A stretch of 64,000 nt of DNA from Rhododendron vialii (Eukaryota > Streptophyta > Magnoliopsida > Ericales > Ericaceae), in assembly GCF_030253575.1 (NCBI RefSeq), contig NC_080561.1:36513564-36577563 (forward strand). Reading direction: 5' to 3'. Positions 1 to 64,000 of the stretch are shown piece by piece. A program made the position numbers and the translations under genes. How positions within the stretch are numbered: the first letter of the stretch is position 1; every line of letters begins with the position of its first letter. The notes under the pieces were generated by a model. It ran no database searches and had not been told where the DNA came from. It worked only from the letters and a program-made list of their open reading frames with translations.

Positions 1-1082
1 GGATCCCAGAGGCCTTTTGAATAGACGAAGAGTAAGCAATAACTACCACATCTAAACAGTTCTAAATATACAGAAAGCAGTAAACTGGTTATTTATCATG
101 CAAGGGTGATTGACAAAAAGATAAAGTAACAGAAATGACGATCCATGATCCCCACGTCAGTAGTACTCATACTGCCATGACTGGCGTACGGCATATATGT
201 ACTGGCATGCGCCATGGTCCATCTCATACGTTTGTCGTATTTTACCAGTTTGAGGCCAGGACTAGTATTGCTTACTAGCCTGAGCCTTACTGGTTCCCCT
301 CAGGGGTCAAAAACAGAAAAGGGACACAAAGGTGGTATACCTTTTTGTTTGAGGATTGAATGTGGTATTGAGCTTAAAGCTTGGAGATGGAGGCTTAGAT
401 GGTGACTGGATATCAGTAGGGTGTATGGAAGTGGGTTGCTTTCTTTTCTCTTTCAATGGAAGAAAAGAGATGGAGAGCAAGAAAGAGGGAAGAAGAGAGT
501 TTTTTCTTCTTAATGAGGCTAACCCCTTGCAAATGAATGCAAAGGGGGGTATTTATAGGGGAGAGAGACTGAGATCAGTCTGGTGCTAAGGCCCTGTTTG
601 GCTGGTTGCTTGAGGAAGGGAGCCTCCCATGCATTAAATGCATGGGACTTGCCTTGATGGGGGGTGTAGGAGAGAAGGGGGACGGGCCTGGACGATATAA
701 TCATCAGGGGCTACTGTGGCCGACGTCAGGGTGGCACAAAAGTCTCGTCCATGTGGCTGAATAAAGTTGATTTGACTTGATTTGACTGGCGTGCGCCACA
801 CTTTTACCGGCATGCGCCAGTGATAGCTGAGTCAACGGTCGATGACTGACACGTGGCAGCTAACTGGCGTACGTCATCAAGGTACTGACGTAAGCCAGTT
901 GGGTTTTGCTTGGGCCGTTTGGCTCTAGTTTGAAGGGCTTGAAAGGGGTTTGAAAGAGGCTCGGGATGCTCAAAGCTCAAACACACCATCGTCCTCAGAC
1001 TGTTCTCGACTATAATCATCATTGGGGGAAACAAATGATCGACAAATAACGTTATCTGGACAGTCCAGAATGGGGTGTCTAC
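1..1082 (+). mobile_element. 3' part of a possible LTR (fossil, uncertain)
   Basis: No host gene is visible here. The stretch ends in GGGGTGTCTACA near 1082, a common end of plant gypsy-type LTRs, and has a TATTTATAG promoter-like box near 549. Short near-palindromes of the type TGGCGTACGCCA recur at about 183-214, 787-825 and 865-900. The other end would lie outside the window, so the assignment is weak. It is a relic with no coding capacity seen. Confidence 0.3.
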
Positions 1083-1547
1083 AGTGATGAGAACGGCCCT
1101 GCGTGGTTTCTAAATTTATTGTATTATGGTTTTCGTTATGAAATGATAATTTGGCTATGAATGTGACTTGTGAATGATGATTTAGAATGAGAACTGTTCG
1201 GCGTGGGCTTGTACGTAAACTGGTGTTGTTTCTGGTATACTGGCTAAGATGCGAGACGTCGGGCTAGGACCAAAAATAGAGGAGATTTTGCCGAAATTTT
1301 TCCAAAACCTACCTTTGTGATTTACTGACATTCTACCAGGAATATGTCCATTTCCATTAATCAAAAAGAATAACCTATCATCAACAACAACTAAAGTAGC
1401 GTTATTTTATGAAAGGTTATCACGAGACTAACAAGCAATCAAGTCGTAGGACACGACATGGACACAGGACACAATATAAACACAGGCCGAAATTTTTTCA
1501 AAACCTAGCTTTGTGATTTATTGACATTCTACGAGGATAACCTCCAC
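1083..1547. other. Spacer with a duplicated ~55-bp segment
   Basis: A segment of about 55 bp near 1284-1340 (starting GCCGAAATTTTTCC) recurs at 1487-1545, beside the 3' end of the FAR1-like remnant. A 60-codon reading frame on the minus strand (1182-1364) covers the first copy but resembles nothing I recognise. I see no gene. Confidence 0.4.
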
Positions 1548-2078
1548 TTTATCATTCAATTCCAGTCTTCTTTTCACGGGTTCATCAAGTACCCTATTGC
1601 TCTTCAAATACCTTGCCTTTCCCGGACTCAGGTCATGATTGTGAACTAAAGCAACTCAGTTTAACCTCCACTTTCCATTCGAGTGCAACACAACAGTAAC
1701 ATGAGCTGGACAATTAATTTTTTATTGTGGTCGTGGTTTGACCGGGTTGCTTATTGTCACCCTTGCCTTTCTAGCACGATTGCATGTTATAGTTACATCC
1801 TTCAACTTTCCATCTTTTCCCTTTCTCGATGTTCTTTTTGCCACAGCAAATCCTTTTTCTTTAGCAAATCTTGAGTAATACGAATAAGCTTCCTCTGATG
1901 TATCAAATATCATTCCCTCTTTCGATTCTTCAATTGTATCTTCACAATTTTCTGTTGCCTCCTTCCCAACTCCGGTAGTATCTATTTCATCTTGATAGTC
2001 TCCACTCCATACCTCTTCTTTTTTTACACACTCTTTGTTTGGAGGCATTGCAGACGGAACAGAATCCGGTGACATCAT
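1548..2078 (-). pseudogene. FAR1/FHY3-related N-terminal domain, broken
   Basis: The frame begins MMSPDSVPSAMPP at 2078. It holds an acidic N-terminus and then a FAR1 DNA-binding domain: GMIFDTSEEAYSYYSRFAKE and RTSRKGKDGKLKDVT, later in the same frame HNHDLSPGKARYLKSNRVLD and EPVKRRLELNDK. FAR1-related proteins are transcription factors domesticated from Mutator-like transposases; the full family runs to 500 or more residues with MULE and SWIM domains. Here the frame has a TAA at 1722-1724 and a TGA at 1656-1658, and the similarity stops near 1548. The MULE and SWIM parts are absent. An intron acceptor (CTAATAG) sits just before the start codon and a GC-rich probable 5' leader lies at 2731-2900. 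I read it as a truncated, dead copy; expression of the short N-terminal protein cannot be excluded. Confidence 0.75.
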
Positions 2079-2730
2079 CTATTAGTTAAAAAAATGAAAC
2101 AATTACATACATGCCAAATCCCATTTTGCCAAAATAATAAACTCATAATGCAATGACTAGAGTGAACAACAATATAAGATACAATAAGCTAGAACACGAA
2201 TTCTATTTCTAACTTTGTCCCTTCACATATTCATACAAATATACAACTTTTACCTTTCACAAAACCACTCTCCAAAAAGGGGGGAAAAATACGGACATAA
2301 TAATTGATTAATATCCCACCATAAATATGACCGGTACCTTTTACGCATGACTAATTGCCCATGCCAAAAACTGCTCTATTTCGCATTAGGGGTTCTTTTT
2401 ACAGAAAAACTGCTCTATTTCGCATAAGGGTTTTTTTTTTGCAGCAAGTCAGTTTAAGATTTTCTCTTTCCCTTTCAATTTACAAGCATATGTACAAGGA
2501 TTGATTAGTGGCCCAACAAAAAAATTTGTCTTTTTCTGTTGATTGCACTTCGATTCCGTCAAAAAAAAAACAAACAAACAAACACCAAGTTTTGGCTTCA
2601 ATTACAAAGTTACAAAGCACTTACAATTCTCATGATAAGCCCTAGATATTGTCAGTTTTATTCCTTGACTCTAAGACATCCACATAAATGACATAAAGTG
2701 TAAAACCAAATGCAGTAAAGCGTACAAACC

Positions 2731-2900
2731 ATGTAATTGCTGGAAGAGAAGGCCCCTCTCTGTCGCCTTGAAGCTGGGGGAGTGCGCCGGGATTGGGTCG
2801 CCGGTGGTGGTGGGAGTGTGCCGGGTTGGGTCAGTCGGGAAGCCCTCTCTTATCTCTGATTTTGAATTTCTGATTGTGAAGGTGGAGGGAAAGGGAAAGG
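2731..2900 (-). promoter_or_regulatory. Probable 5' leader exon of the FAR1-like gene
   Basis: This GC-rich island, distinct from its AT-rich surroundings, reads on the minus strand as a leader that ends ...GCAATTACATG before a GTTTGT donor. The matching acceptor is at 2081, directly upstream of the start codon. A non-coding first exon followed by an intron is common in plant FRS genes. The call rests on composition and splice-site pairing only. Confidence 0.4.
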
Positions 2901-3127
2901 GGGAGCGCTGTTCACGACCTGGTTTTTTTTATTTATTTAAATAAAACGACATCGTTTTGTGCTTAAGTCACGCTGACGTCAGCGGTTGTGTGGGTTGGTT
3001 GTGCTTTATTGGTTGTGTGTGTAGCATTTCCCGTATTGATCAAATCTTGACTAACAACGAGAGCCGAATGTCCCACAGATGCAAGGCGACAGCGGATTTA
3101 CTGGTTTACATTTGTGTTTAGTTGCTT

Positions 3128-5568
3128 TGTCACGCCCCGCCCCGCAAACGGCACCCAAAGTGGGCCCGAGTCGACGCGACCACATGGCATTCCACACAGG
3201 AGACCAAGCCATACCTCATAACCTGTCAGAAATAAACACCTAGCGGAAGGCTTATCACCTTAACATAAAAATGAGTCAACGTATTGACCAACCAACCATG
3301 ACATCACACAGCCAAAAAATAACATCTGCGTTATAGTATTTTAAAAATTCTATACTTCAACACATCCACCGACGACTTACTTACAACTTGAATAAACCAA
3401 CTTCTTCATCAACCACCTACAACAAACTCGACCATCCACAACGTCCAAGGCTAACCTCAAATAGAACGCCAGCCATCGACCAAATTTAATTACAACCTAT
3501 ACAATTTAAAAGCTTTAATTATCCTTAGTTACAACTCCTTACAAATTAAGTTCTGCACCAGCTAAGGTGAGTCCACAACGTAACCAAAACCCCACCTGAC
3601 GCTAGCAAACACCTTAACACAACGACTAGTAGTGGACTCACTCTAAACAACCTGCTACCTGACAGACCAAAAAGGGAAGGCAAAGTGTGTAAGATATAGA
3701 AACGCTCAATATAATACCACAATACCCCAAGGAATATCAACAAGAATACACATCACCAGCGTAACTGAAATACTCGAATGTATACAACAGTTATAACCAA
3801 CTTGTCCACTCAACTGTGTAGTAACATACGATGTACAATAAAATGAATATAATCACATCACATGCAGTGACACGTCTGCCACATCGCATGTACCCAAGAC
3901 AATGTGTCCCACATACCATGCTCTCATCAACCGATAATTAGCCAGCATGACATACAACATGGTATGCCTCACACGCTAACCTTCGGCGGTTCAATCAACA
4001 CCCATCGGCATGCATATTCATCTAACACGCATATCACAACCAAATCTCGTGTCCCACACACTATGCTCCCAACCATCGTCCATTGAACGATGGCTTACGA
4101 CATGGTGTGCCTCACACGCAAACATTCACAACATATCAAAAGCTAACAGCAATAGCATGATATACACCCCTCACTACAACAATATCTCATTAAAGATAAC
4201 CATATCAAAAGCTAAACACAATTAGCAAGATATACACTCACCACCACAACAGTATTATATGGAGAAGAACCATATCAAACACACTCACCTTTGCATCGAC
4301 CGAGATACGCCAAACTTACGGTTTTCGCACCTCCTATCTGACCAGCTCATTACCTAGTCACAGGCTAACTCCTATTAGCATACAAATCCCTTCGAATGTT
4401 TAAGTAAATATATGATACACCCCATAATATATTTACCATGCTAACAAGTGTCAAAAAAAGTTAACAAGGCCACCAACACCCCTAAACCATTTAACAATTA
4501 TTTGATACCAAAATATAAAACTAATAAGGTATTAGATGATACCCAACGAATACAAATATGTCCATCTTAAGGCTTAGAAGTGCCTCCAATCAAACGTAAG
4601 AGTATAAATATGACATAACTCTTAAAATTGGTTTGAAAACCATGACCTTCCTGTCGTATTCTGACCATAACTTTTTATTGGTTAAGAACCAGGTTATGAG
4701 ACCACCACCATTAGAAAGTACACATTTGGTACATGAATTTTGATATAATATTTGCCCAACATAGAGTCCGAACGACAAAGTTATGCTTGTCCGAAGTTAC
4801 ATACACAACTGCCCAAAATTGTAGATTATGCACGTCTATCAACTTCAAATCAAAAATTGATTTAACCTAGTACAAACTAAGCCACAACCCCTACATATTC
4901 CGAAAGTTATACGAGTCTAGTTTCAGAATCAAAAATCCGTGCGCAAACCCGATACTCGAGCTAAGAGATATGACCATGCAGCAACTACAAAACTCAACAG
5001 GGTTACACCAACTTGTAAAATCTGCCAAACTTAGAATATGCATCTAATAAATCCCAAATTTCGTAGAGATCATAACATATCAAAGTTTATCCCTGATTTT
5101 TTCTCATATTTTTCACAATAAAGGAACCTAGTCAAAATCACCTCCGAACTCAGAAATTCTGTGCAGCGAAGTACAATTTCTAGCAGAATATCTGTGTTCA
5201 AAAATTTATTAAAAATCGAATACTTAATACTTTTTGGTAATTCTAATGCCAAAATATCACCAATTTATCAATCTTTCAGACTCATAAGGACCCATAATCA
5301 GGAGAATTGTTTAACTATAAAAAACTTGATGCATAACACAGATCTGTAAGCTGTTTGCACAAAACCAGCAATCCAACTACAGCTTGGTTTATGATTTTTA
5401 TCTTTTTCTACACTTCTCAGAAAATTTTGAAAATTTAACATGATACAATAGACACACATATAAACATCCAGTAATTATTACAAGAATTTAGAAGCTTTCT
5501 AGATATCTCGAATAATTCCTTGAAGAGCAGCCTAGAGTTTCCTCCTCTTTTCCCCTTCCTCCTCTCCT

Positions 5569-5649
<81 letters not shown>

Positions 5650-5801
5650 ACACGAAGGAAAATAATCACATGCAAGTGAAACCCTAAACAACTTATGCTC
5701 TAATTCCTAAACCACATAAAACCACCCGTAAGTTTCACCTCCTACGAATCAACCCCAACTTCACAAATTAAAATAACTAAATATTCGGGATGGGTGCTAC
5801 A
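3128..5801. mobile_element. Solo LTR, Ty3-gypsy type (fossil)
   Basis: It opens with TGTCACGCCCCGCC and closes with GGGTGCTACA, the terminal style of plant gypsy LTRs. It is flanked by identical 5-bp repeats, TGCTT at 3123-3127 and at 5802-5806, so both ends look exact. No internal coding region or second LTR is present, so it is a solo LTR left by recombination. At 2,674 bp it is long for an LTR. A CT microsatellite lies inside it. The perfect target duplication suggests moderate age. Confidence 0.75.
5569..5645. repeat. (CT)n microsatellite
   Basis: About 75 bp of uninterrupted CT lies inside the solo LTR. Long Arg-Glu or Ser-Leu frames here are products of the repeat, not genes. Confidence 0.95.
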
Positions 5802-5945
5802 TGCTTCTAGCTAAGCCTCACTCATGGAAATATCATAAATATCTTTAGAGAAAGCTGTTCATTCACTCGCTTATGCTTTTTCCATGAGATTGGCTTATTC
5901 ACGGAGGATTTGTGAATAAATCATTTGCGGAGCTACACGATGGAC

Positions 5946-6022
5946 GGTCCGGATTTTTAAAAAAAACTATTCGCTAGAGGAATTTAACTCTTCAAGCGAA
6001 TAATTTTTTTAAAATCCGGACC
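5946..6022. repeat. Foldback (MITE-like hairpin)
   Basis: Inverted arms begin and end with GGTCCGGATTTTT and AAAATCCGGACC and include ATTCGCT/AGCGAAT further in, around a loop of about 20 bases. A related hairpin with the same GATCCGGATTTT arm lies at 45754-45830, so this is a dispersed small element. Confidence 0.6.
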
Positions 6023-7122
6023 ATACGATACACTTTGGACACATGCGATTTGACATGTAAACATAAACATTCACGGAAATCTTGTTGTAAAGCGGAAGAG
6101 ATAGGAATCACTGATTAGAGGAGGAGATTTCTCACACACAATAATAAGCACACTTTTTATTGATAAAGCACACAAACAATTACAAAGCTCTCACTCACCT
6201 CTCTCTTTCTTTCTCTCACTCAACTCCCATACTTTTACAATATAAATTACAAGCCTATTTATAGGTAAAGCTACACATTTAATTGATAAGCTTACATTTA
6301 TTGAAACACTCACAAAATCCAATACTCAAGGGTGGACCTAGAATTTAGTGTTACTGGGGTCAAAGTATCTACAACATAAACTGATACACAATGACTAGTA
6401 TCAGTGCGTGTTGTGCACAACCATCTGGAAAAAAATAGAGATAAGGAAGGGTTTTTTCAAGAGAGAGATAGGTAGGTAAATAAATTTGGTCCCCCCCTAA
6501 ATAATAGGATTTTTCGAATTTGAAGTTATCTTATTGTTGGGGCCAATAAGATTTAAAATAGGTAAAACATATATAAGTGTGTTTAGAGTCATTCTAAACT
6601 ATGCCACATCTCAATGAAGTTTTTCATAGAAAAACCCCCTCTAATACTATATAGAATAGATACTAAAAAAAAGAGATCAATTCATAATAATAGATAAATA
6701 AAAGGTGGAAATGTCAATCCATAACATATCGTTTGATTCCCAACTGACCCTGACGATTTTTCATATTTTGAAATTGATTCCCGATAGTATCATTTTTAAC
6801 CTATCAAAAATCTATTGCTCAATGTACACAAAATTCCAAGTCTAAAATTAGAATAAACCAATGCAGGTACTAGATAGTGATAAAGAAAACTGAAGCGAAA
6901 AAGAACTATTGCATAGTTAGTAGTACAATTCCAAAAACAAAAGAAAAAAATAACAAAATCACAGATTCACAATCATATAGATAATTAATCAAATTTGTCT
7001 CAAATTGATCTAGGTTTTTATTTTAAATTATCAGGGGTTTAGAATTGTAAACATTTAATACTTATAATTTAATGCATCTTACATTTTAAAAAACAAATAG
7101 GCAAGATCACTTTGGAACTTCC

Positions 7123-7130
<8 letters not shown>

Positions 7131-7161
<31 letters not shown>
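7131..7161. repeat. (GA)n microsatellite
   Basis: About 30 bp of GA repeat in intergenic sequence. Confidence 0.9.
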
Positions 7162-7164
<3 letters not shown>

Positions 7165-7708
7165 TTGTTGAAAGGAGACCACAGTGGGTAAAAAGTTGGG
7201 CAATTTTGTAATTTTTGCAGAGTACTTAGGGCAAGATATAAAAGGGAGAGATAGGATCTTGGGGCAAAATTACTAAAATGCCCAGAAATCTACATATATC
7301 TCTATGGAGAAATTTTATCCAGTGAGGTCAACTGACCCACCTTGCCACTACATGCGTCTGCCCCTGCAAATACTTAATGGCAAAAGTCTTCACCTAATCT
7401 TTGACTAAATCTCTATTCAAAAAAAAATCTTTGACTAAATCCTTCCACTTACTTTGAAACTTATCAGTACCAAGCCTCCAAAAGAACGGTTCCCAAATGT
7501 GAGAATCATGCTTACTATTTCAACAAAGCTCTGTACGTAATAAATTTTTTCTCTTTTTCCATTACTAGGTTTCAGTTGAGTCTCTCATTTGCTCAACTGG
7601 CATCCCTTGTTAAATACTACACATTGAATAGCATGTGGAGTCTTGGCAGATAACAGTGCTCTCTTCTCTTGTTTGTTGACTCCTCAATCTTTTCTTGGGC
7701 TTTGTTCA

Positions 7709-10700
7709 ATGTCTGCTATGAAATCCCAAGAAGCCTCTTCTTCGGCTTCTCCATGTAGCTATCATGTGTTTTTGAGCTTCAGGGGCGAGGACACTCGCAA
7801 GACTTTCACCTATCACCTCTACACAGCTTTGAACCAAGCCGGATTTTGCACCTTCAGAGACGGTGATGGCTTAGAAAAAGGAGAAGATATCAAGTGTGAA
7901 CTTGAGAAAGCGATTCGAGAGTCAAGAATTTCGATAATTATCTTCTCAAAGAACTATGCCTCGTCAACTTGGTGCCTTGAAGAGCTTGTGATGATTCTTA
8001 AATGCAAGACCCTTGGACACGTAGTTCTACTTGTCTTCTATGATGTGGATCCATCTGAAGTGAAGAAGCAACTAGGCAGTTTGGAAGAAGCATTTACAAG
8101 GCAAGAAGAAAAGCTCAAATCAGAAACAAGTGAACTGGCAAAAGAGAAATTGAAGGATAAGGTAGAAACATGGAGGGTTGCGCTTAGAGAAGTTGCAGAT
8201 GTGGCCGGGATGAATTTACAAAATCAAGTTGATGGGTAATTTCCTCGTAGCTTGCTTCTTTAGCTAGGCATAATTTGTGTCACTTTTCATCCCATTATTG
8301 CAGTAGTGCCAATAACGTGCTCATTTTTGTTAGTTATTGCTTTGAAATGTTTAATTCTTGGTTTGTGCGATTCAATCATGTATTCTTATTGTTTTTTATG
8401 TCCCGTCTTCATCATAATTTTCAAACACGAGGCAAGGTTTATCCAGAAAATCATAAAAGTGGTTCAAGATAAACTAAGTCGCACATCCTTGTACATTGCC
8501 CCCAACTTGGTTGGAATGCATTTACGAGTCAAAAACGTTCAGCTTTGGTTAGAAGATGGACCAAGTAATGTTGGCATGGTTGCGATTTGTGGAATGGGTG
8601 GAATAGGCAAGACAACCACTGCAACATTTCTGTATAATTTGAATTTCTCAAGATTTGAGGCTAGCAGTTTAATTTATTGCAAATGTAAGAGAAATTTCAC
8701 AACAAAAAGATGGTTTACTTCGTTTACAAAGACAGTTTCTTACAGACATTTTGAAGACTAGGAAAGTAAAACCAAACAGTATTGCTGAAGGAACTGCTAT
8801 GATTAAAGATGCCATATGTTTCCAAAAAGTTTTCGTAGTTCTTGATGATGTAGATAAACTTGACCAATTAGATGCACTACTTGGAAAGTGAGGTTGGCTT
8901 TTTCTAGGAAGTAAAATCATCATAACCACCAGGCGTGAGTGGTTACTAGGGGCTTATGAATTCTATAAGATGCACAAGTTTGAAGAACTGAGCGGTGAGG
9001 AATCCTTAGGGCTCTTTAGTTGGCATGCCTTCGGAAAATGTTATCCCGACAATGGGTATGGAGAGGTCTCAAAAAGGGTTGTGAGCTATTGTGGAGGGAT
9101 TCCATTAGCAATTAAAGTTTTAGGTTCTTCTCTATCAGGGAAATGCTTAAACGTATGGGAAAGTCAATTGGAAAAATTGAAAATGATTCCCGACAGTCAA
9201 ATCCTTGAAAAACTTCAAATAAGCTACGACTCTTTACAAGATGACCACGACAAACATCTATTCCTCAATCTTGCTTTTTTTTTTGTTGGAAGCAATGAGG
9301 ATTGCACTGTTACGATCTTAGACGGATGTGAATTTTACATAGTGGTTGGCATTCAAAACCTCATGGACAGATGTTTGATATCGATTGATAGAAGTAATAC
9401 ATTGGTAATGCATCATTTGCTTCAAGAAATGGGAAGAGAGATTGTTCACCAAGAGTCACCAAAGGAGCCAGGCAAACGTAGCATCCTTTGGAATCATAAG
9501 GATGCACTTAATGTTTTGAGAGAAAACAATGTAAGAATTATACTATGCTCTTTAGTATGTATTTTTGTATGAATATTTGTAGGGATTCTATTCACTAATC
9601 ATTGTTCCTGCCACACATGCTCCCTTTCCTTTTTTTCTCATTCTTATGTTAGGGCACAAGCAAAGTCGAAGGCCTTAAACTCAATATTTATGCGCTGAAG
9701 GAAGATATATATGCTAGTACGATTCTTGGTGATAATAGAAAATGTCGCTATGAAGAGTTCCTTCAGAAGTCCTTATTGTTAAATGTGGGTTCTTCGCTTA
9801 AAAGATATGGTTTTAGCATCTTTTCCTCTCACCTCGAACCCACTGATCCAAAAAAATCAAATCTAGTGGCTTTGGAAGCTAATGCATTTGCAAAGATGCG
9901 CAAACTAAAACTTCTGCAGTTGAATTGTATACATATTAGTGGGCCCTATAAAAAGTTTTCCAAAGGATTAAGATGGTTATGCTGGCGTGAATTTCCACTT
10001 AAAGTCCATACCTCGTGATTTTCCTTTGGAGAGAAAGTGAATCCACCACCACCCACCCACCCCCCCTTCTTTTGCAATTTCTACGGTTGTTAAAAATCCT
10101 CAATCTCAGTCATTCATATAACCTTGCCAAAATTCCCAACTTTTCAGAACTCCTCAATCTTGAGAAACTGGTACTTAAAAATTGTACAAGTTTGGTTGAG
10201 GTTCATGAATCCATTGGACGCCTTGACAAGCTTGTTATGTTAAATTTGGAAGACTGCAAAAATTTGAGGAATCTTCCGACAAGCATTTGTATGCTAAAAC
10301 ATTTGGAAACGCTTGTCATCTCTGGTTGCTCAAATCTCGACGAATTGCCGACAAACATGGGAAATATGGAGTCTCTAACTATGCTCGCGGTAAATGGAAT
10401 TGCTTTAAATCAATCTGTCCCTACCAATGGGCAGGTAAATGCAGTGCAATCTTTCATCTGGTCTTGGCGGTTGAAGCCAAGAGAAAGTCCAAAAATTTCA
10501 TGGTCTTCTTCACCATGTTCCTTGGTAAAATTACATCTAGCGAAATGTAATCTTTCGGAGGATGATTTCCCTAGAGACCTTAGCAATCTATGGTCACTGA
10601 AGGAACTAGATCTGTCGTTCAATCAATTTCGTGGCCTCCCAGATTTCATCAGAGGTCTGAAGGTTGAGTACTTGTACATTTATTCTTGCCCAAGGCTCCC

Positions 10701-10943
10701 GCAACTACTTGGTTTCTTTTTTGCATGTAATAAATTGCTGGAGGAAGTAACTTTTCAAATTTCCCACCGTCCAACAACCACTTCTCTAGAGACTTTGAGC
10801 CTATTCAAAGTAGAATCCGTAGGAAACGTTGAAGCTAAGATTGTTAATAATTTGGGGTTGTCGAACTTGCAATCCATGGGAAACCTAACTGTAAAACTAA
10901 CGTCATGGCATGGCATGCGACAAAGGAGGCTTCCCCTCCAGGT

Positions 10944-10985
<42 letters not shown>

Positions 10986-11675
10986 GCTTAGATTTTCTTT
11001 CTGTGACACAGGTATGTTATGAAACATATATAATCTCCGCTTATATTCCTGGTAGCGAGGTTCCACCCTGGTTCAATTTCAAGAATCTAGGAGCCTCAAT
11101 TGATTTTATTGTGCCTTCTATCTTAATTCAAGGACCCGAGGCTTAAATCTGTGTTCAGCTTATGAGTGCTCTCGTGATCCAAAAGACTATGAACCACATA
11201 CGGTTGTAAGTAATAGGACGAAGGGCTTGGTTTGGAACCATTGCCCCCCACATGTCTTTGGAACGGCAAAAGATGGTGAAGACATGATGTGGTTAAGTTA
11301 TTGGAAATTTGGAAATCATTTGGAAGGCGGCGATGAAATCAATATTTCAGTGTCTGGAGGTGAATTTGTGCAAGTAAAGGAGGTTGGCTTCTATACAAGG
11401 AGGAACAAGAAGATATGAGCTCCCAATCAGCCTATGAAGATGAAATACCCCATCAATTTGGAAATATTGTTCCAGGAAATGTTTCTGCACATCAGCCGGG
11501 CACAAAATTGTACCAACTCGGCCTTCATCTTGTTAAACGCGAGCGTTGTGATCATCGGTACCCTCCACCTTGGATCCCTGCCTCTTCTGATCATGATCCT
11601 ACTATGGAATGTTCATGTTTCTCTGCTTTAGTAAATTGGAACCCATTTTATGTTTCTCCAGATCCTGGTTGTTGA
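7709..11675 (+). pseudogene. TIR-NBS-LRR (TNL) disease-resistance gene, decayed
   Basis: TNL proteins are intracellular immune receptors. Exon 1 (7709-8235) encodes a complete TIR domain (YHVFLSFRGEDTRKTF, VFYDVDPSEVKKQ). The NBS exon carries the P-loop GMGGIGKTTT, kinase-2 KVFVVLDDVD, GSKIIITTR, the GLPL motif as CGGIPLAIKVLG and an MHD-like VMHHLLQEMG. LRRs follow (LEKLVLKNCTSLVEV, LKELDLSFNQF), then a C-JID end (AYIPGSEVPPWFN, FGNHLEGGDEINI). An intron at 9530 (AACAAT|GTAAGA) and a CT-filled intron at 10942-11011 fit family structure. Damage: the exon 2 acceptor has AA where AG is expected (near 8424); the frame shifts near 8670, near 9998 and near 11125; a TGA lies at 8889-8891 in LLGK*GWLF, where relatives have Arg. 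The start at 7709 (MSAMKSQEAS) lies just before the TIR. A truncated TIR-only product is conceivable. Confidence 0.9.
10947..10982. repeat. (CT)n microsatellite in a TNL intron
   Basis: It fills most of the 70-bp intron between CTCCAG|GTGCTC and GACACAG|GTATG. It would act as an extended polypyrimidine tract. Confidence 0.85.
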
Positions 11676-13033
11676 TTTGTTAAGCTGCTACAATCTGTAT
11701 CAACGAGATTTAGTAGTCAATCTGGATAATTATCTTTTGGTGTTTGAATAACCAAAATTAGCAACCTTTACCTTTTCTCTTTGAAATAACCATTTTTTTA
11801 TGGGGACCACCTCTCTCTCTCTCTCTCTCTATCCTTTATCTCTTCTCCCATCACTATCAATAGACCCATCCACTTACATTTATTCCCAACTCTCTCTACT
11901 AAAAATGAGTTTTGATTATGGACCATTGGGAGACTTCACATTGTTAACTTTAGCAACCCCTTAAATAGATAACCAAAAAATGAGGTGATAAGTTTTGATT
12001 ATTTAATTTTGGTTATGTCATTGTTTATTTAACGGTGTATGTATAACTCCACCAAAAAAAAAAAAAATATCGATAACGGTGCCTGGACAACTTGAAACGA
12101 CCCTAATATTTGTGCTGAAGAAGGTCAAGCTGTACGAGAATAGTCTATTTTGTTATAAAAGAGCAAAGCAGTCGTGTAACACTACACATGTTACTATGTG
12201 TTAGTGAAGTTTTAGGTTCGAATTGACGGAGTAACATTGATGTTCTTAGTAGGAACCTAACCTACTTATCCCCTGATATCTTTATCTCTAGTAAGAAAAC
12301 TACTACATAGATATAACTTTTTGTTTATGAATTAGCTTTACCAAATCTATAAGGGCGTAACATTTTTAAGAAACTCTAATAGAAAGGACACGTGAAATAC
12401 GAGCCTTGAGTAGTTAGTATTGGGTCTGTGAAGTCTCACAATTCGCTGACTATTTGGAGTTTGACATGCCTGGTTAGGTCACAAGGGTCCAAGGGGCCGC
12501 CCTAGGATACAAGTACTTGCTATACGCAATAGTCAATCTAGTCGGTACTCATTCTTCAATGCATAATAAAAATTGATATAAACCGTGGATGCACTCAACT
12601 ATACAATTGAAGAGCAACATATATATCTGTGTCTTTTCTGATCATGTTCTTTACTTGATTGTCCTTCATGTGGTGTGTGTGTGTGTTTTGATTTGACCAA
12701 TTTTTCAATCGTTAGCTCATTCAATATTTTTTCAAATATATTTTCAACTTAAAGGAGTGGGTAGCTCATACAAATTTTGTTTGGAATGAGTTGGTCCATT
12801 TTAGTGGGCTTGTTGGACACTTTCCTATATTTTGTGGGGTCAAGATTGCAAAAAAAAAAATCTCAACTTCGAGAGTAATTTTTAGCAATTTCAAATTTTC
12901 ACATGAAATGGGGGCTCCAGCACTGACCCCTAAACTTCTCTATCATACATTCAAGAGCATCGCCACCATCGACCATAACCACATCTATTCTTCCACAACC
13001 TTCGCCTTGGGGATCACAGTGACAGATTTGCGT
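11676..13033. other. Spacer without recognised gene
   Basis: The sequence is AT-rich, with a short CT run at about 11812-11830, an A-run near 12054 and a GT run near 12677. A segment near 12215 (GGTTCGAATTGAC) resembles a tRNA B box but no SINE could be delimited. I see no gene. Confidence 0.4.
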
Positions 13034-13203
13034 CCAAATATGAAACAGGAGTCATTCGCGCATGTGAGAACAGTAACTGTTCAATTTCAAAATTGTACTT
13101 GGCAACTGAATGGTTTTCCAAATACGAAACAGGAGTCATTTGCGTGTGTGAGAACGATAACTGTTCAATTTCAAATTTGTACTTGGCAATTGAATGGTTT
13201 TCC
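13034..13203. repeat. 84-bp tandem duplication
   Basis: Two copies start CCAAATATGAAACAGG (13034) and CCAAATACGAAACAGG (13118) and are about 90 percent identical. The period of 84 is a multiple of three, so it stays in one open frame of 139 codons (12791-13210). That frame has no recognisable domain and its codons look random, so I do not call a gene. Confidence 0.75.
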
Positions 13204-14477
13204 ACCATGACTAGTAAGCTAGATTTCATATCGATTTGTGCGTCAAATGCAATACGTTAGACAATGCGCGTCAACCTCATCAAACTTTTCAACACAATGA
13301 AATGACAGTGAAAAACGTAGTGTAGTAGATTGCAACGACTGGGGTCAAACAATTTGATGAGGGGCTGGAAGTCTACCATGGGATAAGAAAGTGAATGGCA
13401 AAAACCAGATGCTCATCAGCAGTTTGAGTCTGTGCACATGTAGAGGGTCTCATGGACTGGGGAGAAGTGCTCATTGTCAAGCAACTTGGATACATTTCCG
13501 TCGATATAGCAAAGAAATCAATGGATTTGAATGAAAACATGGCCAGCACAGATCTTGTGATTTACTTTTGTACGGGATTCCATGATCGTTGGACATGCTT
13601 AGCATGGGCTCGCAATGCAAGCATTTAGATTATTTGGGTTCTCGCAAGACTCCTAGAAACTGAACTGAAAGTTTTTGAATTACATTCCACAAAGTTATAG
13701 TAATAACAATATGAACGTTGTTGTCGGTTTGCTATTTGCCACACATTTCAAGATTGGTGTCTTCATGCCTAACAATACCGGGAAAAATCCCAAAAATGGA
13801 CCCAAAGAAAAGGGGAAAAAACAAACATCAGACACCAAACCCTTCTCATTAATGGGAAAATTCCAAGCAAACTTGAGAACAAGCAAGTCTAATTTGAAGT
13901 TGTGCTGCAATACCTAACCATTTTCAGTTCAAATATGGCTACAAATAAGAACTACAAGAGTCTAAATGGGAATAAGTTGTTAATGGAGAACTCTCACCAA
14001 GATTTGACTATTGAGACAGAACCCTCTGTTCTTCGTAATGAAGGCATGCATTGCTTGTGTCTTTGACGGGAAGTGTACAGTTGCCATTCTAATCAGGTAC
14101 GGCGATGGCCTGCAAAAGTAAAGTTATATCGTGAATCGCGAAATCGTATAAAAACCTGAGCAGTTAAGAGGGAATTTTACTCCAAGATCCAAGGTTGAGC
14201 GCGGCTTAGTACATGCGATATATTTTTGGTATTCTACTCAATTGCAATTTTATTATTTATCTTCAACATTGCCCCCTCACTAGGCTCTCCTCCACAAACA
14301 GACTAAACATGTTTGACAGCATGCTTATCAGAATCACACAGTTCACCGTTTGATACGAATTTCAACCAACTCGATTTGAATTGTGTGACGTGTCTTTCAC
14401 TCGGAAATCAAGCAAATCATATGGTTCAATTTGGGGTTCACTGTGATTCACTAAGATTCATGCAATTCTGTGCAGAC
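13204..14477. other. Spacer without recognised gene
   Basis: No coding similarity, RNA gene or clear transposon end was seen. Short open frames near 13675-13917 look non-coding. Confidence 0.35.
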
Positions 14478-14745
14478 TTAGTGTAGGAGAGATTCAAATC
14501 AAGCCTTAGTATTCCGGAGAATATAAGTGCTGGAGAGGTATGGAGGATTAAAGATTAGAGGAACAAGAGATGGAGTACTCTGGGGGTGAAGAAGGCATGA
14601 GTGTACAGAATGCACTAATGCAGTCACTCTGTGTGGGTGAGGTTGACTCAGAGTCCCCAGTAGAAAGACAATAGGGACGCTGTAGAAAGGATATTCTCCT
14701 TCCTTGGAATAAGTGCTCTCCAACTTTCTCTCTCTAGGTTAGTGG
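14478..14745 (-). mobile_element. Copia-type LTR piece, inverted (fossil)
   Basis: This stretch is the reverse complement of 15930-16200 with scattered differences; shared landmarks include ATTCTCCGG and GATTTGAA. It is the R/U5 part of the same LTR family in the opposite orientation, with no internal region. It is a relic. Confidence 0.6.
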
Positions 14746-15202
14746 TCGAGGGACGAGAGCCAAATCTCTTGCCTGATGTGTTCAATTAGTTCGAAGAATG
14801 TGAGCAGCAACCAATTCTTGCTCGGTGACATATGCCGTAAAACATCAGACCCCCGGGCTCTTTTATCAGTGCAAGAGCTTCTTAATTTTGTGCCCATGAA
14901 GTTTCCCGACGACATAAATGGTTTAATGACAATGCTTGTTGCTCCAAGTACAGTGATGCTGCATTGAAGTACATTCAATTTTATAATGTTGGGATGGCAG
15001 CATGGGATGGCAGCAGATCAGGGTTACCGAGGAAGATGGACAGATGAACATATCCCAATGCTCGGTAGGCAAAGACTTTTCCTCAACCACTACGTAGCTC
15101 TGAATCATGGGACTGAAGCACAAAACAAGCTCCATGAGCACTTCGAGTGGGTCCCCTGTTGGGAAGGCAGTCGAATATCTCAGTTGATTGCAGAGCACCC
15201 AT
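14746..15202. other. Unrecognised sequence between inverted LTR pieces
   Basis: Open frames at 14776-14967 and 14986-15261 (plus strand) are fairly long for AT-rich spacer, for example HYVALNHGTEAQNKLHEHFE. I recognise no domain in them. They may be old element or captured sequence. Confidence 0.3.
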
Positions 15203-16298
15203 TGTTGGGGAATTTTGTATGTCTCATTTCTTTCAACAAGTTGGAGATGGGAATAATATAGCTAGTCATATACATATCCCATTTTCACGTCCCTTAATTA
15301 CTCATTGCGGGCAAGGTCAACCCTTGAATGTTCGACTAAGTCAATAATTTTGACTGACCAACCGCGAAGCAACACGTGGCAGAATCGCGAGCTGGCAAGG
15401 CCTGCGCCATGTCAGTAAATATGTGGCGTGGGTCTCGCGCTACCCCCGCAAGGCTCGAGCAGGGGGCAAGCCCGATATAATAACATTAACTGAATGAGCC
15501 ATCCGAACAGGAGACTTGGGCCCAGAATGGAGATAGTATTGGCGTGGCCCTGAGGAAAAGGCATATAACACGAGTTGTCAATTGGCTCCAACGTAGTGCC
15601 CAGACATCTACGTCTGCTACAGTCAAAGGCAAGACCCGAGGAGCCCTCTGAGGCTTGGTTGCTGAATTGGCCTCGCTGAACAAGTGCTGACCGCACGGGG
15701 GAGATCTAGAGGCACGGTGGCTTCAAAAGGAGAAAGGATTCTCCACGATAAGGGGGAGAGGCTGGGACACTTGAAACTCGCGCGGGTCAGCTACGGCTGC
15801 TACGCTACCCCGGTGGTCAACAGGTACGTAAAGAACACGTGTCGATGCGTTATAGAGCCACATGGTTCTTGAGTACTGGCCCCAAATGCCTATAAATATG
15901 AGACATTCCTCTCAGATTTTAGAGAGACGAAAAGACACCTAGAGAGAGAGTTGGTGAGTATATAGATTATAAGGAAGGAGAATATCCTTTCTATAGTGTC
16001 TCTATTATCTTTCACCAATGAACTCTGAGACAACCTCGCCCACATAAACTGACTGCCTTAGTCCATTCTGTACACTCATGTCTTCTCCTTCACCCCCCCA
16101 CCCCCCCTAGATCACTCCATCTCTTGTTCCTCTAATCGTTAATCAGCCATACCTCTCCAACACTTATATTCTCCGGCATAGTAGGGCTCGATTTGAACCT
16201 CTCCTACACTTAGTTTTGTTTCTAATTGGGTTAACCAGCGGTATTTTCACCGCTCTATCAAGAAAATAACAAGAACTAGATCGGTCATATTGATTTTC
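15203..16298 (+). mobile_element. Copia-type LTR (fossil)
   Basis: It has a promoter-like CTATAAATATGAGAC near 15890, a transcribed region rich in CTC, and directly after its end the sequence TGGTATCAAAGG at about 16299. That matches the initiator-Met tRNA primer site (TGGTATCAGAGC) typical of Ty1-copia elements. The start at TGTTGGGG (15203) is a guess. No gag-pol region follows. Its inverted partner lies at 14478-14745. Confidence 0.45.
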
Positions 16299-16649
16299 AT
16301 GGTATCAAAGGAAGTGAATCTTACGAATCATGATTCGATATGAATCATAATTCAACAGTTTAGCAAAACAATTTATGACTCAATTTGCAATTGAGCAACC
16401 ATAGTTTTCGAGTCAACAATGCAGTTCTTACATTGAATCTATTGCATGTTCTCGTACCATGTTAAAATGTTACTAGTTCTAGCTATAATGCACGGGTACT
16501 CCAAAAATGTTGTCGAGAACTGGTATGGCACCAATACGATAAAATAGGTACCCACCAAAAACATATCGGTACATGATATACCGTGAGTACAGGATGTGTA
16601 CTTCTTTGGGCACAGATCCGATATGCCCTTTTTTAGGTTCCTCTTGGAC

Positions 16650-16958
16650 GTTGCTTGACATGAACAACAAATTTCATGTTGATATGTACTTATTACATTT
16701 TCTTCTTAGAGATGAAAAGAATGACCTTCACATGATTTTCACACACTTAAGGGGGGAAAAATACGATCAGGTGCCTAGAGCCGTAGTCATATGGTGGGAG
16801 AAGGGGAGTTTGACAAAACAATCTACTGATGTAGTTGAGGATAATATAAGGGAGTTGTCACTGTTATTAGATCCCCAATGGAGGAAAATAAGAAAATTCC
16901 TAATCACAGTAAGTTTACACCAAGGGTCCACTTTGAGTCCTTACCTGACAAATATTTG
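16650..16958 (+). mobile_element. LINE reverse-transcriptase fragment
   Basis: The plus frame reads KNDLHMIFTHLRGEKYDQVP...AVVIWWEKGS and then ITVSLHQGSTLSPYL. These match the plant LINE reverse transcriptase stretches KKDLHMVFIDLEKAYDRVPR and GLHQGSxLSPYLF. The catalytic FADD motif, which should follow soon after, is absent because the similarity stops at about 16945-16958. There the sequence becomes exon 5 of the RRM-like gene on the other strand. It is a short, dead, truncated piece whose 3' side abuts host exon sequence. Confidence 0.7.
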
Positions 16959-19900
16959 CATTGTGGATGCATCGTAAACACATCCAGAAAGAAATCGCTC
17001 TACGTCATCTGGAACCGCATTTCGAGGGATTCCTTGCAGCAACACCTAACAAGGCACATCAAAATAATCTCACCTGAGGCATGCTGTTAACCAAATGTCC
17101 ATGCAAATTACCAAAGTTGCCATCCCAAAAGTCGCAAAGCTATATTGGCCAAAACATATTTGATAGCTGATGCAACCAGATCTAAGCAGTAAGCACTTTT
17201 GGCTCTCCTTCAGTGCTATGAATCATATCATGTTCACTCCCATGCTTAAAAATCAAACTTGCCTAATAATAGATTACAGTTGAACTTTCTCAGCCACACC
17301 AAAATAGTGCGATCAGATAATGTTATCTGAATTAAAAGCACAAAACAGGTTACAAATATCGGAAACTAACAGTCCAGGTCCTGCACTCCAGGATATAGGA
17401 AGGAATAATCTTCATTTAATGCATATACTAGAATAAATTACACTACCAAAAATACAGAAGATCTTATTTTTAAGTTTTGTACCACGGTACCACCAAATAC
17501 CATTTGAGGTGAAATTCAGGTGCCACTTCAAAATATGGTTTGCTCAAGTTCTGAGAATATAATGAACAGAATAACTGGTAATGAAACTGGTTAGTGATTC
17601 ATATAGCTCGAGTAATTCAAGGAGACAAAAAATCAACCTTAGAATAACTAGCAACTCAAATATCAGTTTTAATTACAGCAAACAAAGTGAATAACCCAGA
17701 ACTTCTACTTACAACTTTTCCATCATAGGGTGTAATACCATCCCACTGAGACCGATCAGCCTGACATCAGAGAAACAATGATAATTAATGCATCAAACTT
17801 CTCCTTGACCAAAATATGAACAACCACACAAGGCAAATGCAGTTATAATGGCATTACCCTGTCCAACCTATACAAGCGACCCTTCCTATTATTAGCCTTG
17901 ATAGCAGCATCAAATGCATCCTGAGAAGAGAATTGAATCATCCTAGGCATACCCAAGACAGTGTTAGCAGATTTATCATTTCAAGCAATCCCAATTTACT
18001 AATACGATGTGTAGACAATTGAAATAGACAAGCAAGTAACAAATGAAAACATTAGTTTCCCAATAACTAAGTCGATTTACATTCCAGTTGGCATGTAGAC
18101 TCTGGGATAGTGACTATAGTCCACTCTGAGATCATCCAAACTCAACCCACAATCTTCAAGAAAATTGAGAATATCACTCTTTGTTGTGTGCTTTGTAGTG
18201 CCAACCAATTTGCCATAAACAAAACCTGCCAAATCCCAGAGAGAACACAAATACATGTCGGAAACTTAGAATGTGAACTGGTTATTATTTGTGCAGATAT
18301 GGGGAGAGACACGATACAAGATGACACGACAATACCACCATGGCGATTCTGCGAATAAAAATAATAAGAGACGACACAGCAATGACAAGACAAAAACTAG
18401 AAATGCATCATGATCATCATTTCCAATGTTACACTTAGATAAACATTACAATTTAACCATCCCAGATTCCCAAGATAGTAGGATACCATTTCTGAAGTCC
18501 ACTTTATTTTTGGTTATCATTTCTAAAGACCACGCAATAGAAAAGAAGTGCAAACAAAAGGTTGGAAGACTTTTTTTTCCGATCCTGATGGAAAGGCTTC
18601 AAAATTTAACCTGAACTTACATAGGCCAAACGATAACAGATCAATAGATGTGTACCCCATTACCATTCAATTTATCATTTGATCCCAGCTACCACTCAAA
18701 GTAGAAAAGTGCTTCATTGTGGCTGAATGATGAACACATATCATGACTGTTGCATGCTTCTAAAAAATTTAGTAACAGAAGGACGTTCAAATGAGGGACT
18801 GGCAAGTGACAATGTTAGACACGTGAGTGGCACAGGAAAGCCACCTTCTTAGAAATGTATGTGCAACTTAAACCCTAATATCTCTTTGGTAAATATGAAT
18901 AACTACAAGACTCCAATCTAAAAAAAAAACCCAATTTTGACTAAACAATTTCAGTCTACAGATTATTTCATCTTTAAAGGAACAAGATGGAGGGTTCGCA
19001 CATCAAATGCTATCATGTGAGCCAAAACAAGAAAGTCCTTGATCCAGAACAGCAAAGTAGAAAACAAAATAAATTTCAGCAGCAGTTTCATGCGGGGCAC
19101 ATGTAAAAAAACTTCTTTAAACTAAACAAATAATCATCCTAGCGTCAAATGATGGCCATTTATCTTTCAAGTAAGCATGTTCAATAAAAATATATATATT
19201 TCAGGTAAAGGCTAACTATCTGCTAAATGCAAGACACAAATCACAGCCATTTCTTGTTCTCAAGGTTCTGAATAGTGAATATCCTCACAATGAAAGTTAT
19301 TCTCCTTCACTTTACAAAATCATCAAACTGGGAGCTAAAGTAAACACTGCGTCCAATAATTACACACAGCCAAAAGGAAATCAATAAGGATAAAGAAATT
19401 TTATAAAAAAAAAAAAGTGCAATCACACGAGCTTTTCCAACTAAACTAAGCTAAAGAAATGATTAATTTAACTGATGCATTCTGAATCAAAATTTGTTGA
19501 CCTCACTTAGTGATACACAATTCAACAAAAAGAAAAAACTATAAGCACACAAAACACTAACTCCAATAAATTCAGGTCACCCAAAACTACGGCTGTAAAC
19601 GAACCAAGCTGCTCGCGAGCAGCTCAAGGCTATGCTCGTTAGGGCTCGGCTCGGATCGACTCGTTTAGTAATCGAGCCGAGCTCAAAACTCGAGTTTTGG
19701 GCTCGTTTAGTAAACGAGCCGAGCATAACTCTCCAAAGCTCAGCTCGTCTATGGAGGCTCATTTAGTAAATGAATCAGGCTTGACTCATTAAGGGCTTGG
19801 CTCGTTTGTAGCCGAGCCAAGCTCTAGCTCGAGTTTTTGGCTCAATTATTAAACAAGCCGAGCTCAAACACAACATGGCACAGCTCGGCTCGTTTGCAGC

Positions 19901-20248
19901 CCAAGAACTACTAAGGGCCCAAACCCTACTTAAGTTGTTAAACAGAAGCATATGAAATGAGAAAAAAGAAATAAGCACACAAAACCCTAATCCAAAAAAC
20001 TAAGGGAATTCCAAATAAATGGCGAGCTTAGAGAGGTTTTGGAGTAATTGATGAGAACCTTTGGTTGGGGGGCGAAGAAAAGAATCAACGGAAGGGTTGT
20101 CCTGGCTACTGGGCTGATGATCTGCAGCTTCGGTCGAGAAATGCATCGGCGAGTCGCGAAGGAGCAACGAAAGCCCTCGATTTTGGTTGCTGGTTCGGAT
20201 CAGACGGTGGGATTTCGCCGCGGCTCTGAGTAGGCTCATCGTCGACAT
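16945..20248 (-). CDS. Mitochondrial RRM-like protein, C-terminus missing
   Basis: Five exons were read on the minus strand: 20248-20059, 18225-18081, 17942-17858, 17760-17713 and 17045-16945. Their phases fit and give 189 residues. The start MSTMSLLRAAAKSHRLIRTS is rich in Arg, Ser and Leu and lacks acids until residue 40, as in a mitochondrial presequence. Later parts are FVYGKLVGTTKHTTKSDILN, QDAFDAAIKANNRKGRLYRL, DRSQWDGITPYDGKVVLLQG and IPRNAVPDDVERFLSGC, the shape of a plant RRM-fold family with two degenerate RRM-type units. I recognise the family but no named gene. The second unit should continue for tens of residues; instead exon 5 ends at a GTAAGG donor lying at the LINE junction, and no further exon was found downstream. 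A shortened protein or a missing last exon are both possible. The 5' leader has a GA repeat at 20273-20292. Confidence 0.7.
19591..19902. mobile_element. MITE of the CGAGCCGAGC family, copy 1
   Basis: Ends are GGCTGTAAACGAACC and GGCTCGTTTGCAGCC, which are inverted repeats. The inside is packed with GAGCCGAGCT and its complement. Flanks AAAACTAC and AGAACTAC suggest a degenerate 8-bp target duplication. It sits in intron 1 of the RRM-like gene. Other copies are at 46432-46672 and 59892-60050. Confidence 0.6.
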
Positions 20249-20272
20249 TTTTCGGATCCGATGAAGCTCAGA

Positions 20273-20292
20273 GAGAGAGAGAGAGAGAGAGA
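20273..20292. repeat. (GA)n in the 5' leader of the RRM-like gene
   Basis: About 20 bp of GA (CT in the transcript) lies 25 bp upstream of the start codon. Such CT tracts are common in plant leaders. Confidence 0.8.
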
Positions 20293-20494
20293 CGAAGGAA
20301 ACAGTGAAGTACTTGGGCTTGGGTCAGCCCAAAAATGAAAATAATTGGGTCGGGTTGGGTTGGGTTCATCCCGGTGGATCATTGGGATCCATGGGCTGAT
20401 TTGGACTAAGTCCGTTTAACAATGCATATGCGGAGAAATTACGGCCTAGTTTTTTGGGACGTATATCCCTGGATTTCCAGCAGGAAAAATATGT

Positions 20495-20690
20495 GCACCA
20501 GTGTCAGGGCACACGCCGAGTTGGTGAGGCTCATTACCTCCCTTAATGCAGGCGAGAGTTCGAGTTTCGGCAGGTACTCAAATCTCATTTGTGGATCAAA
20601 GAGGGGGGGTTTTCACCAATTGTGTACTAAAGTGGTGCCGTGGTGACTGCCCGTCCTTTCGGACGGTAGCTATAGCTCGAACCGAATATT
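20495..20690 (+). mobile_element. tRNA-derived SINE-like element
   Basis: GCCGAGTTGGTGAGGC resembles a tRNA A box and GAGAGTTCGAGTTTC, about 45 bases on, resembles a B box. The ends are not defined. Confidence 0.45.
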
Positions 20691-20699
20691 CCATTGACG

Positions 20700-22266
20700 G
20701 GTAGAGAGCCCCTATGGTCACTCCATTGACGGATTAGGCACTTAATGATATCCGATCGAACTGATTTTTTGCATACTTGTTCAACTCAACGAGCTCTACG
20801 AAGCGAACATTTATGATCATCAAAGCGAGATCGGAGCGGGACCCCCTCGATCGGGACAGCACTTTGCCACTGTCCCTTTGCTCCCCCAACTCTCATATAT
20901 TTAGATTTAGATTTTTGCACTCCCTTTTTGGAGTGCGGTTAGTTGTTTTGAAAGTGTGAATATCAATTCTCCTAAAATTGGAGTATTAGATATTTCTGAG
21001 AGTATGTTTTGCTATTTTTCTGATTCCTCTTTGTACGCAGTTGCTTTTTTTTCTTACCAAGAATTTTTCAAGAAAAGTTAACTAATCATGCCCTTTGGAC
21101 ATTACTTGGCGGTACCCCCAAGCTCTTCTTTACCGCACATTTGTGTTAACTAAAAAGAGTGTAGAGCACCATGTGGCGCCGTGGCGGAGATTGAATTACT
21201 AGTAGTATTTTGCGTAGATTGTTGGGCTGGTTAACATGCAACCGTACGATACGAAATTGTCAAGGTTGTACGAAAGAAAATCATCAATCATACAGTTATA
21301 TTACTTATCAAGGTGGTTGACGTGGGCACGTAATCCGTCAAGATAAAGACAGATCCCGTGTTCATACAGCGTAAAACGTAAGGTCCTCGAAACTCCCTTT
21401 CGTTTGTTTATCACAAACAGAGAAACATTTGTTTGGGCTTATCACACGCCTAGACCGGTCTTATTAGGAACCGGCCGTACAAATGCTTCTAATTTGGAAG
21501 TATCATACTTCAACTGGGATTGCTATTTTCGATAAAAATAAATAAAACCAGGACTGGTATAGAAATTAATATACTTCTCCTAGGCACGATTAGAATATTT
21601 CCCCCTGGTCAGCTGAAGGGTTTGGACACGTGGGTTCTGTTTCTTTTCTTTCCTTAGAAAAAACGGGAGAAATTTTTGGGTGCCCCGCATGTGATTTCAG
21701 CCGTCCAAACGTGTTTTGGACAGTCCGGATTTTAGAGAGAAAATGGTCGGGTGAGGGGAGAGAGGGAGAGTAGAAATCTGGGGCTACCCAAAACACGTTT
21801 GGACTGCTGAGATGCATGCGCGCAGAATACCGCCAGGTGTTATCCGCTCGGCACTCAAAAATTTCTCGAAAAAATTGATAAATAATCAATGTTTTTTTTT
21901 GTTTTTTGGTCAAATGGAATTCCATAAATAATCAATGTTTAGATCCTTCCTGACCAGGGTTTTTTTTTAACCTTTCCATAATAAGAGTAAAGTAGAATCC
22001 CCAGTTCCAACTAGTCCTGCATTGGGTTCCTCCCTAGTTGATATGGAGGTGTCATTTTTCTGAGATTATTATTTGGCGCTCCGTAAGCATTGTTCCCCTA
22101 TCTTACGAAAGCATAAAGCATCGGTTCCTGTTGAGATTCTCTTGGCTGTTTGTTTGTTTATTGTACAATTTTTTCGATTTTGAATTTTTGCTTTTTTAGT
22201 TGGAAAGTGCTCGCAAAAGATACAAAGCAAGCAATGCAAAAATTACCTGATCCACATGCACCCACC
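20700..22266. other. Spacer without recognised gene
   Basis: No host coding sequence or structured RNA is recognised. A segment at 21690-21800 has repeated CCAAACGTGTTTTGG-like pieces, perhaps an old MITE. The rest is low-complexity or unique AT-rich sequence. Confidence 0.35.
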
Positions 22267-25246
22267 TGTAACGCCCCGATTTTCGGAAATAAAATCGGAG
22301 GCAATAAATATTAGTTTTTCAAAAATTTATTAAATTAAAGTTCATCCAAAACAGATAATTCAACATAAAAATTCATTTATTACCAACCACTGCGGAAATA
22401 CTAAAAATAGTCTTTGTGGTAAAGAAATAGATAAAGTACGGAGCCGACTCCTAGGCTTGATAAGGATTCCAAGCATATTTTGGCTCGACTTCCACCTCTG
22501 GATTCTCCTCTGCATAAAATTGCTCGTATTCGAGGTTCTGTGTCTCTTCTTGATTTTCTGCAAGATCTGGCACGGATGCCAGGCAATCGGTACCTGAGTG
22601 ATAGAGTTCACCACGTAGTATAATCCAACCCAACTACCCCTCTTACCTTATAGTTAGCAAACAGCAGGATAAATATGGTACGAAGAAGTAAAACAGAGAT
22701 TTTTCACACAAATTAGTTTATTACTAGCCATTATCCTATCGTGTGATCTCAGATCTTCTCCACGAGATCTTTCCTCCCTAACCGCTAGCCATGTTCCATT
22801 CCATGAGATCACTTCCTTTTGCTGTCGCAGATACACCTAAGTTATGTATTGAGTGTGCATCCCAATGACTACAACAAATGGTAAGCTTATCATGCCATGA
22901 CATAACTAGAGTTTGTCTATCTTATTCACCACTTCACAATCATCACTAGACTCCCGCCAGTTTCAATTCATCACTGGGCTTACTTTGCCAGTTTCAAATC
23001 ATCACTTCCAACTTATCACATCTCAAAATCTCGCCTGCAGACAATCTAAAAATAAAACTTTCCAATTTATCCATTACCTAGCATCGTTTAGATGAATTCT
23101 ATTTGCATACCATCTTATGTCTCTAGGGTCCAATCTTACAATCAAATCAATTAATCAAATAATAATTAAAACAAATAACAAGCAGTACGATCACACAACT
23201 TTTTATGACCAAGTCGTTGCTCTTAGTCTTGTTTGGCCACGATGTCAATAATAAAGTAAGAACTTTTATAAAAGAATTTAAAAATAAATTTTTCTAGGCT
23301 ATCATTAATTATTTCTAGGAAATTAGATTAATTAAAAACTAATTAAATACATTAATTAGGTAAAAATATTAGAATAATTATCATGACCTTGATAAGAGCC
23401 CTAAAGGTCCTATACAACATGTTCGAGTGCCAAAAGTTGAGTTCGGAGGGTCGTGAGATTATTTTAAATAATGGTATTAACAAAAGTTGTCGAAAGTAGA
23501 ATAAATGGATAATAAATTGTTTAATAAATAAAATATCTTGAGGTTAACAACGTTTCATCTTCAGAATGTAAAGAGTCTAAAAAAATTTACTCGGGCATCA
23601 TTAACATGATTTATAAGGTCGAAGAATTTTCGTATGTAAACCTTTGAATGAAAACAAGTAAATAATTAATAAATAGATAATAAAATAAAAATATATATGA
23701 TATTAACAAGGTATGATCTTTGAGGTGTGAAAAGTCTAGAAAAAATAGTTCGGGTGTCAAAAATGAGGTTTGAAAGGTCGCAAATTGGTTTCGAACCAAT
23801 TTTAATGAAAACCAAATGGAGTTCGCGGTGGGAGAGCTGGCCGCAAGGTTTGAATTGGTCAACCTTGCGGTGAAGCAGTTAGCTGCGAACTTGGCTCTGG
23901 TTCTTGCGGCCCAAAGGTTGCGGCCGCAAGGTCGTGTCCAGTTTTGATTTTTTTTTGTTTTTCTTCATGATTTTGATGCATGGGACCCTATGGGACTATG
24001 GTCTAGGCCTAAAAACACTTAATATACATAGAAAGGAGGTTGGAATGGATTATAATACTTTGAATTGTCCAGATTTGATTGAAAACGAAACTTTGAAATT
24101 TTTGGAAGGTGATTTTAGTTTTGGCTGAGGGGGAGCCTTGGGATTGAATTGAATGTTGTTTGGTGTTGCTTTGGGGTGTAGGAGGTGATTGGAAACGTTG
24201 GATTGAGTTTGGTTGGGTCTAGGCACAAAATCCACTTTTCTCTCTCACTTTCTCTCTCTAAAACTCCATTGCTTGGAGCTTGGTTTCCTTTGGTTTTTCT
24301 CTTCTTTTCACACCGGTGGAGCGTGGTGAGTATCGTGATGTGCCCTTGGGTTAATGGGATAGGGTATTTATTGGTGAATTTTGGAAGGAAATGATAAAAT
24401 TGAATTTAATGGGGTTGGGTTCATGAAACTTGAAATGGACGAATTGGGACTGTTTTTGGGGCTAAAGAGGAACCAGGAAAAAGATATGAACGAATTGAAT
24501 TCGGATTGAGCTTGGTGATGAAGGAATTTTTCGGTTTGAACCATGGGGGATGAATTTGGTTTTCTTGGAGGAAAAGAAATGAATGGAGTAATGGCTGGAG
24601 AGAGAGAGTGAGTTGTGAGAGGGAGATATGGAGACATTGCAAGAGAGTTAGGTGAGGGAGGTGATGGGGTGCATGCATGCAAGTGTGTAGGCAAAAACCA
24701 ATGTTCTGAATACCGTATCGGTCAGGGTACCGGTTTTTCTACTGGTACGGTACGTACCGGTACCGGTCAAATACCGGGTACCGTTTTCGGATTGATCGCT
24801 ATTAGTGTTATTTTCCTACTTAAAAAAAAATTATAGTATAATATACACTTTTTTAAAATAAAAAAAATAAAAAATCCGGTATTTGTCCGGTACCGTCCGG
24901 TATTTGCCCGGTACCGTCCGGTATTGTCCGGTACTTGAAAAAAAATATAAATTTAAAAATAGTCTCGTACTGTCCGGTTACGGCCGGTACCGATCGGTAT
25001 TTGAGCCGGAACGAAATTAGAGGTATAGGGTACCGGATTTGGTCAAAAACGGTACGTACCGGCCGGTACGGAACGGTATTAATAACATTGGCAAAAACAT
25101 AAAATGCATGCATGTATATATTGCATGCATAATTGAAAAAATAAATAAATAAATAAATTTGTATATATATTAAGGAAAGGGATTTTGTTATTATTAATAA
25201 TACTTATTAATAATATTATTAATGATAAAAAATACGGGTTGTTACA
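22267..25246. mobile_element. LTR, Ty3-gypsy type, with a nested MITE (fossil)
   Basis: It starts TGTAACGCCCCGATTTT and ends ACGGGTTGTTACA, a familiar plant gypsy LTR pair. Flanking 5-mers are CCACC (22262-22266) and CGACC (25247-25251), a near-match to a target duplication. Without the hAT MITE nested at 24699-25090 the LTR is about 2.6 kb, close to the other solo LTR in this window, though their termini differ. No internal region is present, so this is a solo LTR relic. Confidence 0.65.
24699..25090. mobile_element. hAT MITE rich in GGTACCGG palindromes, copy 1
   Basis: Terminal inverted repeats are CAATGTTCTGAATACCGT and its partner ending ACGGTATTAATAACATTG. The 8-bp target duplication GCAAAAAC is exact (24691-24698 and 25091-25098). 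The subterminal regions are dense in GGTACCGG and GGTACGTACC. At 392 bp with no coding capacity it is non-autonomous. It sits inside the LTR at 22267-25246, so it is the younger insertion. Confidence 0.85.
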
Positions 25247-25619
25247 CGACCTTCTAAAATCATTAATTGTGAAAGTTTTTATGCCTTATTGGGATGGAAT
25301 TTTGAAAAATTTTAGATTTGATTTTTGAGGTAATGAGTGGAGAGAGAAATTAGGGTAATACTAATTGGAGATAGGTATAATAAGTGAAGAGATAAATGAG
25401 AATAATGATTGAAATTAAAGATAATTATAACCCGGGTGATATACGGATATACGGTCTAAGAGACATATGGCTGTTCAATTTGGGCATTAGAGTATTCCCA
25501 CAATAAATTTTGGACTTTGTCTTCTCCGAAAAATGGTAAATATTCACTGGGTAGAGCCTTCTTGAACGTGTTTTGTCAGGGTAAATATTGAATCCTGCAT
25601 GTGGACTTTGATTTCTTAT
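25247..25619. other. Spacer without recognised gene
   Basis: AT-rich sequence in which I see no gene or clear element. Confidence 0.35.
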
Positions 25620-26010
25620 AGTATTTTATTTTTTTGCATTTTTCTAAATGGTCCTGCTAATCTTAGCCCGTTAAGCGGGGAATAATATGTCAATAATTTC
25701 AAACAATGGGCGGAAAATAATATGTCAATAATTTCAAACAAGTTTGATATCGATACATGTTTCACGGATATTAATACACTTTCACAAACATCCGATGGGC
25801 TCTAGCCCAATTAGCATCTCTTGGTCCTCTCTGCGTGAGAGGCCAAGGTTCGAGGCCCGTCGTGGGCATTTGGAATTCAGAGCTATGAAAAGCTTCTGAA
25901 ACCTGATGTGGACTAACCTATTAATACCCCCACTAAATCCCGCTCATGTATACAATATTGGCAACCAAAATTTCAGATTTTACCTGGTATTTGTTTTTTA
26001 GGATGGATTG
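25620..26010 (+). repeat. Direct repeat copy 1, containing a tRNA-derived SINE
   Basis: It runs from TATTTTATTTTTTTGCATTT to TTTTTTAGGATGG and is about 88 percent identical to 27595-28376 minus the insertion there. Inside, a short motif (AATAATATGTCAATAATTTC) is itself duplicated. The part at 25797-25880, with TAGCCCAATTAGC (A box-like) and GGTTCGAGGCC (B box), looks like a tRNA-derived SINE. It preserves the uninterrupted ATACAATAT site at 25950-25958. Confidence 0.7.
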
Positions 26011-26204
26011 GCCAGTAAAGGAAATAACCCATATAACTTCATCTTCCCTAGCCCTTCGAGGTCGAATTGAACTAGAAATTGGATTTTGAATCTGTTGAAT
26101 CATGGAATATCTTGGTCTTGGCCAATTCCATTCTCCATCCTAGATTACAGAGCTTACTTTTGCAGAAATAGATCTTCCAAGGTTAGCAAAGGCTAAATCA
26201 CTTA
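26011..26204 (-). mobile_element. LINE C-terminal (zf-RVT region) fragment, part 2
   Basis: On the minus strand it reads LAFANLGRSISAKVSSVI, then DGEWNWPRPRYSMIQQIQNP and EDEVIWVIS. This is the region before the zinc-finger end of plant LINE ORF2 (pattern GEWxWP...DxVIW). It continues the piece at 27271-27594 across two nested MITEs. One in-frame stop falls just before DGEWNW. Confidence 0.7.
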
Positions 26205-26848
26205 GAGCATCTCCAGTCTTGACCCATTTTAAGACTCAAATTTAAATATAGGGCAAAAACCACAAAACCTCTCTCCAATCTTTGATCCAAACCCTTTCCA
26301 TTTTGGGTTTTACCCATTTTTTTGCCCAAATCTGAGACAACTTTTGCCTTGACTCATTTTTCCAATAGCTAATTAGAGAGAGAGAGAAAGAGGGAGGAGG
26401 AGGGAGAGAGAGAATCTCGTTGGCAGTGGCGGCAGCCCAAGGGCCGACAGTCTGAGAGGTGATGCAGAAAGTGGCAATGGCATTGTGACCTTTAAGCCGT
26501 CTTGGGTCCCTTAGAGTTGTCGTTATCTTCTAGCCTCCGATAATGATGATGAATGAGTTTCAGAGTTGTTTTTTGTCGTTGTATCTGGTTCTGGGTTTTG
26601 TGTGAAAAAAAATTTGTGTTTGATTCTTGGGGAGGGAGAGACGGAGATGGAGAGAGAAAAATACCGAGTCTCCTATTTTGGATTTGATTGTTTTACCTTA
26701 TTTACCATTATGCCATTAAGAATAAAATGTATATATATTTGGGTAAAATTTGGATTTGATGGTTGGAGATGTGTCTACCCAAAATGGATTTTTATTTAAA
26801 ATTTAACTCAAATTTGAAGAAAAATATGGGTGAAGGCTGGAGATGCTC
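26205..26848. mobile_element. Tourist-like MITE (PIF/Harbinger), 644 bp
   Basis: Inverted ends are GAGCATCTCCAGTCTTGACC and the complement ending GGCTGGAGATGCTC. The target duplication is TTA on both sides (26202-26204, 26849-26851), as PIF/Harbinger elements make. The inside includes a GA-rich run and a GC-rich stretch (26420-26480) that may be captured sequence. It interrupts the LINE fragment. Confidence 0.8.
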
Positions 26849-26884
26849 TTAGGAGCTTATATAATGGACCACTGGGGTGCCAAT
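26849..26884 (-). mobile_element. LINE fragment, middle piece
   Basis: Thirty-six bases between two MITEs, coding WHPSGPLYKLL on the minus strand. This is the conserved motif that precedes LAFANLG... in the LINE part at 26011-26204, so the two MITEs cut one LINE sequence in two places. Confidence 0.65.
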
Positions 26885-27262
26885 CAAAGTTGTCAAATCC
26901 GTTCCGTACCGGCCGGTACGTACCGTACCGGTGCGTAAACGGAACGCAAAAAGTCATGTTCCGTTCCGGTTGAAATACCGGCCTGTTTCGGCCAATACCG
27001 GGTGTACCGGACAATACCGGCCTGTTCCGGACATATTCCGGTGTTCCGGCCGGTACAAAATTACCCTCTCTCTCTTTTTTTTTTTTTTTTTTTTACATTT
27101 TATTTATGTTTATACTTAAAATATGGTAGATATATATTAAATATATATATAAAATATTAATTGCGGTAAATCCGGAACGGTACCGGGATACAGCCCGGTA
27201 CCGGTACGTACCATTCCAGTAGTGAAAACGGTACGCTGGCCAGTACGGTATTGACAACTTTG
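26885..27262. mobile_element. hAT MITE rich in GGTACCGG palindromes, copy 2
   Basis: Ends are CAAAGTTGTCAAATCCGT and, at the other side, ACGGTATTGACAACTTTG. The 8-bp target duplication GTGCCAAT is exact (26877-26884 and 27263-27270). Both flanks of an AT-rich core are filled with CCGGTACGTACC-type motifs. It is related in ends and motifs to 24699-25090 but diverged in sequence. Non-autonomous. Confidence 0.85.
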
Positions 27263-27270
27263 GTGCCAAT

Positions 27271-27594
27271 TATCAAAGCCATAAGAAAGTCCTCTTTCCA
27301 TCACCAATTAATCACCAATTAAGTGTTGAACAAAACTCTGGCATTGCACTCTTAATTTCAACAACTTCCTCATAGACTGTCATAGTCCATGAGCAATCCT
27401 GGTTCAATTTCATAACCCAAAAATTCTGATCTTTAATGATGTACCTATGGATCCATTTCACCTAAAGAGTATCCTCTTTCTTACACGAAGCCCACAAGTG
27501 ACGCAACATGGACGCTTTATTCCATACCTTTAAAGACTTCAAGCCTAAACATCCTTCATTTTTAGGGGTATAAACATCACACCAATTGACCTTA
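27271..27594 (-). mobile_element. LINE C-terminal fragment, part 1
   Basis: The minus strand encodes KVNWCDVYTPKNEGCLGLKS, LKVWNKASMLRHLWASCKKE, DTLWVKWIHRYIIKDQNFW. These match the zf-RVT stretch of plant LINE ORF2 (typical WDxVCxPKxEGGLGLK...NxAxLxKxLW). The fragment continues at 26849-26884 and 26011-26204. It is dead: no endonuclease or reverse transcriptase core is here. Confidence 0.8.
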
Positions 27595-28376
27595 GCATTT
27601 TATTTTTTTGCATTTTTCTAAATGGTCCTACTAATTTCAGCTTGTTAGGTGGGGAATAATATGTCAATAATTTCAAACAATGGACGGGAAATAATATGTC
27701 AATAATTTCAAACAAGTTTGATATCGATACATATTTCACAGATATTAATACACTTTCACAAACATCCAATGGGCTCTAGCCCAATTAGCATCTCTTAGTT
27801 CTCACCATGTGAGAGGCCAAGGTTTGAGTTCCGTTGTGGACATTTGGAATTTAAAGCTATGAAAAGCTTCTGAAACTTAATATGGACTAACCTATTAATA
27901 TCCCTACTAAACTCTGCTCGTGTATACAATATCAGAAAGTATACACACACATACAATCTGTGCACAGATTGTGCACAGATTTTGTTGTGGGGCCCACCAC
28001 GGGTCCCACACAAATCATCCAAGCCGTTCATTAAATGTTAAACATTTTTTCAAGGGTCCCCATAAAAAATAATCTCAATCCGATACCTATAGATGCTCGA
28101 TCCAATCGTATAACTTTTCATTATCCGAAAATTTGAATGAAAAGTTAGATGGTTGGATAAAGCACCTATAGGTATTGGATTGAGCTTATTTTTTTACGGA
28201 GACTCTTGAAAAAATGTTTTATATTTAATGAACGGCTTGGATGATTTGTGTGGAACCTGTAGTGGACTCCACAACGAAATCTGTGCACAGATTGCTGTGT
28301 GTGTAGCACAGTTCATACAATATTGGCAAAAAAAAACTCACATTTTACCTAGTGGAGTATTATTTTTTAGGATGGA
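27595..28376 (+). repeat. Direct repeat copy 2, split by a Mutator-like MITE
   Basis: The same repeat as 25620-26010. It resumes after the inserted element at 27933-28314 and ends ATTTTTTAGGATGG. The SINE-like part lies at 27772-27860. The two repeat copies bracket the LINE/MITE complex. Confidence 0.7.
27933..28314. mobile_element. Mutator-like foldback MITE with 9-bp target duplication
   Basis: The element is flanked on both sides by ATACAATAT (27924-27932, 28315-28323). Near each end ACACACA..CAATCTGTGCACAGAT occurs in inverted orientation, and the inverted arms extend through CATCCAAGCCGTTCATT and AACATTTTTTCAAG to a centre near 28120. The uninterrupted site exists in the paralogous repeat at 25950-25958, which fixes the borders. 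No coding region. Confidence 0.8.
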
Positions 28377-29700
28377 TGTTAGGAGTAGCATTTTTTTTGT
28401 TAAAAAAATACTCCTCCACTGCCTCGTTCTTTCTCTCTCATCTTTCATCTCTCTCATCATCTCATGTAGAGTACTCCAAAGACAGTACAGCCGGACAAGG
28501 TACTTCCCACATGTCCCACTTTCCGTGCCCACCTGGCCCCATTCCACCTCCCTACCCCAGGGCTTCCATTTGCCTACTCGCAATCTTCCCCCACGTAAAC
28601 ACCACATCACTATGTAATTCTCATTAAGTTTTCCTTTTAATTCTCCTCCCCCGCCAAGGCCAAATGGTTCAAGTCTTGGAGCAATTGAAAATGGTTTATC
28701 CGGTCTTTAATTTACACCCGGAAATTTGTCGAGGTATGGAGAATTTTTTTTAATCTTGAATTAAAAAAATCTCAATGAATCAAGGCCGACTTCGAGTATT
28801 CGAAGGCCCAATGCGAATTTTTAAAAATGAGTTCATTTATATAATTGAAAAATAAAAATAACAAGATAAAAACAACTTTAAAGAAAATACTGCAAGTATT
28901 TAAGGAAAAATTGGATACTCATTCTATTAATTTCAAATACATTACTTAAATTAACATCACTGTCTTTTGTATTTTTGTGGTGAAAGCATTAATTAATCTC
29001 TCTTAGTCAAGTTTAGCCACTATTGCCAATTTGCCACTATTTTTTGGCCCTTCTGTTTTGAACTATACCATTCAAATTGGTCCCAAAATTTTATTTGACG
29101 TTTTACTATACTAATTATATATACATAATATAAGGGCATAAAATTTTGGGAGCTTTAAGCAGCTGCATCCACCACGTATGTCCAAAGCCAACCTTGACTA
29201 CAGTGCACCAAGAAATCTCTGGTTTTGCTCACACGGAATCGAGGATGTATGCTGCGAAGTACCCCTGTCAAGCGGGTGCCAAGTAACCAATTCGGTTATT
29301 TATTTTAGCAATCAACAGCTCAAATCTTTATTGAACAATCAACGGTTTAAATTTATACGCGCTCAAACTTAATTTGAATCGTCCATACCGAAATCAACAA
29401 CCGCTTGATAGGGATGCCGCTCGGATCATCCACCGAATTCCCACATTCAAGTGGCCTCACTCCTACTCGCGGGCGCGTACCCACTGTTCCACCTTTCTCT
29501 CTCCCCTTTTTTCGTATGTGGTCGTACGTACGTCCCGTTACCCGTTTAGTGGGACCACCTCTTTTTCCCAAATCACGGATAGAAAATCTTAAGAAAAAAC
29601 AAAAACAAATTATTTATTCTGACACGTATTCATTTCCACAGGAAAAAAACTCCACGAGATGAATCGCTCTTCATCTCCCCCACCAGGGGAAGGTCGTTTC
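28377..29700. other. Spacer upstream of the ALS3 gene
   Basis: No gene is recognised. The last few hundred bases, with an ACGTACGTACGT run near 29525, belong to the ALS3 promoter region. Confidence 0.4.
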
Positions 29701-29712
29701 TCTCTCTCTCTC

Positions 29713-29722
29713 CATTATATAC
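29713..29722 (+). promoter_or_regulatory. TATA box of the ALS3 gene
   Basis: CATTATATACTC lies about 155 bp before the start codon, after a CT-rich run at 29699-29711. Position and sequence fit a plant core promoter with a leader of roughly 120 bases. Confidence 0.5.
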
Positions 29723-29870
29723 TCTAAAAACCAATCCCTTCCATCTCCAAAGCATTTCTTGAAATCATCTCTCTCACTAGACTAATCATTACCGCGTAAA
29801 GTCGTGTTTGGGGATTCGGATTCCAAGTGGGTTAATTGGGTTTTGTGTTTTTTCTTGTCGATACACTATC

Positions 29871-32470
29871 ATGGATTTGCAGTGGGCTTTGGATTTCTTG
29901 AAGGGGATGATTAAACCGGTTTTAGCCCTGGTGGTGGTGCTCATGGCCGTGATCTTGTCGTACACCCAAAAGCTGAGGTTGGAAGGTGAAATGCTCTATT
30001 CGATCCTCAGGGCTTTTATTCAGCTCTCCATCATTGGGTTTGTTCTTCAGTTCATTTTCACCCAGGGGAATGCCTTATGGATCATCCTCGCTTATCTTTT
30101 CATGGTATGTTCTCTTTTTCTCTCTGTTTGGTTACTCAGAAAATGCAAAAATGGATAATGGGTTGTGAATTAGTTATCCTGAATCTGAAGAATTTTATTC
30201 AGTTTTTTTTTTTGGATAGATAATTTTATTCAGTTTTACCAAAGTTGAGCCCACTTATGCATGGGTGGATTGAATTTGGTTAATTTGAAGTTGTTTGTTC
30301 CATTAGCAAAATTTGAATGAACCGAGGTATTGGTATAGTGGTAGGTGTTTTTCTTTAATAGCCAGATGTCTGGGGCCGATTCGCGTGCACCTCGACTAAT
30401 TTTTACATCCTGAAGTTAACGACTAGACAAATCTTCCAGTGACCGCAAAGTTTGAAATGTTTGGCCTCGAGTAGTTCTCAGACAACAATCTAATCTTTGG
30501 CTAGTGTTAGAAGACTGTAACCCGCGTGTTATCAGTTTTTGTGTGTTATCAATTTTTGTGTGTTATCAATTTCCGTGTTAGCTAGCCTATACGTATGGGG
30601 TTATGTCTCGATTTTAATTGGGTCCGCCAGTGGACGGTCAGATAAACTCAAAGAATAGTCGGACCATTAGGTTGGATATCGAGCGCAGTTATGGTGGTGG
30701 AAATCAGGGTTCTCTTTCTTGGTATTTTCTATTTTCATGTAAGATTAGATCATGTATAGTGTATGAGTCTGAGTGCATATCCACTCATTGCCAATTGGAT
30801 TCTTTATTTTCATTATTATTTTTATCCTAAATGAAAATTTGTTTTTGAGGCATTGAGCCACAACTTAAACTGTTCATTCTCACTTCGATGGGGGTGCTAG
30901 ACATCTATTGGTAATTGGTTATTGGTTCCTCGGGGGCTGTCGCAGGTCTGAATTTCTATGATCATGTCCAAAGGAGGTTATTAAGGCCGGTCACCCGCTC
31001 CTCCACCTTTTTGGTTTAAAAAAAAAGATTATCCCTCGGGCACTGATTTATGTAAACCTTTCTATAGCTGTACTGACTTATTCAACCATTTCCAAGATTT
31101 TTAAATCATGGAATAACCAACAACTAAAGCTATGATTAAAAAAAAAAACCCAGCAACTACAGTGTATTTGTGTTCTGCATGGCTTAATCAAAAGCCCTTG
31201 ATGTTCTGCTCAGTACTTCCCTTTAATGGTATAGCATTATTGGCTTATGGATATTGCAAGAACTTTCGCCTTTCGATTGACGTTGCTTTGGTTATCCGTT
31301 GTAGGTTTGTGTTGCTGGTTACACAGCAGGACAACGCGCCAAACATGTTCCAAGGGGGAAATATGTTGCTGGAGCCTCCATTCTTGCCGGAACTGCTATA
31401 ACCATGTTCTTGCTAGTTGTGTTGAATGTTTTCCCTTTCACTCCACGGTACATCATCCCGGTTGCAGGGATGATGGTTGGCAATGCAATGACGGTCACTG
31501 GAGTTACCATGAAACGACTCCGGGATGACATCAAGATACAAATGAACTTGGTAAGTACCTAAGGAAAGAATACTTCCTCTTACTCTCTCAACAAAATTCA
31601 ATTTTCAACAAATAATCCTGTCGGCAAGGCAGAGCACTAGATACAAATTAGATATCAAAACTGAAATATGACATATAGAATTCCCATACGGAATTTATTC
31701 ATCTTTTTGAGTCCTTTCATTTCAAACTAGAATTGCGGCTTATGGCATATATATCACTGTCATGTAATTCAAGATTGGTTTTGTCAGTTCTGTTTGCAAA
31801 CAAGTTTCCATCTTACAAAATGTCAATGAAGGCATGTTCAAATTGTTCATAACTGCTATACATATTGCATATCACTGATAAAAGAAGAAGAATCGGCTCA
31901 TCTCCATTTTCTTTCATCCATGATGTTCGGTTGGACCGATTCATAACAAGATTTATTCTTATGATTTTCATGTGTTATCCAAGACCAGGACAATTCAGTC
32001 CATACAAGCAATAAAGAATATGACATATAGAACAAAGTAAGAGTAAATATAGGGCACCTCAGGATGCAGTCATTTTACATGGTCAAACGTCGTGAAATCT
32101 TGACTGGACAACTTCTCATCAGACCTAATGACCCTCATGAATATTCTGATTTCAGGTGGAGACGGCGCTAGCTCTTGGGGCTACCCCTCGTCAAGCAACT
32201 CTTCAACAGGTGAAAAGATCCCTTGTGATCGCCCTTTCTCCGGTCTTGGACAATGCCAAAACGGTAGGTCTCATCTCCCTACCCGGTGCAATGACCGGTC
32301 TTATTATGGGAGGAGCCTCTCCTCTAGAAGCCATTCAACTCCAGATTGTCGTGATGAACATGCTCGTGGGTGCATCAACCGTTAGCAGCATCATGTCGAC
32401 GTATCTCTGTTGGCCTGCTTTCTTCACCAAGGCCTATCAGTTGGAAACCAAAGTCTTTTCTGCGGAATAA
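29871..32470 (+). CDS. ALS3: ALS3-type membrane protein (UPF0014 family)
   Basis: Three exons, 29871-30104, 31305-31550 and 32156-32470, join in phase 0 to give 264 residues with no break, close to the about 270 of Arabidopsis ALS3. Clear family stretches are YILSY-like ILSYTQKLRLEGEMLYSILR, VAGYTAGQRAKHVPRGKYVA, FTPRYIIPVAGMMVGNAMTV, TGVTMKRLRDDIK, ETALALGATPRQATLQQVKR, LSPVLDNAKTVGLISLPGAM and TGLIMGGASPLEAIQLQIVV. Seven or so hydrophobic segments are seen. In Arabidopsis ALS3, with the ATP-binding subunit STAR1, forms a bacterial-type ABC transporter needed for aluminium tolerance; the nucleotide-binding half is not in this window. Splice sites are canonical (ATG|GTATGT, GTAG|GTTTGT, TTG|GTAAGT, TTCAG|GTGGAG). 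Intron 1 (1.2 kb) carries a SINE-like relic near 30320-30480. The gene looks functional. Confidence 0.95.
30320..30480 (+). mobile_element. SINE-like relic in ALS3 intron 1
   Basis: GGTATAGTGGTAGG (A box-like) is followed by GGGGCCGATTCGCGTGCACC and CTCGACTAATT...CTGAAGTTAACGAC. The last part recurs at 36880-36905 in another relic, so it is a repeated family. Confidence 0.5.
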
Positions 32471-32929
32471 GGGATTTTGATTTGTTTCGCTCCCACTTTT
32501 TGTATTCCCTCTCAATTGTGAGAAAAGTTTCATGAATGAGGGAACCGATTCGCGTGTTTGATGAATTTAGTTGTATTGTTTTGTTAAACCAAGCCTAGAT
32601 TTTGAATCACAAGCAATTATTTTGTATCATATGAATCTAGTTGCTCTGTTTTCTGAAGGTGGTAAAATGTTCCTCCTAGCTAGAAATATTCTAGCCGTGT
32701 CCTTGGATATGGATTCTCTTGATGAGAATATATTCTTTAAGGAGGTTTTAGTAAAAATGGATTTACGGAGATGAATATCTTTACATCCTACTAACCAACT
32801 AAGTTGGATTATTGACTGCCCAAAGGCTTGTTTAGTACGTGGACGTCAGGGTTTAAGTCCGGGCGTTTTGGTTGTGAAGCCCCTTTCCCTTCCCATAAAG
32901 TAGTTTCTATCGATTGAAAAAATATATCG
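32471..32929. other. 3' flank of ALS3
   Basis: It will contain the ALS3 3' UTR and polyadenylation signals. A SINE-like GGGTTTAAGTCCGGG lies near 32850. No gene seen. Confidence 0.4.
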
Positions 32930-33816
32930 GTCATTTTTTTTGCTAATTTCTTGCTGATACCCTTAAAATCACATTCTGATCACATTGAGCGACTCGGATC
33001 ATTAAAATTTGATGGGAAACTATAAGGTGATTTTTTAGGTGTTTAATTAGTTGTCACTGGAACCGTTCCGATATATATATATATAGAGTTAGGTTCCGGT
33101 GAGGGATCCCTCATTTTATTAACATGCGGGACTCCTCTTCCAGATTGAATTTCGATGATCCGAGCCGCTCAAAGTGATCAGAACGTGATTTTAAGGGTCC
33201 CCGTGAGAAATTAGCAAAAAAAATGACCGGGAAGGGCTTCATCCGAGCAGTTTTCATTGAACGGTTCAAAAAAACTGCTCGGATGATGCTTTTTCCGGTC
33301 ATTTTTTTTGCTGATTTCTCGCGGGAACCCTTAAAATTACGTTCTGCACACATTGAACGGTTCGGATTTTCAAAATTTGATCGGAAAATGAAAGTCCCTC
33401 ATTTTAACAAAATGAGGGATCCCTCACTTAAAAATTCGTCTATATATATATCGGGACGGTTCAAGGGACACCCAAAAAAACACCTTAAATCTCAATCTCA
33501 TAGTTTCCGATCAAATTTTTATGATCCGAATCGTTCAATGTGTGCAGAATGTGATTTTAAGGGTGCCCGTGAGAAATTAGCAAAAAAACTGATCGGAAAA
33601 GGCTTGATTTGAGCAATTTTTATTAAACCGTTCAATAAAAAACTGTTTGAAACTGTTCCGATCAAGCCCTTTCCGGTCATTTTTTTTGCTGATTTCTCAC
33701 GGGTACCCTTAAAATCACGTTCTGATCACATTGAGCGGCTCGGATCATCAAAATTTGATCGGGAACTATGAGGCGTTTTATTAGGTGTTTTTTTGGGTGT
33801 TCCCGGAACCGCCCCG
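32930..33816. mobile_element. Cluster of foldback MITEs at TA-repeat sites
   Basis: Three related pieces lie end to end, each separated by TATATATA. They are a half element at about 32930-33070, a whole one at about 33086-33440, and another at 33452-33816 with long inverted arms (CGGGACGGTTCAAGGGACAC against its complement at the right end). Shared internal words are GAGAAATTAGCAAAAAAA and CCTTAAAATCACGTTCTG. Insertion into TA dinucleotides fits mariner/Stowaway-like behaviour, but the family is not certain. Confidence 0.7.
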
Positions 33817-34544
33817 TATATATATATATATATACAGATTCAATCAGGTAAGAGCTCCCTTACCTTGTTAAGGTAAGGACCTCCCATTTTCAATATATAT
33901 ATATTATAGAGTTCAGAAGGTTCTGCGTATATTCCTACCACAACATATTTTTACCATAAAATTATTGTTTTGGCAAGAAGTTAGTACTTTTCAATATTAA
34001 ATATGATAGACCTTGCACATATATCACGTAAAATCAAGCCTAGTTGCTTGTTTAGAGTTTCTAGGGATTATCACAACTGGGCAGGTCTGCCTTAGCTGAA
34101 AAAATCTGACCATAAAAGAAAGAAAATCAAAAGGAAAAAATTGGCTTTAATTGAGCTCCTTGTAAGTAGGCCGTACAAATAAAAGTAGGCGGTGGGATTG
34201 GGCTCCCATAAATTGTTGAGTTGCACGTAAACTGGTTAAGACACTTGAGTTTTAAAAGAAAAGGAACAAATCTATCATAGAAAGAGGAAAATAGAAAATG
34301 GGATTCACTCAAGGGTGAGGATGGATTGACTTGATTTTATAGGAAACCAATATCAACGAATTACGATTTTGGAAAATCAAACCAAACTATAAATTTTATA
34401 GACCTAACCAATTCAAACCATTAAGATACGGTTCGGTTGATAACCCCAGATCCCCCAAAAAACCATTGACTAATAGTGAGATAACCCAAAAAATACAGAG
34501 CAACTCCTATAAAGAGTTGATAACCCAGGTCTCTAAGGGTTGAA
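33817..34544. other. Spacer without recognised gene
   Basis: AT-rich sequence with a short CTCCCTTACCTTGTTAAGG hairpin near 33853. Nothing else recognised. Confidence 0.35.
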
Positions 34545-34720
34545 AAAGTGGGCATCGACAAGCAATAAATACTTGACCATGTGATCACATATTCGAATCA
34601 TCCCGAACCTTGGGACTATTGGGGGTTATGCCCGGTCGTTCCCTTTAGAGCTCCGGAATTAGTCGAGATGCGCGCAAGCTGGCCTGGACATCCAATTTTA
34701 AAAAAAGTTCCCAAAGAGTC
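34545..34720 (+). mobile_element. tRNA-derived SINE relic
   Basis: It carries a B box-like ATATTCGAATCATCCC and the 3' part TTAGTCGAGATGCGCGCAAG followed by CTGGCCTGGACATCC, which is the usual tail of a common plant SINE family. Confidence 0.65.
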
Positions 34721-35664
34721 GAAATGGTACCCCTTGTATAGTTGTATTCCTTATATACTAGTACTAGTTAGAAATTGGGTCTCGTTTAGTTTCTTCAATC
34801 CAAGACCGAGCAATTTACTTAACGGGGCTAATTTTTTTTTAACATAATTTACTCTATCTTAGAGGACTTGGAAAGGGGATGGGTGCATACGAGAATCAAA
34901 CATTGCTCATGTGCATAGAAGTATAAAGGAGACACCAACTGCACTCCACTCAACTTGCTAACGAGGCTCATAATGAGTCCTATTTATGTGCTTAGAATCA
35001 TTCCTTTTACAGGTCCTGGCACGAAGAACATTTAATCAAAAGATCAGGTACACTGGATACCGGTAAGTACTGGGGGGGGTGGTTTAGAAACGGTCAAGTG
35101 GTTACGTGTGAGCAATTGAATTTTTTGTTGTGAATGATCCATGTTCAGTTCTACAAAATGAACAATTCGGATTCATCATCAAAATGATGCATGCATGTGA
35201 CGGGCGCATTGGTTCCCCTTCACTTTAAAAGCTGATATTTTTTTTTTATAACAAATGATTGATCTTTTTTTTTTTTTTTAATGTCATCTTGAGTTGGAAT
35301 ATGATTTCCTCAAAAAAAAAAAAAAAGGGTGGAATATGAGCTGGTAAAAGTAGGTATTTCCACTAACAGGTTGCTTTTGATCATGTTAGCAAAGAAAAAT
35401 AAATAAATTTTCACTTTTGAGAGTCATGTTAAACCCCCAGGACAAATCTGCTAATTATATTATTTTTTCGCACTCCAAAAGCATTTTGTTTTTTGGTTGA
35501 ATATAAACAAGATATGCTTTCTTTTTTTGGTTGAATATAAACAAGATATGCTATGTTGAGGAGTTCAAATATACCAATGATATTGGCATATGATACCTTC
35601 ATGATTTTGTTCCTTCCCCAGTAGATTCACTTTTAAAAGTGTCCTATTTAAGAAACCTTGATGG
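34721..35664. other. Spacer without recognised gene
   Basis: AT-rich with A and T runs. The 34-bp phrase containing GGTTGAATATAAACAAGATA is tandemly duplicated at about 35493-35560. No gene. Confidence 0.35.
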
Positions 35665-35850
35665 TTTGGATAACTTGGATTGGCGGTCAAAGCTCGAGGC
35701 ATAGGAGTTTGCTTTGTTCTGAAATCTCAGGTTCGAAACCTCGCCAATGTTACGTAGTCCTTTGAGATCATTCCAAATGAAGCTTTCGTCTAGTTATAAT
35801 TGGCTCCTCAGAAGTGCGCGATAAGATTGAATCCTCAGGATTAATCGAGG
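35665..35850 (+). mobile_element. tRNA-derived SINE relic
   Basis: CTCAGGTTCGAAACCTCGCC is a good B box and is followed by TAGTCCTTTGAGATCATTCC and GATTAATCGAGG, parts of the same SINE family as 34545-34720. The 3' tail is lost where the hAT relic begins. Confidence 0.55.
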
Positions 35851-36386
35851 CATAGGCGGCTCTACCCATTTAAGTGGGTGGTCAAGTGAACACCCTAAAA
35901 TATTTTTTCTGCGAATTTTTTATTAGTTCCAATTGTGTTTTAGGCTTTTTTTAAACACCGAGCTCTATATTATGAACACCCATCAGTTTTGGTAATTCAT
36001 AATTCAACACCCAATTCATTCGTTCAAACAAGGTACATACTCCTAATGTCAAACAAAAAGAAAAAAGAAAATAGAGAATCTGTTACTGCTCTCTAAATGA
36101 CCATTGATTTAACATCTCGAAAAAGAAAAGAATGTCCAAAGAATTTGTGCCAACCCATTCATCACAATTTTCCCTTTTCGAATATTTAGTAGATTTACGC
36201 CAACTTAATCTTGCGCTCAAAATAAAAAAATAAAAAAATTGTGAAGAACAATTCTGAAAAAGTTACTTATTTAATTTTATGTTTTTTAATCGCACTATCC
36301 TTGCTACTATACAAAGTTTTATGGATATGCTACTAGTTATATGGTTAAGGTAATTCCCCTCTCAAAAATTTCTAGAGTCACCATTA
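35851..36386. mobile_element. hAT-type non-autonomous element, copy A
   Basis: It starts CATAGGCGGCTCTACC and ends CTAGAGTCACCATT, inverted relatives of one another. Internal phrases TGAACACCC and TTTTAGGCTTTTTTTAAACA are shared with copies at 39160-41101 and 49026-49601. The flanks AATCGAGG and AATTGAGA are a decayed 8-bp duplication. Confidence 0.6.
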
Positions 36387-37326
36387 AATTGAGATACGGG
36401 TAAATTAGTATACATTCAGGTGTCCGGGCCGCTGAGTTAATAAAAAAAATAGTGTCGTATCTAACTTCGACAATCTAAGTACGCGTATATTTCCGTACCA
36501 TTCAATCACCTTGAATTTAAGAGTGACTTTTCTTCCCTCCTTTTATTTATGGGGAATGCTAGGTACAAAGAAAATTTACCCCGAAAGTACTCCGAAAACA
36601 GCAATCAATGGTTGAGAATTACTTTGATGATTGTGTCACACACATCAAAGTGAATCTTAACCACTAGTTGATCTTTCGGGGTAGTTTCGGGATAAATTTT
36701 CTTTGCTCCTAGCATTTCTGTTTATCTAAAGCTTTCAGTCAATCGAATGGATGAGAGGTAGGTGGCAGTGGCACGTGGATTTCATGGTTGGTGGTAAGTG
36801 GGTTATACCGGTGGATGCGATATTTCTTGAAAGAGCATTTAATGTCCGTGTCCAGATCAACTTACGTACATATCGACTAATAATATTCTGAAGTTAACGA
36901 TTGAACGAACATGCAGCGATTCCCGTAGTTCTCTTAATGGTGGTGGCCAGGAGTCGAACAGAGTTTGTTTTTTCTTTCTTTTCAAAGACCAGCACAGAGT
37001 TAGTAATTAAATTGCCTTAAATCCGTTCAGTTAAAACTTGTTGGAATATTTAAAACTACACTTTTATCTATGTATTAACATTGTTCATTTTTTACAGGAA
37101 AAGAAAACACAAGTTATATTAATACAAATCAAATAAAAAATAGAGTACGGATAACATTGTTCATTATAAAAGGGAAATATTGTAATAAATAATATAAACT
37201 CGCGTAAATAAAGAAAAAAAACAGAGTATGGGTACAGAGTAACCCCACACTTCCTTAACAACACGGCAAATTCCTTTTTCAAATTGGGATGGGCGGCAGT
37301 ACCGGTAACGGCCCAAAATCCCTTAC
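36387..37326. other. Spacer with a SINE-like relic, 3' flank of PR-1 copy 1
   Basis: At 36820-36960 ATATCGACTAAT...CTGAAGTTAACGATTG and TGGCCAGGAGTCGAAC match the SINE-like family seen in ALS3 intron 1. An inverted pair of about 45 bp lies at 36575-36720 (CCCGAAAGTACTCCGAAAAC against GGGGTAGTTTCGGGATAAAT). The end belongs to the 3' flank of the PR-1 gene. Confidence 0.45.
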
Positions 37327-38901
37327 CTAGTGGGCTGTCAACGCACCACTCGGCCTATGATGATGATGTTTCCTATGTGCCCTATGTGCACCCACCGTGG
37401 ACGGTAACGAATGCGCGTTTTGGAAGGGATTCTCATCCTGATAATTCCCCGGCGGATTATAGGAACAAACGATAAGAAAGCCCAATTCGTTATTGCAAGT
37501 GACGTTGCCACAACCTACGGCTTTGGTGGCGCTCCAAACAAGCTGGGTGTAATGCCCACACATGCATTTCAATGTCTCCGTTTGGCACTTGCAAGCCAAC
37601 TTGACATGATCATAGTTGACCTCCTCGTCGATCCACACCTACTGGGACGGAGTCAGAAATTTGTCCCAAATGAATTTAGCAATTCAAACTTTTTTCTGGT
37701 GAAAGAAAGCTTTAATTCAACATTTTTAGGTTAAATTTGGAGCATCTTTTTCAATTCGTGAAAAAATCAAAAAATATAAACACCTAAGTCAATGAGAAAT
37801 GTTCATAATCTTTTTTCGCTTGACGAAGAGAAATTCAAGAAGTATAATTTTTTTTATTAAAAGTTGGAAAATATGTGCAACAAAAGCTTTCACGCAATAT
37901 ATTGAAAAATCAACAAAAGGGAAAAGTAAGAAGGGAAAACAAAAGCTAAATGGAGTCTAACACAATGGCCCTTACATACAAAGAAAGCATCTGTTTAACC
38001 GATATGAGCATAAGTTTGGACTACAGGTCTAAAGTAATCAAATATTCATTGTTTGGTTAAAATATTTACGACATAATTTAATCATGCCTCAGATATATTA
38101 AGGCGTGAGATATAAAATACTATGGGGTGTGGTATACAAGGATGGAGCCATGTTTGCATTTTAATATTTCCTCTAGGATTTTACAATTTGAGCAATATAC
38201 TTTGATTTGTATCAATACATGAAATTTTTTTTTTTAAATTCAGCACCACCCAAGACAAAATCCTGACTTCGTCCCGGGTGGTAAACTTCATCCAATCACT
38301 TTTGCCGGTAGGATTGCCTATCTAGTGACATTATTTATCTCATCAAACAAACAAATCCAAATTGCACAAAACTTGGGAGGGCTATTCGATTTTCGGGTGA
38401 AATAGTTCTATCGTATTTTCCTAATTGAATCAATTCTAAAAAAAGTTAATACCTACGCACCTGCGTCACCTCGGTCGGCGTTCTCTCGTCGTACTGCTCC
38501 CACAAGTTATTCTCTCCATACGGCCCGTCGGAGTGGTGATGGGGGTTACACTCATTGACGCCTTGTTCCGCCCAACGCTGTGCGTATTGGGCGAGCTTTT
38601 CATCCCATTGCAGGGGCGGGACGCCCTTCTTATGGCGGATATTGTTGTGGGCATTGAGGTACTCCTGCGCATCAGACGACAAGCGCTGGCTGTGCGGTTG
38701 GTTGTGCAACAAAGAGACTAGGTTTGAAATGGCGTTGTGCGTGGGTTGGCCTAGTGGTTGGTTTTGCACCAACGAGGCTAGGTTTGAATTGGGGTTGTAC
38801 GTGGGTTGGCCTAGTTCTAGGCTCAATTCGGCGGCGGCGGCGAGTTGGGCGAGGAGGAAGGTGGAGATGATTAAGGCTTTGAGAAACGGAGGAATTGGCA
38901 T
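37327..38901 (-). CDS. PR-1-type secreted CAP protein, intact copy
   Basis: Two exons, 38901-38461 and 37638-37327, join in phase 0 (ACGCAG|GTGCGT and CAGTAG|GTGTGG) to give 250 residues. Start MPIPPFLKALIISTFLLAQL begins a signal peptide; an in-frame ATG 54 bases upstream would add 18 lysine-rich residues before it, and the paralogue starts at the downstream site. The CAP domain has AQEYLNAHNNIRHKKGVPPL, LAQYAQRWAEQ, the CAP1 signature GHYTQLVWSATKAVGCG and CAP2 CSYNPPGNYQ, with six cysteines as usual. PR-1 proteins are secreted and are widely used as defence markers. Unusual for PR-1: residues 30-69 are two copies of a 20-residue unit starting LGQPT, and the C-terminus is a His/Arg-rich tail (HRKHHHHRP). 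Most PR-1 proteins are about 160 residues. The intron (37639-38460) is shared in part with copy 2. Confidence 0.9.
38695..38814 (-). repeat. 60-bp tandem repeat in the PR-1 coding region
   Basis: Two 60-bp units encode LGQPTYNPNSNLASLVQNQP and LGQPTHNAISNLVSLLHNQP. The paralogue at 45159 has only one degenerate unit (RGQPTHNPIRNL), so the duplication came after the gene duplication or was lost in copy 2. Confidence 0.85.
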
Positions 38902-39159
38902 GGTGGTTGTTTTGTTCTTCTTGGTTTGTTTTGTAGGTTTTGTTTGGATGGCCACGTTCGTGGCCTTGGAATAGGCTTAATGTGGAGGGAGAGAGAAGAA
39001 AACGAGAGATCTTTATTTTCAATTTGGGGTTGACATTGGATGGTGAAAATTCTAGAGCAATCGTAGTTTTAGGGTGTCCATAGAATATATGGTTGAATTC
39101 TTCTGAAAAAAAAAAAAAAAAAACTCTTTGCTTCAATAGAACTTTCATGACCTTGAGGT

Positions 39160-41101
39160 CAGAGGTGGCTCTACATGGATGGTTCCATGGTCAACTGAAC
39201 ACCCAAAACAATTTTTTTTTTGTTTAGAATACATAATTTTTTGTCTAACCTTACTTTGAACACCCAACTCAAATGTCAATGCAATTGTAATAGTTTTGAA
39301 CAATGTTTTCAAATCGGGATACGTATTGTGTATCTTTTTTTTCACTTGGATATTCGTATCGAGATACGTATCATGTATCTTGAAATACGTTTGCTGGAAG
39401 AGTAAGAGTTTCTGTTATGTAGTTAGACAACATTTTTGGAAGAGGGAGAATACTAAAGACAAGAGTGGGGAAAAAGAGTATTTGTATTGCACTAGAACTT
39501 GAAATTTTTTTTGGCTTGGTACAAAATGGTTAGAATTCATCCCTATTTGTACTACTCCATGGAAGACTCTAGTATAAAGATATTTTCATATAAGATAAAT
39601 TTTGAGATAATTCTAGAATTACACATGAGACAAATTCAAAAAAAAAAAAACTCTAGATATTTCACAAGAATATTCTAGAGCGCTAAATATTTTAGAGTTT
39701 CTAAAAACTAGATATTTATATCTTTTTCGATTATATCTATCATATTTAGGTTTTGTCAATTGGAGCTTTGTCAAAATTCTAAATTTATTTTATGTTTTAA
39801 CAACGTTAATCATAATTACAATATAATTAAGAAGTAGATACACTTAATAACACCAACAAACTATGCTTATATTTAAAAAATTTAAGATGCAAAATTTCAA
39901 ATCTCTCAACAGAAGCCTATTACATTAAGGCTCTATGTTATATTTGTCAGGAAAAAAAAAGTAAGACAAAATACAATCGAAGTATGATTCTTTCTTTTAT
40001 ACAAAACTTACATTGAGGTTGAATTTCTATTAAAGGGTTTAAAAGATGCCATAATTAGATCAAACGGCTTAGATTAATGCATTTAGGATTTCGCTTCTTG
40101 AAATAAGGTTCGACTTTTTTTGAATAAGTAATCGTAGGATACGTACAGAATAGGATACGTGTATAAATCGTAAGATACGTGATCGTATCGTATGATTTTT
40201 ATACAAAAAATATACATGATGGGATACGCATCCTTCTCCAAAAGAGACGATACAAATCGTAAGATACGTATCATATATTGTAAGTTTTTAACAACTATGG
40301 TCTTGAACACCTAACCCAAAACCAATTAAACACTCCATACCCACTTACAACCCATCAATCCAAGTAATTCATATTTGAATACTCAACAGAGTACCTCAAA
40401 TACAACACACAATCATAATAAAAAAAAAAAAAAAGAGAAAAAGAAAGAAGAATCTATAGGGGTAAGTATTATGTTATACATTCTCTCTCCATCTATATTG
40501 TTGATGGCTTAAATGTGTTAATTTTGCATTTATGACAATAACTATATATTTTTTTGTTTAGTTAGCTTATAGAATTATAGATAAAAGCTTTAAAAAATTC
40601 AACTGCATTGCAAAATTCCTTTTAACTTTCTAATATTTCTTCGAATTAAGACTACGATAAAATATCTCATCATGTCATCTTAAAAAATAACATATTTTTT
40701 AGAAGGTCTACCCAACATACTCGCTACAATTTTATTCAAAGGGAATTTAGTAGATTAATACGCTAGTTAAACGTTGATACAAAATATGAAAACTCGTCTA
40801 AGGCAACTGTAAAAAATTATACCTCCTCATTCTTGAAACACTGTCTAGTACGCAATACGACAACTTCAAAAAAAAACTTTTTTTTTTGTAAAAAGTTTTT
40901 TTTTGTAAAAAACATAGTATATATTTTAGTTCTCATTTTGTCTCGTAGTTATTTTTTTTTTAGAATAGAAGCTATGTTTTTTTACCGCACTATTTATACT
41001 AATTTATGAAATTTTGTACATATATTATTGGTTAATAAATTAGCTAGTAGAGTTAAGGTAATTTTTGAACACCCTACCACAAATTCCTGGAGCCGCCAGT
41101 G
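39160..41101. mobile_element. hAT-type non-autonomous element, copy B, with a nested element
   Basis: Inverted ends are CAGAGGTGGCTCTAC and TGGAGCCGCCAGTG. The 8-bp target duplication CTTGAGGT is exact (39152-39159, 41102-41109). It is 1,942 bp because another element sits inside at 39301-40299. It has no transposase frame. It lies between the two PR-1 genes. Confidence 0.8.
39301..40299. mobile_element. hAT MITE rich in GATACGTATC motifs, nested
   Basis: It begins CAATGTTTTCAAATCGGG and ends TAACAACTATG, ends of the same type as 24699 and 26885. Flanks GTTTTGAA (39293-39300) and GTCTTGAA (40300-40307) are an 8-bp duplication with one change. The subterminal regions at 39315-39390 and 40128-40275 carry many GGATACGTA/TACGTATC words. 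Non-autonomous, inserted into the older hAT copy B. Confidence 0.65.
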
Positions 41102-41109
41102 CTTGAGGT

Positions 41110-41440
41110 TGGACCTTCAATTAAAGTCCTTTGGTCATATGAGAAGTGACGCCCTACCCCTCGGAGTTCCTGGTAGTGGTCAACTGGTAACGAAGAGGTA
41201 AGTCAGGGGTGGTCCCACATAATTTAGTGAAGTGTAAGTTGTGTGCTATAAATAATAGATCGCTAATATACCTTGTATAAGGCCATTTAAAGCTATGCGG
41301 ACGCCAAAGTCCATTGGAACTTCACAGTTAAGCATACTTGTCTTGGAGCCATTTAAGGATGGGTGATCTCACCAGAAAGTCTAAGGGGGATTGGCGTTCA
41401 AAACGGACAATATTGTATAGGGTGGAAGCGGAATAATGAA
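41110..41440 (+). mobile_element. Cassandra TRIM LTR (5S rRNA-like, fossil)
   Basis: CCATTGGAACTTCACAGTTA, AGCATACTTG and GGATGGGTGATCTC reproduce the 5S rRNA internal promoter, flanked by TGGTCCCACATAATT, CTATAAATAATAGATC and GCGGACAATATTG. That arrangement defines Cassandra, a terminal-repeat retrotransposon in miniature whose LTRs carry a 5S-derived sequence. It is a relic and not a 5S rRNA gene. A related relic lies at 60186-60720. Confidence 0.75.
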
Positions 41441-42470
41441 ATCCACTAATTTTCTTGAGTTTCGGTTTATTTCTTTTGGTCTTACGTTGTTTCTAGTTGT
41501 TTCAGCAGATGTTTCGGTTTTGTTTTTCATGGGGGTGTTTTGGTTGGCTCCTCCTCGCCTTGCTTTGAGTTTGGTTCTTGGGTGACGTTTCACCGGTGTG
41601 CCCGTAATAAGTTAAATCTTTGTAATTTTTTCAAAGATTTAATAAAAAAATTACTGATAATTAAAGAAATTAATGAATCCACTAATCAAAAGGAAATTAT
41701 AATAAAAACGATAATGCATTTAGGGGGTGCACAAAGAAAGTTGACGCTGCATTTTGGGGGTGTTAGGGAGTTCTATTTATTTTAAAAAGATTTTACCAAG
41801 TAGGAGGGAAAAAATTACTACAGACAAAAAACGTTGTAAAAAATTGAATAAGCAACTAGTAATCACTAGGAACCGACCCGACCATGCGCATCTTATACAT
41901 ACATGTGTATTTTTTACTAAGATCATATGTAACAGTACTCGTGTATATAAATCTCTATGTGAATATGTTTTTTCAATAAGATCGATCAATCTTGATTTTC
42001 CGTATATTCAGATAATGGCTGGGAGGTCGAAGAGAGATCTCCAAATGAACAATTGAATCAACAATGCACTTGGGCTGGAAAAACAGTGAAAACTAATGCA
42101 GGAAAAGAATGAGAATGAGTTAGAAATGATCATGGAAGGAGTTAGCAGAGTCATTTTTTGTTAAATCAGAAAAGATTAAAAATAGTGTAAATGGATTTTG
42201 GCACTCTTTTTTTTTTAATTTACCGCCAGCACTTTTCTTTTTCTCTTATTCATGTGAATATTTAGAACTTACCCTTCTATGTATGTAACATCATTCATAT
42301 AAAAGGGGTAAAATTGTAAATTCTCATAGATAACATAAATACGTATAAATAAAAACCAAAAAAGGAGTGCAGGTATGAAGTAACCCCAAACTTTCTTGAG
42401 AGAACACGGCAAATCCCTTTTTGCAAATTGGCATAGGTGGCCGGAGTACTGGTCACGGCCCATGATCCCT
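41441..42470. other. Spacer and 3' flank of PR-1 copy 2
   Basis: No gene is recognised. The stretch 42240-42470 resembles 37090-37326 (AACCCCA..CTT.CTT..GA.AACACGGCAAAT), so the tandem duplication includes the 3' flank. Confidence 0.4.
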
Positions 42471-43192
42471 TCACATGTGGTCCTTCAACGCGGCCCGTGG
42501 CTTATGATGCCGCTTCCTTCGTGGCTTACGTGCACCCTTGCTGGACGGCAACGGATGCGCGTATTGGAAGGGGTTTTCATTTTGATAATTCCCCGGCGGA
42601 TTATAGGAACAAACGATAAGAAAACCCAGTTCGTTGTTGCAAGTGACATTACCACAACCTACGGCTTTGGTGGTGCTCCAAACAAGTTGGGTGTAATGCC
42701 CACACATGCATTTCGACCTCTCTGGTTGACACTTGCAAGCCATCTTGATATGATCGTAGTTGGCCTCCTCATCGATCCATATCTACTGGGACGAAGTCAG
42801 AAATTTGTCCCAAATGAATTTAGTAATTTGGAGAATTTTTTTTTTGGTGAAAAGAAGGCATTAATTCAACATTTTTAGTTTGAATTTGGAGTACCTTTTT
42901 CAATTCGTGAAAATTTCAAAAATGATAAAGAAAAACTAAGTCAACGAGAAATGTTCATAATCTTTTTCCGCTTGACGAGAGAAATATAGGAAGTTTAAAT
43001 TTTTTATTTTTTTTTAGTAAAAGTTGGAAAATATGTGCAACAAAAACGAAAATAAGCCAAGCTTTCACGTAATATATTGAAAAATTAACAATAGGGGAAA
43101 CAACAGCTAAAAGCTAAATGCAGTATAACACAAAACGAAGCGTATTACAAATGCACTACCATTGCACAATATGCGGAATAAATGCGGACCCG

Positions 43193-43368
43193 GGGACTCT
43201 GCCAAGCAGGTCCTGTCGAGCACATTTGGACCGTCCATCTCGACAATCAATAGTTTAGATATGTTTTTTATTTTTTATTATCGGTAAAAAATATCAAACA
43301 TATCTTAACCATTCATTACGAAAATGGACGATCCGAATGCGCTCAGCAGGATGCTTGGCAGCATCTCT
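43193..43368. mobile_element. Foldback MITE in the intron of PR-1 copy 2
   Basis: Left GACTCTGCCAAGCAGGTCCT and right AGGATGCTTGGCAGCATC are inverted repeats; the arms continue with GTCCATC/GATGGAC-like and ATATGTTT/AAACATAT. It is absent from the intron of copy 1, so it entered after the duplication or was lost there. Confidence 0.6.
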
Positions 43369-43787
43369 CAATCCGACAAATGAGGGGCCCTTACATATGA
43401 AGAAAGCATATGTTTAACCGATACGAGCATTGGTTTGAACTACACATGTCTAAAGTGATCAAATATGCAGTGTTTGGTTAAAGTATCTACTATCTACGAG
43501 ATGATTTAAACATGCCTCAGATAAATAATCACACAAGGTGTGAGATATAAAATGTTATGGGGTGTGGTATACAGGGATGGAGCTAGCTATGGTTGCATTT
43601 TAATATTTCCTCTAGGATTTTACGAAATGAGAACAATTTTTTGATTTGTATGAATACAAGAATTTTTTTTTTTTTTTTTGGGGTCAAATTCCGGCACCAC
43701 CCAGAACAAAATCTTGACTTCCCTAATTAATCACTATTGCCGGTAGGATTGTCTATCTAGTGAGACATTATTAATTGGATTATTAAT

Positions 43788-44623
43788 GGGAAATTATAAT
43801 GCCACGACACTTTTGTCTAGTGCCACGACAATTATACATCTGTGACCAAAGTATTCCATCCCCACCCCTCCCCCCCCCCCACTCTCTCTATCTCTCCGAA
43901 AGTTTCTCACGGCACTTTCAATTTCTCTCTCTGGTGCAGAGTGCCCAAGAAACCCATTTCTCAATCATCAGCTTCTCTCACATCTTTCTTTACAAACCCA
44001 TTATCACTGACGAAGGAAAATCAAAAACCCCATCCTCAGAGAATTGAAAGAACATGAAGTATAGACCTTTTATTTTTTGAACGGGAGGAAGAGACTTGAA
44101 GGAGTAAATTAGAACAGATTGTTTGAAGAGATTTGAAGGGAAATTGAAAACCCCGTTTTCCTCTCTTTTTTCACATTTCTCTCATTCTAATATTTCTTGG
44201 ACTTTTGCATGGTGTTCCCTTTTATTTTTGTGTAAAATAATATACCTTGACAATAGCTAGAAAATCATGTGATTGCTGATGAGTTCAAAGATGTTAGCTC
44301 CATCCTAAGATCAGTGACGTGCGGCCGTTCGAGTCATTGTGGACCACAAAAAGGGGTCTTTAATTTTGATAGATCAAGATGAACGGGGTAGAGATCCTAA
44401 ACTTGCAAAGCAGCCAAGAACAAATTGGAGAGAGAGATCAGCGGATTAAAAGAGGAAAGTAATAGAGAGCTCAGACAAGATGAAAAAGCAAACAACGAGA
44501 ACTGGGAAAAGGTTTCTTTGCAAACAAGGAGAGAAGTGGAAAAGATTAAAGTGAGGGCAAGATAGTCAGACTACACAAAAGGTCATGGCAGTAGAAATCT
44601 GAGTTGTGGCATTAGGGCTGCCC
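43788..44623. mobile_element. 836-bp TIR element in the intron of PR-1 copy 2
   Basis: It is flanked by TTATTAAT on both sides (43780-43787, 44624-44631). Ends are GGGAAATTATAATGCCAC and GTGGCATTAGGGCTGCCC, inverted and imperfect. The inside has a CT-rich run, then a purine-rich half (44040-44560) that differs in composition from the rest of the intron. It has no recognised transposase. The 8-bp duplication points to hAT, but the family is uncertain. Confidence 0.65.
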
Positions 44624-45159
44624 TTATTAATTTATCTCTTCCCTAATTAATCTCATCAAACAGACAAGTGTCACAAGTCCAAATTGCACAAAACTTGGGA
44701 GGGCTATTCAATTTTCAGGTGAAATACTTCTAACGTATATTTAATTGAATAAATTCTAATAAAAAAAAAAGGTCAATACCTACACACCTGCGTCACCTGG
44801 GTTGGCGTTCTCTCGTCGTACTGCTCTCACAAGTTATTCTCCCCATACGGCCCGTGAGAGTGGTGATGGGGGTTACACTCATTGATGCTCTGGTCCGCCC
44901 AGTGCTGCGCGTATTGGGCGAGCTTTCCGTCCCATTGCAGGGACGGAACGCCCTTCTTACGACGGATATTGTTGTGGGCATTGACGTACTCCTGCGCTTC
45001 GGACGACAAGCGTTGGCTTTGCCGTTGGTTCGAGATTAGATTTCGAATGGGGTTGTGAGTGGGTTGGCCTCGTTCTACACTCGATTCAACGCCGACGAGT
45101 TGGCCGTGGAGGAAGGTGGAGATGATGATCAAGGCTTTGAGAAACGGAGGAATTGACAT

Positions 45160-46012
45160 GTATTGTTGTTTTTTGTTCTTGACTTGTTCTGTAGGTTTTC
45201 TTGGTGGCCACTTTCGTAGCCTTGGAATAGGCTTAATGTGGAGGGGAGAGGAGAAAGCGCGAGATCTCTATTTTCTTCATTAATGCCCTTGGGACGTTGT
45301 CGAGTGGACAATTTATATAAGTTATATAAAACAGTTTTTATTAGTAACTGTGAAGAAAATAGTGGCATTAATGATCTCAAGAATTGAAGTCTCTATACCC
45401 ATTCTATCCTAAGTCCTAACTCAAGCTCGTTAATGTACCAAAGGGCTTGTAGTGCAGCGGTTACCTCGAGCCTCGAGATTCGAGACTTGTCACAAAATGT
45501 TTGCTCATTTTCTATAATCAGCCACAATTTGACAAACTACCAATTTTACCTTTTTCACTTTTAAACTGAAGTACTCATTTCCACTTTTGAAGGTTAATTT
45601 GGAAATTGGTACATTTTCAAAGGCTATGATTCTGGCTCATTAAATTGGAATTTTCCGTAGTAAGCAAAAATTGGGACGGATGGAGTAAAACATTTTACTA
45701 TGGGAAAAAGTTTTACGGAGGTGAATTATGCGCGTCCAAAAGTATTTTGGATGATCCGGATTTTAAAAGAACTTTTCCGGAGAAGAGTTTTAAACTCTTT
45801 TTTGGAAATTTTTTTTAAAGATCCAGACCATTAATTACTGAAATTGATTGATAAGATTTGCTGCTTCCGTGAACAACTTATTCACGGCTCTTTCCTGAAT
45901 CTTCTACTACTATTATTCATACCATACGAATACGAATACGATGCGTACTGCACACCCCTGCGTATCATATCCGCCACGACAGTTAGAAAGAGCGCGCGAA
46001 CCGATCAACGAC

Positions 46013-46051
<39 letters not shown>

Positions 46052-46108
46052 ACTCTCTCTCTCCTCATTTCTTCACGCAGACGCGACGGAGCTCTCGAAA
46101 TTCCCCAT
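45160..46108. other. Spacer between PR-1 copy 2 and the membrane-protein gene
   Basis: It has the 5' flank of PR-1 copy 2, a hairpin at 45754-45830 with GATCCGGATTTT arms, and the 5' leader of the next gene with a CT run at 46015-46065. No other gene. Confidence 0.45.
46015..46065. repeat. (CT)n in the 5' leader of the membrane-protein gene
   Basis: A CT-rich tract about 45-95 bases before the start codon, in line with CT-rich plant leaders. Confidence 0.8.
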
Positions 46109-47237
46109 ATGTTGTCGCGGCGTCGGTTGAATCCTCCTAGGGCTTTCCATCCCTTTCTCCTGTGTTTCGTCCTTTTTCTTAGCTGGTTTCCTGGTAACTC
46201 TTATTGAATTTTATACAGATATTTCAATTTGTGTGTGTGTGTAAAGATTTGTTTTATGTAGCTGGTACTAATTCGACAATCAAGTTCTTGCATATGAATG
46301 CAAATTTTCTCATTTGATTGCCCTTTAAAGTTTAATTGTTTTTTTATTTATTAGGGTTAGTACAAAGTAAATTAGTGGTAGTCGCTTCAAGGCGGAGCTA
46401 GCATTTCAATACGATGGGGCCGAAGTACACTGGATGTAAAAGAGCCGAGCCGAGCTTTGTGGTCTTTGAGCTCGACTCGTTTGCTAAACGAGCCTTAAAC
46501 TCGAGCCGAGCCTGGCTAATTTGCTTTAACGAGCCGAGCTTTTGAGTGTCGAATCCAGCTCGTTTAATAAACGAGCCCAAAACTCAAGCTTGAACTCAGC
46601 TTGATTACTATGTGGTGCCTTAACGAGCCGAGACACGAGCTGCTCGCGGGCAGCTTGGTTCATTTGCAGCCCAAGGCCGAACTAGTGGATAAGTTCTAAG
46701 ATGACGTACTTTGTGTGTATCTCTTGTATTCTAGAATAATACTAACCCATATACTGATATGAAAATGATTTTGGTAGTTGGCACTTCATATTTTTATAAC
46801 CACACTCCAATAGACAAATAATGGAGTGGTGTCATCAGAAAGTGGAGTGGCAATCAATAACCTGACCTGATGCAATAATAAGTACTATAAGAAATTATTT
46901 CGTTATTATCTAACATTCACATGACAATGTGAGATTACTTGAAATTTGTCTAGATCAAACCAAACTTATACGGATTAGACTATAGATTAATTATATAGAA
47001 AATACTCAAGATTATAGTAACAAGTATTACTAGAAAAATTCAAACTTTGGATGGGTCCAGCCCCCCTCCGGCTTGTTGAACTATGAAGAGGTGATTTGGA
47101 TCAATCATAGTTGGTTAATTGGCTTGAGAGTAAAAGTGATCATAGTTGAAGCTAGGTGAAATTTATCAGGCCCAGGTGTCCTACTGTTGTTTTATTGGAT
47201 TGAAATGTGGGATCATAGATGGCAAGTGCAAGACTCT

Positions 47238-47283
<46 letters not shown>

Positions 47284-50200
47284 GTGATGTGGTTCATTTC
47301 TCATAAAGACTGAGGGAATACAAAACGGAATAGTGTAAAATTGCATGAGAAAGGAAGCCCTTTTTGAGATTATTTGTACTCTCTGCGACAACACTGAGCC
47401 CATAAGGAAATGCAAATATGAAGGCTCATTCTTAAATTGGGATATAAAGTGGTGTTAGTGTCAAACTTACCTTGAAGATATCAAGAATCTTGTCTATCAA
47501 GTATCAACTGTCAGAAGTTAAAGTCTTTATCTATCGCGGTCATGTAACTGGTCTAATATGCTGCCAGGGTTTTCCTTTTCTGCAGATTTGTCAGAAAACA
47601 TGTTTGGAAAAAGCTGATCTAAAATGGGCCGCTTACTTAATCTGGTTGTGTTGTATGTGTTAGGCAAATCTTTATTACTCCTTGTGTTTGTTATATCGAC
47701 TTTCGGTAATAGGGAGGTGGTATATGTGGTAAATCCATCTGATGCTGTGCTAAGAAATGATTTACTTATGCTTCTGTTTGATCTGGTGTCCATTTGGTCA
47801 TAGTTCAGCATCATGCTCTCATAATTCTCACTTTTTCATTCAATTAGCTTGAATATGAATCAAGATAGGCTATTGTCACAAGGTTGTTTGGTGGAAGAGT
47901 ATCCTGTCTCAATTGGTTGATATTTAGAACTATATTTCCACGTCCATGTTCCTTGAGCGTTGGCATCATCTTAGAGAATAGTTTGACATACAACACATGA
48001 ATATTTGATAGTGTGGTAATTAGCATTACCAGAAGTCTAGTTGGTGGGATTTTATGATGTTACATTTTTGTTTGTTTCTTTCCCCTTTTGCAGGATCTAT
48101 ATTGTCAGCAGTTGTAACGCTTGATTCCATAGAGATTTTCAAAACGCATGAATGGCTAGCCAAACCAACAGTTTACTTTCAGTGTAAAGGGGAGAACAAG
48201 TCCGTTTTGCCAGATGTAAAGGAGAAACACGTCGCTTATACCTTCAAGGGTGAAGAATCTTGGCAGGTTTGTAATGAGTTCTGATGAGGAATTTTCTCAT
48301 TTCATGTGCTTTGATTAAAAAGTTGCTGGAAATATATCAACTGCTTCTTGTCACAATCTAGTACAAATCTAAAAAAAACTTGATTTGTCAAAGTCATATT
48401 AGTACTTGATCCTTTCTCCAGACAAACTAGTGACTCCATTAGTTTCTTGTTTTTTTCCCACTCCTACAGGATCCATAACAAGTATAACTACCGACAAAAG
48501 TGTGTGAGCCAAAAGTCCCTTGAAAATACAAGTGTGAAGAGGTAGAATAGTTCTCAGGGTTGGCCCTGACTTTTTGAGTGCCTGAATCAAACTTAAAAAT
48601 GGAGCCTTGTGCAAAAAAATATGAAGTAGATAAATCAACTTCTCAAAAACAAATAAAACTATGCAAGTATTCAATAAGAAAGAACTCTAAAAGTTTGACT
48701 CACTACCAAGGCTACCATCATGTTTTTAAAAAGTCTAATAAAACAGAATAAATTTTCTTTTAGGTTGTTGCTCATATAATGTTTGGGATATATATTTCGT
48801 TTTCCAAAATACGATATAATGTAAATGCTATGGTTCAGTCATATTGTTTGATAAATACAGTCCCTTTTTTTGAAAGGTTTTGGTCCGAACCCCATTAGAG
48901 CAAACAGAAAATGATCACTACGAAAAAAGAAGGAAAATTAATGCCCTTAGCATGATTTGAATCACTAATCAAAAGCTTTTTTTAACAGCATCGCTAATCA
49001 AAAGCTGCAAGCAACAAGTACAGCACAGGGCGGCTCCACCCTTTGGGGTGGGTTATCAAATGAACACCCAAAATGTTTTTTTCTTGAATTTTTGGTTGTA
49101 GTAATTGTGTTTTAGGCTTTCTTTGAAAACTTAACCCTATATTTTGAACACCCATCAATTTAGTTAATTCATAATTGAACACCTAATACATTAACAAACA
49201 AGGTACATATTTCTAATGAAAAAAAACTAAAAGCAAAATAGAGAGAAAAAGAATAATATATTGGTTTCAGTATCGTGCTTTGGCTATCTCTTTGAAAGAA
49301 AGTCGGCTCTACATCTCCAAAGAGGAGATAATATGTCCAAAAAGATCTGTGCATGCCAACCTATTCGCCACAATTGCCCTAAAAGAGTATTGTTAGATTT
49401 GTCGGCCAGCTTAATCGTGCTTGGCTCAAAATGCAAAATTTCATCAACAATAGCCGTAAAAGCTTATGTACTTTTTATGTTTTCTAACAGCACTATTCTT
49501 ACTACTGTGTAAAATGGTGTGTATATACGACTGGTTAAAAAAGCTAATAGAATCAAGGTAATTCTTGAACACCCTTTAGGAAATTTGTGGAGCCACCACT
49601 GAGCCTGACCAAACATTTTATTGCTTAACTTGTGATAAAGTGAGATAGATATTACCTCTGTACAAGCCGCCTGGTAAGGGGCCTTTTTTGCAAAAAATTG
49701 GTGGCCTAAAGCGACATTACCGGCCGCTTTATCTCAGGGCCAGCGGTGATAGTTCTTAATGTACCTGCATTAGTAATTGAAGTTTCTGTTTTTGATGTTT
49801 TACTTCTAATTTTGAGAGAGTTGGGTGAGTGTTTCTCTATAGCTGAGTTTCCAGTAGAGCCTATTCATCCAGTGTATGCTTCTGTTATCATCTGCTGACA
49901 GCATAATCTGTGCCTTAGCTGTTGCAGTTATTAGATTTCATAGACGAGTCTGATAGCTACTGCTATAAGGTTAAGTGTGGATAATTCATATGAAAAGAAG
50001 CTAATGTTGTTGAATTTGTGATCATTTCTGTTATCATCTGCTGACAGCATAATCTGTGCCTTAGCTGTTGCAGTTTTTAGATTTCATAGACGAGTCTGAT
50101 AGCTACTGCTATAAGGTTAAGTATGGATAATTCATATGAAAAGAAGCTAATGATGTTGAATTTGTGATCATATGTTTTCAGCCCTTGACAGATTTTCCAA

Positions 50201-51575
50201 ATAAAAAATGCAAGAGATGTGGGTTCTACGAAAAAGACTTCTTTAAATCTGATGAATTTGATGAGTGGGAGTTTTGCCCTTCTGATTTTACTGAACCTGA
50301 TGGAAGATATACCCATTTCACGGACAAGGAATTCAATGCTACTTTTTTGTGTTCCGAGTGTGTGAGCCATGGAATCGGTAAGTGTTCTTAAAACTTTTCT
50401 ACGATTTTGTGGCTGGTTATTGAAGATGAACTAATTGCATTGCCCCATGTAAAAATTGAATTATCATTTCTAGTTCATTGACTCCTTTTCGTTTGTGCAA
50501 CAAAATCAAACCCTATGGGTCCAAAAATGGAATTAGTCATCATTGGCATCCAAATGGCCCAGCAATTTCTATGGACGGTTGAATATACTGTTGTTTCTGT
50601 GAAACGAAGTGGTTGTGTATTGGTAATCTGTCTAGGAGTCATGTAACTAAGGAAAGTACCGGTTTGCTCAATACCCACATGTCATTTGATGGGATTTCGG
50701 CGTCAGAGCCTAATTTGATGATCATATTGGGAAAGAATTGGTCTTCAAATTGCATCAGGTGAATCAAGTCACTACTGAATCATGACATCTTTTTATGTTG
50801 TCCAGCTGGTGGTGAAATTTGTCTTGTGGAATGGGTCTCAGTTTATAGAAGGAAAATGGAAGGTCATGAGAGTAGGTTAGGTTGGATCAGTTTTGGGTTC
50901 TCGTTAAATGACTATGTTAACTGGTTACACTATTAATGTGGCTTTACTTGGTGGTGGCTTCATTCACGACAGAAACATCTACTAGGAATGAAATGCGAAA
51001 ATTTAGTACTGCTGTGGCTTTACTTGGTGGTGGCTTCATTCAAGACTGAAACATCTACCCCGGAAGAAATACACAAATCAAGTAGTACTGTGATACGGTA
51101 GTCAATATGACATCCAAACATGTCCCCAACCTTTAAGATCATGTCCTTGTTCATATTTCTTGGGCAGTATATTTGATATTAAATGATCAAAAACCGTGCA
51201 TTGAACTGAGAAGTCGAGAAATCCTTAATGCATCTTTTGACCTCACGTCTGCATTGGTGCCTTTGTTTCCCCATCCGTGCACTTGTTTATTACTTGCATG
51301 TTTAGTTTGTATGTCTGACCATTCTTTTTTCATGTTCTGTAGATTCTAACCATCCCTCTGGCTCACACAATGGAGGGAAAGGAATGCATTGGGTTCTAAT
51401 TTTAACACTCAGCATTTTGGTTTCGGTTGTCTCCATTGTTGGATCGGTCACTGCATACAAGTTTTGGCAGAAGAGACAGAGGGAAAAAGAGCAGGCCCGG
51501 TTTCTAAAGCTCTTCGAGGAAGTGGATGACATTGACGATGAATTGGGCCTTGGGCCTTTGAATGGCATAATCTAA
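46109..51575 (+). CDS. Uncharacterised type I membrane protein with CxxC motifs
   Basis: Four exons, 46109-46193, 48094-48266, 50182-50377 and 51343-51575, have matching phases and give 228 residues with a stop at 51573-51575. The N-terminus (MLSRRRLNPPRAFHPFLLCF, VLFLSWFPG) is a signal peptide. The lumenal part includes TLDSIEIFKTHEWLAKPTVY and a cysteine set in exon 3: C96xxC99, C118 and C143xxC146. A sequon NAT is at 138-140. One membrane helix spans about 169-190 (WVLILTLSILVSVVSIVGSV). A charged cytosolic tail follows (KFWQKRQREKEQARFLKLFE, then an acidic EEVDDIDDELGLG). This has the look of a conserved plant family of unknown function; I do not recognise a named gene. Splice sites are canonical. 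Introns carry a MITE, a hAT relic and two tandem duplications. Confidence 0.85.
46432..46672. mobile_element. MITE of the CGAGCCGAGC family, copy 2
   Basis: It lies in intron 1 of the membrane-protein gene. Ends GGATGTAAAAGAGCCGAGCC and GGTTCATTTGCAGCC are inverted, and the inside is dense in GAGCCGAG and CTCGTTTA words as in 19591-19902. Confidence 0.55.
47241..47281. repeat. (GA)n microsatellite
   Basis: About 41 bp of GA in intron 1 of the membrane-protein gene. Confidence 0.95.
49026..49601. mobile_element. hAT-type non-autonomous element, copy C
   Basis: Ends CAGGGCGGCTCCACC and TGTGGAGCCACCACTG are inverted repeats. Internal TGAACACCCAAAATG and GTGTTTTAGGCTTTCTTTG match copies A and B. 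No clear target duplication remains. It lies in intron 2 of the membrane-protein gene. Confidence 0.7.
49880..50171. repeat. 146-bp tandem duplication next to a splice acceptor
   Basis: Copies start at 49880 and 50026 (TTCTGTTATCATCTGCTGAC) and differ at only a few positions. The second copy stops about 10 bases before the exon 3 acceptor (TTTTCAG at 50181), so the branch-point region may be duplicated. Confidence 0.85.
50937..51075. repeat. ~76-bp tandem duplication in intron 3
   Basis: GTGGCTTTACTTGGTGGTGG followed by CTTCATTCA and GAAACATCTAC occurs at about 50938 and again at about 51014. Confidence 0.8.
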
Positions 51576-53347
51576 CGATCACACCTCTTATACAGTTATA
51601 CTTCCGCAACCAAAAGCTCTTTGTATAGTTCGCACATAAACGATTGTATGTATGTTTTTGTGATTCAAGTAGCGTAGACAAAAGAAAAGTGGTATAGAAA
51701 AGGGTGATTCGCATGTACTAGATTAGAGGTCTTGGAGGGATAATAGTTGAAAGTTGACAGTAAAATGGAAATCTCACAGGTATTGGGTGATTTGGTGGGA
51801 ATGCTGAAATGATAAAACCCAGCTCCAGGATCTGCTAACATGATGTAAGGCTCTAGCTATTTTCCCAATTTAAGAGGTCTCCTGTACCGTACCGGAGACC
51901 GGGGGTAGCACGTGCCACCCCGCCCCCCTTAAAAGATACATCAAACTGCCATAACTTTGATGTTTATCTTCTGGATTATGTTCAACCCCTTCCCGAGATA
52001 CTCGTATGGTGTCATTACGATATGGCGACGATTTCTTCATCTGATACCATCCAAATACATCTTGTTAATAGGTGAACAAACAGGTTCAGGAGCGAGTAAA
52101 AAAAATTCCCTCTTTGCTGCGCATAGGTGCACTGTCATAATCATCAATGGCGTAAGAAGTAAGATGGTTCTAGATGAACTTTAGCAGGTTAGACTCAGAA
52201 AAGTGGGAGGGGCTTCTCTCGATCGTTCCGTCCATTGTAGTCCCATCTCTGTGATCATCTGATGATTCGAACCCCTTCATGAGATCCATGAACAGATTAT
52301 TCAAACAAAACAAAAAAATGATCACACAACCCATAATCGATCTTTTTCTTACAAAAATGGACAAAAGGTAGGATTTTGGCACCGAATCATTTCCTGTTTT
52401 AAGAGAAAAACCAAATTTGATCACGTGGCTACCCCCATGTCGGATCATATTTTTGCACGGACAACCTACTCATCGAGCTTTACGCATTGAATGGAAAAGT
52501 TTGAATTACCAAGATGGCCAGACATGTCGGATCATATTTTAGAATGGATAAGCTATTCATCGGGATGCAGATAAAAAACACCTACTCATTGGGCATTACA
52601 CATTGAACGGGACGGATCAAATTACCATGGCCGCCTCGCATGCACCCAGAATTCAACAGTCAGTCAAGTCTCTTAAAGAAACTAGTGAGTTTGAAACAAA
52701 TCAACTTCTGGGATGCCAAAATGAGTGCATCTTATGGCAGAGAAAGTGGCTTAAATATGAATGGAAGGCCTGCGGGTCTCGAGCTTGAAAACAGAATCAA
52801 AATAGAATTATTTTGATTGCACAACACTCATACAAAAGACTATCAGACATCGATGGCAATGTGATACACACACTTGCCTGGAAATTCCAGACAAATGTGT
52901 TTCAATCATTTATATTATCAGTTCACCACCGGAAAGTTTTAACCGTTCGGGTCACTATTATGGACCCAGAATAGATCTCAATTTGGGTCACAGTAGGACC
53001 TTCAGGTCAATCAAATATTAGTAGCTATGTAGGCATCTTACCCAAGTTGTGTATCCACATACAGGGTGAACCTACTTCAACCCGACACGGCTGTAAAGGC
53101 GCATTCCAAATTACTGATCAAGTAGAAGAACCTGATTATTTCATCACCATGGGACAGCTAATTAATCATCACATCGTCACAGATAACATAAGCGTAAAAC
53201 TATAAAAAACAAACCAACCTACAAGAATATTGAAATCAAAATTCACAATATGCGCTCTCCAGATTATTCAAGTCTTACAACACCAGAAAACAGAGCAAAA
53301 TGGGGGTCGCATCGCAAGTTTCACTGCAAAAGCTTAACGTACACGAA
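51576..53347. other. Spacer between convergent genes
   Basis: It holds the 3' UTRs of the membrane-protein gene and of the RS2Z gene. At 52437-52630 a phrase starting CATGTCGGATCATATTTT occurs twice, about 90 bp apart. No gene is recognised. Confidence 0.4.
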
Positions 53348-56300
53348 TTAAGGGGATTCACTCCCTCTTGGGGAACGGCGGTTATCATCGTCATCGTCTT
53401 CATCACCATCAACAGGGCTGTGGTCATCCCGAGGGCTAGGGCTGCGGCTGTGGCCGTGGCCATTAGCTTCAGATGGGCTATGATACCTTCCAGCAGCAGC
53501 CGGACTATTATCCCGTTCAGGACTCTCATACCTCTCACCATCAGGACTCTCTCTTTCAGGGCTCTGATACCCCCCAGCAGCAGCAGGACTATCCCTTTCA
53601 GGGCTTCCGCTATTTGCTCGGGGGCTCTCACTTGCTAGCCTCTCTCCATTAGGAGAAGGGCTATTCCTCTCTCCGCTGACAACATCTTCCACCTCCTCAG
53701 GTGTTGGGCTGCGCTTCCTTGCTTTTGAAGGAGGTGGAGTTCCCCTACTCGGCTCAGGGCTTCTACTGTAGCTCCTTGGTCGTTTCTCTCCATGTTCCCT
53801 TCGTGGAGATCGTGATTGGCTGACAACAAAATGTAACTGTTTAAATAAATAGGTTGGAATTTTTTGAGAAAATATGCCATATCAAGATATTATTGCGGAC
53901 AAATTGGTAATCACATAATTCATAATTATAATCCGATAGCACAATCATGTGTGTGATACTTTTTATCAAAAGCTATTGACGATTGACTCTAACTAATATT
54001 GAGCACGCGCTAGTCTATACCTATATGAAAAGTAAAGCTATTGACGATTGATTCTAACCAAAATTGAGCACGCACTAGTCTATACCTATATTAAAAGAGG
54101 GAGTTGCAAGCAGCTCTTGGTAGTTGCAAGGAATCTATACCTATATTAAAAGAGGTAGTTGCAAGCAGTTCTTGGACACCACCTTTTCACTTGCTGAAAT
54201 TACGTCTGTGACCATTGTTTTCCTAAATTACAACCGTACCCAAGTTCCAAACAAATGAAACAGCACAACCACCCCTTTCTTCCTCATATATACCTACCGA
54301 ATTCATATCCAATTGGCTAATGGAATGACCGCTCAAAACTTTGCAGCAAGCAGAAGTTCTTGGCGCCCTTGCAAAGAAATTTGTGCCCCTCGCCGACTAA
54401 GCGCTTCAAGTTGTGATTTCGAGTCAGCCGAGAGAAGGCGGTGCCTAACTTTACACCCTCCTCTTCCTAAGTTATTACCCAAACACCCTACAGCCACAAA
54501 ATAACGTACGTCGTCTCTAGCCACCATTTTTTGTTCATCAGGCTTCTAGACTTTGCACTGCATGTTGGACATTTATTACTCGGGACCCGTAAAATGCATT
54601 CAAATTTGATGTTTAGTTTGTTTAACATGTACTTATTGAGAGAACACGTAGGGATCACTATTGAAGTTTAAGCCACAATATCATATAAAAATACCAGAGC
54701 CCAAGGTATTTTACTCGGCGAACACTATAACTGACCGATTAAAAGTTTAAACATGATAAATACCAAAAGTCGTATTAATGATGGAGCAATTCTGGCCACT
54801 GAAATATTTTATATGCTACTGTATGGGGGAAAAATATGAAAGATATGGTTGAACATTGACATTAATAGGAAAGATTGACAGTTATAATCAACAGAAATAG
54901 TACCATAAAACCTATAATAGATTGTTTGGCAAAAAGCCTTCCAAAACATGGAGTCAACTAACGAAGGTGATTGGGCAATTTTGATACATACACAAATGAA
55001 GCTTATCAATGATAAAGTTGTGAATCTCTATGATTACTTGTTTATCATCAACATATATTAATGTGTGTCTAATGTCTTCAATAAGAATCTGTTAATGAGT
55101 AATCTTGACAAAAAAATTAATTTGATAGAAGATTTTGCCAATATATGACAACCAACATTGAGCACGTGCTCAATGCTAGTATATTAAAAAGAGGAACTCC
55201 TCCCTCGTTAAATGAAACCGATAACATAGTTGTTAGACCATCTCCGACCCTCACTCAAACTATTACTCAAGCTTGAGTAAAAACGTAATTTGATATGAAG
55301 CACTCCAATGGAAAAACTCAATTTTAAGCATAAGTACTTTATTAAGGGCAGAATTGTGAATTTGGAAGACAGAAAATGGCCTTCAGAAGATGAGTGCCAC
55401 TTGATTCCAGTAGAACTCAATCTGGTATAGGTTTAAGTCAAGAAGTGGAGGGAACAGATGAGGGAGGATTACAAATATTTGAGTTTGAGCACATATTTAA
55501 GGGTTGGAGATGCTCTTACAGCAAGAAGGGTTCCAAACAATATGTAGTTATTTAGAAATGGTTATACTCATCCCGTAAAAACATCATCATGAACCATTCA
55601 CTTGCCTCTTTCAAGTTTCGACTACAAAGCGCAAAATATAGGCAGTGGACATGATAACTAAACCTATCATAAACACTGCACCAAAGAGGTAAAAACTAAC
55701 CTGTAGCTACGGCTTCGACTGTAGCTTCGACTTCTACCGCGACGAGGAGAGGGCGATCGTGAGTAACTCCGTCCACGTCTGTAATACGACCAAATTATTA
55801 ATTCACTAAATGACTGAAAGCGATGACAAGGTACTAATCTAAAATGCTATACAATAAGTAACATAAGAAGAAGAATCAGAAAATCCTCAAGTACTTGAGC
55901 TTTTTGGGACTATTCTGGCAATTTCTCTCTATGTGGCCCCTATCACCACAGCGGTAACATTTGTTCTTCCAGTCTCCAGCTTTGCAATCTCGAGCCCAGT
56001 GACCGTCAAGGCCGCAGTTGAAACACCTTCCAGATCCAGGAGGAGGACCTCTGCCCAGATATTCTCTTGAACCGCGTGGCACCTACATTAAAAGGATCAG
56101 TTACGCGCAGTTTCATTACATAAGTATGACAAAATCACCAAAAGTCCAAGCTTACAAGGTAACACCAACATAGACATAGCTCACAGACTAGAGAATTGCC
56201 ACATACCAGTCATGAACTAGAGGTAAAAGATAATGGTTTTGATAACAACAAAACCATAAATAAAGGGGGAACATTTATGACATCAATCCCATCATCCAAG

Positions 56301-57656
56301 AAGTGAAAATAAAGATTTATGAAGCACAAAAAAACACACCAAAAAATCAAGCACATTGAAAAGATTATGACCTGATACTGATGCGAACTTCAAAAGCATA
56401 AAGAAAAAGCCATGTAGTTCCAACTTACTCCCTTTGCAAATTCAACAACGATGTGAGTTCCATCAAATCTCCTCCCATTCAATCCATATCTTGCATCATC
56501 AGCATCTCGGGGGTCACTAAATTCCTGTTGAAAGAAGTTGAGGGCAAGCAAAAACAAAAGAAGGAAACCCAACATTCTCCAAACATTAAGAAAGCTATGT
56601 CCTTAAGTACAATCAAAAGCAATAAGTTAGAGTCAAGGGCTTGTACATACAACAAAGGCATAGTCGTGCTTCATATCCACATCTCGTACTCTGCGGAAAT
56701 GGTTGCCAAAACAGTAAGGCCATCATTAAGTACTGAAGTGTATGACACTTCGCCCCTCAAGACGAACTAAACACCAGTTTGAGATTGTTGCCAATTCCAT
56801 AAAAACACGCAATAAGACTACAGAAAGAATCGTCAAAGTCTCCTAGACATTCGGCAAGAAATTCCACCAGGACCACCCTCCCACCATTGACCACCAGGTT
56901 AGGGAAACGCCCAGAAACCTTCAACAAGATCATTCAAGTTATAAAAAGGACACCTGAGGGTGCAATATTCCTTCAGAGATAACATGATGAAAACTTCACA
57001 TAAATCCAAGCACAAAAAAAAACTAGCTTGGCTTGGCAAATGACTAAATGTCTCCAACATGTAATACTAGGCAACCATGCACCAGTGCAGCAGTTTTGGA
57101 TTAAACAGTGACTGATGTCAAAATATCATGAGCCATAAAATCCATGAATTAATGACCCATGTACCACCTTATGCTGGTATTTGACACTCAAAGGCCTCAA
57201 GACATGTGAATTATTTGATTCATACAAACGGAAGAAAAGGATAGTTTGCTGGCAAAAATACTTCTTCATATTCCACTCCATAGTTTCAAAACACTCCTTT
57301 TTATGGGTTTTTGGTGGAAGTATGTAATATTCTGAAGTAATTACATTTACACCCCCAAAATAAAAATGAAAGGAAGAAGGGTTGTTATGCTACGATCCAT
57401 GCAGGATTTACTAAAACTAGTAAAAAAAAGTAAGGTACATAAACAAATGACAACAGGTTTCAAACGAGAGAAAAGTATATTATCAAGTAGCAAACAATGA
57501 GTAATTTCAGCTAACACCACCTGAAAGTCGAAGTGATATATTTGCTTACCTCCCATATCTGCTGAAGAGCCCCTCCAAGTCACGCGAACGCGTCCTTGAA
57601 GACAAGTGACCAACATAAAGACGAGTGTTACCATGTCGATCATCATAACGAGGCAT
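53348..57656 (-). CDS. RS2Z-type SR splicing factor (RRM, two zinc knuckles)
   Basis: Six coding exons on the minus strand, 57656-57550, 56690-56651, 56524-56429, 56082-55895, 55778-55701 and 53819-53348, fit in phase and give 326 residues. The RRM has RNP2 RLYVGHL (12-18) and RNP1 HDYAFVEF (44-51), followed by [20 protein letters not shown]. Two CCHC knuckles follow: C101-C104-H109-C114 and C123-C126-H131-C136. Then comes an RS region ([20 protein letters not shown]) and a long Ser/Pro/acidic tail of SPERDSP-type repeats. This is the plant-specific RS2Z subfamily (RS2Z32/RS2Z33 in Arabidopsis), nuclear proteins that set splice-site choice. The start is fixed by [17 protein letters not shown] non-coding first exon is likely (59437-59510). 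The long intron splitting the RRM is where relatives undergo autoregulatory alternative splicing. Intron 5 (1.9 kb) holds Helitrons and a Tourist MITE. The gene looks intact. Confidence 0.95.
53820..54013 (+). mobile_element. Helitron 3' end remnant
   Basis: It ends ATTGAGCACGCGCTAG at 54013, that is, a decayed hairpin followed by the CTAG terminus of Helitrons. The 5' end of this unit is not seen. The next unit begins at the very next base. Confidence 0.5.
54014..54078 (+). mobile_element. 65-bp mini-Helitron with both ends
   Basis: It starts TCTATACCTATATGAAAAG and ends ATTGAGCACGCACTAG. It has a 5' TC and 3' CTAG end but only about 65 bases. It repeats the phrase GCTATTGACGATTGA found in the preceding remnant. 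Confidence 0.6.
54079..55179 (+). mobile_element. Non-autonomous Helitron with duplicated 5' end
   Basis: The 5' end TCTATACCTATATTAAAAGA occurs at 54079 and again at 54134, each followed by GTTGCAAGCAG. The 3' end at 55179 is the perfect palindrome ATTGAGCACGTGCTCAAT plus GCTAG, followed by T. At 54134 the preceding base is A, so insertion between A and T, as Helitrons do, is satisfied. No Rep/helicase frame is present; a 60-codon frame at 54313-54504 has no recognised domain. It sits in intron 5 of the RS2Z gene. Confidence 0.8.
55236..55515. mobile_element. Tourist-like MITE, 280 bp
   Basis: Inverted ends GACCATCTCCGACCCT and AGGGTTGGAGATGCTC, flanked by TTA on both sides (55233-55235, 55516-55518). 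It is the same PIF/Harbinger type as 26205-26848 and lies in intron 5 of the RS2Z gene. Confidence 0.8.
56822..56938 (-). promoter_or_regulatory. GC-rich island in the RRM intron, candidate regulated exon
   Basis: On the minus strand this piece of the 860-bp intron is markedly G-rich (GGTGGTCAATGGTGGGAGGG). It starts after GAAGGTTTCTGGGCG and is followed by GACGATTCTTTCTGTAG. Plant RS2Z genes are known for conserved alternative splicing inside the long RRM intron, giving transcripts with early stops. The composition makes it the best candidate here; exact splice borders are not claimed. Confidence 0.4.
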
Positions 57657-59436
57657 TTTCAATCCACAACAATATCCTGTTACCAGCAACAATAACAAGT
57701 ATCAATCACGTAACCTGAAAATGACTCCAAAATTAAGTTTGCCAAAAACATCAGTACTCACAAAATAACTAGGTGTGCACAACGCCCAAAGAGGTTCGGT
57801 TACTGGATTTCAAGGTTATGTAGAAATCTATGAATAGTTTTAGCAATTTCATTGACACAAAAAACAAACATCAGTCCACAAAGTGGTTATTATCTACCAG
57901 ACTACCACCACTTAAAGAGCTCACAAAAATGGATTACAAATACCTACAAAATAGCTAACAAAACAAACAAAAACAGTCTCAAAACGCGAAGCCAAATTGA
58001 TCGAGAGAAAAATACTGTCTCAGAACAAACTGGACCATTTGTTTGAGGCAACCAAGTTTTTAACCTCAAATAGATTCACAGTGATATATATGTTGATCTA
58101 GGGATTAAACTGGTCCGGTTTAGTTCTAACCGTGACTCTTATGAAACCAATAAGCCAAACCAAAACTATCCGCAAATATCCGCTTTTATATTTTTTCGGA
58201 AACGTAACCAGACTACTAAACCAAAGAACCAACCCACATAAGACAGTTCAATCTGGCTCGGATCGCTTTAGCGGTTTATTCAGCTTTCAAATACGCCCCT
58301 AAGCAGAACATTTCTATAACACAAAGCCAATCAAGAGTCAATAACTAAAGGCTCATATTCAAGTAAGTCATTCCCCCAACAAATAATCTTCAAAAGGAGC
58401 TAATTATCAAGGGAATCACAGACTTACAACGCATGTGCGAGTGGAAATGCTCAAATCCTAGAATCTTCAAGGGAGGTTGGGCAAAAAATATGATTTTACC
58501 TAACTAACATCTTCAACATTAGCAGGGATATTAACCACAAAAGCCATTATCAAAAAATACTCTCGAACAGCAACTAGAATAACTAAATGCTTCGTGATTC
58601 ATATCTGATATCTCTGTCTTTAGTGAACTTTTTTAGAACTTTGTCAAGTATTTGCTAAGAAGTAAGAACTGAAGTAATCCAGAAAAAAAATCCAAACCAA
58701 TTCACTTAAAAGAACAATAAATACAAAATTAAAATTTGAAAACTAAATATGTCAAGTCAAAGTTGTCTAATTTTGGTATTCTTAGTAAAGTTTTTATAAA
58801 TTTGTGTCATTTTGTTTGCTTTTAAAGCGTGTAAGGAGTACATGTACCAAAAAACAAAGAAATTGGTAAAAATCTACGAGAAAACAGAACGAAAGACCAA
58901 CAACCTATATAAATTCATCTAACGAACTAATTTTTCAAAAACACATCAAGCGGAACTCCTATTTGAGTATTTGGAGCCCAATTACACGTTATGTAGCTTG
59001 ATCACCAAGATTAAGGATCAAAATCACCCTCAGAGTACACCAATCAAGAAACATACTCCCTCAATCTCAAAATGTTTTTCCAGTCAGCAAAAACGAGAAC
59101 TTATAAATAATAGAGTTTTTTCTTTCAAGAAAAATTCAAAATTTTACTAGATATATCAGTGTCCGTGAGTTACGAAAAAAGTGAGAATTTTTTTAAGTCC
59201 TCGATTTGCAGACGGGATAAATATTTTAGGATGGAGGTAGTGACACTGATATTCGTATACACATGCACATGCACATCTATGACACAGCAATCCATAAACA
59301 TATTCACAAATTCACATCGATAAATTGGTACAGAGAGAGAAATTTGAGATTGAAATAGCAAAATTAAGAGGCGCATAATCTCTAATAAACCCTAGTTGAA
59401 TCAATTATGCGCCCAATTACGACATGAACAACGTAC
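57657..59436 (-). other. 5' UTR and leader intron of the RS2Z gene
   Basis: The acceptor GGTAACAG lies 22 bases before the start codon. A donor CCTAAG|GTACGT lies at about 59437. The intron (about 1.75 kb) shows no gene. Long leader introns often raise expression of plant SR genes. Confidence 0.55.
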
Positions 59437-59540
59437 CTTAGGAGTTAGTATCCCTCTATCGCGAGTCTGATAGATAACCCTAGCTTTCTGACGAGAGAGA
59501 TGAAAAACACGAGTACGCTGTATCCGTTTATATACTCGAC
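59437..59540 (-). promoter_or_regulatory. Leader exon and TATA box of the RS2Z gene
   Basis: On the minus strand GAGTATATAAACGG near 59535 is a good TATA box. About 30 bases on, a CT-rich leader (TTTTTCATCTCTCTCGTCAG, then AAAGCTAGGG) runs to the GTACGT donor. Confidence 0.6.
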
Positions 59541-60185
59541 AAACCGACAATTTCGACGGTCTAGATGAAATATCGCTGTATCCTACGGTTGCAGCTTCAC
59601 GATAAATGGGCCGGGCCGGATAGTTTATAAAATGGTGGGTTGCCGTGTTGATGGCCCAATGGTCTGATTAAGCACGAGTCCAGCCCAAATGTTCAAAGGA
59701 AATTTTGATGATTTGAAGTGCATTTTAATTCGGATCAAAAAAAAAAAAAAAGTGCATTTTAATTTGTTACAAATGTTCTAAATCATTACCTGTAAAATTG
59801 AAGCCAAACATTTAAGAAAAATTATCAATAGAGTCTATTGGACATAAACTATATTATGGGAAACTATGAGGATATGTGAACGTAGGAGCGCCAGTAAGGT
59901 TGCAAACGAGCCGAATTGAGTTGAGTTTTAGAAAGTTCAAGTTCGTTCTTTAAGTTTTTAAATGAACTTGATTTGAGCTCGAGCTCAATGAAATTTGCTG
60001 AGCTTGTCTAGATTTGACTCAAACTCGAACTTATTCACAAGCCATAATGAGTAAAAATATTCGATATTTATGCTCTCATATAGATCTCGAATTGCATACA
60101 AAATTTTAATTTTGTCCATAATTAAGATCATACAGATATAAAGTATATAAAAACATATTGAAATTTCAAGTTTATAGTAGTACTT
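59541..60185. other. RS2Z upstream region and a CGAGCCGAGC-family remnant
   Basis: At about 59892-60050 GGTTGCAAACGAGCCGAATT and GAGCTCGAGCTCAATG are a diverged third copy of the MITE family at 19591 and 46432. The rest is AT-rich with no gene. Confidence 0.45.
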
Positions 60186-60720
60186 TTTGGGTACCATAGC
60201 CCATTGAAACTTCGTAGTTAAGTGTGCTCACCCTAAGAAGTCTAATGGGATTTAGTGTTCAAAGCGGACAATATTGAACAGGGTGAGAGTTGGTCGTTAT
60301 ATAGCCTGCACCAACCGGAAATGTGAGACAGAATCTTGACCCCACCCGAGGACGTGTGTTCCTAAAGTGGGAGAGATTATGACGCCTCACTCCTGGGAGT
60401 TCCAGGTAGTGGTTGACCGGCCTGAGGGCGGTTGAGACCCGTGCGGGAGCTATCTGGCCGATAACCAGAGAGGTCAGCCGGGGTGGTCCCACATCCCTTG
60501 GTAAAGTATCAGCTGTATGCTATAAATAATAGATGAATACCCTACCTTATACAAGGCCTTTCAAGCTGTAAAGGCACTAAAGCCCGTTGAAACTTCGCAG
60601 TTAAGCATGTTCGCCTTGAAATAATCTTGGGATGGGTGACCACATTGGAAGTCTGATAAGCTAAAATGTGGGATAGAATCTCGACCCCACACGAGAACAT
60701 ATGATGCCCCTTTGAAAAAG
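60186..60720 (+). mobile_element. Cassandra TRIM, tandem LTR parts (fossil)
   Basis: Two 5S rRNA-like segments are present. One at 60190-60245 reads CCCATTGAAACTTCGTAGTT; the other at 60575-60650 reads CCCGTTGAAACTTCGCAGTT and GGATGGGTGACCAC. Between them lie GCGGACAATATTG, TGGTCCCACATCCC and CTATAAATAATAGATG, the usual Cassandra LTR parts. The layout is the 3' half of one LTR followed by most of a second. It is a relic and not a 5S gene. Confidence 0.75.
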
Positions 60721-61125
60721 TAAATAAAACAAGAGCAATAAACTGGAAACAAAAACTTTTCCAAACAGAGACTATAGTTTCTTGTCAATAGTATTTTTTT
60801 TTTGATCCGATGTCAATGGTAATTCTAACGGTACTTTCGATTCTTCAAGCCAAGATGAAGAAATTACAAGGAAACGGACAAAAAGCACTATAGTTGAAAA
60901 GTCTTGGATTAAAAGGCCAACTTCTTGGACAGACAGCAAGAAGCCTAAAATAGAATTGGCATTTTGCTCGTTGTTCAGATAAATACATCTGTTCCACAGT
61001 CTACAGAGCTTGCAACCATGGGAAATCCAACAAACAGAAGATCTATCATGATCGTTACCATAATTTCTTTAATTGATTGCCAATTAGCAGCCCACCAGAT
61101 GATTTGATTGTCGACAAAATTGGAT
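60721..61125. other. 3' flank of the SEN1-like gene
   Basis: It contains the 3' UTR of the minus-strand helicase gene. No other feature seen. Confidence 0.45.
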
Positions 61126-63382
61126 TTAGTCTTCGCCATCACCCATATCGTACCCATCTGCATCGCCATCGCCATCGCCGTAGGGGTCATCGGCAGGCTC
61201 CTGGTCCATGTCACCTGAGTTACCATAGATAGGCACGGCTGCCTGAACTTCCATTTCGTCAGATGGAGCTTCTGTCTTTTCTGGCATAAGAACCTTCACC
61301 GCCATGGATTTGATGTTCTCGTCGCTGAAAAACTCCCTGTAGGGCTTGGAAACCTGCACAAAATAATCAAGCACATGCAAATCATTTTAGGATATGCTGG
61401 AAAGGGTAAATCTAAGATTTTAGAATAATCGTGTGCTGAAACGGAGATGGCATTCACATTCCCCTTAATTTTTGCACTCAGGGTTTCTCGATTGTCTTAC
61501 GTCTCGCAAGGAGACTGTAAGGAGAAAAACTCAATACAACAGTGATACAACATAATTAGTGGGCACATATCCGGTGTCCTCTCCCGCAACAAACCACCAT
61601 ATACGAATAGTATACCCCCAAATAGAAATTGTAGTACTCGGTGGATTGTGTTGGTCCCGTTAGTAACATTTAAACAACGGGGTTCACCATTATTAAAGTT
61701 TTTCTATTATTGGATGGTAATACCACTAACTAGTGATGCCACAGTATCATTGTTTTACCAAAGATTTTTCAGAATGCAAGAGGCTAAAAGGGAATTCTGA
61801 ATGCCATTTTCCCATTTCTACTGGAATGTTGTTGATCAAAAAGCCTAATCCAGGAATTCAGAATTTGGCATTGTAGGGTAAAATGCTCAGCTTTAAATTG
61901 GACCTCACCTTGAAGAGAGAATTTCTCTGCTCAGCACTCTCCACTAGGCTTTGCCAGTGCTTATCTTTCTTCAAAGTTGATGCAGAACCCACAACCTAGA
62001 TAAAGTACAGAGTATGTGTGTAAGTTCCTATAACCATTTTTTTTTAACACGGCAAATTTCATTCAAAGCCTGAAGGCATTCAAGCAATTTCATCACATAA
62101 TATAGGAATGAACCAAAACTACCGATCATCTAGACACGAGCACATGCACATTGCAGCTCAAATGACACACTGCAAAGCAGTCCGAAAAACAAGCTCAGAT
62201 ATAGGGCCACATAACCATGGTTGTGAGACTGCCATACAAACTTCATCGAAAAAGCATACCAGGACAGAAGACCTTGCTCTGGTTATCCCAACATTCATTC
62301 TGCGAAAATCAGCCACAAACCCAATGCTCTTCTCTTTGCTTGCCCTAACACATGAAAAGATTGCGACATCCTTTTCTCGTCCCTGAAATGAAGGAAACGA
62401 GATTACATGCTGTATAGATCTAATGGATAGCATAAAATTAAAGAAACTGTACTAAGATGCACTTCAGAATCCCACAACGATCTCCATTCATTTCAACTAA
62501 GTGACTGAACTTTAGTTGTTTCAGAATCAGTTTTCCAGACTAGAAAACTCGTTTGGTCGATGGATTTAGAAACTTGTTCATACTAGGAAATTTTTCAGAA
62601 AAGAACCCATTTTTGATAAATCACCAAAAAAAAATGCTAAAAAACCGTATCTGCCGAGACGAAACACAACACCAAAAGTGATTAGTTTTTGTGTTCAACA
62701 GAACAGTTTTCTGCAAAATGTAGGAGGAACACTGTATCTGAAACAGCAACCAAACAGGGAGCGATTTCCTCATTTTTTGGAAAGGAATTAGGTTGAAGAG
62801 AAAATCATCCAGTACAAACACTTTATGTGTTGGTGCCTGGTGGTAAGGGGTTGAGGAGTATCAAAGCTTAACAACAATAAAAGAAAAAAAGTGCATGCAT
62901 GCAAGTGGTTCTCAAAAGTGTCACGGCCAAGCAAGCAGTCACTTGGATAATTTCATAGGAATCAAATTTACATCCATGGAAGTGGTTTGGAAAAAGGAAA
63001 AGCAATACTCCACCTGGAACCCATCCACAGTGTTAATGTCCACCACTTTGTCCGACTCTACTCCAAAAGTACTCCGAAAGCGATCACGGAAGATCTTAAC
63101 TTGGTGCCTATAAGGAGATATAATTGCAAGCCGAGAACTTGATTTAAGCTCCGGATACCTAGTCACCATTTTATGATACATGGCAAGAACAAAATCAACC
63201 TCGTCTTCATTAACCCAAGAACCACTGCCCGAGGGTTGGGACTCTTTCCCCTCGTGTATATCAAAGAAGCAAAACGGTCCAAAGCAACGGTAGTCGTGCC
63301 ATGAACGTTTTGTCTGGTTTACAACATCTGGCCCGTCCTCCAGTTCCCCATCATAGAATTCTCGTGAAGGAAAGCTTCTTAT
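61126..63382 (-). CDS. SEN1/MAGATAMA 3-type helicase, 3' exons only
   Basis: Four exons on the minus strand, 63382-63014, 62382-62260, 61995-61909 and 61353-61126, are all phase 0 and give the last 268 residues. Exon 1 here starts IRSFPSREFYDGELEDGPDV, the stretch after the conserved YRMHPE. It contains SSRLAIISPYRHQVKIF and ends DINTVDGFQ. The next begins GREKDVAIFSCVRA and has FVADFRRMNVGITRARSSVL, which is superfamily 1 helicase motifs V and VI (GFQGxE and TRA). Then VVGSASTLKKDKHW and VSKPYREFFSDENIKSM, ending in an acidic DPYGDGDGDADGYDMGDGED. Family members (yeast Sen1, Arabidopsis MAA3) are RNA/DNA helicases acting on transcripts and R-loops. Motifs I to III lie upstream, outside the window. 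The visible part is intact. Confidence 0.9.
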
Positions 63383-64000
63383 CTGCATGATAAATGGAAT
63401 AGAACCACTCTGTGAGAACATTCTAATAAAGAACGATGGCATATCGGTATGGACAGTAAGATCCTAAAAGGCGCATATTTGGTTCCACTTAACAAGTTAG
63501 TTTCCGGTGGGAATTATTCTCACAATCCCCTTATCACCATCCAAACTTCCTTTTTTGTCGGTCATCCATGTTAATTTACTACATTACCCATTCGTCTGTG
63601 GAAAATCAACCAATGAAAGGATAGTAGTGTATATTCACGAGTAGAGAGGAAAAAGTGTGGATGGTAAAATAGGGAGTGTGGATGGTAAAGGGTGGTGTAT
63701 ATTCACTACCCTTTTCCCCAATGTTTTTTCTTTCCTAATCTTTGTTCATCTTCTCATCATAAATTTCTACTTCTTCCGATTGGATTTGAGGAGAGGAACC
63801 GGAACGGTAAAGAAAATGGATTTAAAAGAGTTCACTGAACTAAAGACAACAAAAATAGCTAAAATTTCCAACTCAATTTTGGTAGTGTTGTCTTTAGTGG
63901 ACTTCTCTCAAATTTGATCCATATCTTTTTTCCTTGCAATAATGTGTATTGCCAGAAACAGATAAAGGTTCACTAGAGACAAATTGGTCCACACCATTTT
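63383..64000 (-). other. Intron of the SEN1-like gene
   Basis: The acceptor CATGCAG lies at 63383-63389. The rest shows no coding similarity. A short foldback sits at about 63825-63905 (ACTAAAGACAACA against TGTTGTCTTTAGT), and GTGTGGATGGTAAA is repeated near 63655-63690. Confidence 0.55.

Follow-up and report, generated by a model that had tools for sequence, protein, structure and literature searches.

Two Helitrons joined head to tail in an SR-gene intron of Rhododendron vialii, with a probable local duplication across the joint

Results

The Locus

The stretch of Rhododendron vialii DNA that we have analysed (64,000 nucleotides in all, called here the window) carries on its minus strand an SR gene with two CCHC zinc knuckles (Pfam zf-CCHC) and an RS-rich tail, which we take to be RS2Z, and a single intron of this gene holds all of the Helitron pieces that concern us (Table 1). 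The limits of that intron were set by the GT and AG of the DNA, independently of transcripts; the first-exon piece of the gene, P0002, has no Pfam match. The 3' splice site of the intron and the start of the truncated element that we call Helitron A are 26 bp apart (window 53820-53846), and the region upstream of the SR-gene acceptor may be supplied by Helitron-derived DNA. The intron also contains a MITE-like insert at 55231-55520, presumably Tourist-like, which is bordered by TTA on both sides and has inverted ends (55231-55251 and 55500-55520) identical at 18 of 21 bases; a repeat search at the default seed gave no pair for these ends.

Table 1. Features of the intron, in window coordinates
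Feature	Coordinates	Strand	Remarks
SR-gene intron holding all Helitron pieces	53820-55700	-	Donor CTACAG/GTTAGT, acceptor TTGTCAG/CC; flanking coding exons
Helitron A, 5'-truncated 3' part	53846-54013	+	Ends GCGCTAG; multi-copy subfamily; homology to L048 from 53846
Copy 1 of probable 65-bp tandem duplication	53969-54033	+	45 bp of A 3' end plus 20 bp of next 5' end; 92%
65-bp TC...CTAG unit, the probable duplication as parsed between the two junctions	54014-54078	+
Copy 2 of probable 65-bp tandem duplication	54034-54098	+	Deletion in common with copy 1
Extra 5' end, 42 bp, plus 13 bp TAGTTGCAAGGAA (54121-54133)	54079-54133	+	95% like 54134-54175
Helitron B, 1,046 bp	54134-55179	+	5' TC, 3' GCTAG; A (54133) before it, T (55180) after it
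Terminal hairpin of Helitron B, 18-base perfect palindrome	55157-55174	+	Predicted -11.1 kcal/mol
3' flank of Helitron B, TATATTAAAAAGAGG	55180-55194	+	Like bases 9-22 of the 5' end

Read along the plus strand, CTAG at 54010-54013 is followed directly by TCTATACCTATATGAAAAG (54014-54032), CTAG at 54075-54078 is followed directly by TCTATACCTATATTAAAAG (54079-54097), and TCTATACCTATATTAAAAG comes again at 54134-54152, this time with GGAA before it. The 5' motif TCTATACC stands at all three places (54014, 54079 and 54134), the first two right after CTAG, and the perfect palindrome, ATTGAGCACGTGCTCAAT, leads into GCTAG and the last 3' end. All of the termini that a sequence-only reading of this DNA had claimed, at 54013/54014, 54078/54079, 54134 and 55179, are thus in place, along with the 18-base palindrome. 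Two repeats run through them: a pair spaced by 65 bp (53969-54032 and 54034-54097; 92% identity, with 5 differences in 64) and a pair of 5' ends (54079-54120 and 54134-54175; 95% identity).

Helitrons A and B

Helitron B has the features that one expects of a Helitron: a 5' TC and a 3' CTRR end, a palindrome near the 3' end and insertion between A and T with no duplication of the target, the last of these read from the flanks of B and of its one other copy found in the genome (532.6 Mb in 13 contigs; copy counts are lower bounds). That dispersed copy, three pieces within C11:38865933-38867369 at 79-90% identity, has the same ends: homology between the two starts at TC and stops at CTAG, and each copy has A before it and T after it. 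The pattern TCTATACCTATATTAAAAGAGG, with up to three mismatches, gave eight matches, two of them here, one at the C11 copy and five at other places, and its reversed control gave 10. Near its 3' end (L003, about 3984-4123), the C11 copy is interrupted by a stretch missing from B, which looks to us like a tRNA-derived SINE. We rejected the idea that B is just intron sequence conserved among paralogous SR genes, because no SR exon turned up at the C11 locus in tblastn with five SR-gene pieces, and scans of IMG/VR found 0 stretches with the 5' end and 0 with the palindrome.

The sequence that follows B resembles the 5' end minus its first 8 bases, with a score equalled by 17 of the 62,521 overlapping 30-mers of the window, and a genome search with 55180-55239 matched only itself; on that likeness, the flank is a possible further 5'-end remnant. 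The 3' flank of the C11 copy was dropped as a candidate 5' end, its score being one that 28% of window 30-mers reach.

Helitron A belongs to a dispersed subfamily whose 3' end is CTAG. The query 53824-54013 found itself, the 65-bp unit and 13 other matches (75-93% identity), and with a longer copy of the subfamily, 22 candidates yielded 29 matches, among which are the place of that copy and the window. The ends of L045, of its inverted neighbour and of L054 are GCGCTAG, then T. Outside the window, 15 A-subfamily 3' ends were read and 12 were aligned, the remainder being L044 (extra 3'-end sequence) and L051 and L053 (early homology stop); L044 and L053 have sequence after CTAAT that is absent from A and from the 65-bp unit. 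The subfamily's matches are 68-93% identical to the queries, and pattern searches miss ends with more than three mismatches. Two of its members have arrangements of their own: L048 (1680-1727) has its 3' end tandemly repeated without any 5' end, and L045 (1145-1669) has two 3' parts side by side in inverted orientation.

How are A and B related? They are 59.6-62.3% identical over parts of the 3' half, and the B-type 5' end is 83% identical to that of L048 over 30 bases; by these comparisons, A and B are distant relatives that belong to different Helitron subfamilies. The termini in the SR-gene intron are real Helitron ends, as had been claimed for them, with a copy of B on C11 that begins with TC and ends with CTAG and an A that belongs to a dispersed CTAG-ending subfamily. 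One genuine head-to-tail joint (3' CTAG/TC 5') between two different Helitrons is present.

The 65-bp Block

What, then, is the 65-bp unit that lies between the two junctions? It starts with TC, ends with CTAG and is abutted exactly by its neighbours; that is, the same bases parse exactly as TC...CTAG, and the termini alone are compatible with a real miniature Helitron, inserted head to tail. By substitutions, A is also at least as close to L047 as it is to the 3' part of the unit. A tandem duplication across a CTAG/TC joint would necessarily give such a unit, however, so the exact ends need no separate explanation.

The edges of the repeated block, TATCAAAAG (53964-53972) and TATTAAAAG (54089-54097), match at 8 of 9 bases and fall inside A and inside the next element, off the element termini. 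Short matching edges are the usual footprint of slippage or microhomology-mediated duplication. The same ~10-12 bp before ATTGAG are also missing from the A end (53969-54013) and from 54034-54078, the 3' part of the unit; this segment is present in the 12 other A-subfamily ends that were aligned (partly, in L052), and the length from ATTGAG to CTAG is 16 bases in both of them versus 23-34 in 6 other ends. The block therefore has both marks of an ordinary duplication, edges unrelated to termini and a variant (the deletion) unseen in the 12 other aligned ends, and the simplest account of the common deletion would be a single origin at this site. Over the 29 bases of core that precede the deletion, 3 positions separate the A end from the unit and 2-6 separate it from six other copies, so a local origin does not follow from substitutions alone. 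The 3'-end repeat of L048, which includes no 5' end, was counted in favour of local duplication.

Searched alone in the genome, the unit matched only its own place and the adjoining A end, a search that diverged copies could escape; the query 53969-54178, which missed A copies found with 53824-54013, is weak on the absence of 3'-end matches. No 3' hairpin is predicted for the unit (0.0 kcal/mol), and since weak hairpins are predicted in other A-subfamily copies too (-2.0 kcal/mol in L054 and -2.7 in L042), hairpin loss is no mark private to this locus. A unit with no dispersed copies found, no predicted 3' hairpin and a deletion in common with the copy that adjoins it is very improbable as a miniature Helitron, and this part of the sequence-only reading we would give up. 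Of the head-to-tail chain that it had described in the intron, at least one precise CTAG/TC joint stands, and the 65-bp repeat is, judging from its edges and its deletion, most likely a tandem duplication and neither a mini-Helitron nor a rolling-circle concatemer. That reading had itself set against the chain a local duplication of the termini together with flanking non-Helitron bases. For the most part, this is what we see, since the block runs from the interior of one element into that of the next, but the extra bases that it carries are Helitron-internal, not host.

How Common Is the Joint?

If joints of this sort came from rolling-circle read-through, as had been suggested, one might look for many CTAG/TCTATACC junctions across the genome. 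They were not found. The pattern CTAGTCTATACCTATATTAAAAG, with up to three mismatches, has four matches in the 532.6 Mb, and its reversed control has five; the four are the two junctions here, the 54134 end (with GGAA for CTAG) and a 3-mismatch match on C4, so that apart from this control-level match, nothing elsewhere in the whole genome joined CTAG to a B-type 5' end at that threshold. The corresponding pattern for the A-type 5' end, with three matches versus two in the control, was not above control either: one match is the L048 end itself (CTCT before it), one starts with GTAG, and one lies at C5:30651778. The last (30651778-30651800 of C5 in G000, minus strand) starts with CTAGTC and has 3 mismatches in the 5' end, which is control level. 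In 273,901 bases, made up of L003, the window and twenty 10-kb stretches of C5, there was no CTAGTCTATA besides the two junctions.

The ends themselves can be read from either side. Among the aligned A-subfamily 3' ends, 11 have a readable flank, and none of these is followed by a recognisable 5' end, with L047 ambiguous and the L050 flank after CTAG outside the comparison. At about 1640-1660 of L047, the 3' end reads CTAG/TCATTAAAAAGG, with CTAG then directly TCATTAAAAAGGTAG, and going by its letters, the sequence after CTAG is possibly another degenerate 5' end. Nor does any of four other 5' ends (those of L044, the second copy in L045, L048 and C11, the first two tentative) come directly after CTAG; the C11 end has a CTAG that begins 10 bp before it.

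These counts bear on the idea of a concatemer, formed by rolling-circle read-through or by integration of a circular intermediate. Such an origin has precedents of several kinds: exact CTAG-TC joints on Helraiser circles (PMC4778049), the rolling-circle origin that has been postulated for tandem copies in bat (cited in PMC2267711), rolling-circle replication as one of the two explanations offered for a triple in a fungus (PMC5148889) and failed termination proposed for short Arabidopsis Helitron arrays (PMC10701932). The pieces joined here belong to different subfamilies, however, and the repeated unit is 65 bp and not an element; the intron does not contain an element repeated at full length with exact joints. 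With CTAG-5'-end joints not found elsewhere (B-type) or not above control (A-type), and with the flanks of the A-subfamily ends as just described, we consider a concatemer, and with it read-through, highly improbable.

The Extra 5' End

The 5' end at 54079 is a problem of its own. Its 42 bp retain two bases that are found in the C11 copy and not in B, the 13 bp that follow (TAGTTGCAAGGAA, 54121-54133) resemble 54156-54168, and these 13 bp, together with five extra bases (TAAAG) in the duplication joint, go beyond one simple duplication. Since one other copy of B was found, a local origin is the more likely one for a B-type 5' end that has 95% identity and lies 55 bp from B's own, and we prefer to see the extra end as a probable second local duplication that involved template switching. 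A nested insertion is possible.

The latter possibility can be extended into a series of canonical insertions, in which an element C (5' end at 54079) would have come first, A would have inserted at the A^T made with C's TC, B would have entered C at an A^T, 55 bp in, and only the 65-bp block would be a local duplication. B does sit between A and T, as expected of a separate insertion; the 42 bp at 54079 do have the two C11-like bases that B lacks; and in the parts of the literature drawn on here, there is an A^T(C) model for maize (PMC2267711) and the suggestion of repeated insertion into another Helitron's 5' end for three tandem copies (PMC5148889). Yet the 54079 end is 95% like B, of which the whole genome yielded one other copy, and no remainder of C is recognisable after B, where 55180-55239 has no match beyond itself. 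We regard the full series as unlikely, although less so than the other alternatives weighed here. Tandem insertion at the same AT site, which the sequence-only reading had offered as the other source of its chain, remains a good account of the A-B joint.

Discussion

In the history that we prefer, the intron has two related, different Helitrons in head-to-tail order, the 5'-truncated A, which ends at 54013, and B, which runs to 55179; 65 bp across their joint (45 bp of A and 20 bp of B) would later have been tandemly duplicated, with TATCAAAAG and TATTAAAAG as the probable sites of replication slippage or of template switching; and a second local event would have repeated the first 42 bp of B, leaving the extra 5' end at 54079. 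The core of this history, one real joint and a local duplication of 65 bp, we hold to be very probable. The whole of it, with the second local event that repeats the start of B, we put forward with moderate confidence: the ends, the two subfamilies, the repeats and the common deletion are observed, and the order of events, insertion at A^T(C) and the slippage mechanism are what we infer.

Exact CTAG/TC joints have already been published for bat and maize, and the joint here is of a known kind, an ordinary example. At maize r1 (Du et al. 2008, PMC2267711), an exact CTAG/TC joint of two different Helitrons was read as consecutive insertions, one option being insertion at the A^T formed with the resident element's TC; the likeness to our locus is close, although here the left element is truncated, the joint has probably since been duplicated locally, and a single genome was read. 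The perfect head-to-tail joints of Myotis lucifugus (Pritham and Feschotte 2007, as cited in PMC2267711) were read as tandem repeats, whereas the neighbours here belong to different subfamilies. With Helraiser (Grabundzija et al. 2016, PMC4778049), the exact joints of 5' TC to 3' CTAG lie within one element and come from transposition circles in an assay; here, the joint is between two Helitrons.

Longer arrays are known as well. For three tandem Helitron copies in a fungus, nested insertion or rolling-circle replication was offered (PMC5148889), and the tandem, truncated Helitrons of plant centromeres (Xiong et al. 2016, as cited in PMC5148889) were attributed to multiple tandem insertions; the latter share truncation and tandem order with our locus, which has one small duplication in an intron. 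The tRNA-Cys cluster of Arabidopsis is described as an array of short Helitrons, which failed termination may duplicate locally (PMC10701932). It resembles the present case in its short tandem units with CTAG signals, but its units are of ~0.4 kb with a tRNA gene, and here, there is a 65-bp block across the joint of two subfamilies.

One might still imagine that the hairpinless unit was copied by the Helitron machinery itself, in one-ended or terminator-bypassing rolling-circle synthesis around the CTAG/TC joint. We think this very improbable. If it were true, the transposase, and not slippage, could make arrays of termini, and the intron would preserve a genomic trace of terminus-level rolling-circle amplification. 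On the reading that we prefer, a local duplication across one joint, the meaning is more modest: slippage close to where two Helitrons meet can produce what looks like tandem mini-Helitrons, which is a caution against calling Helitrons by their TC and CTRR ends alone.
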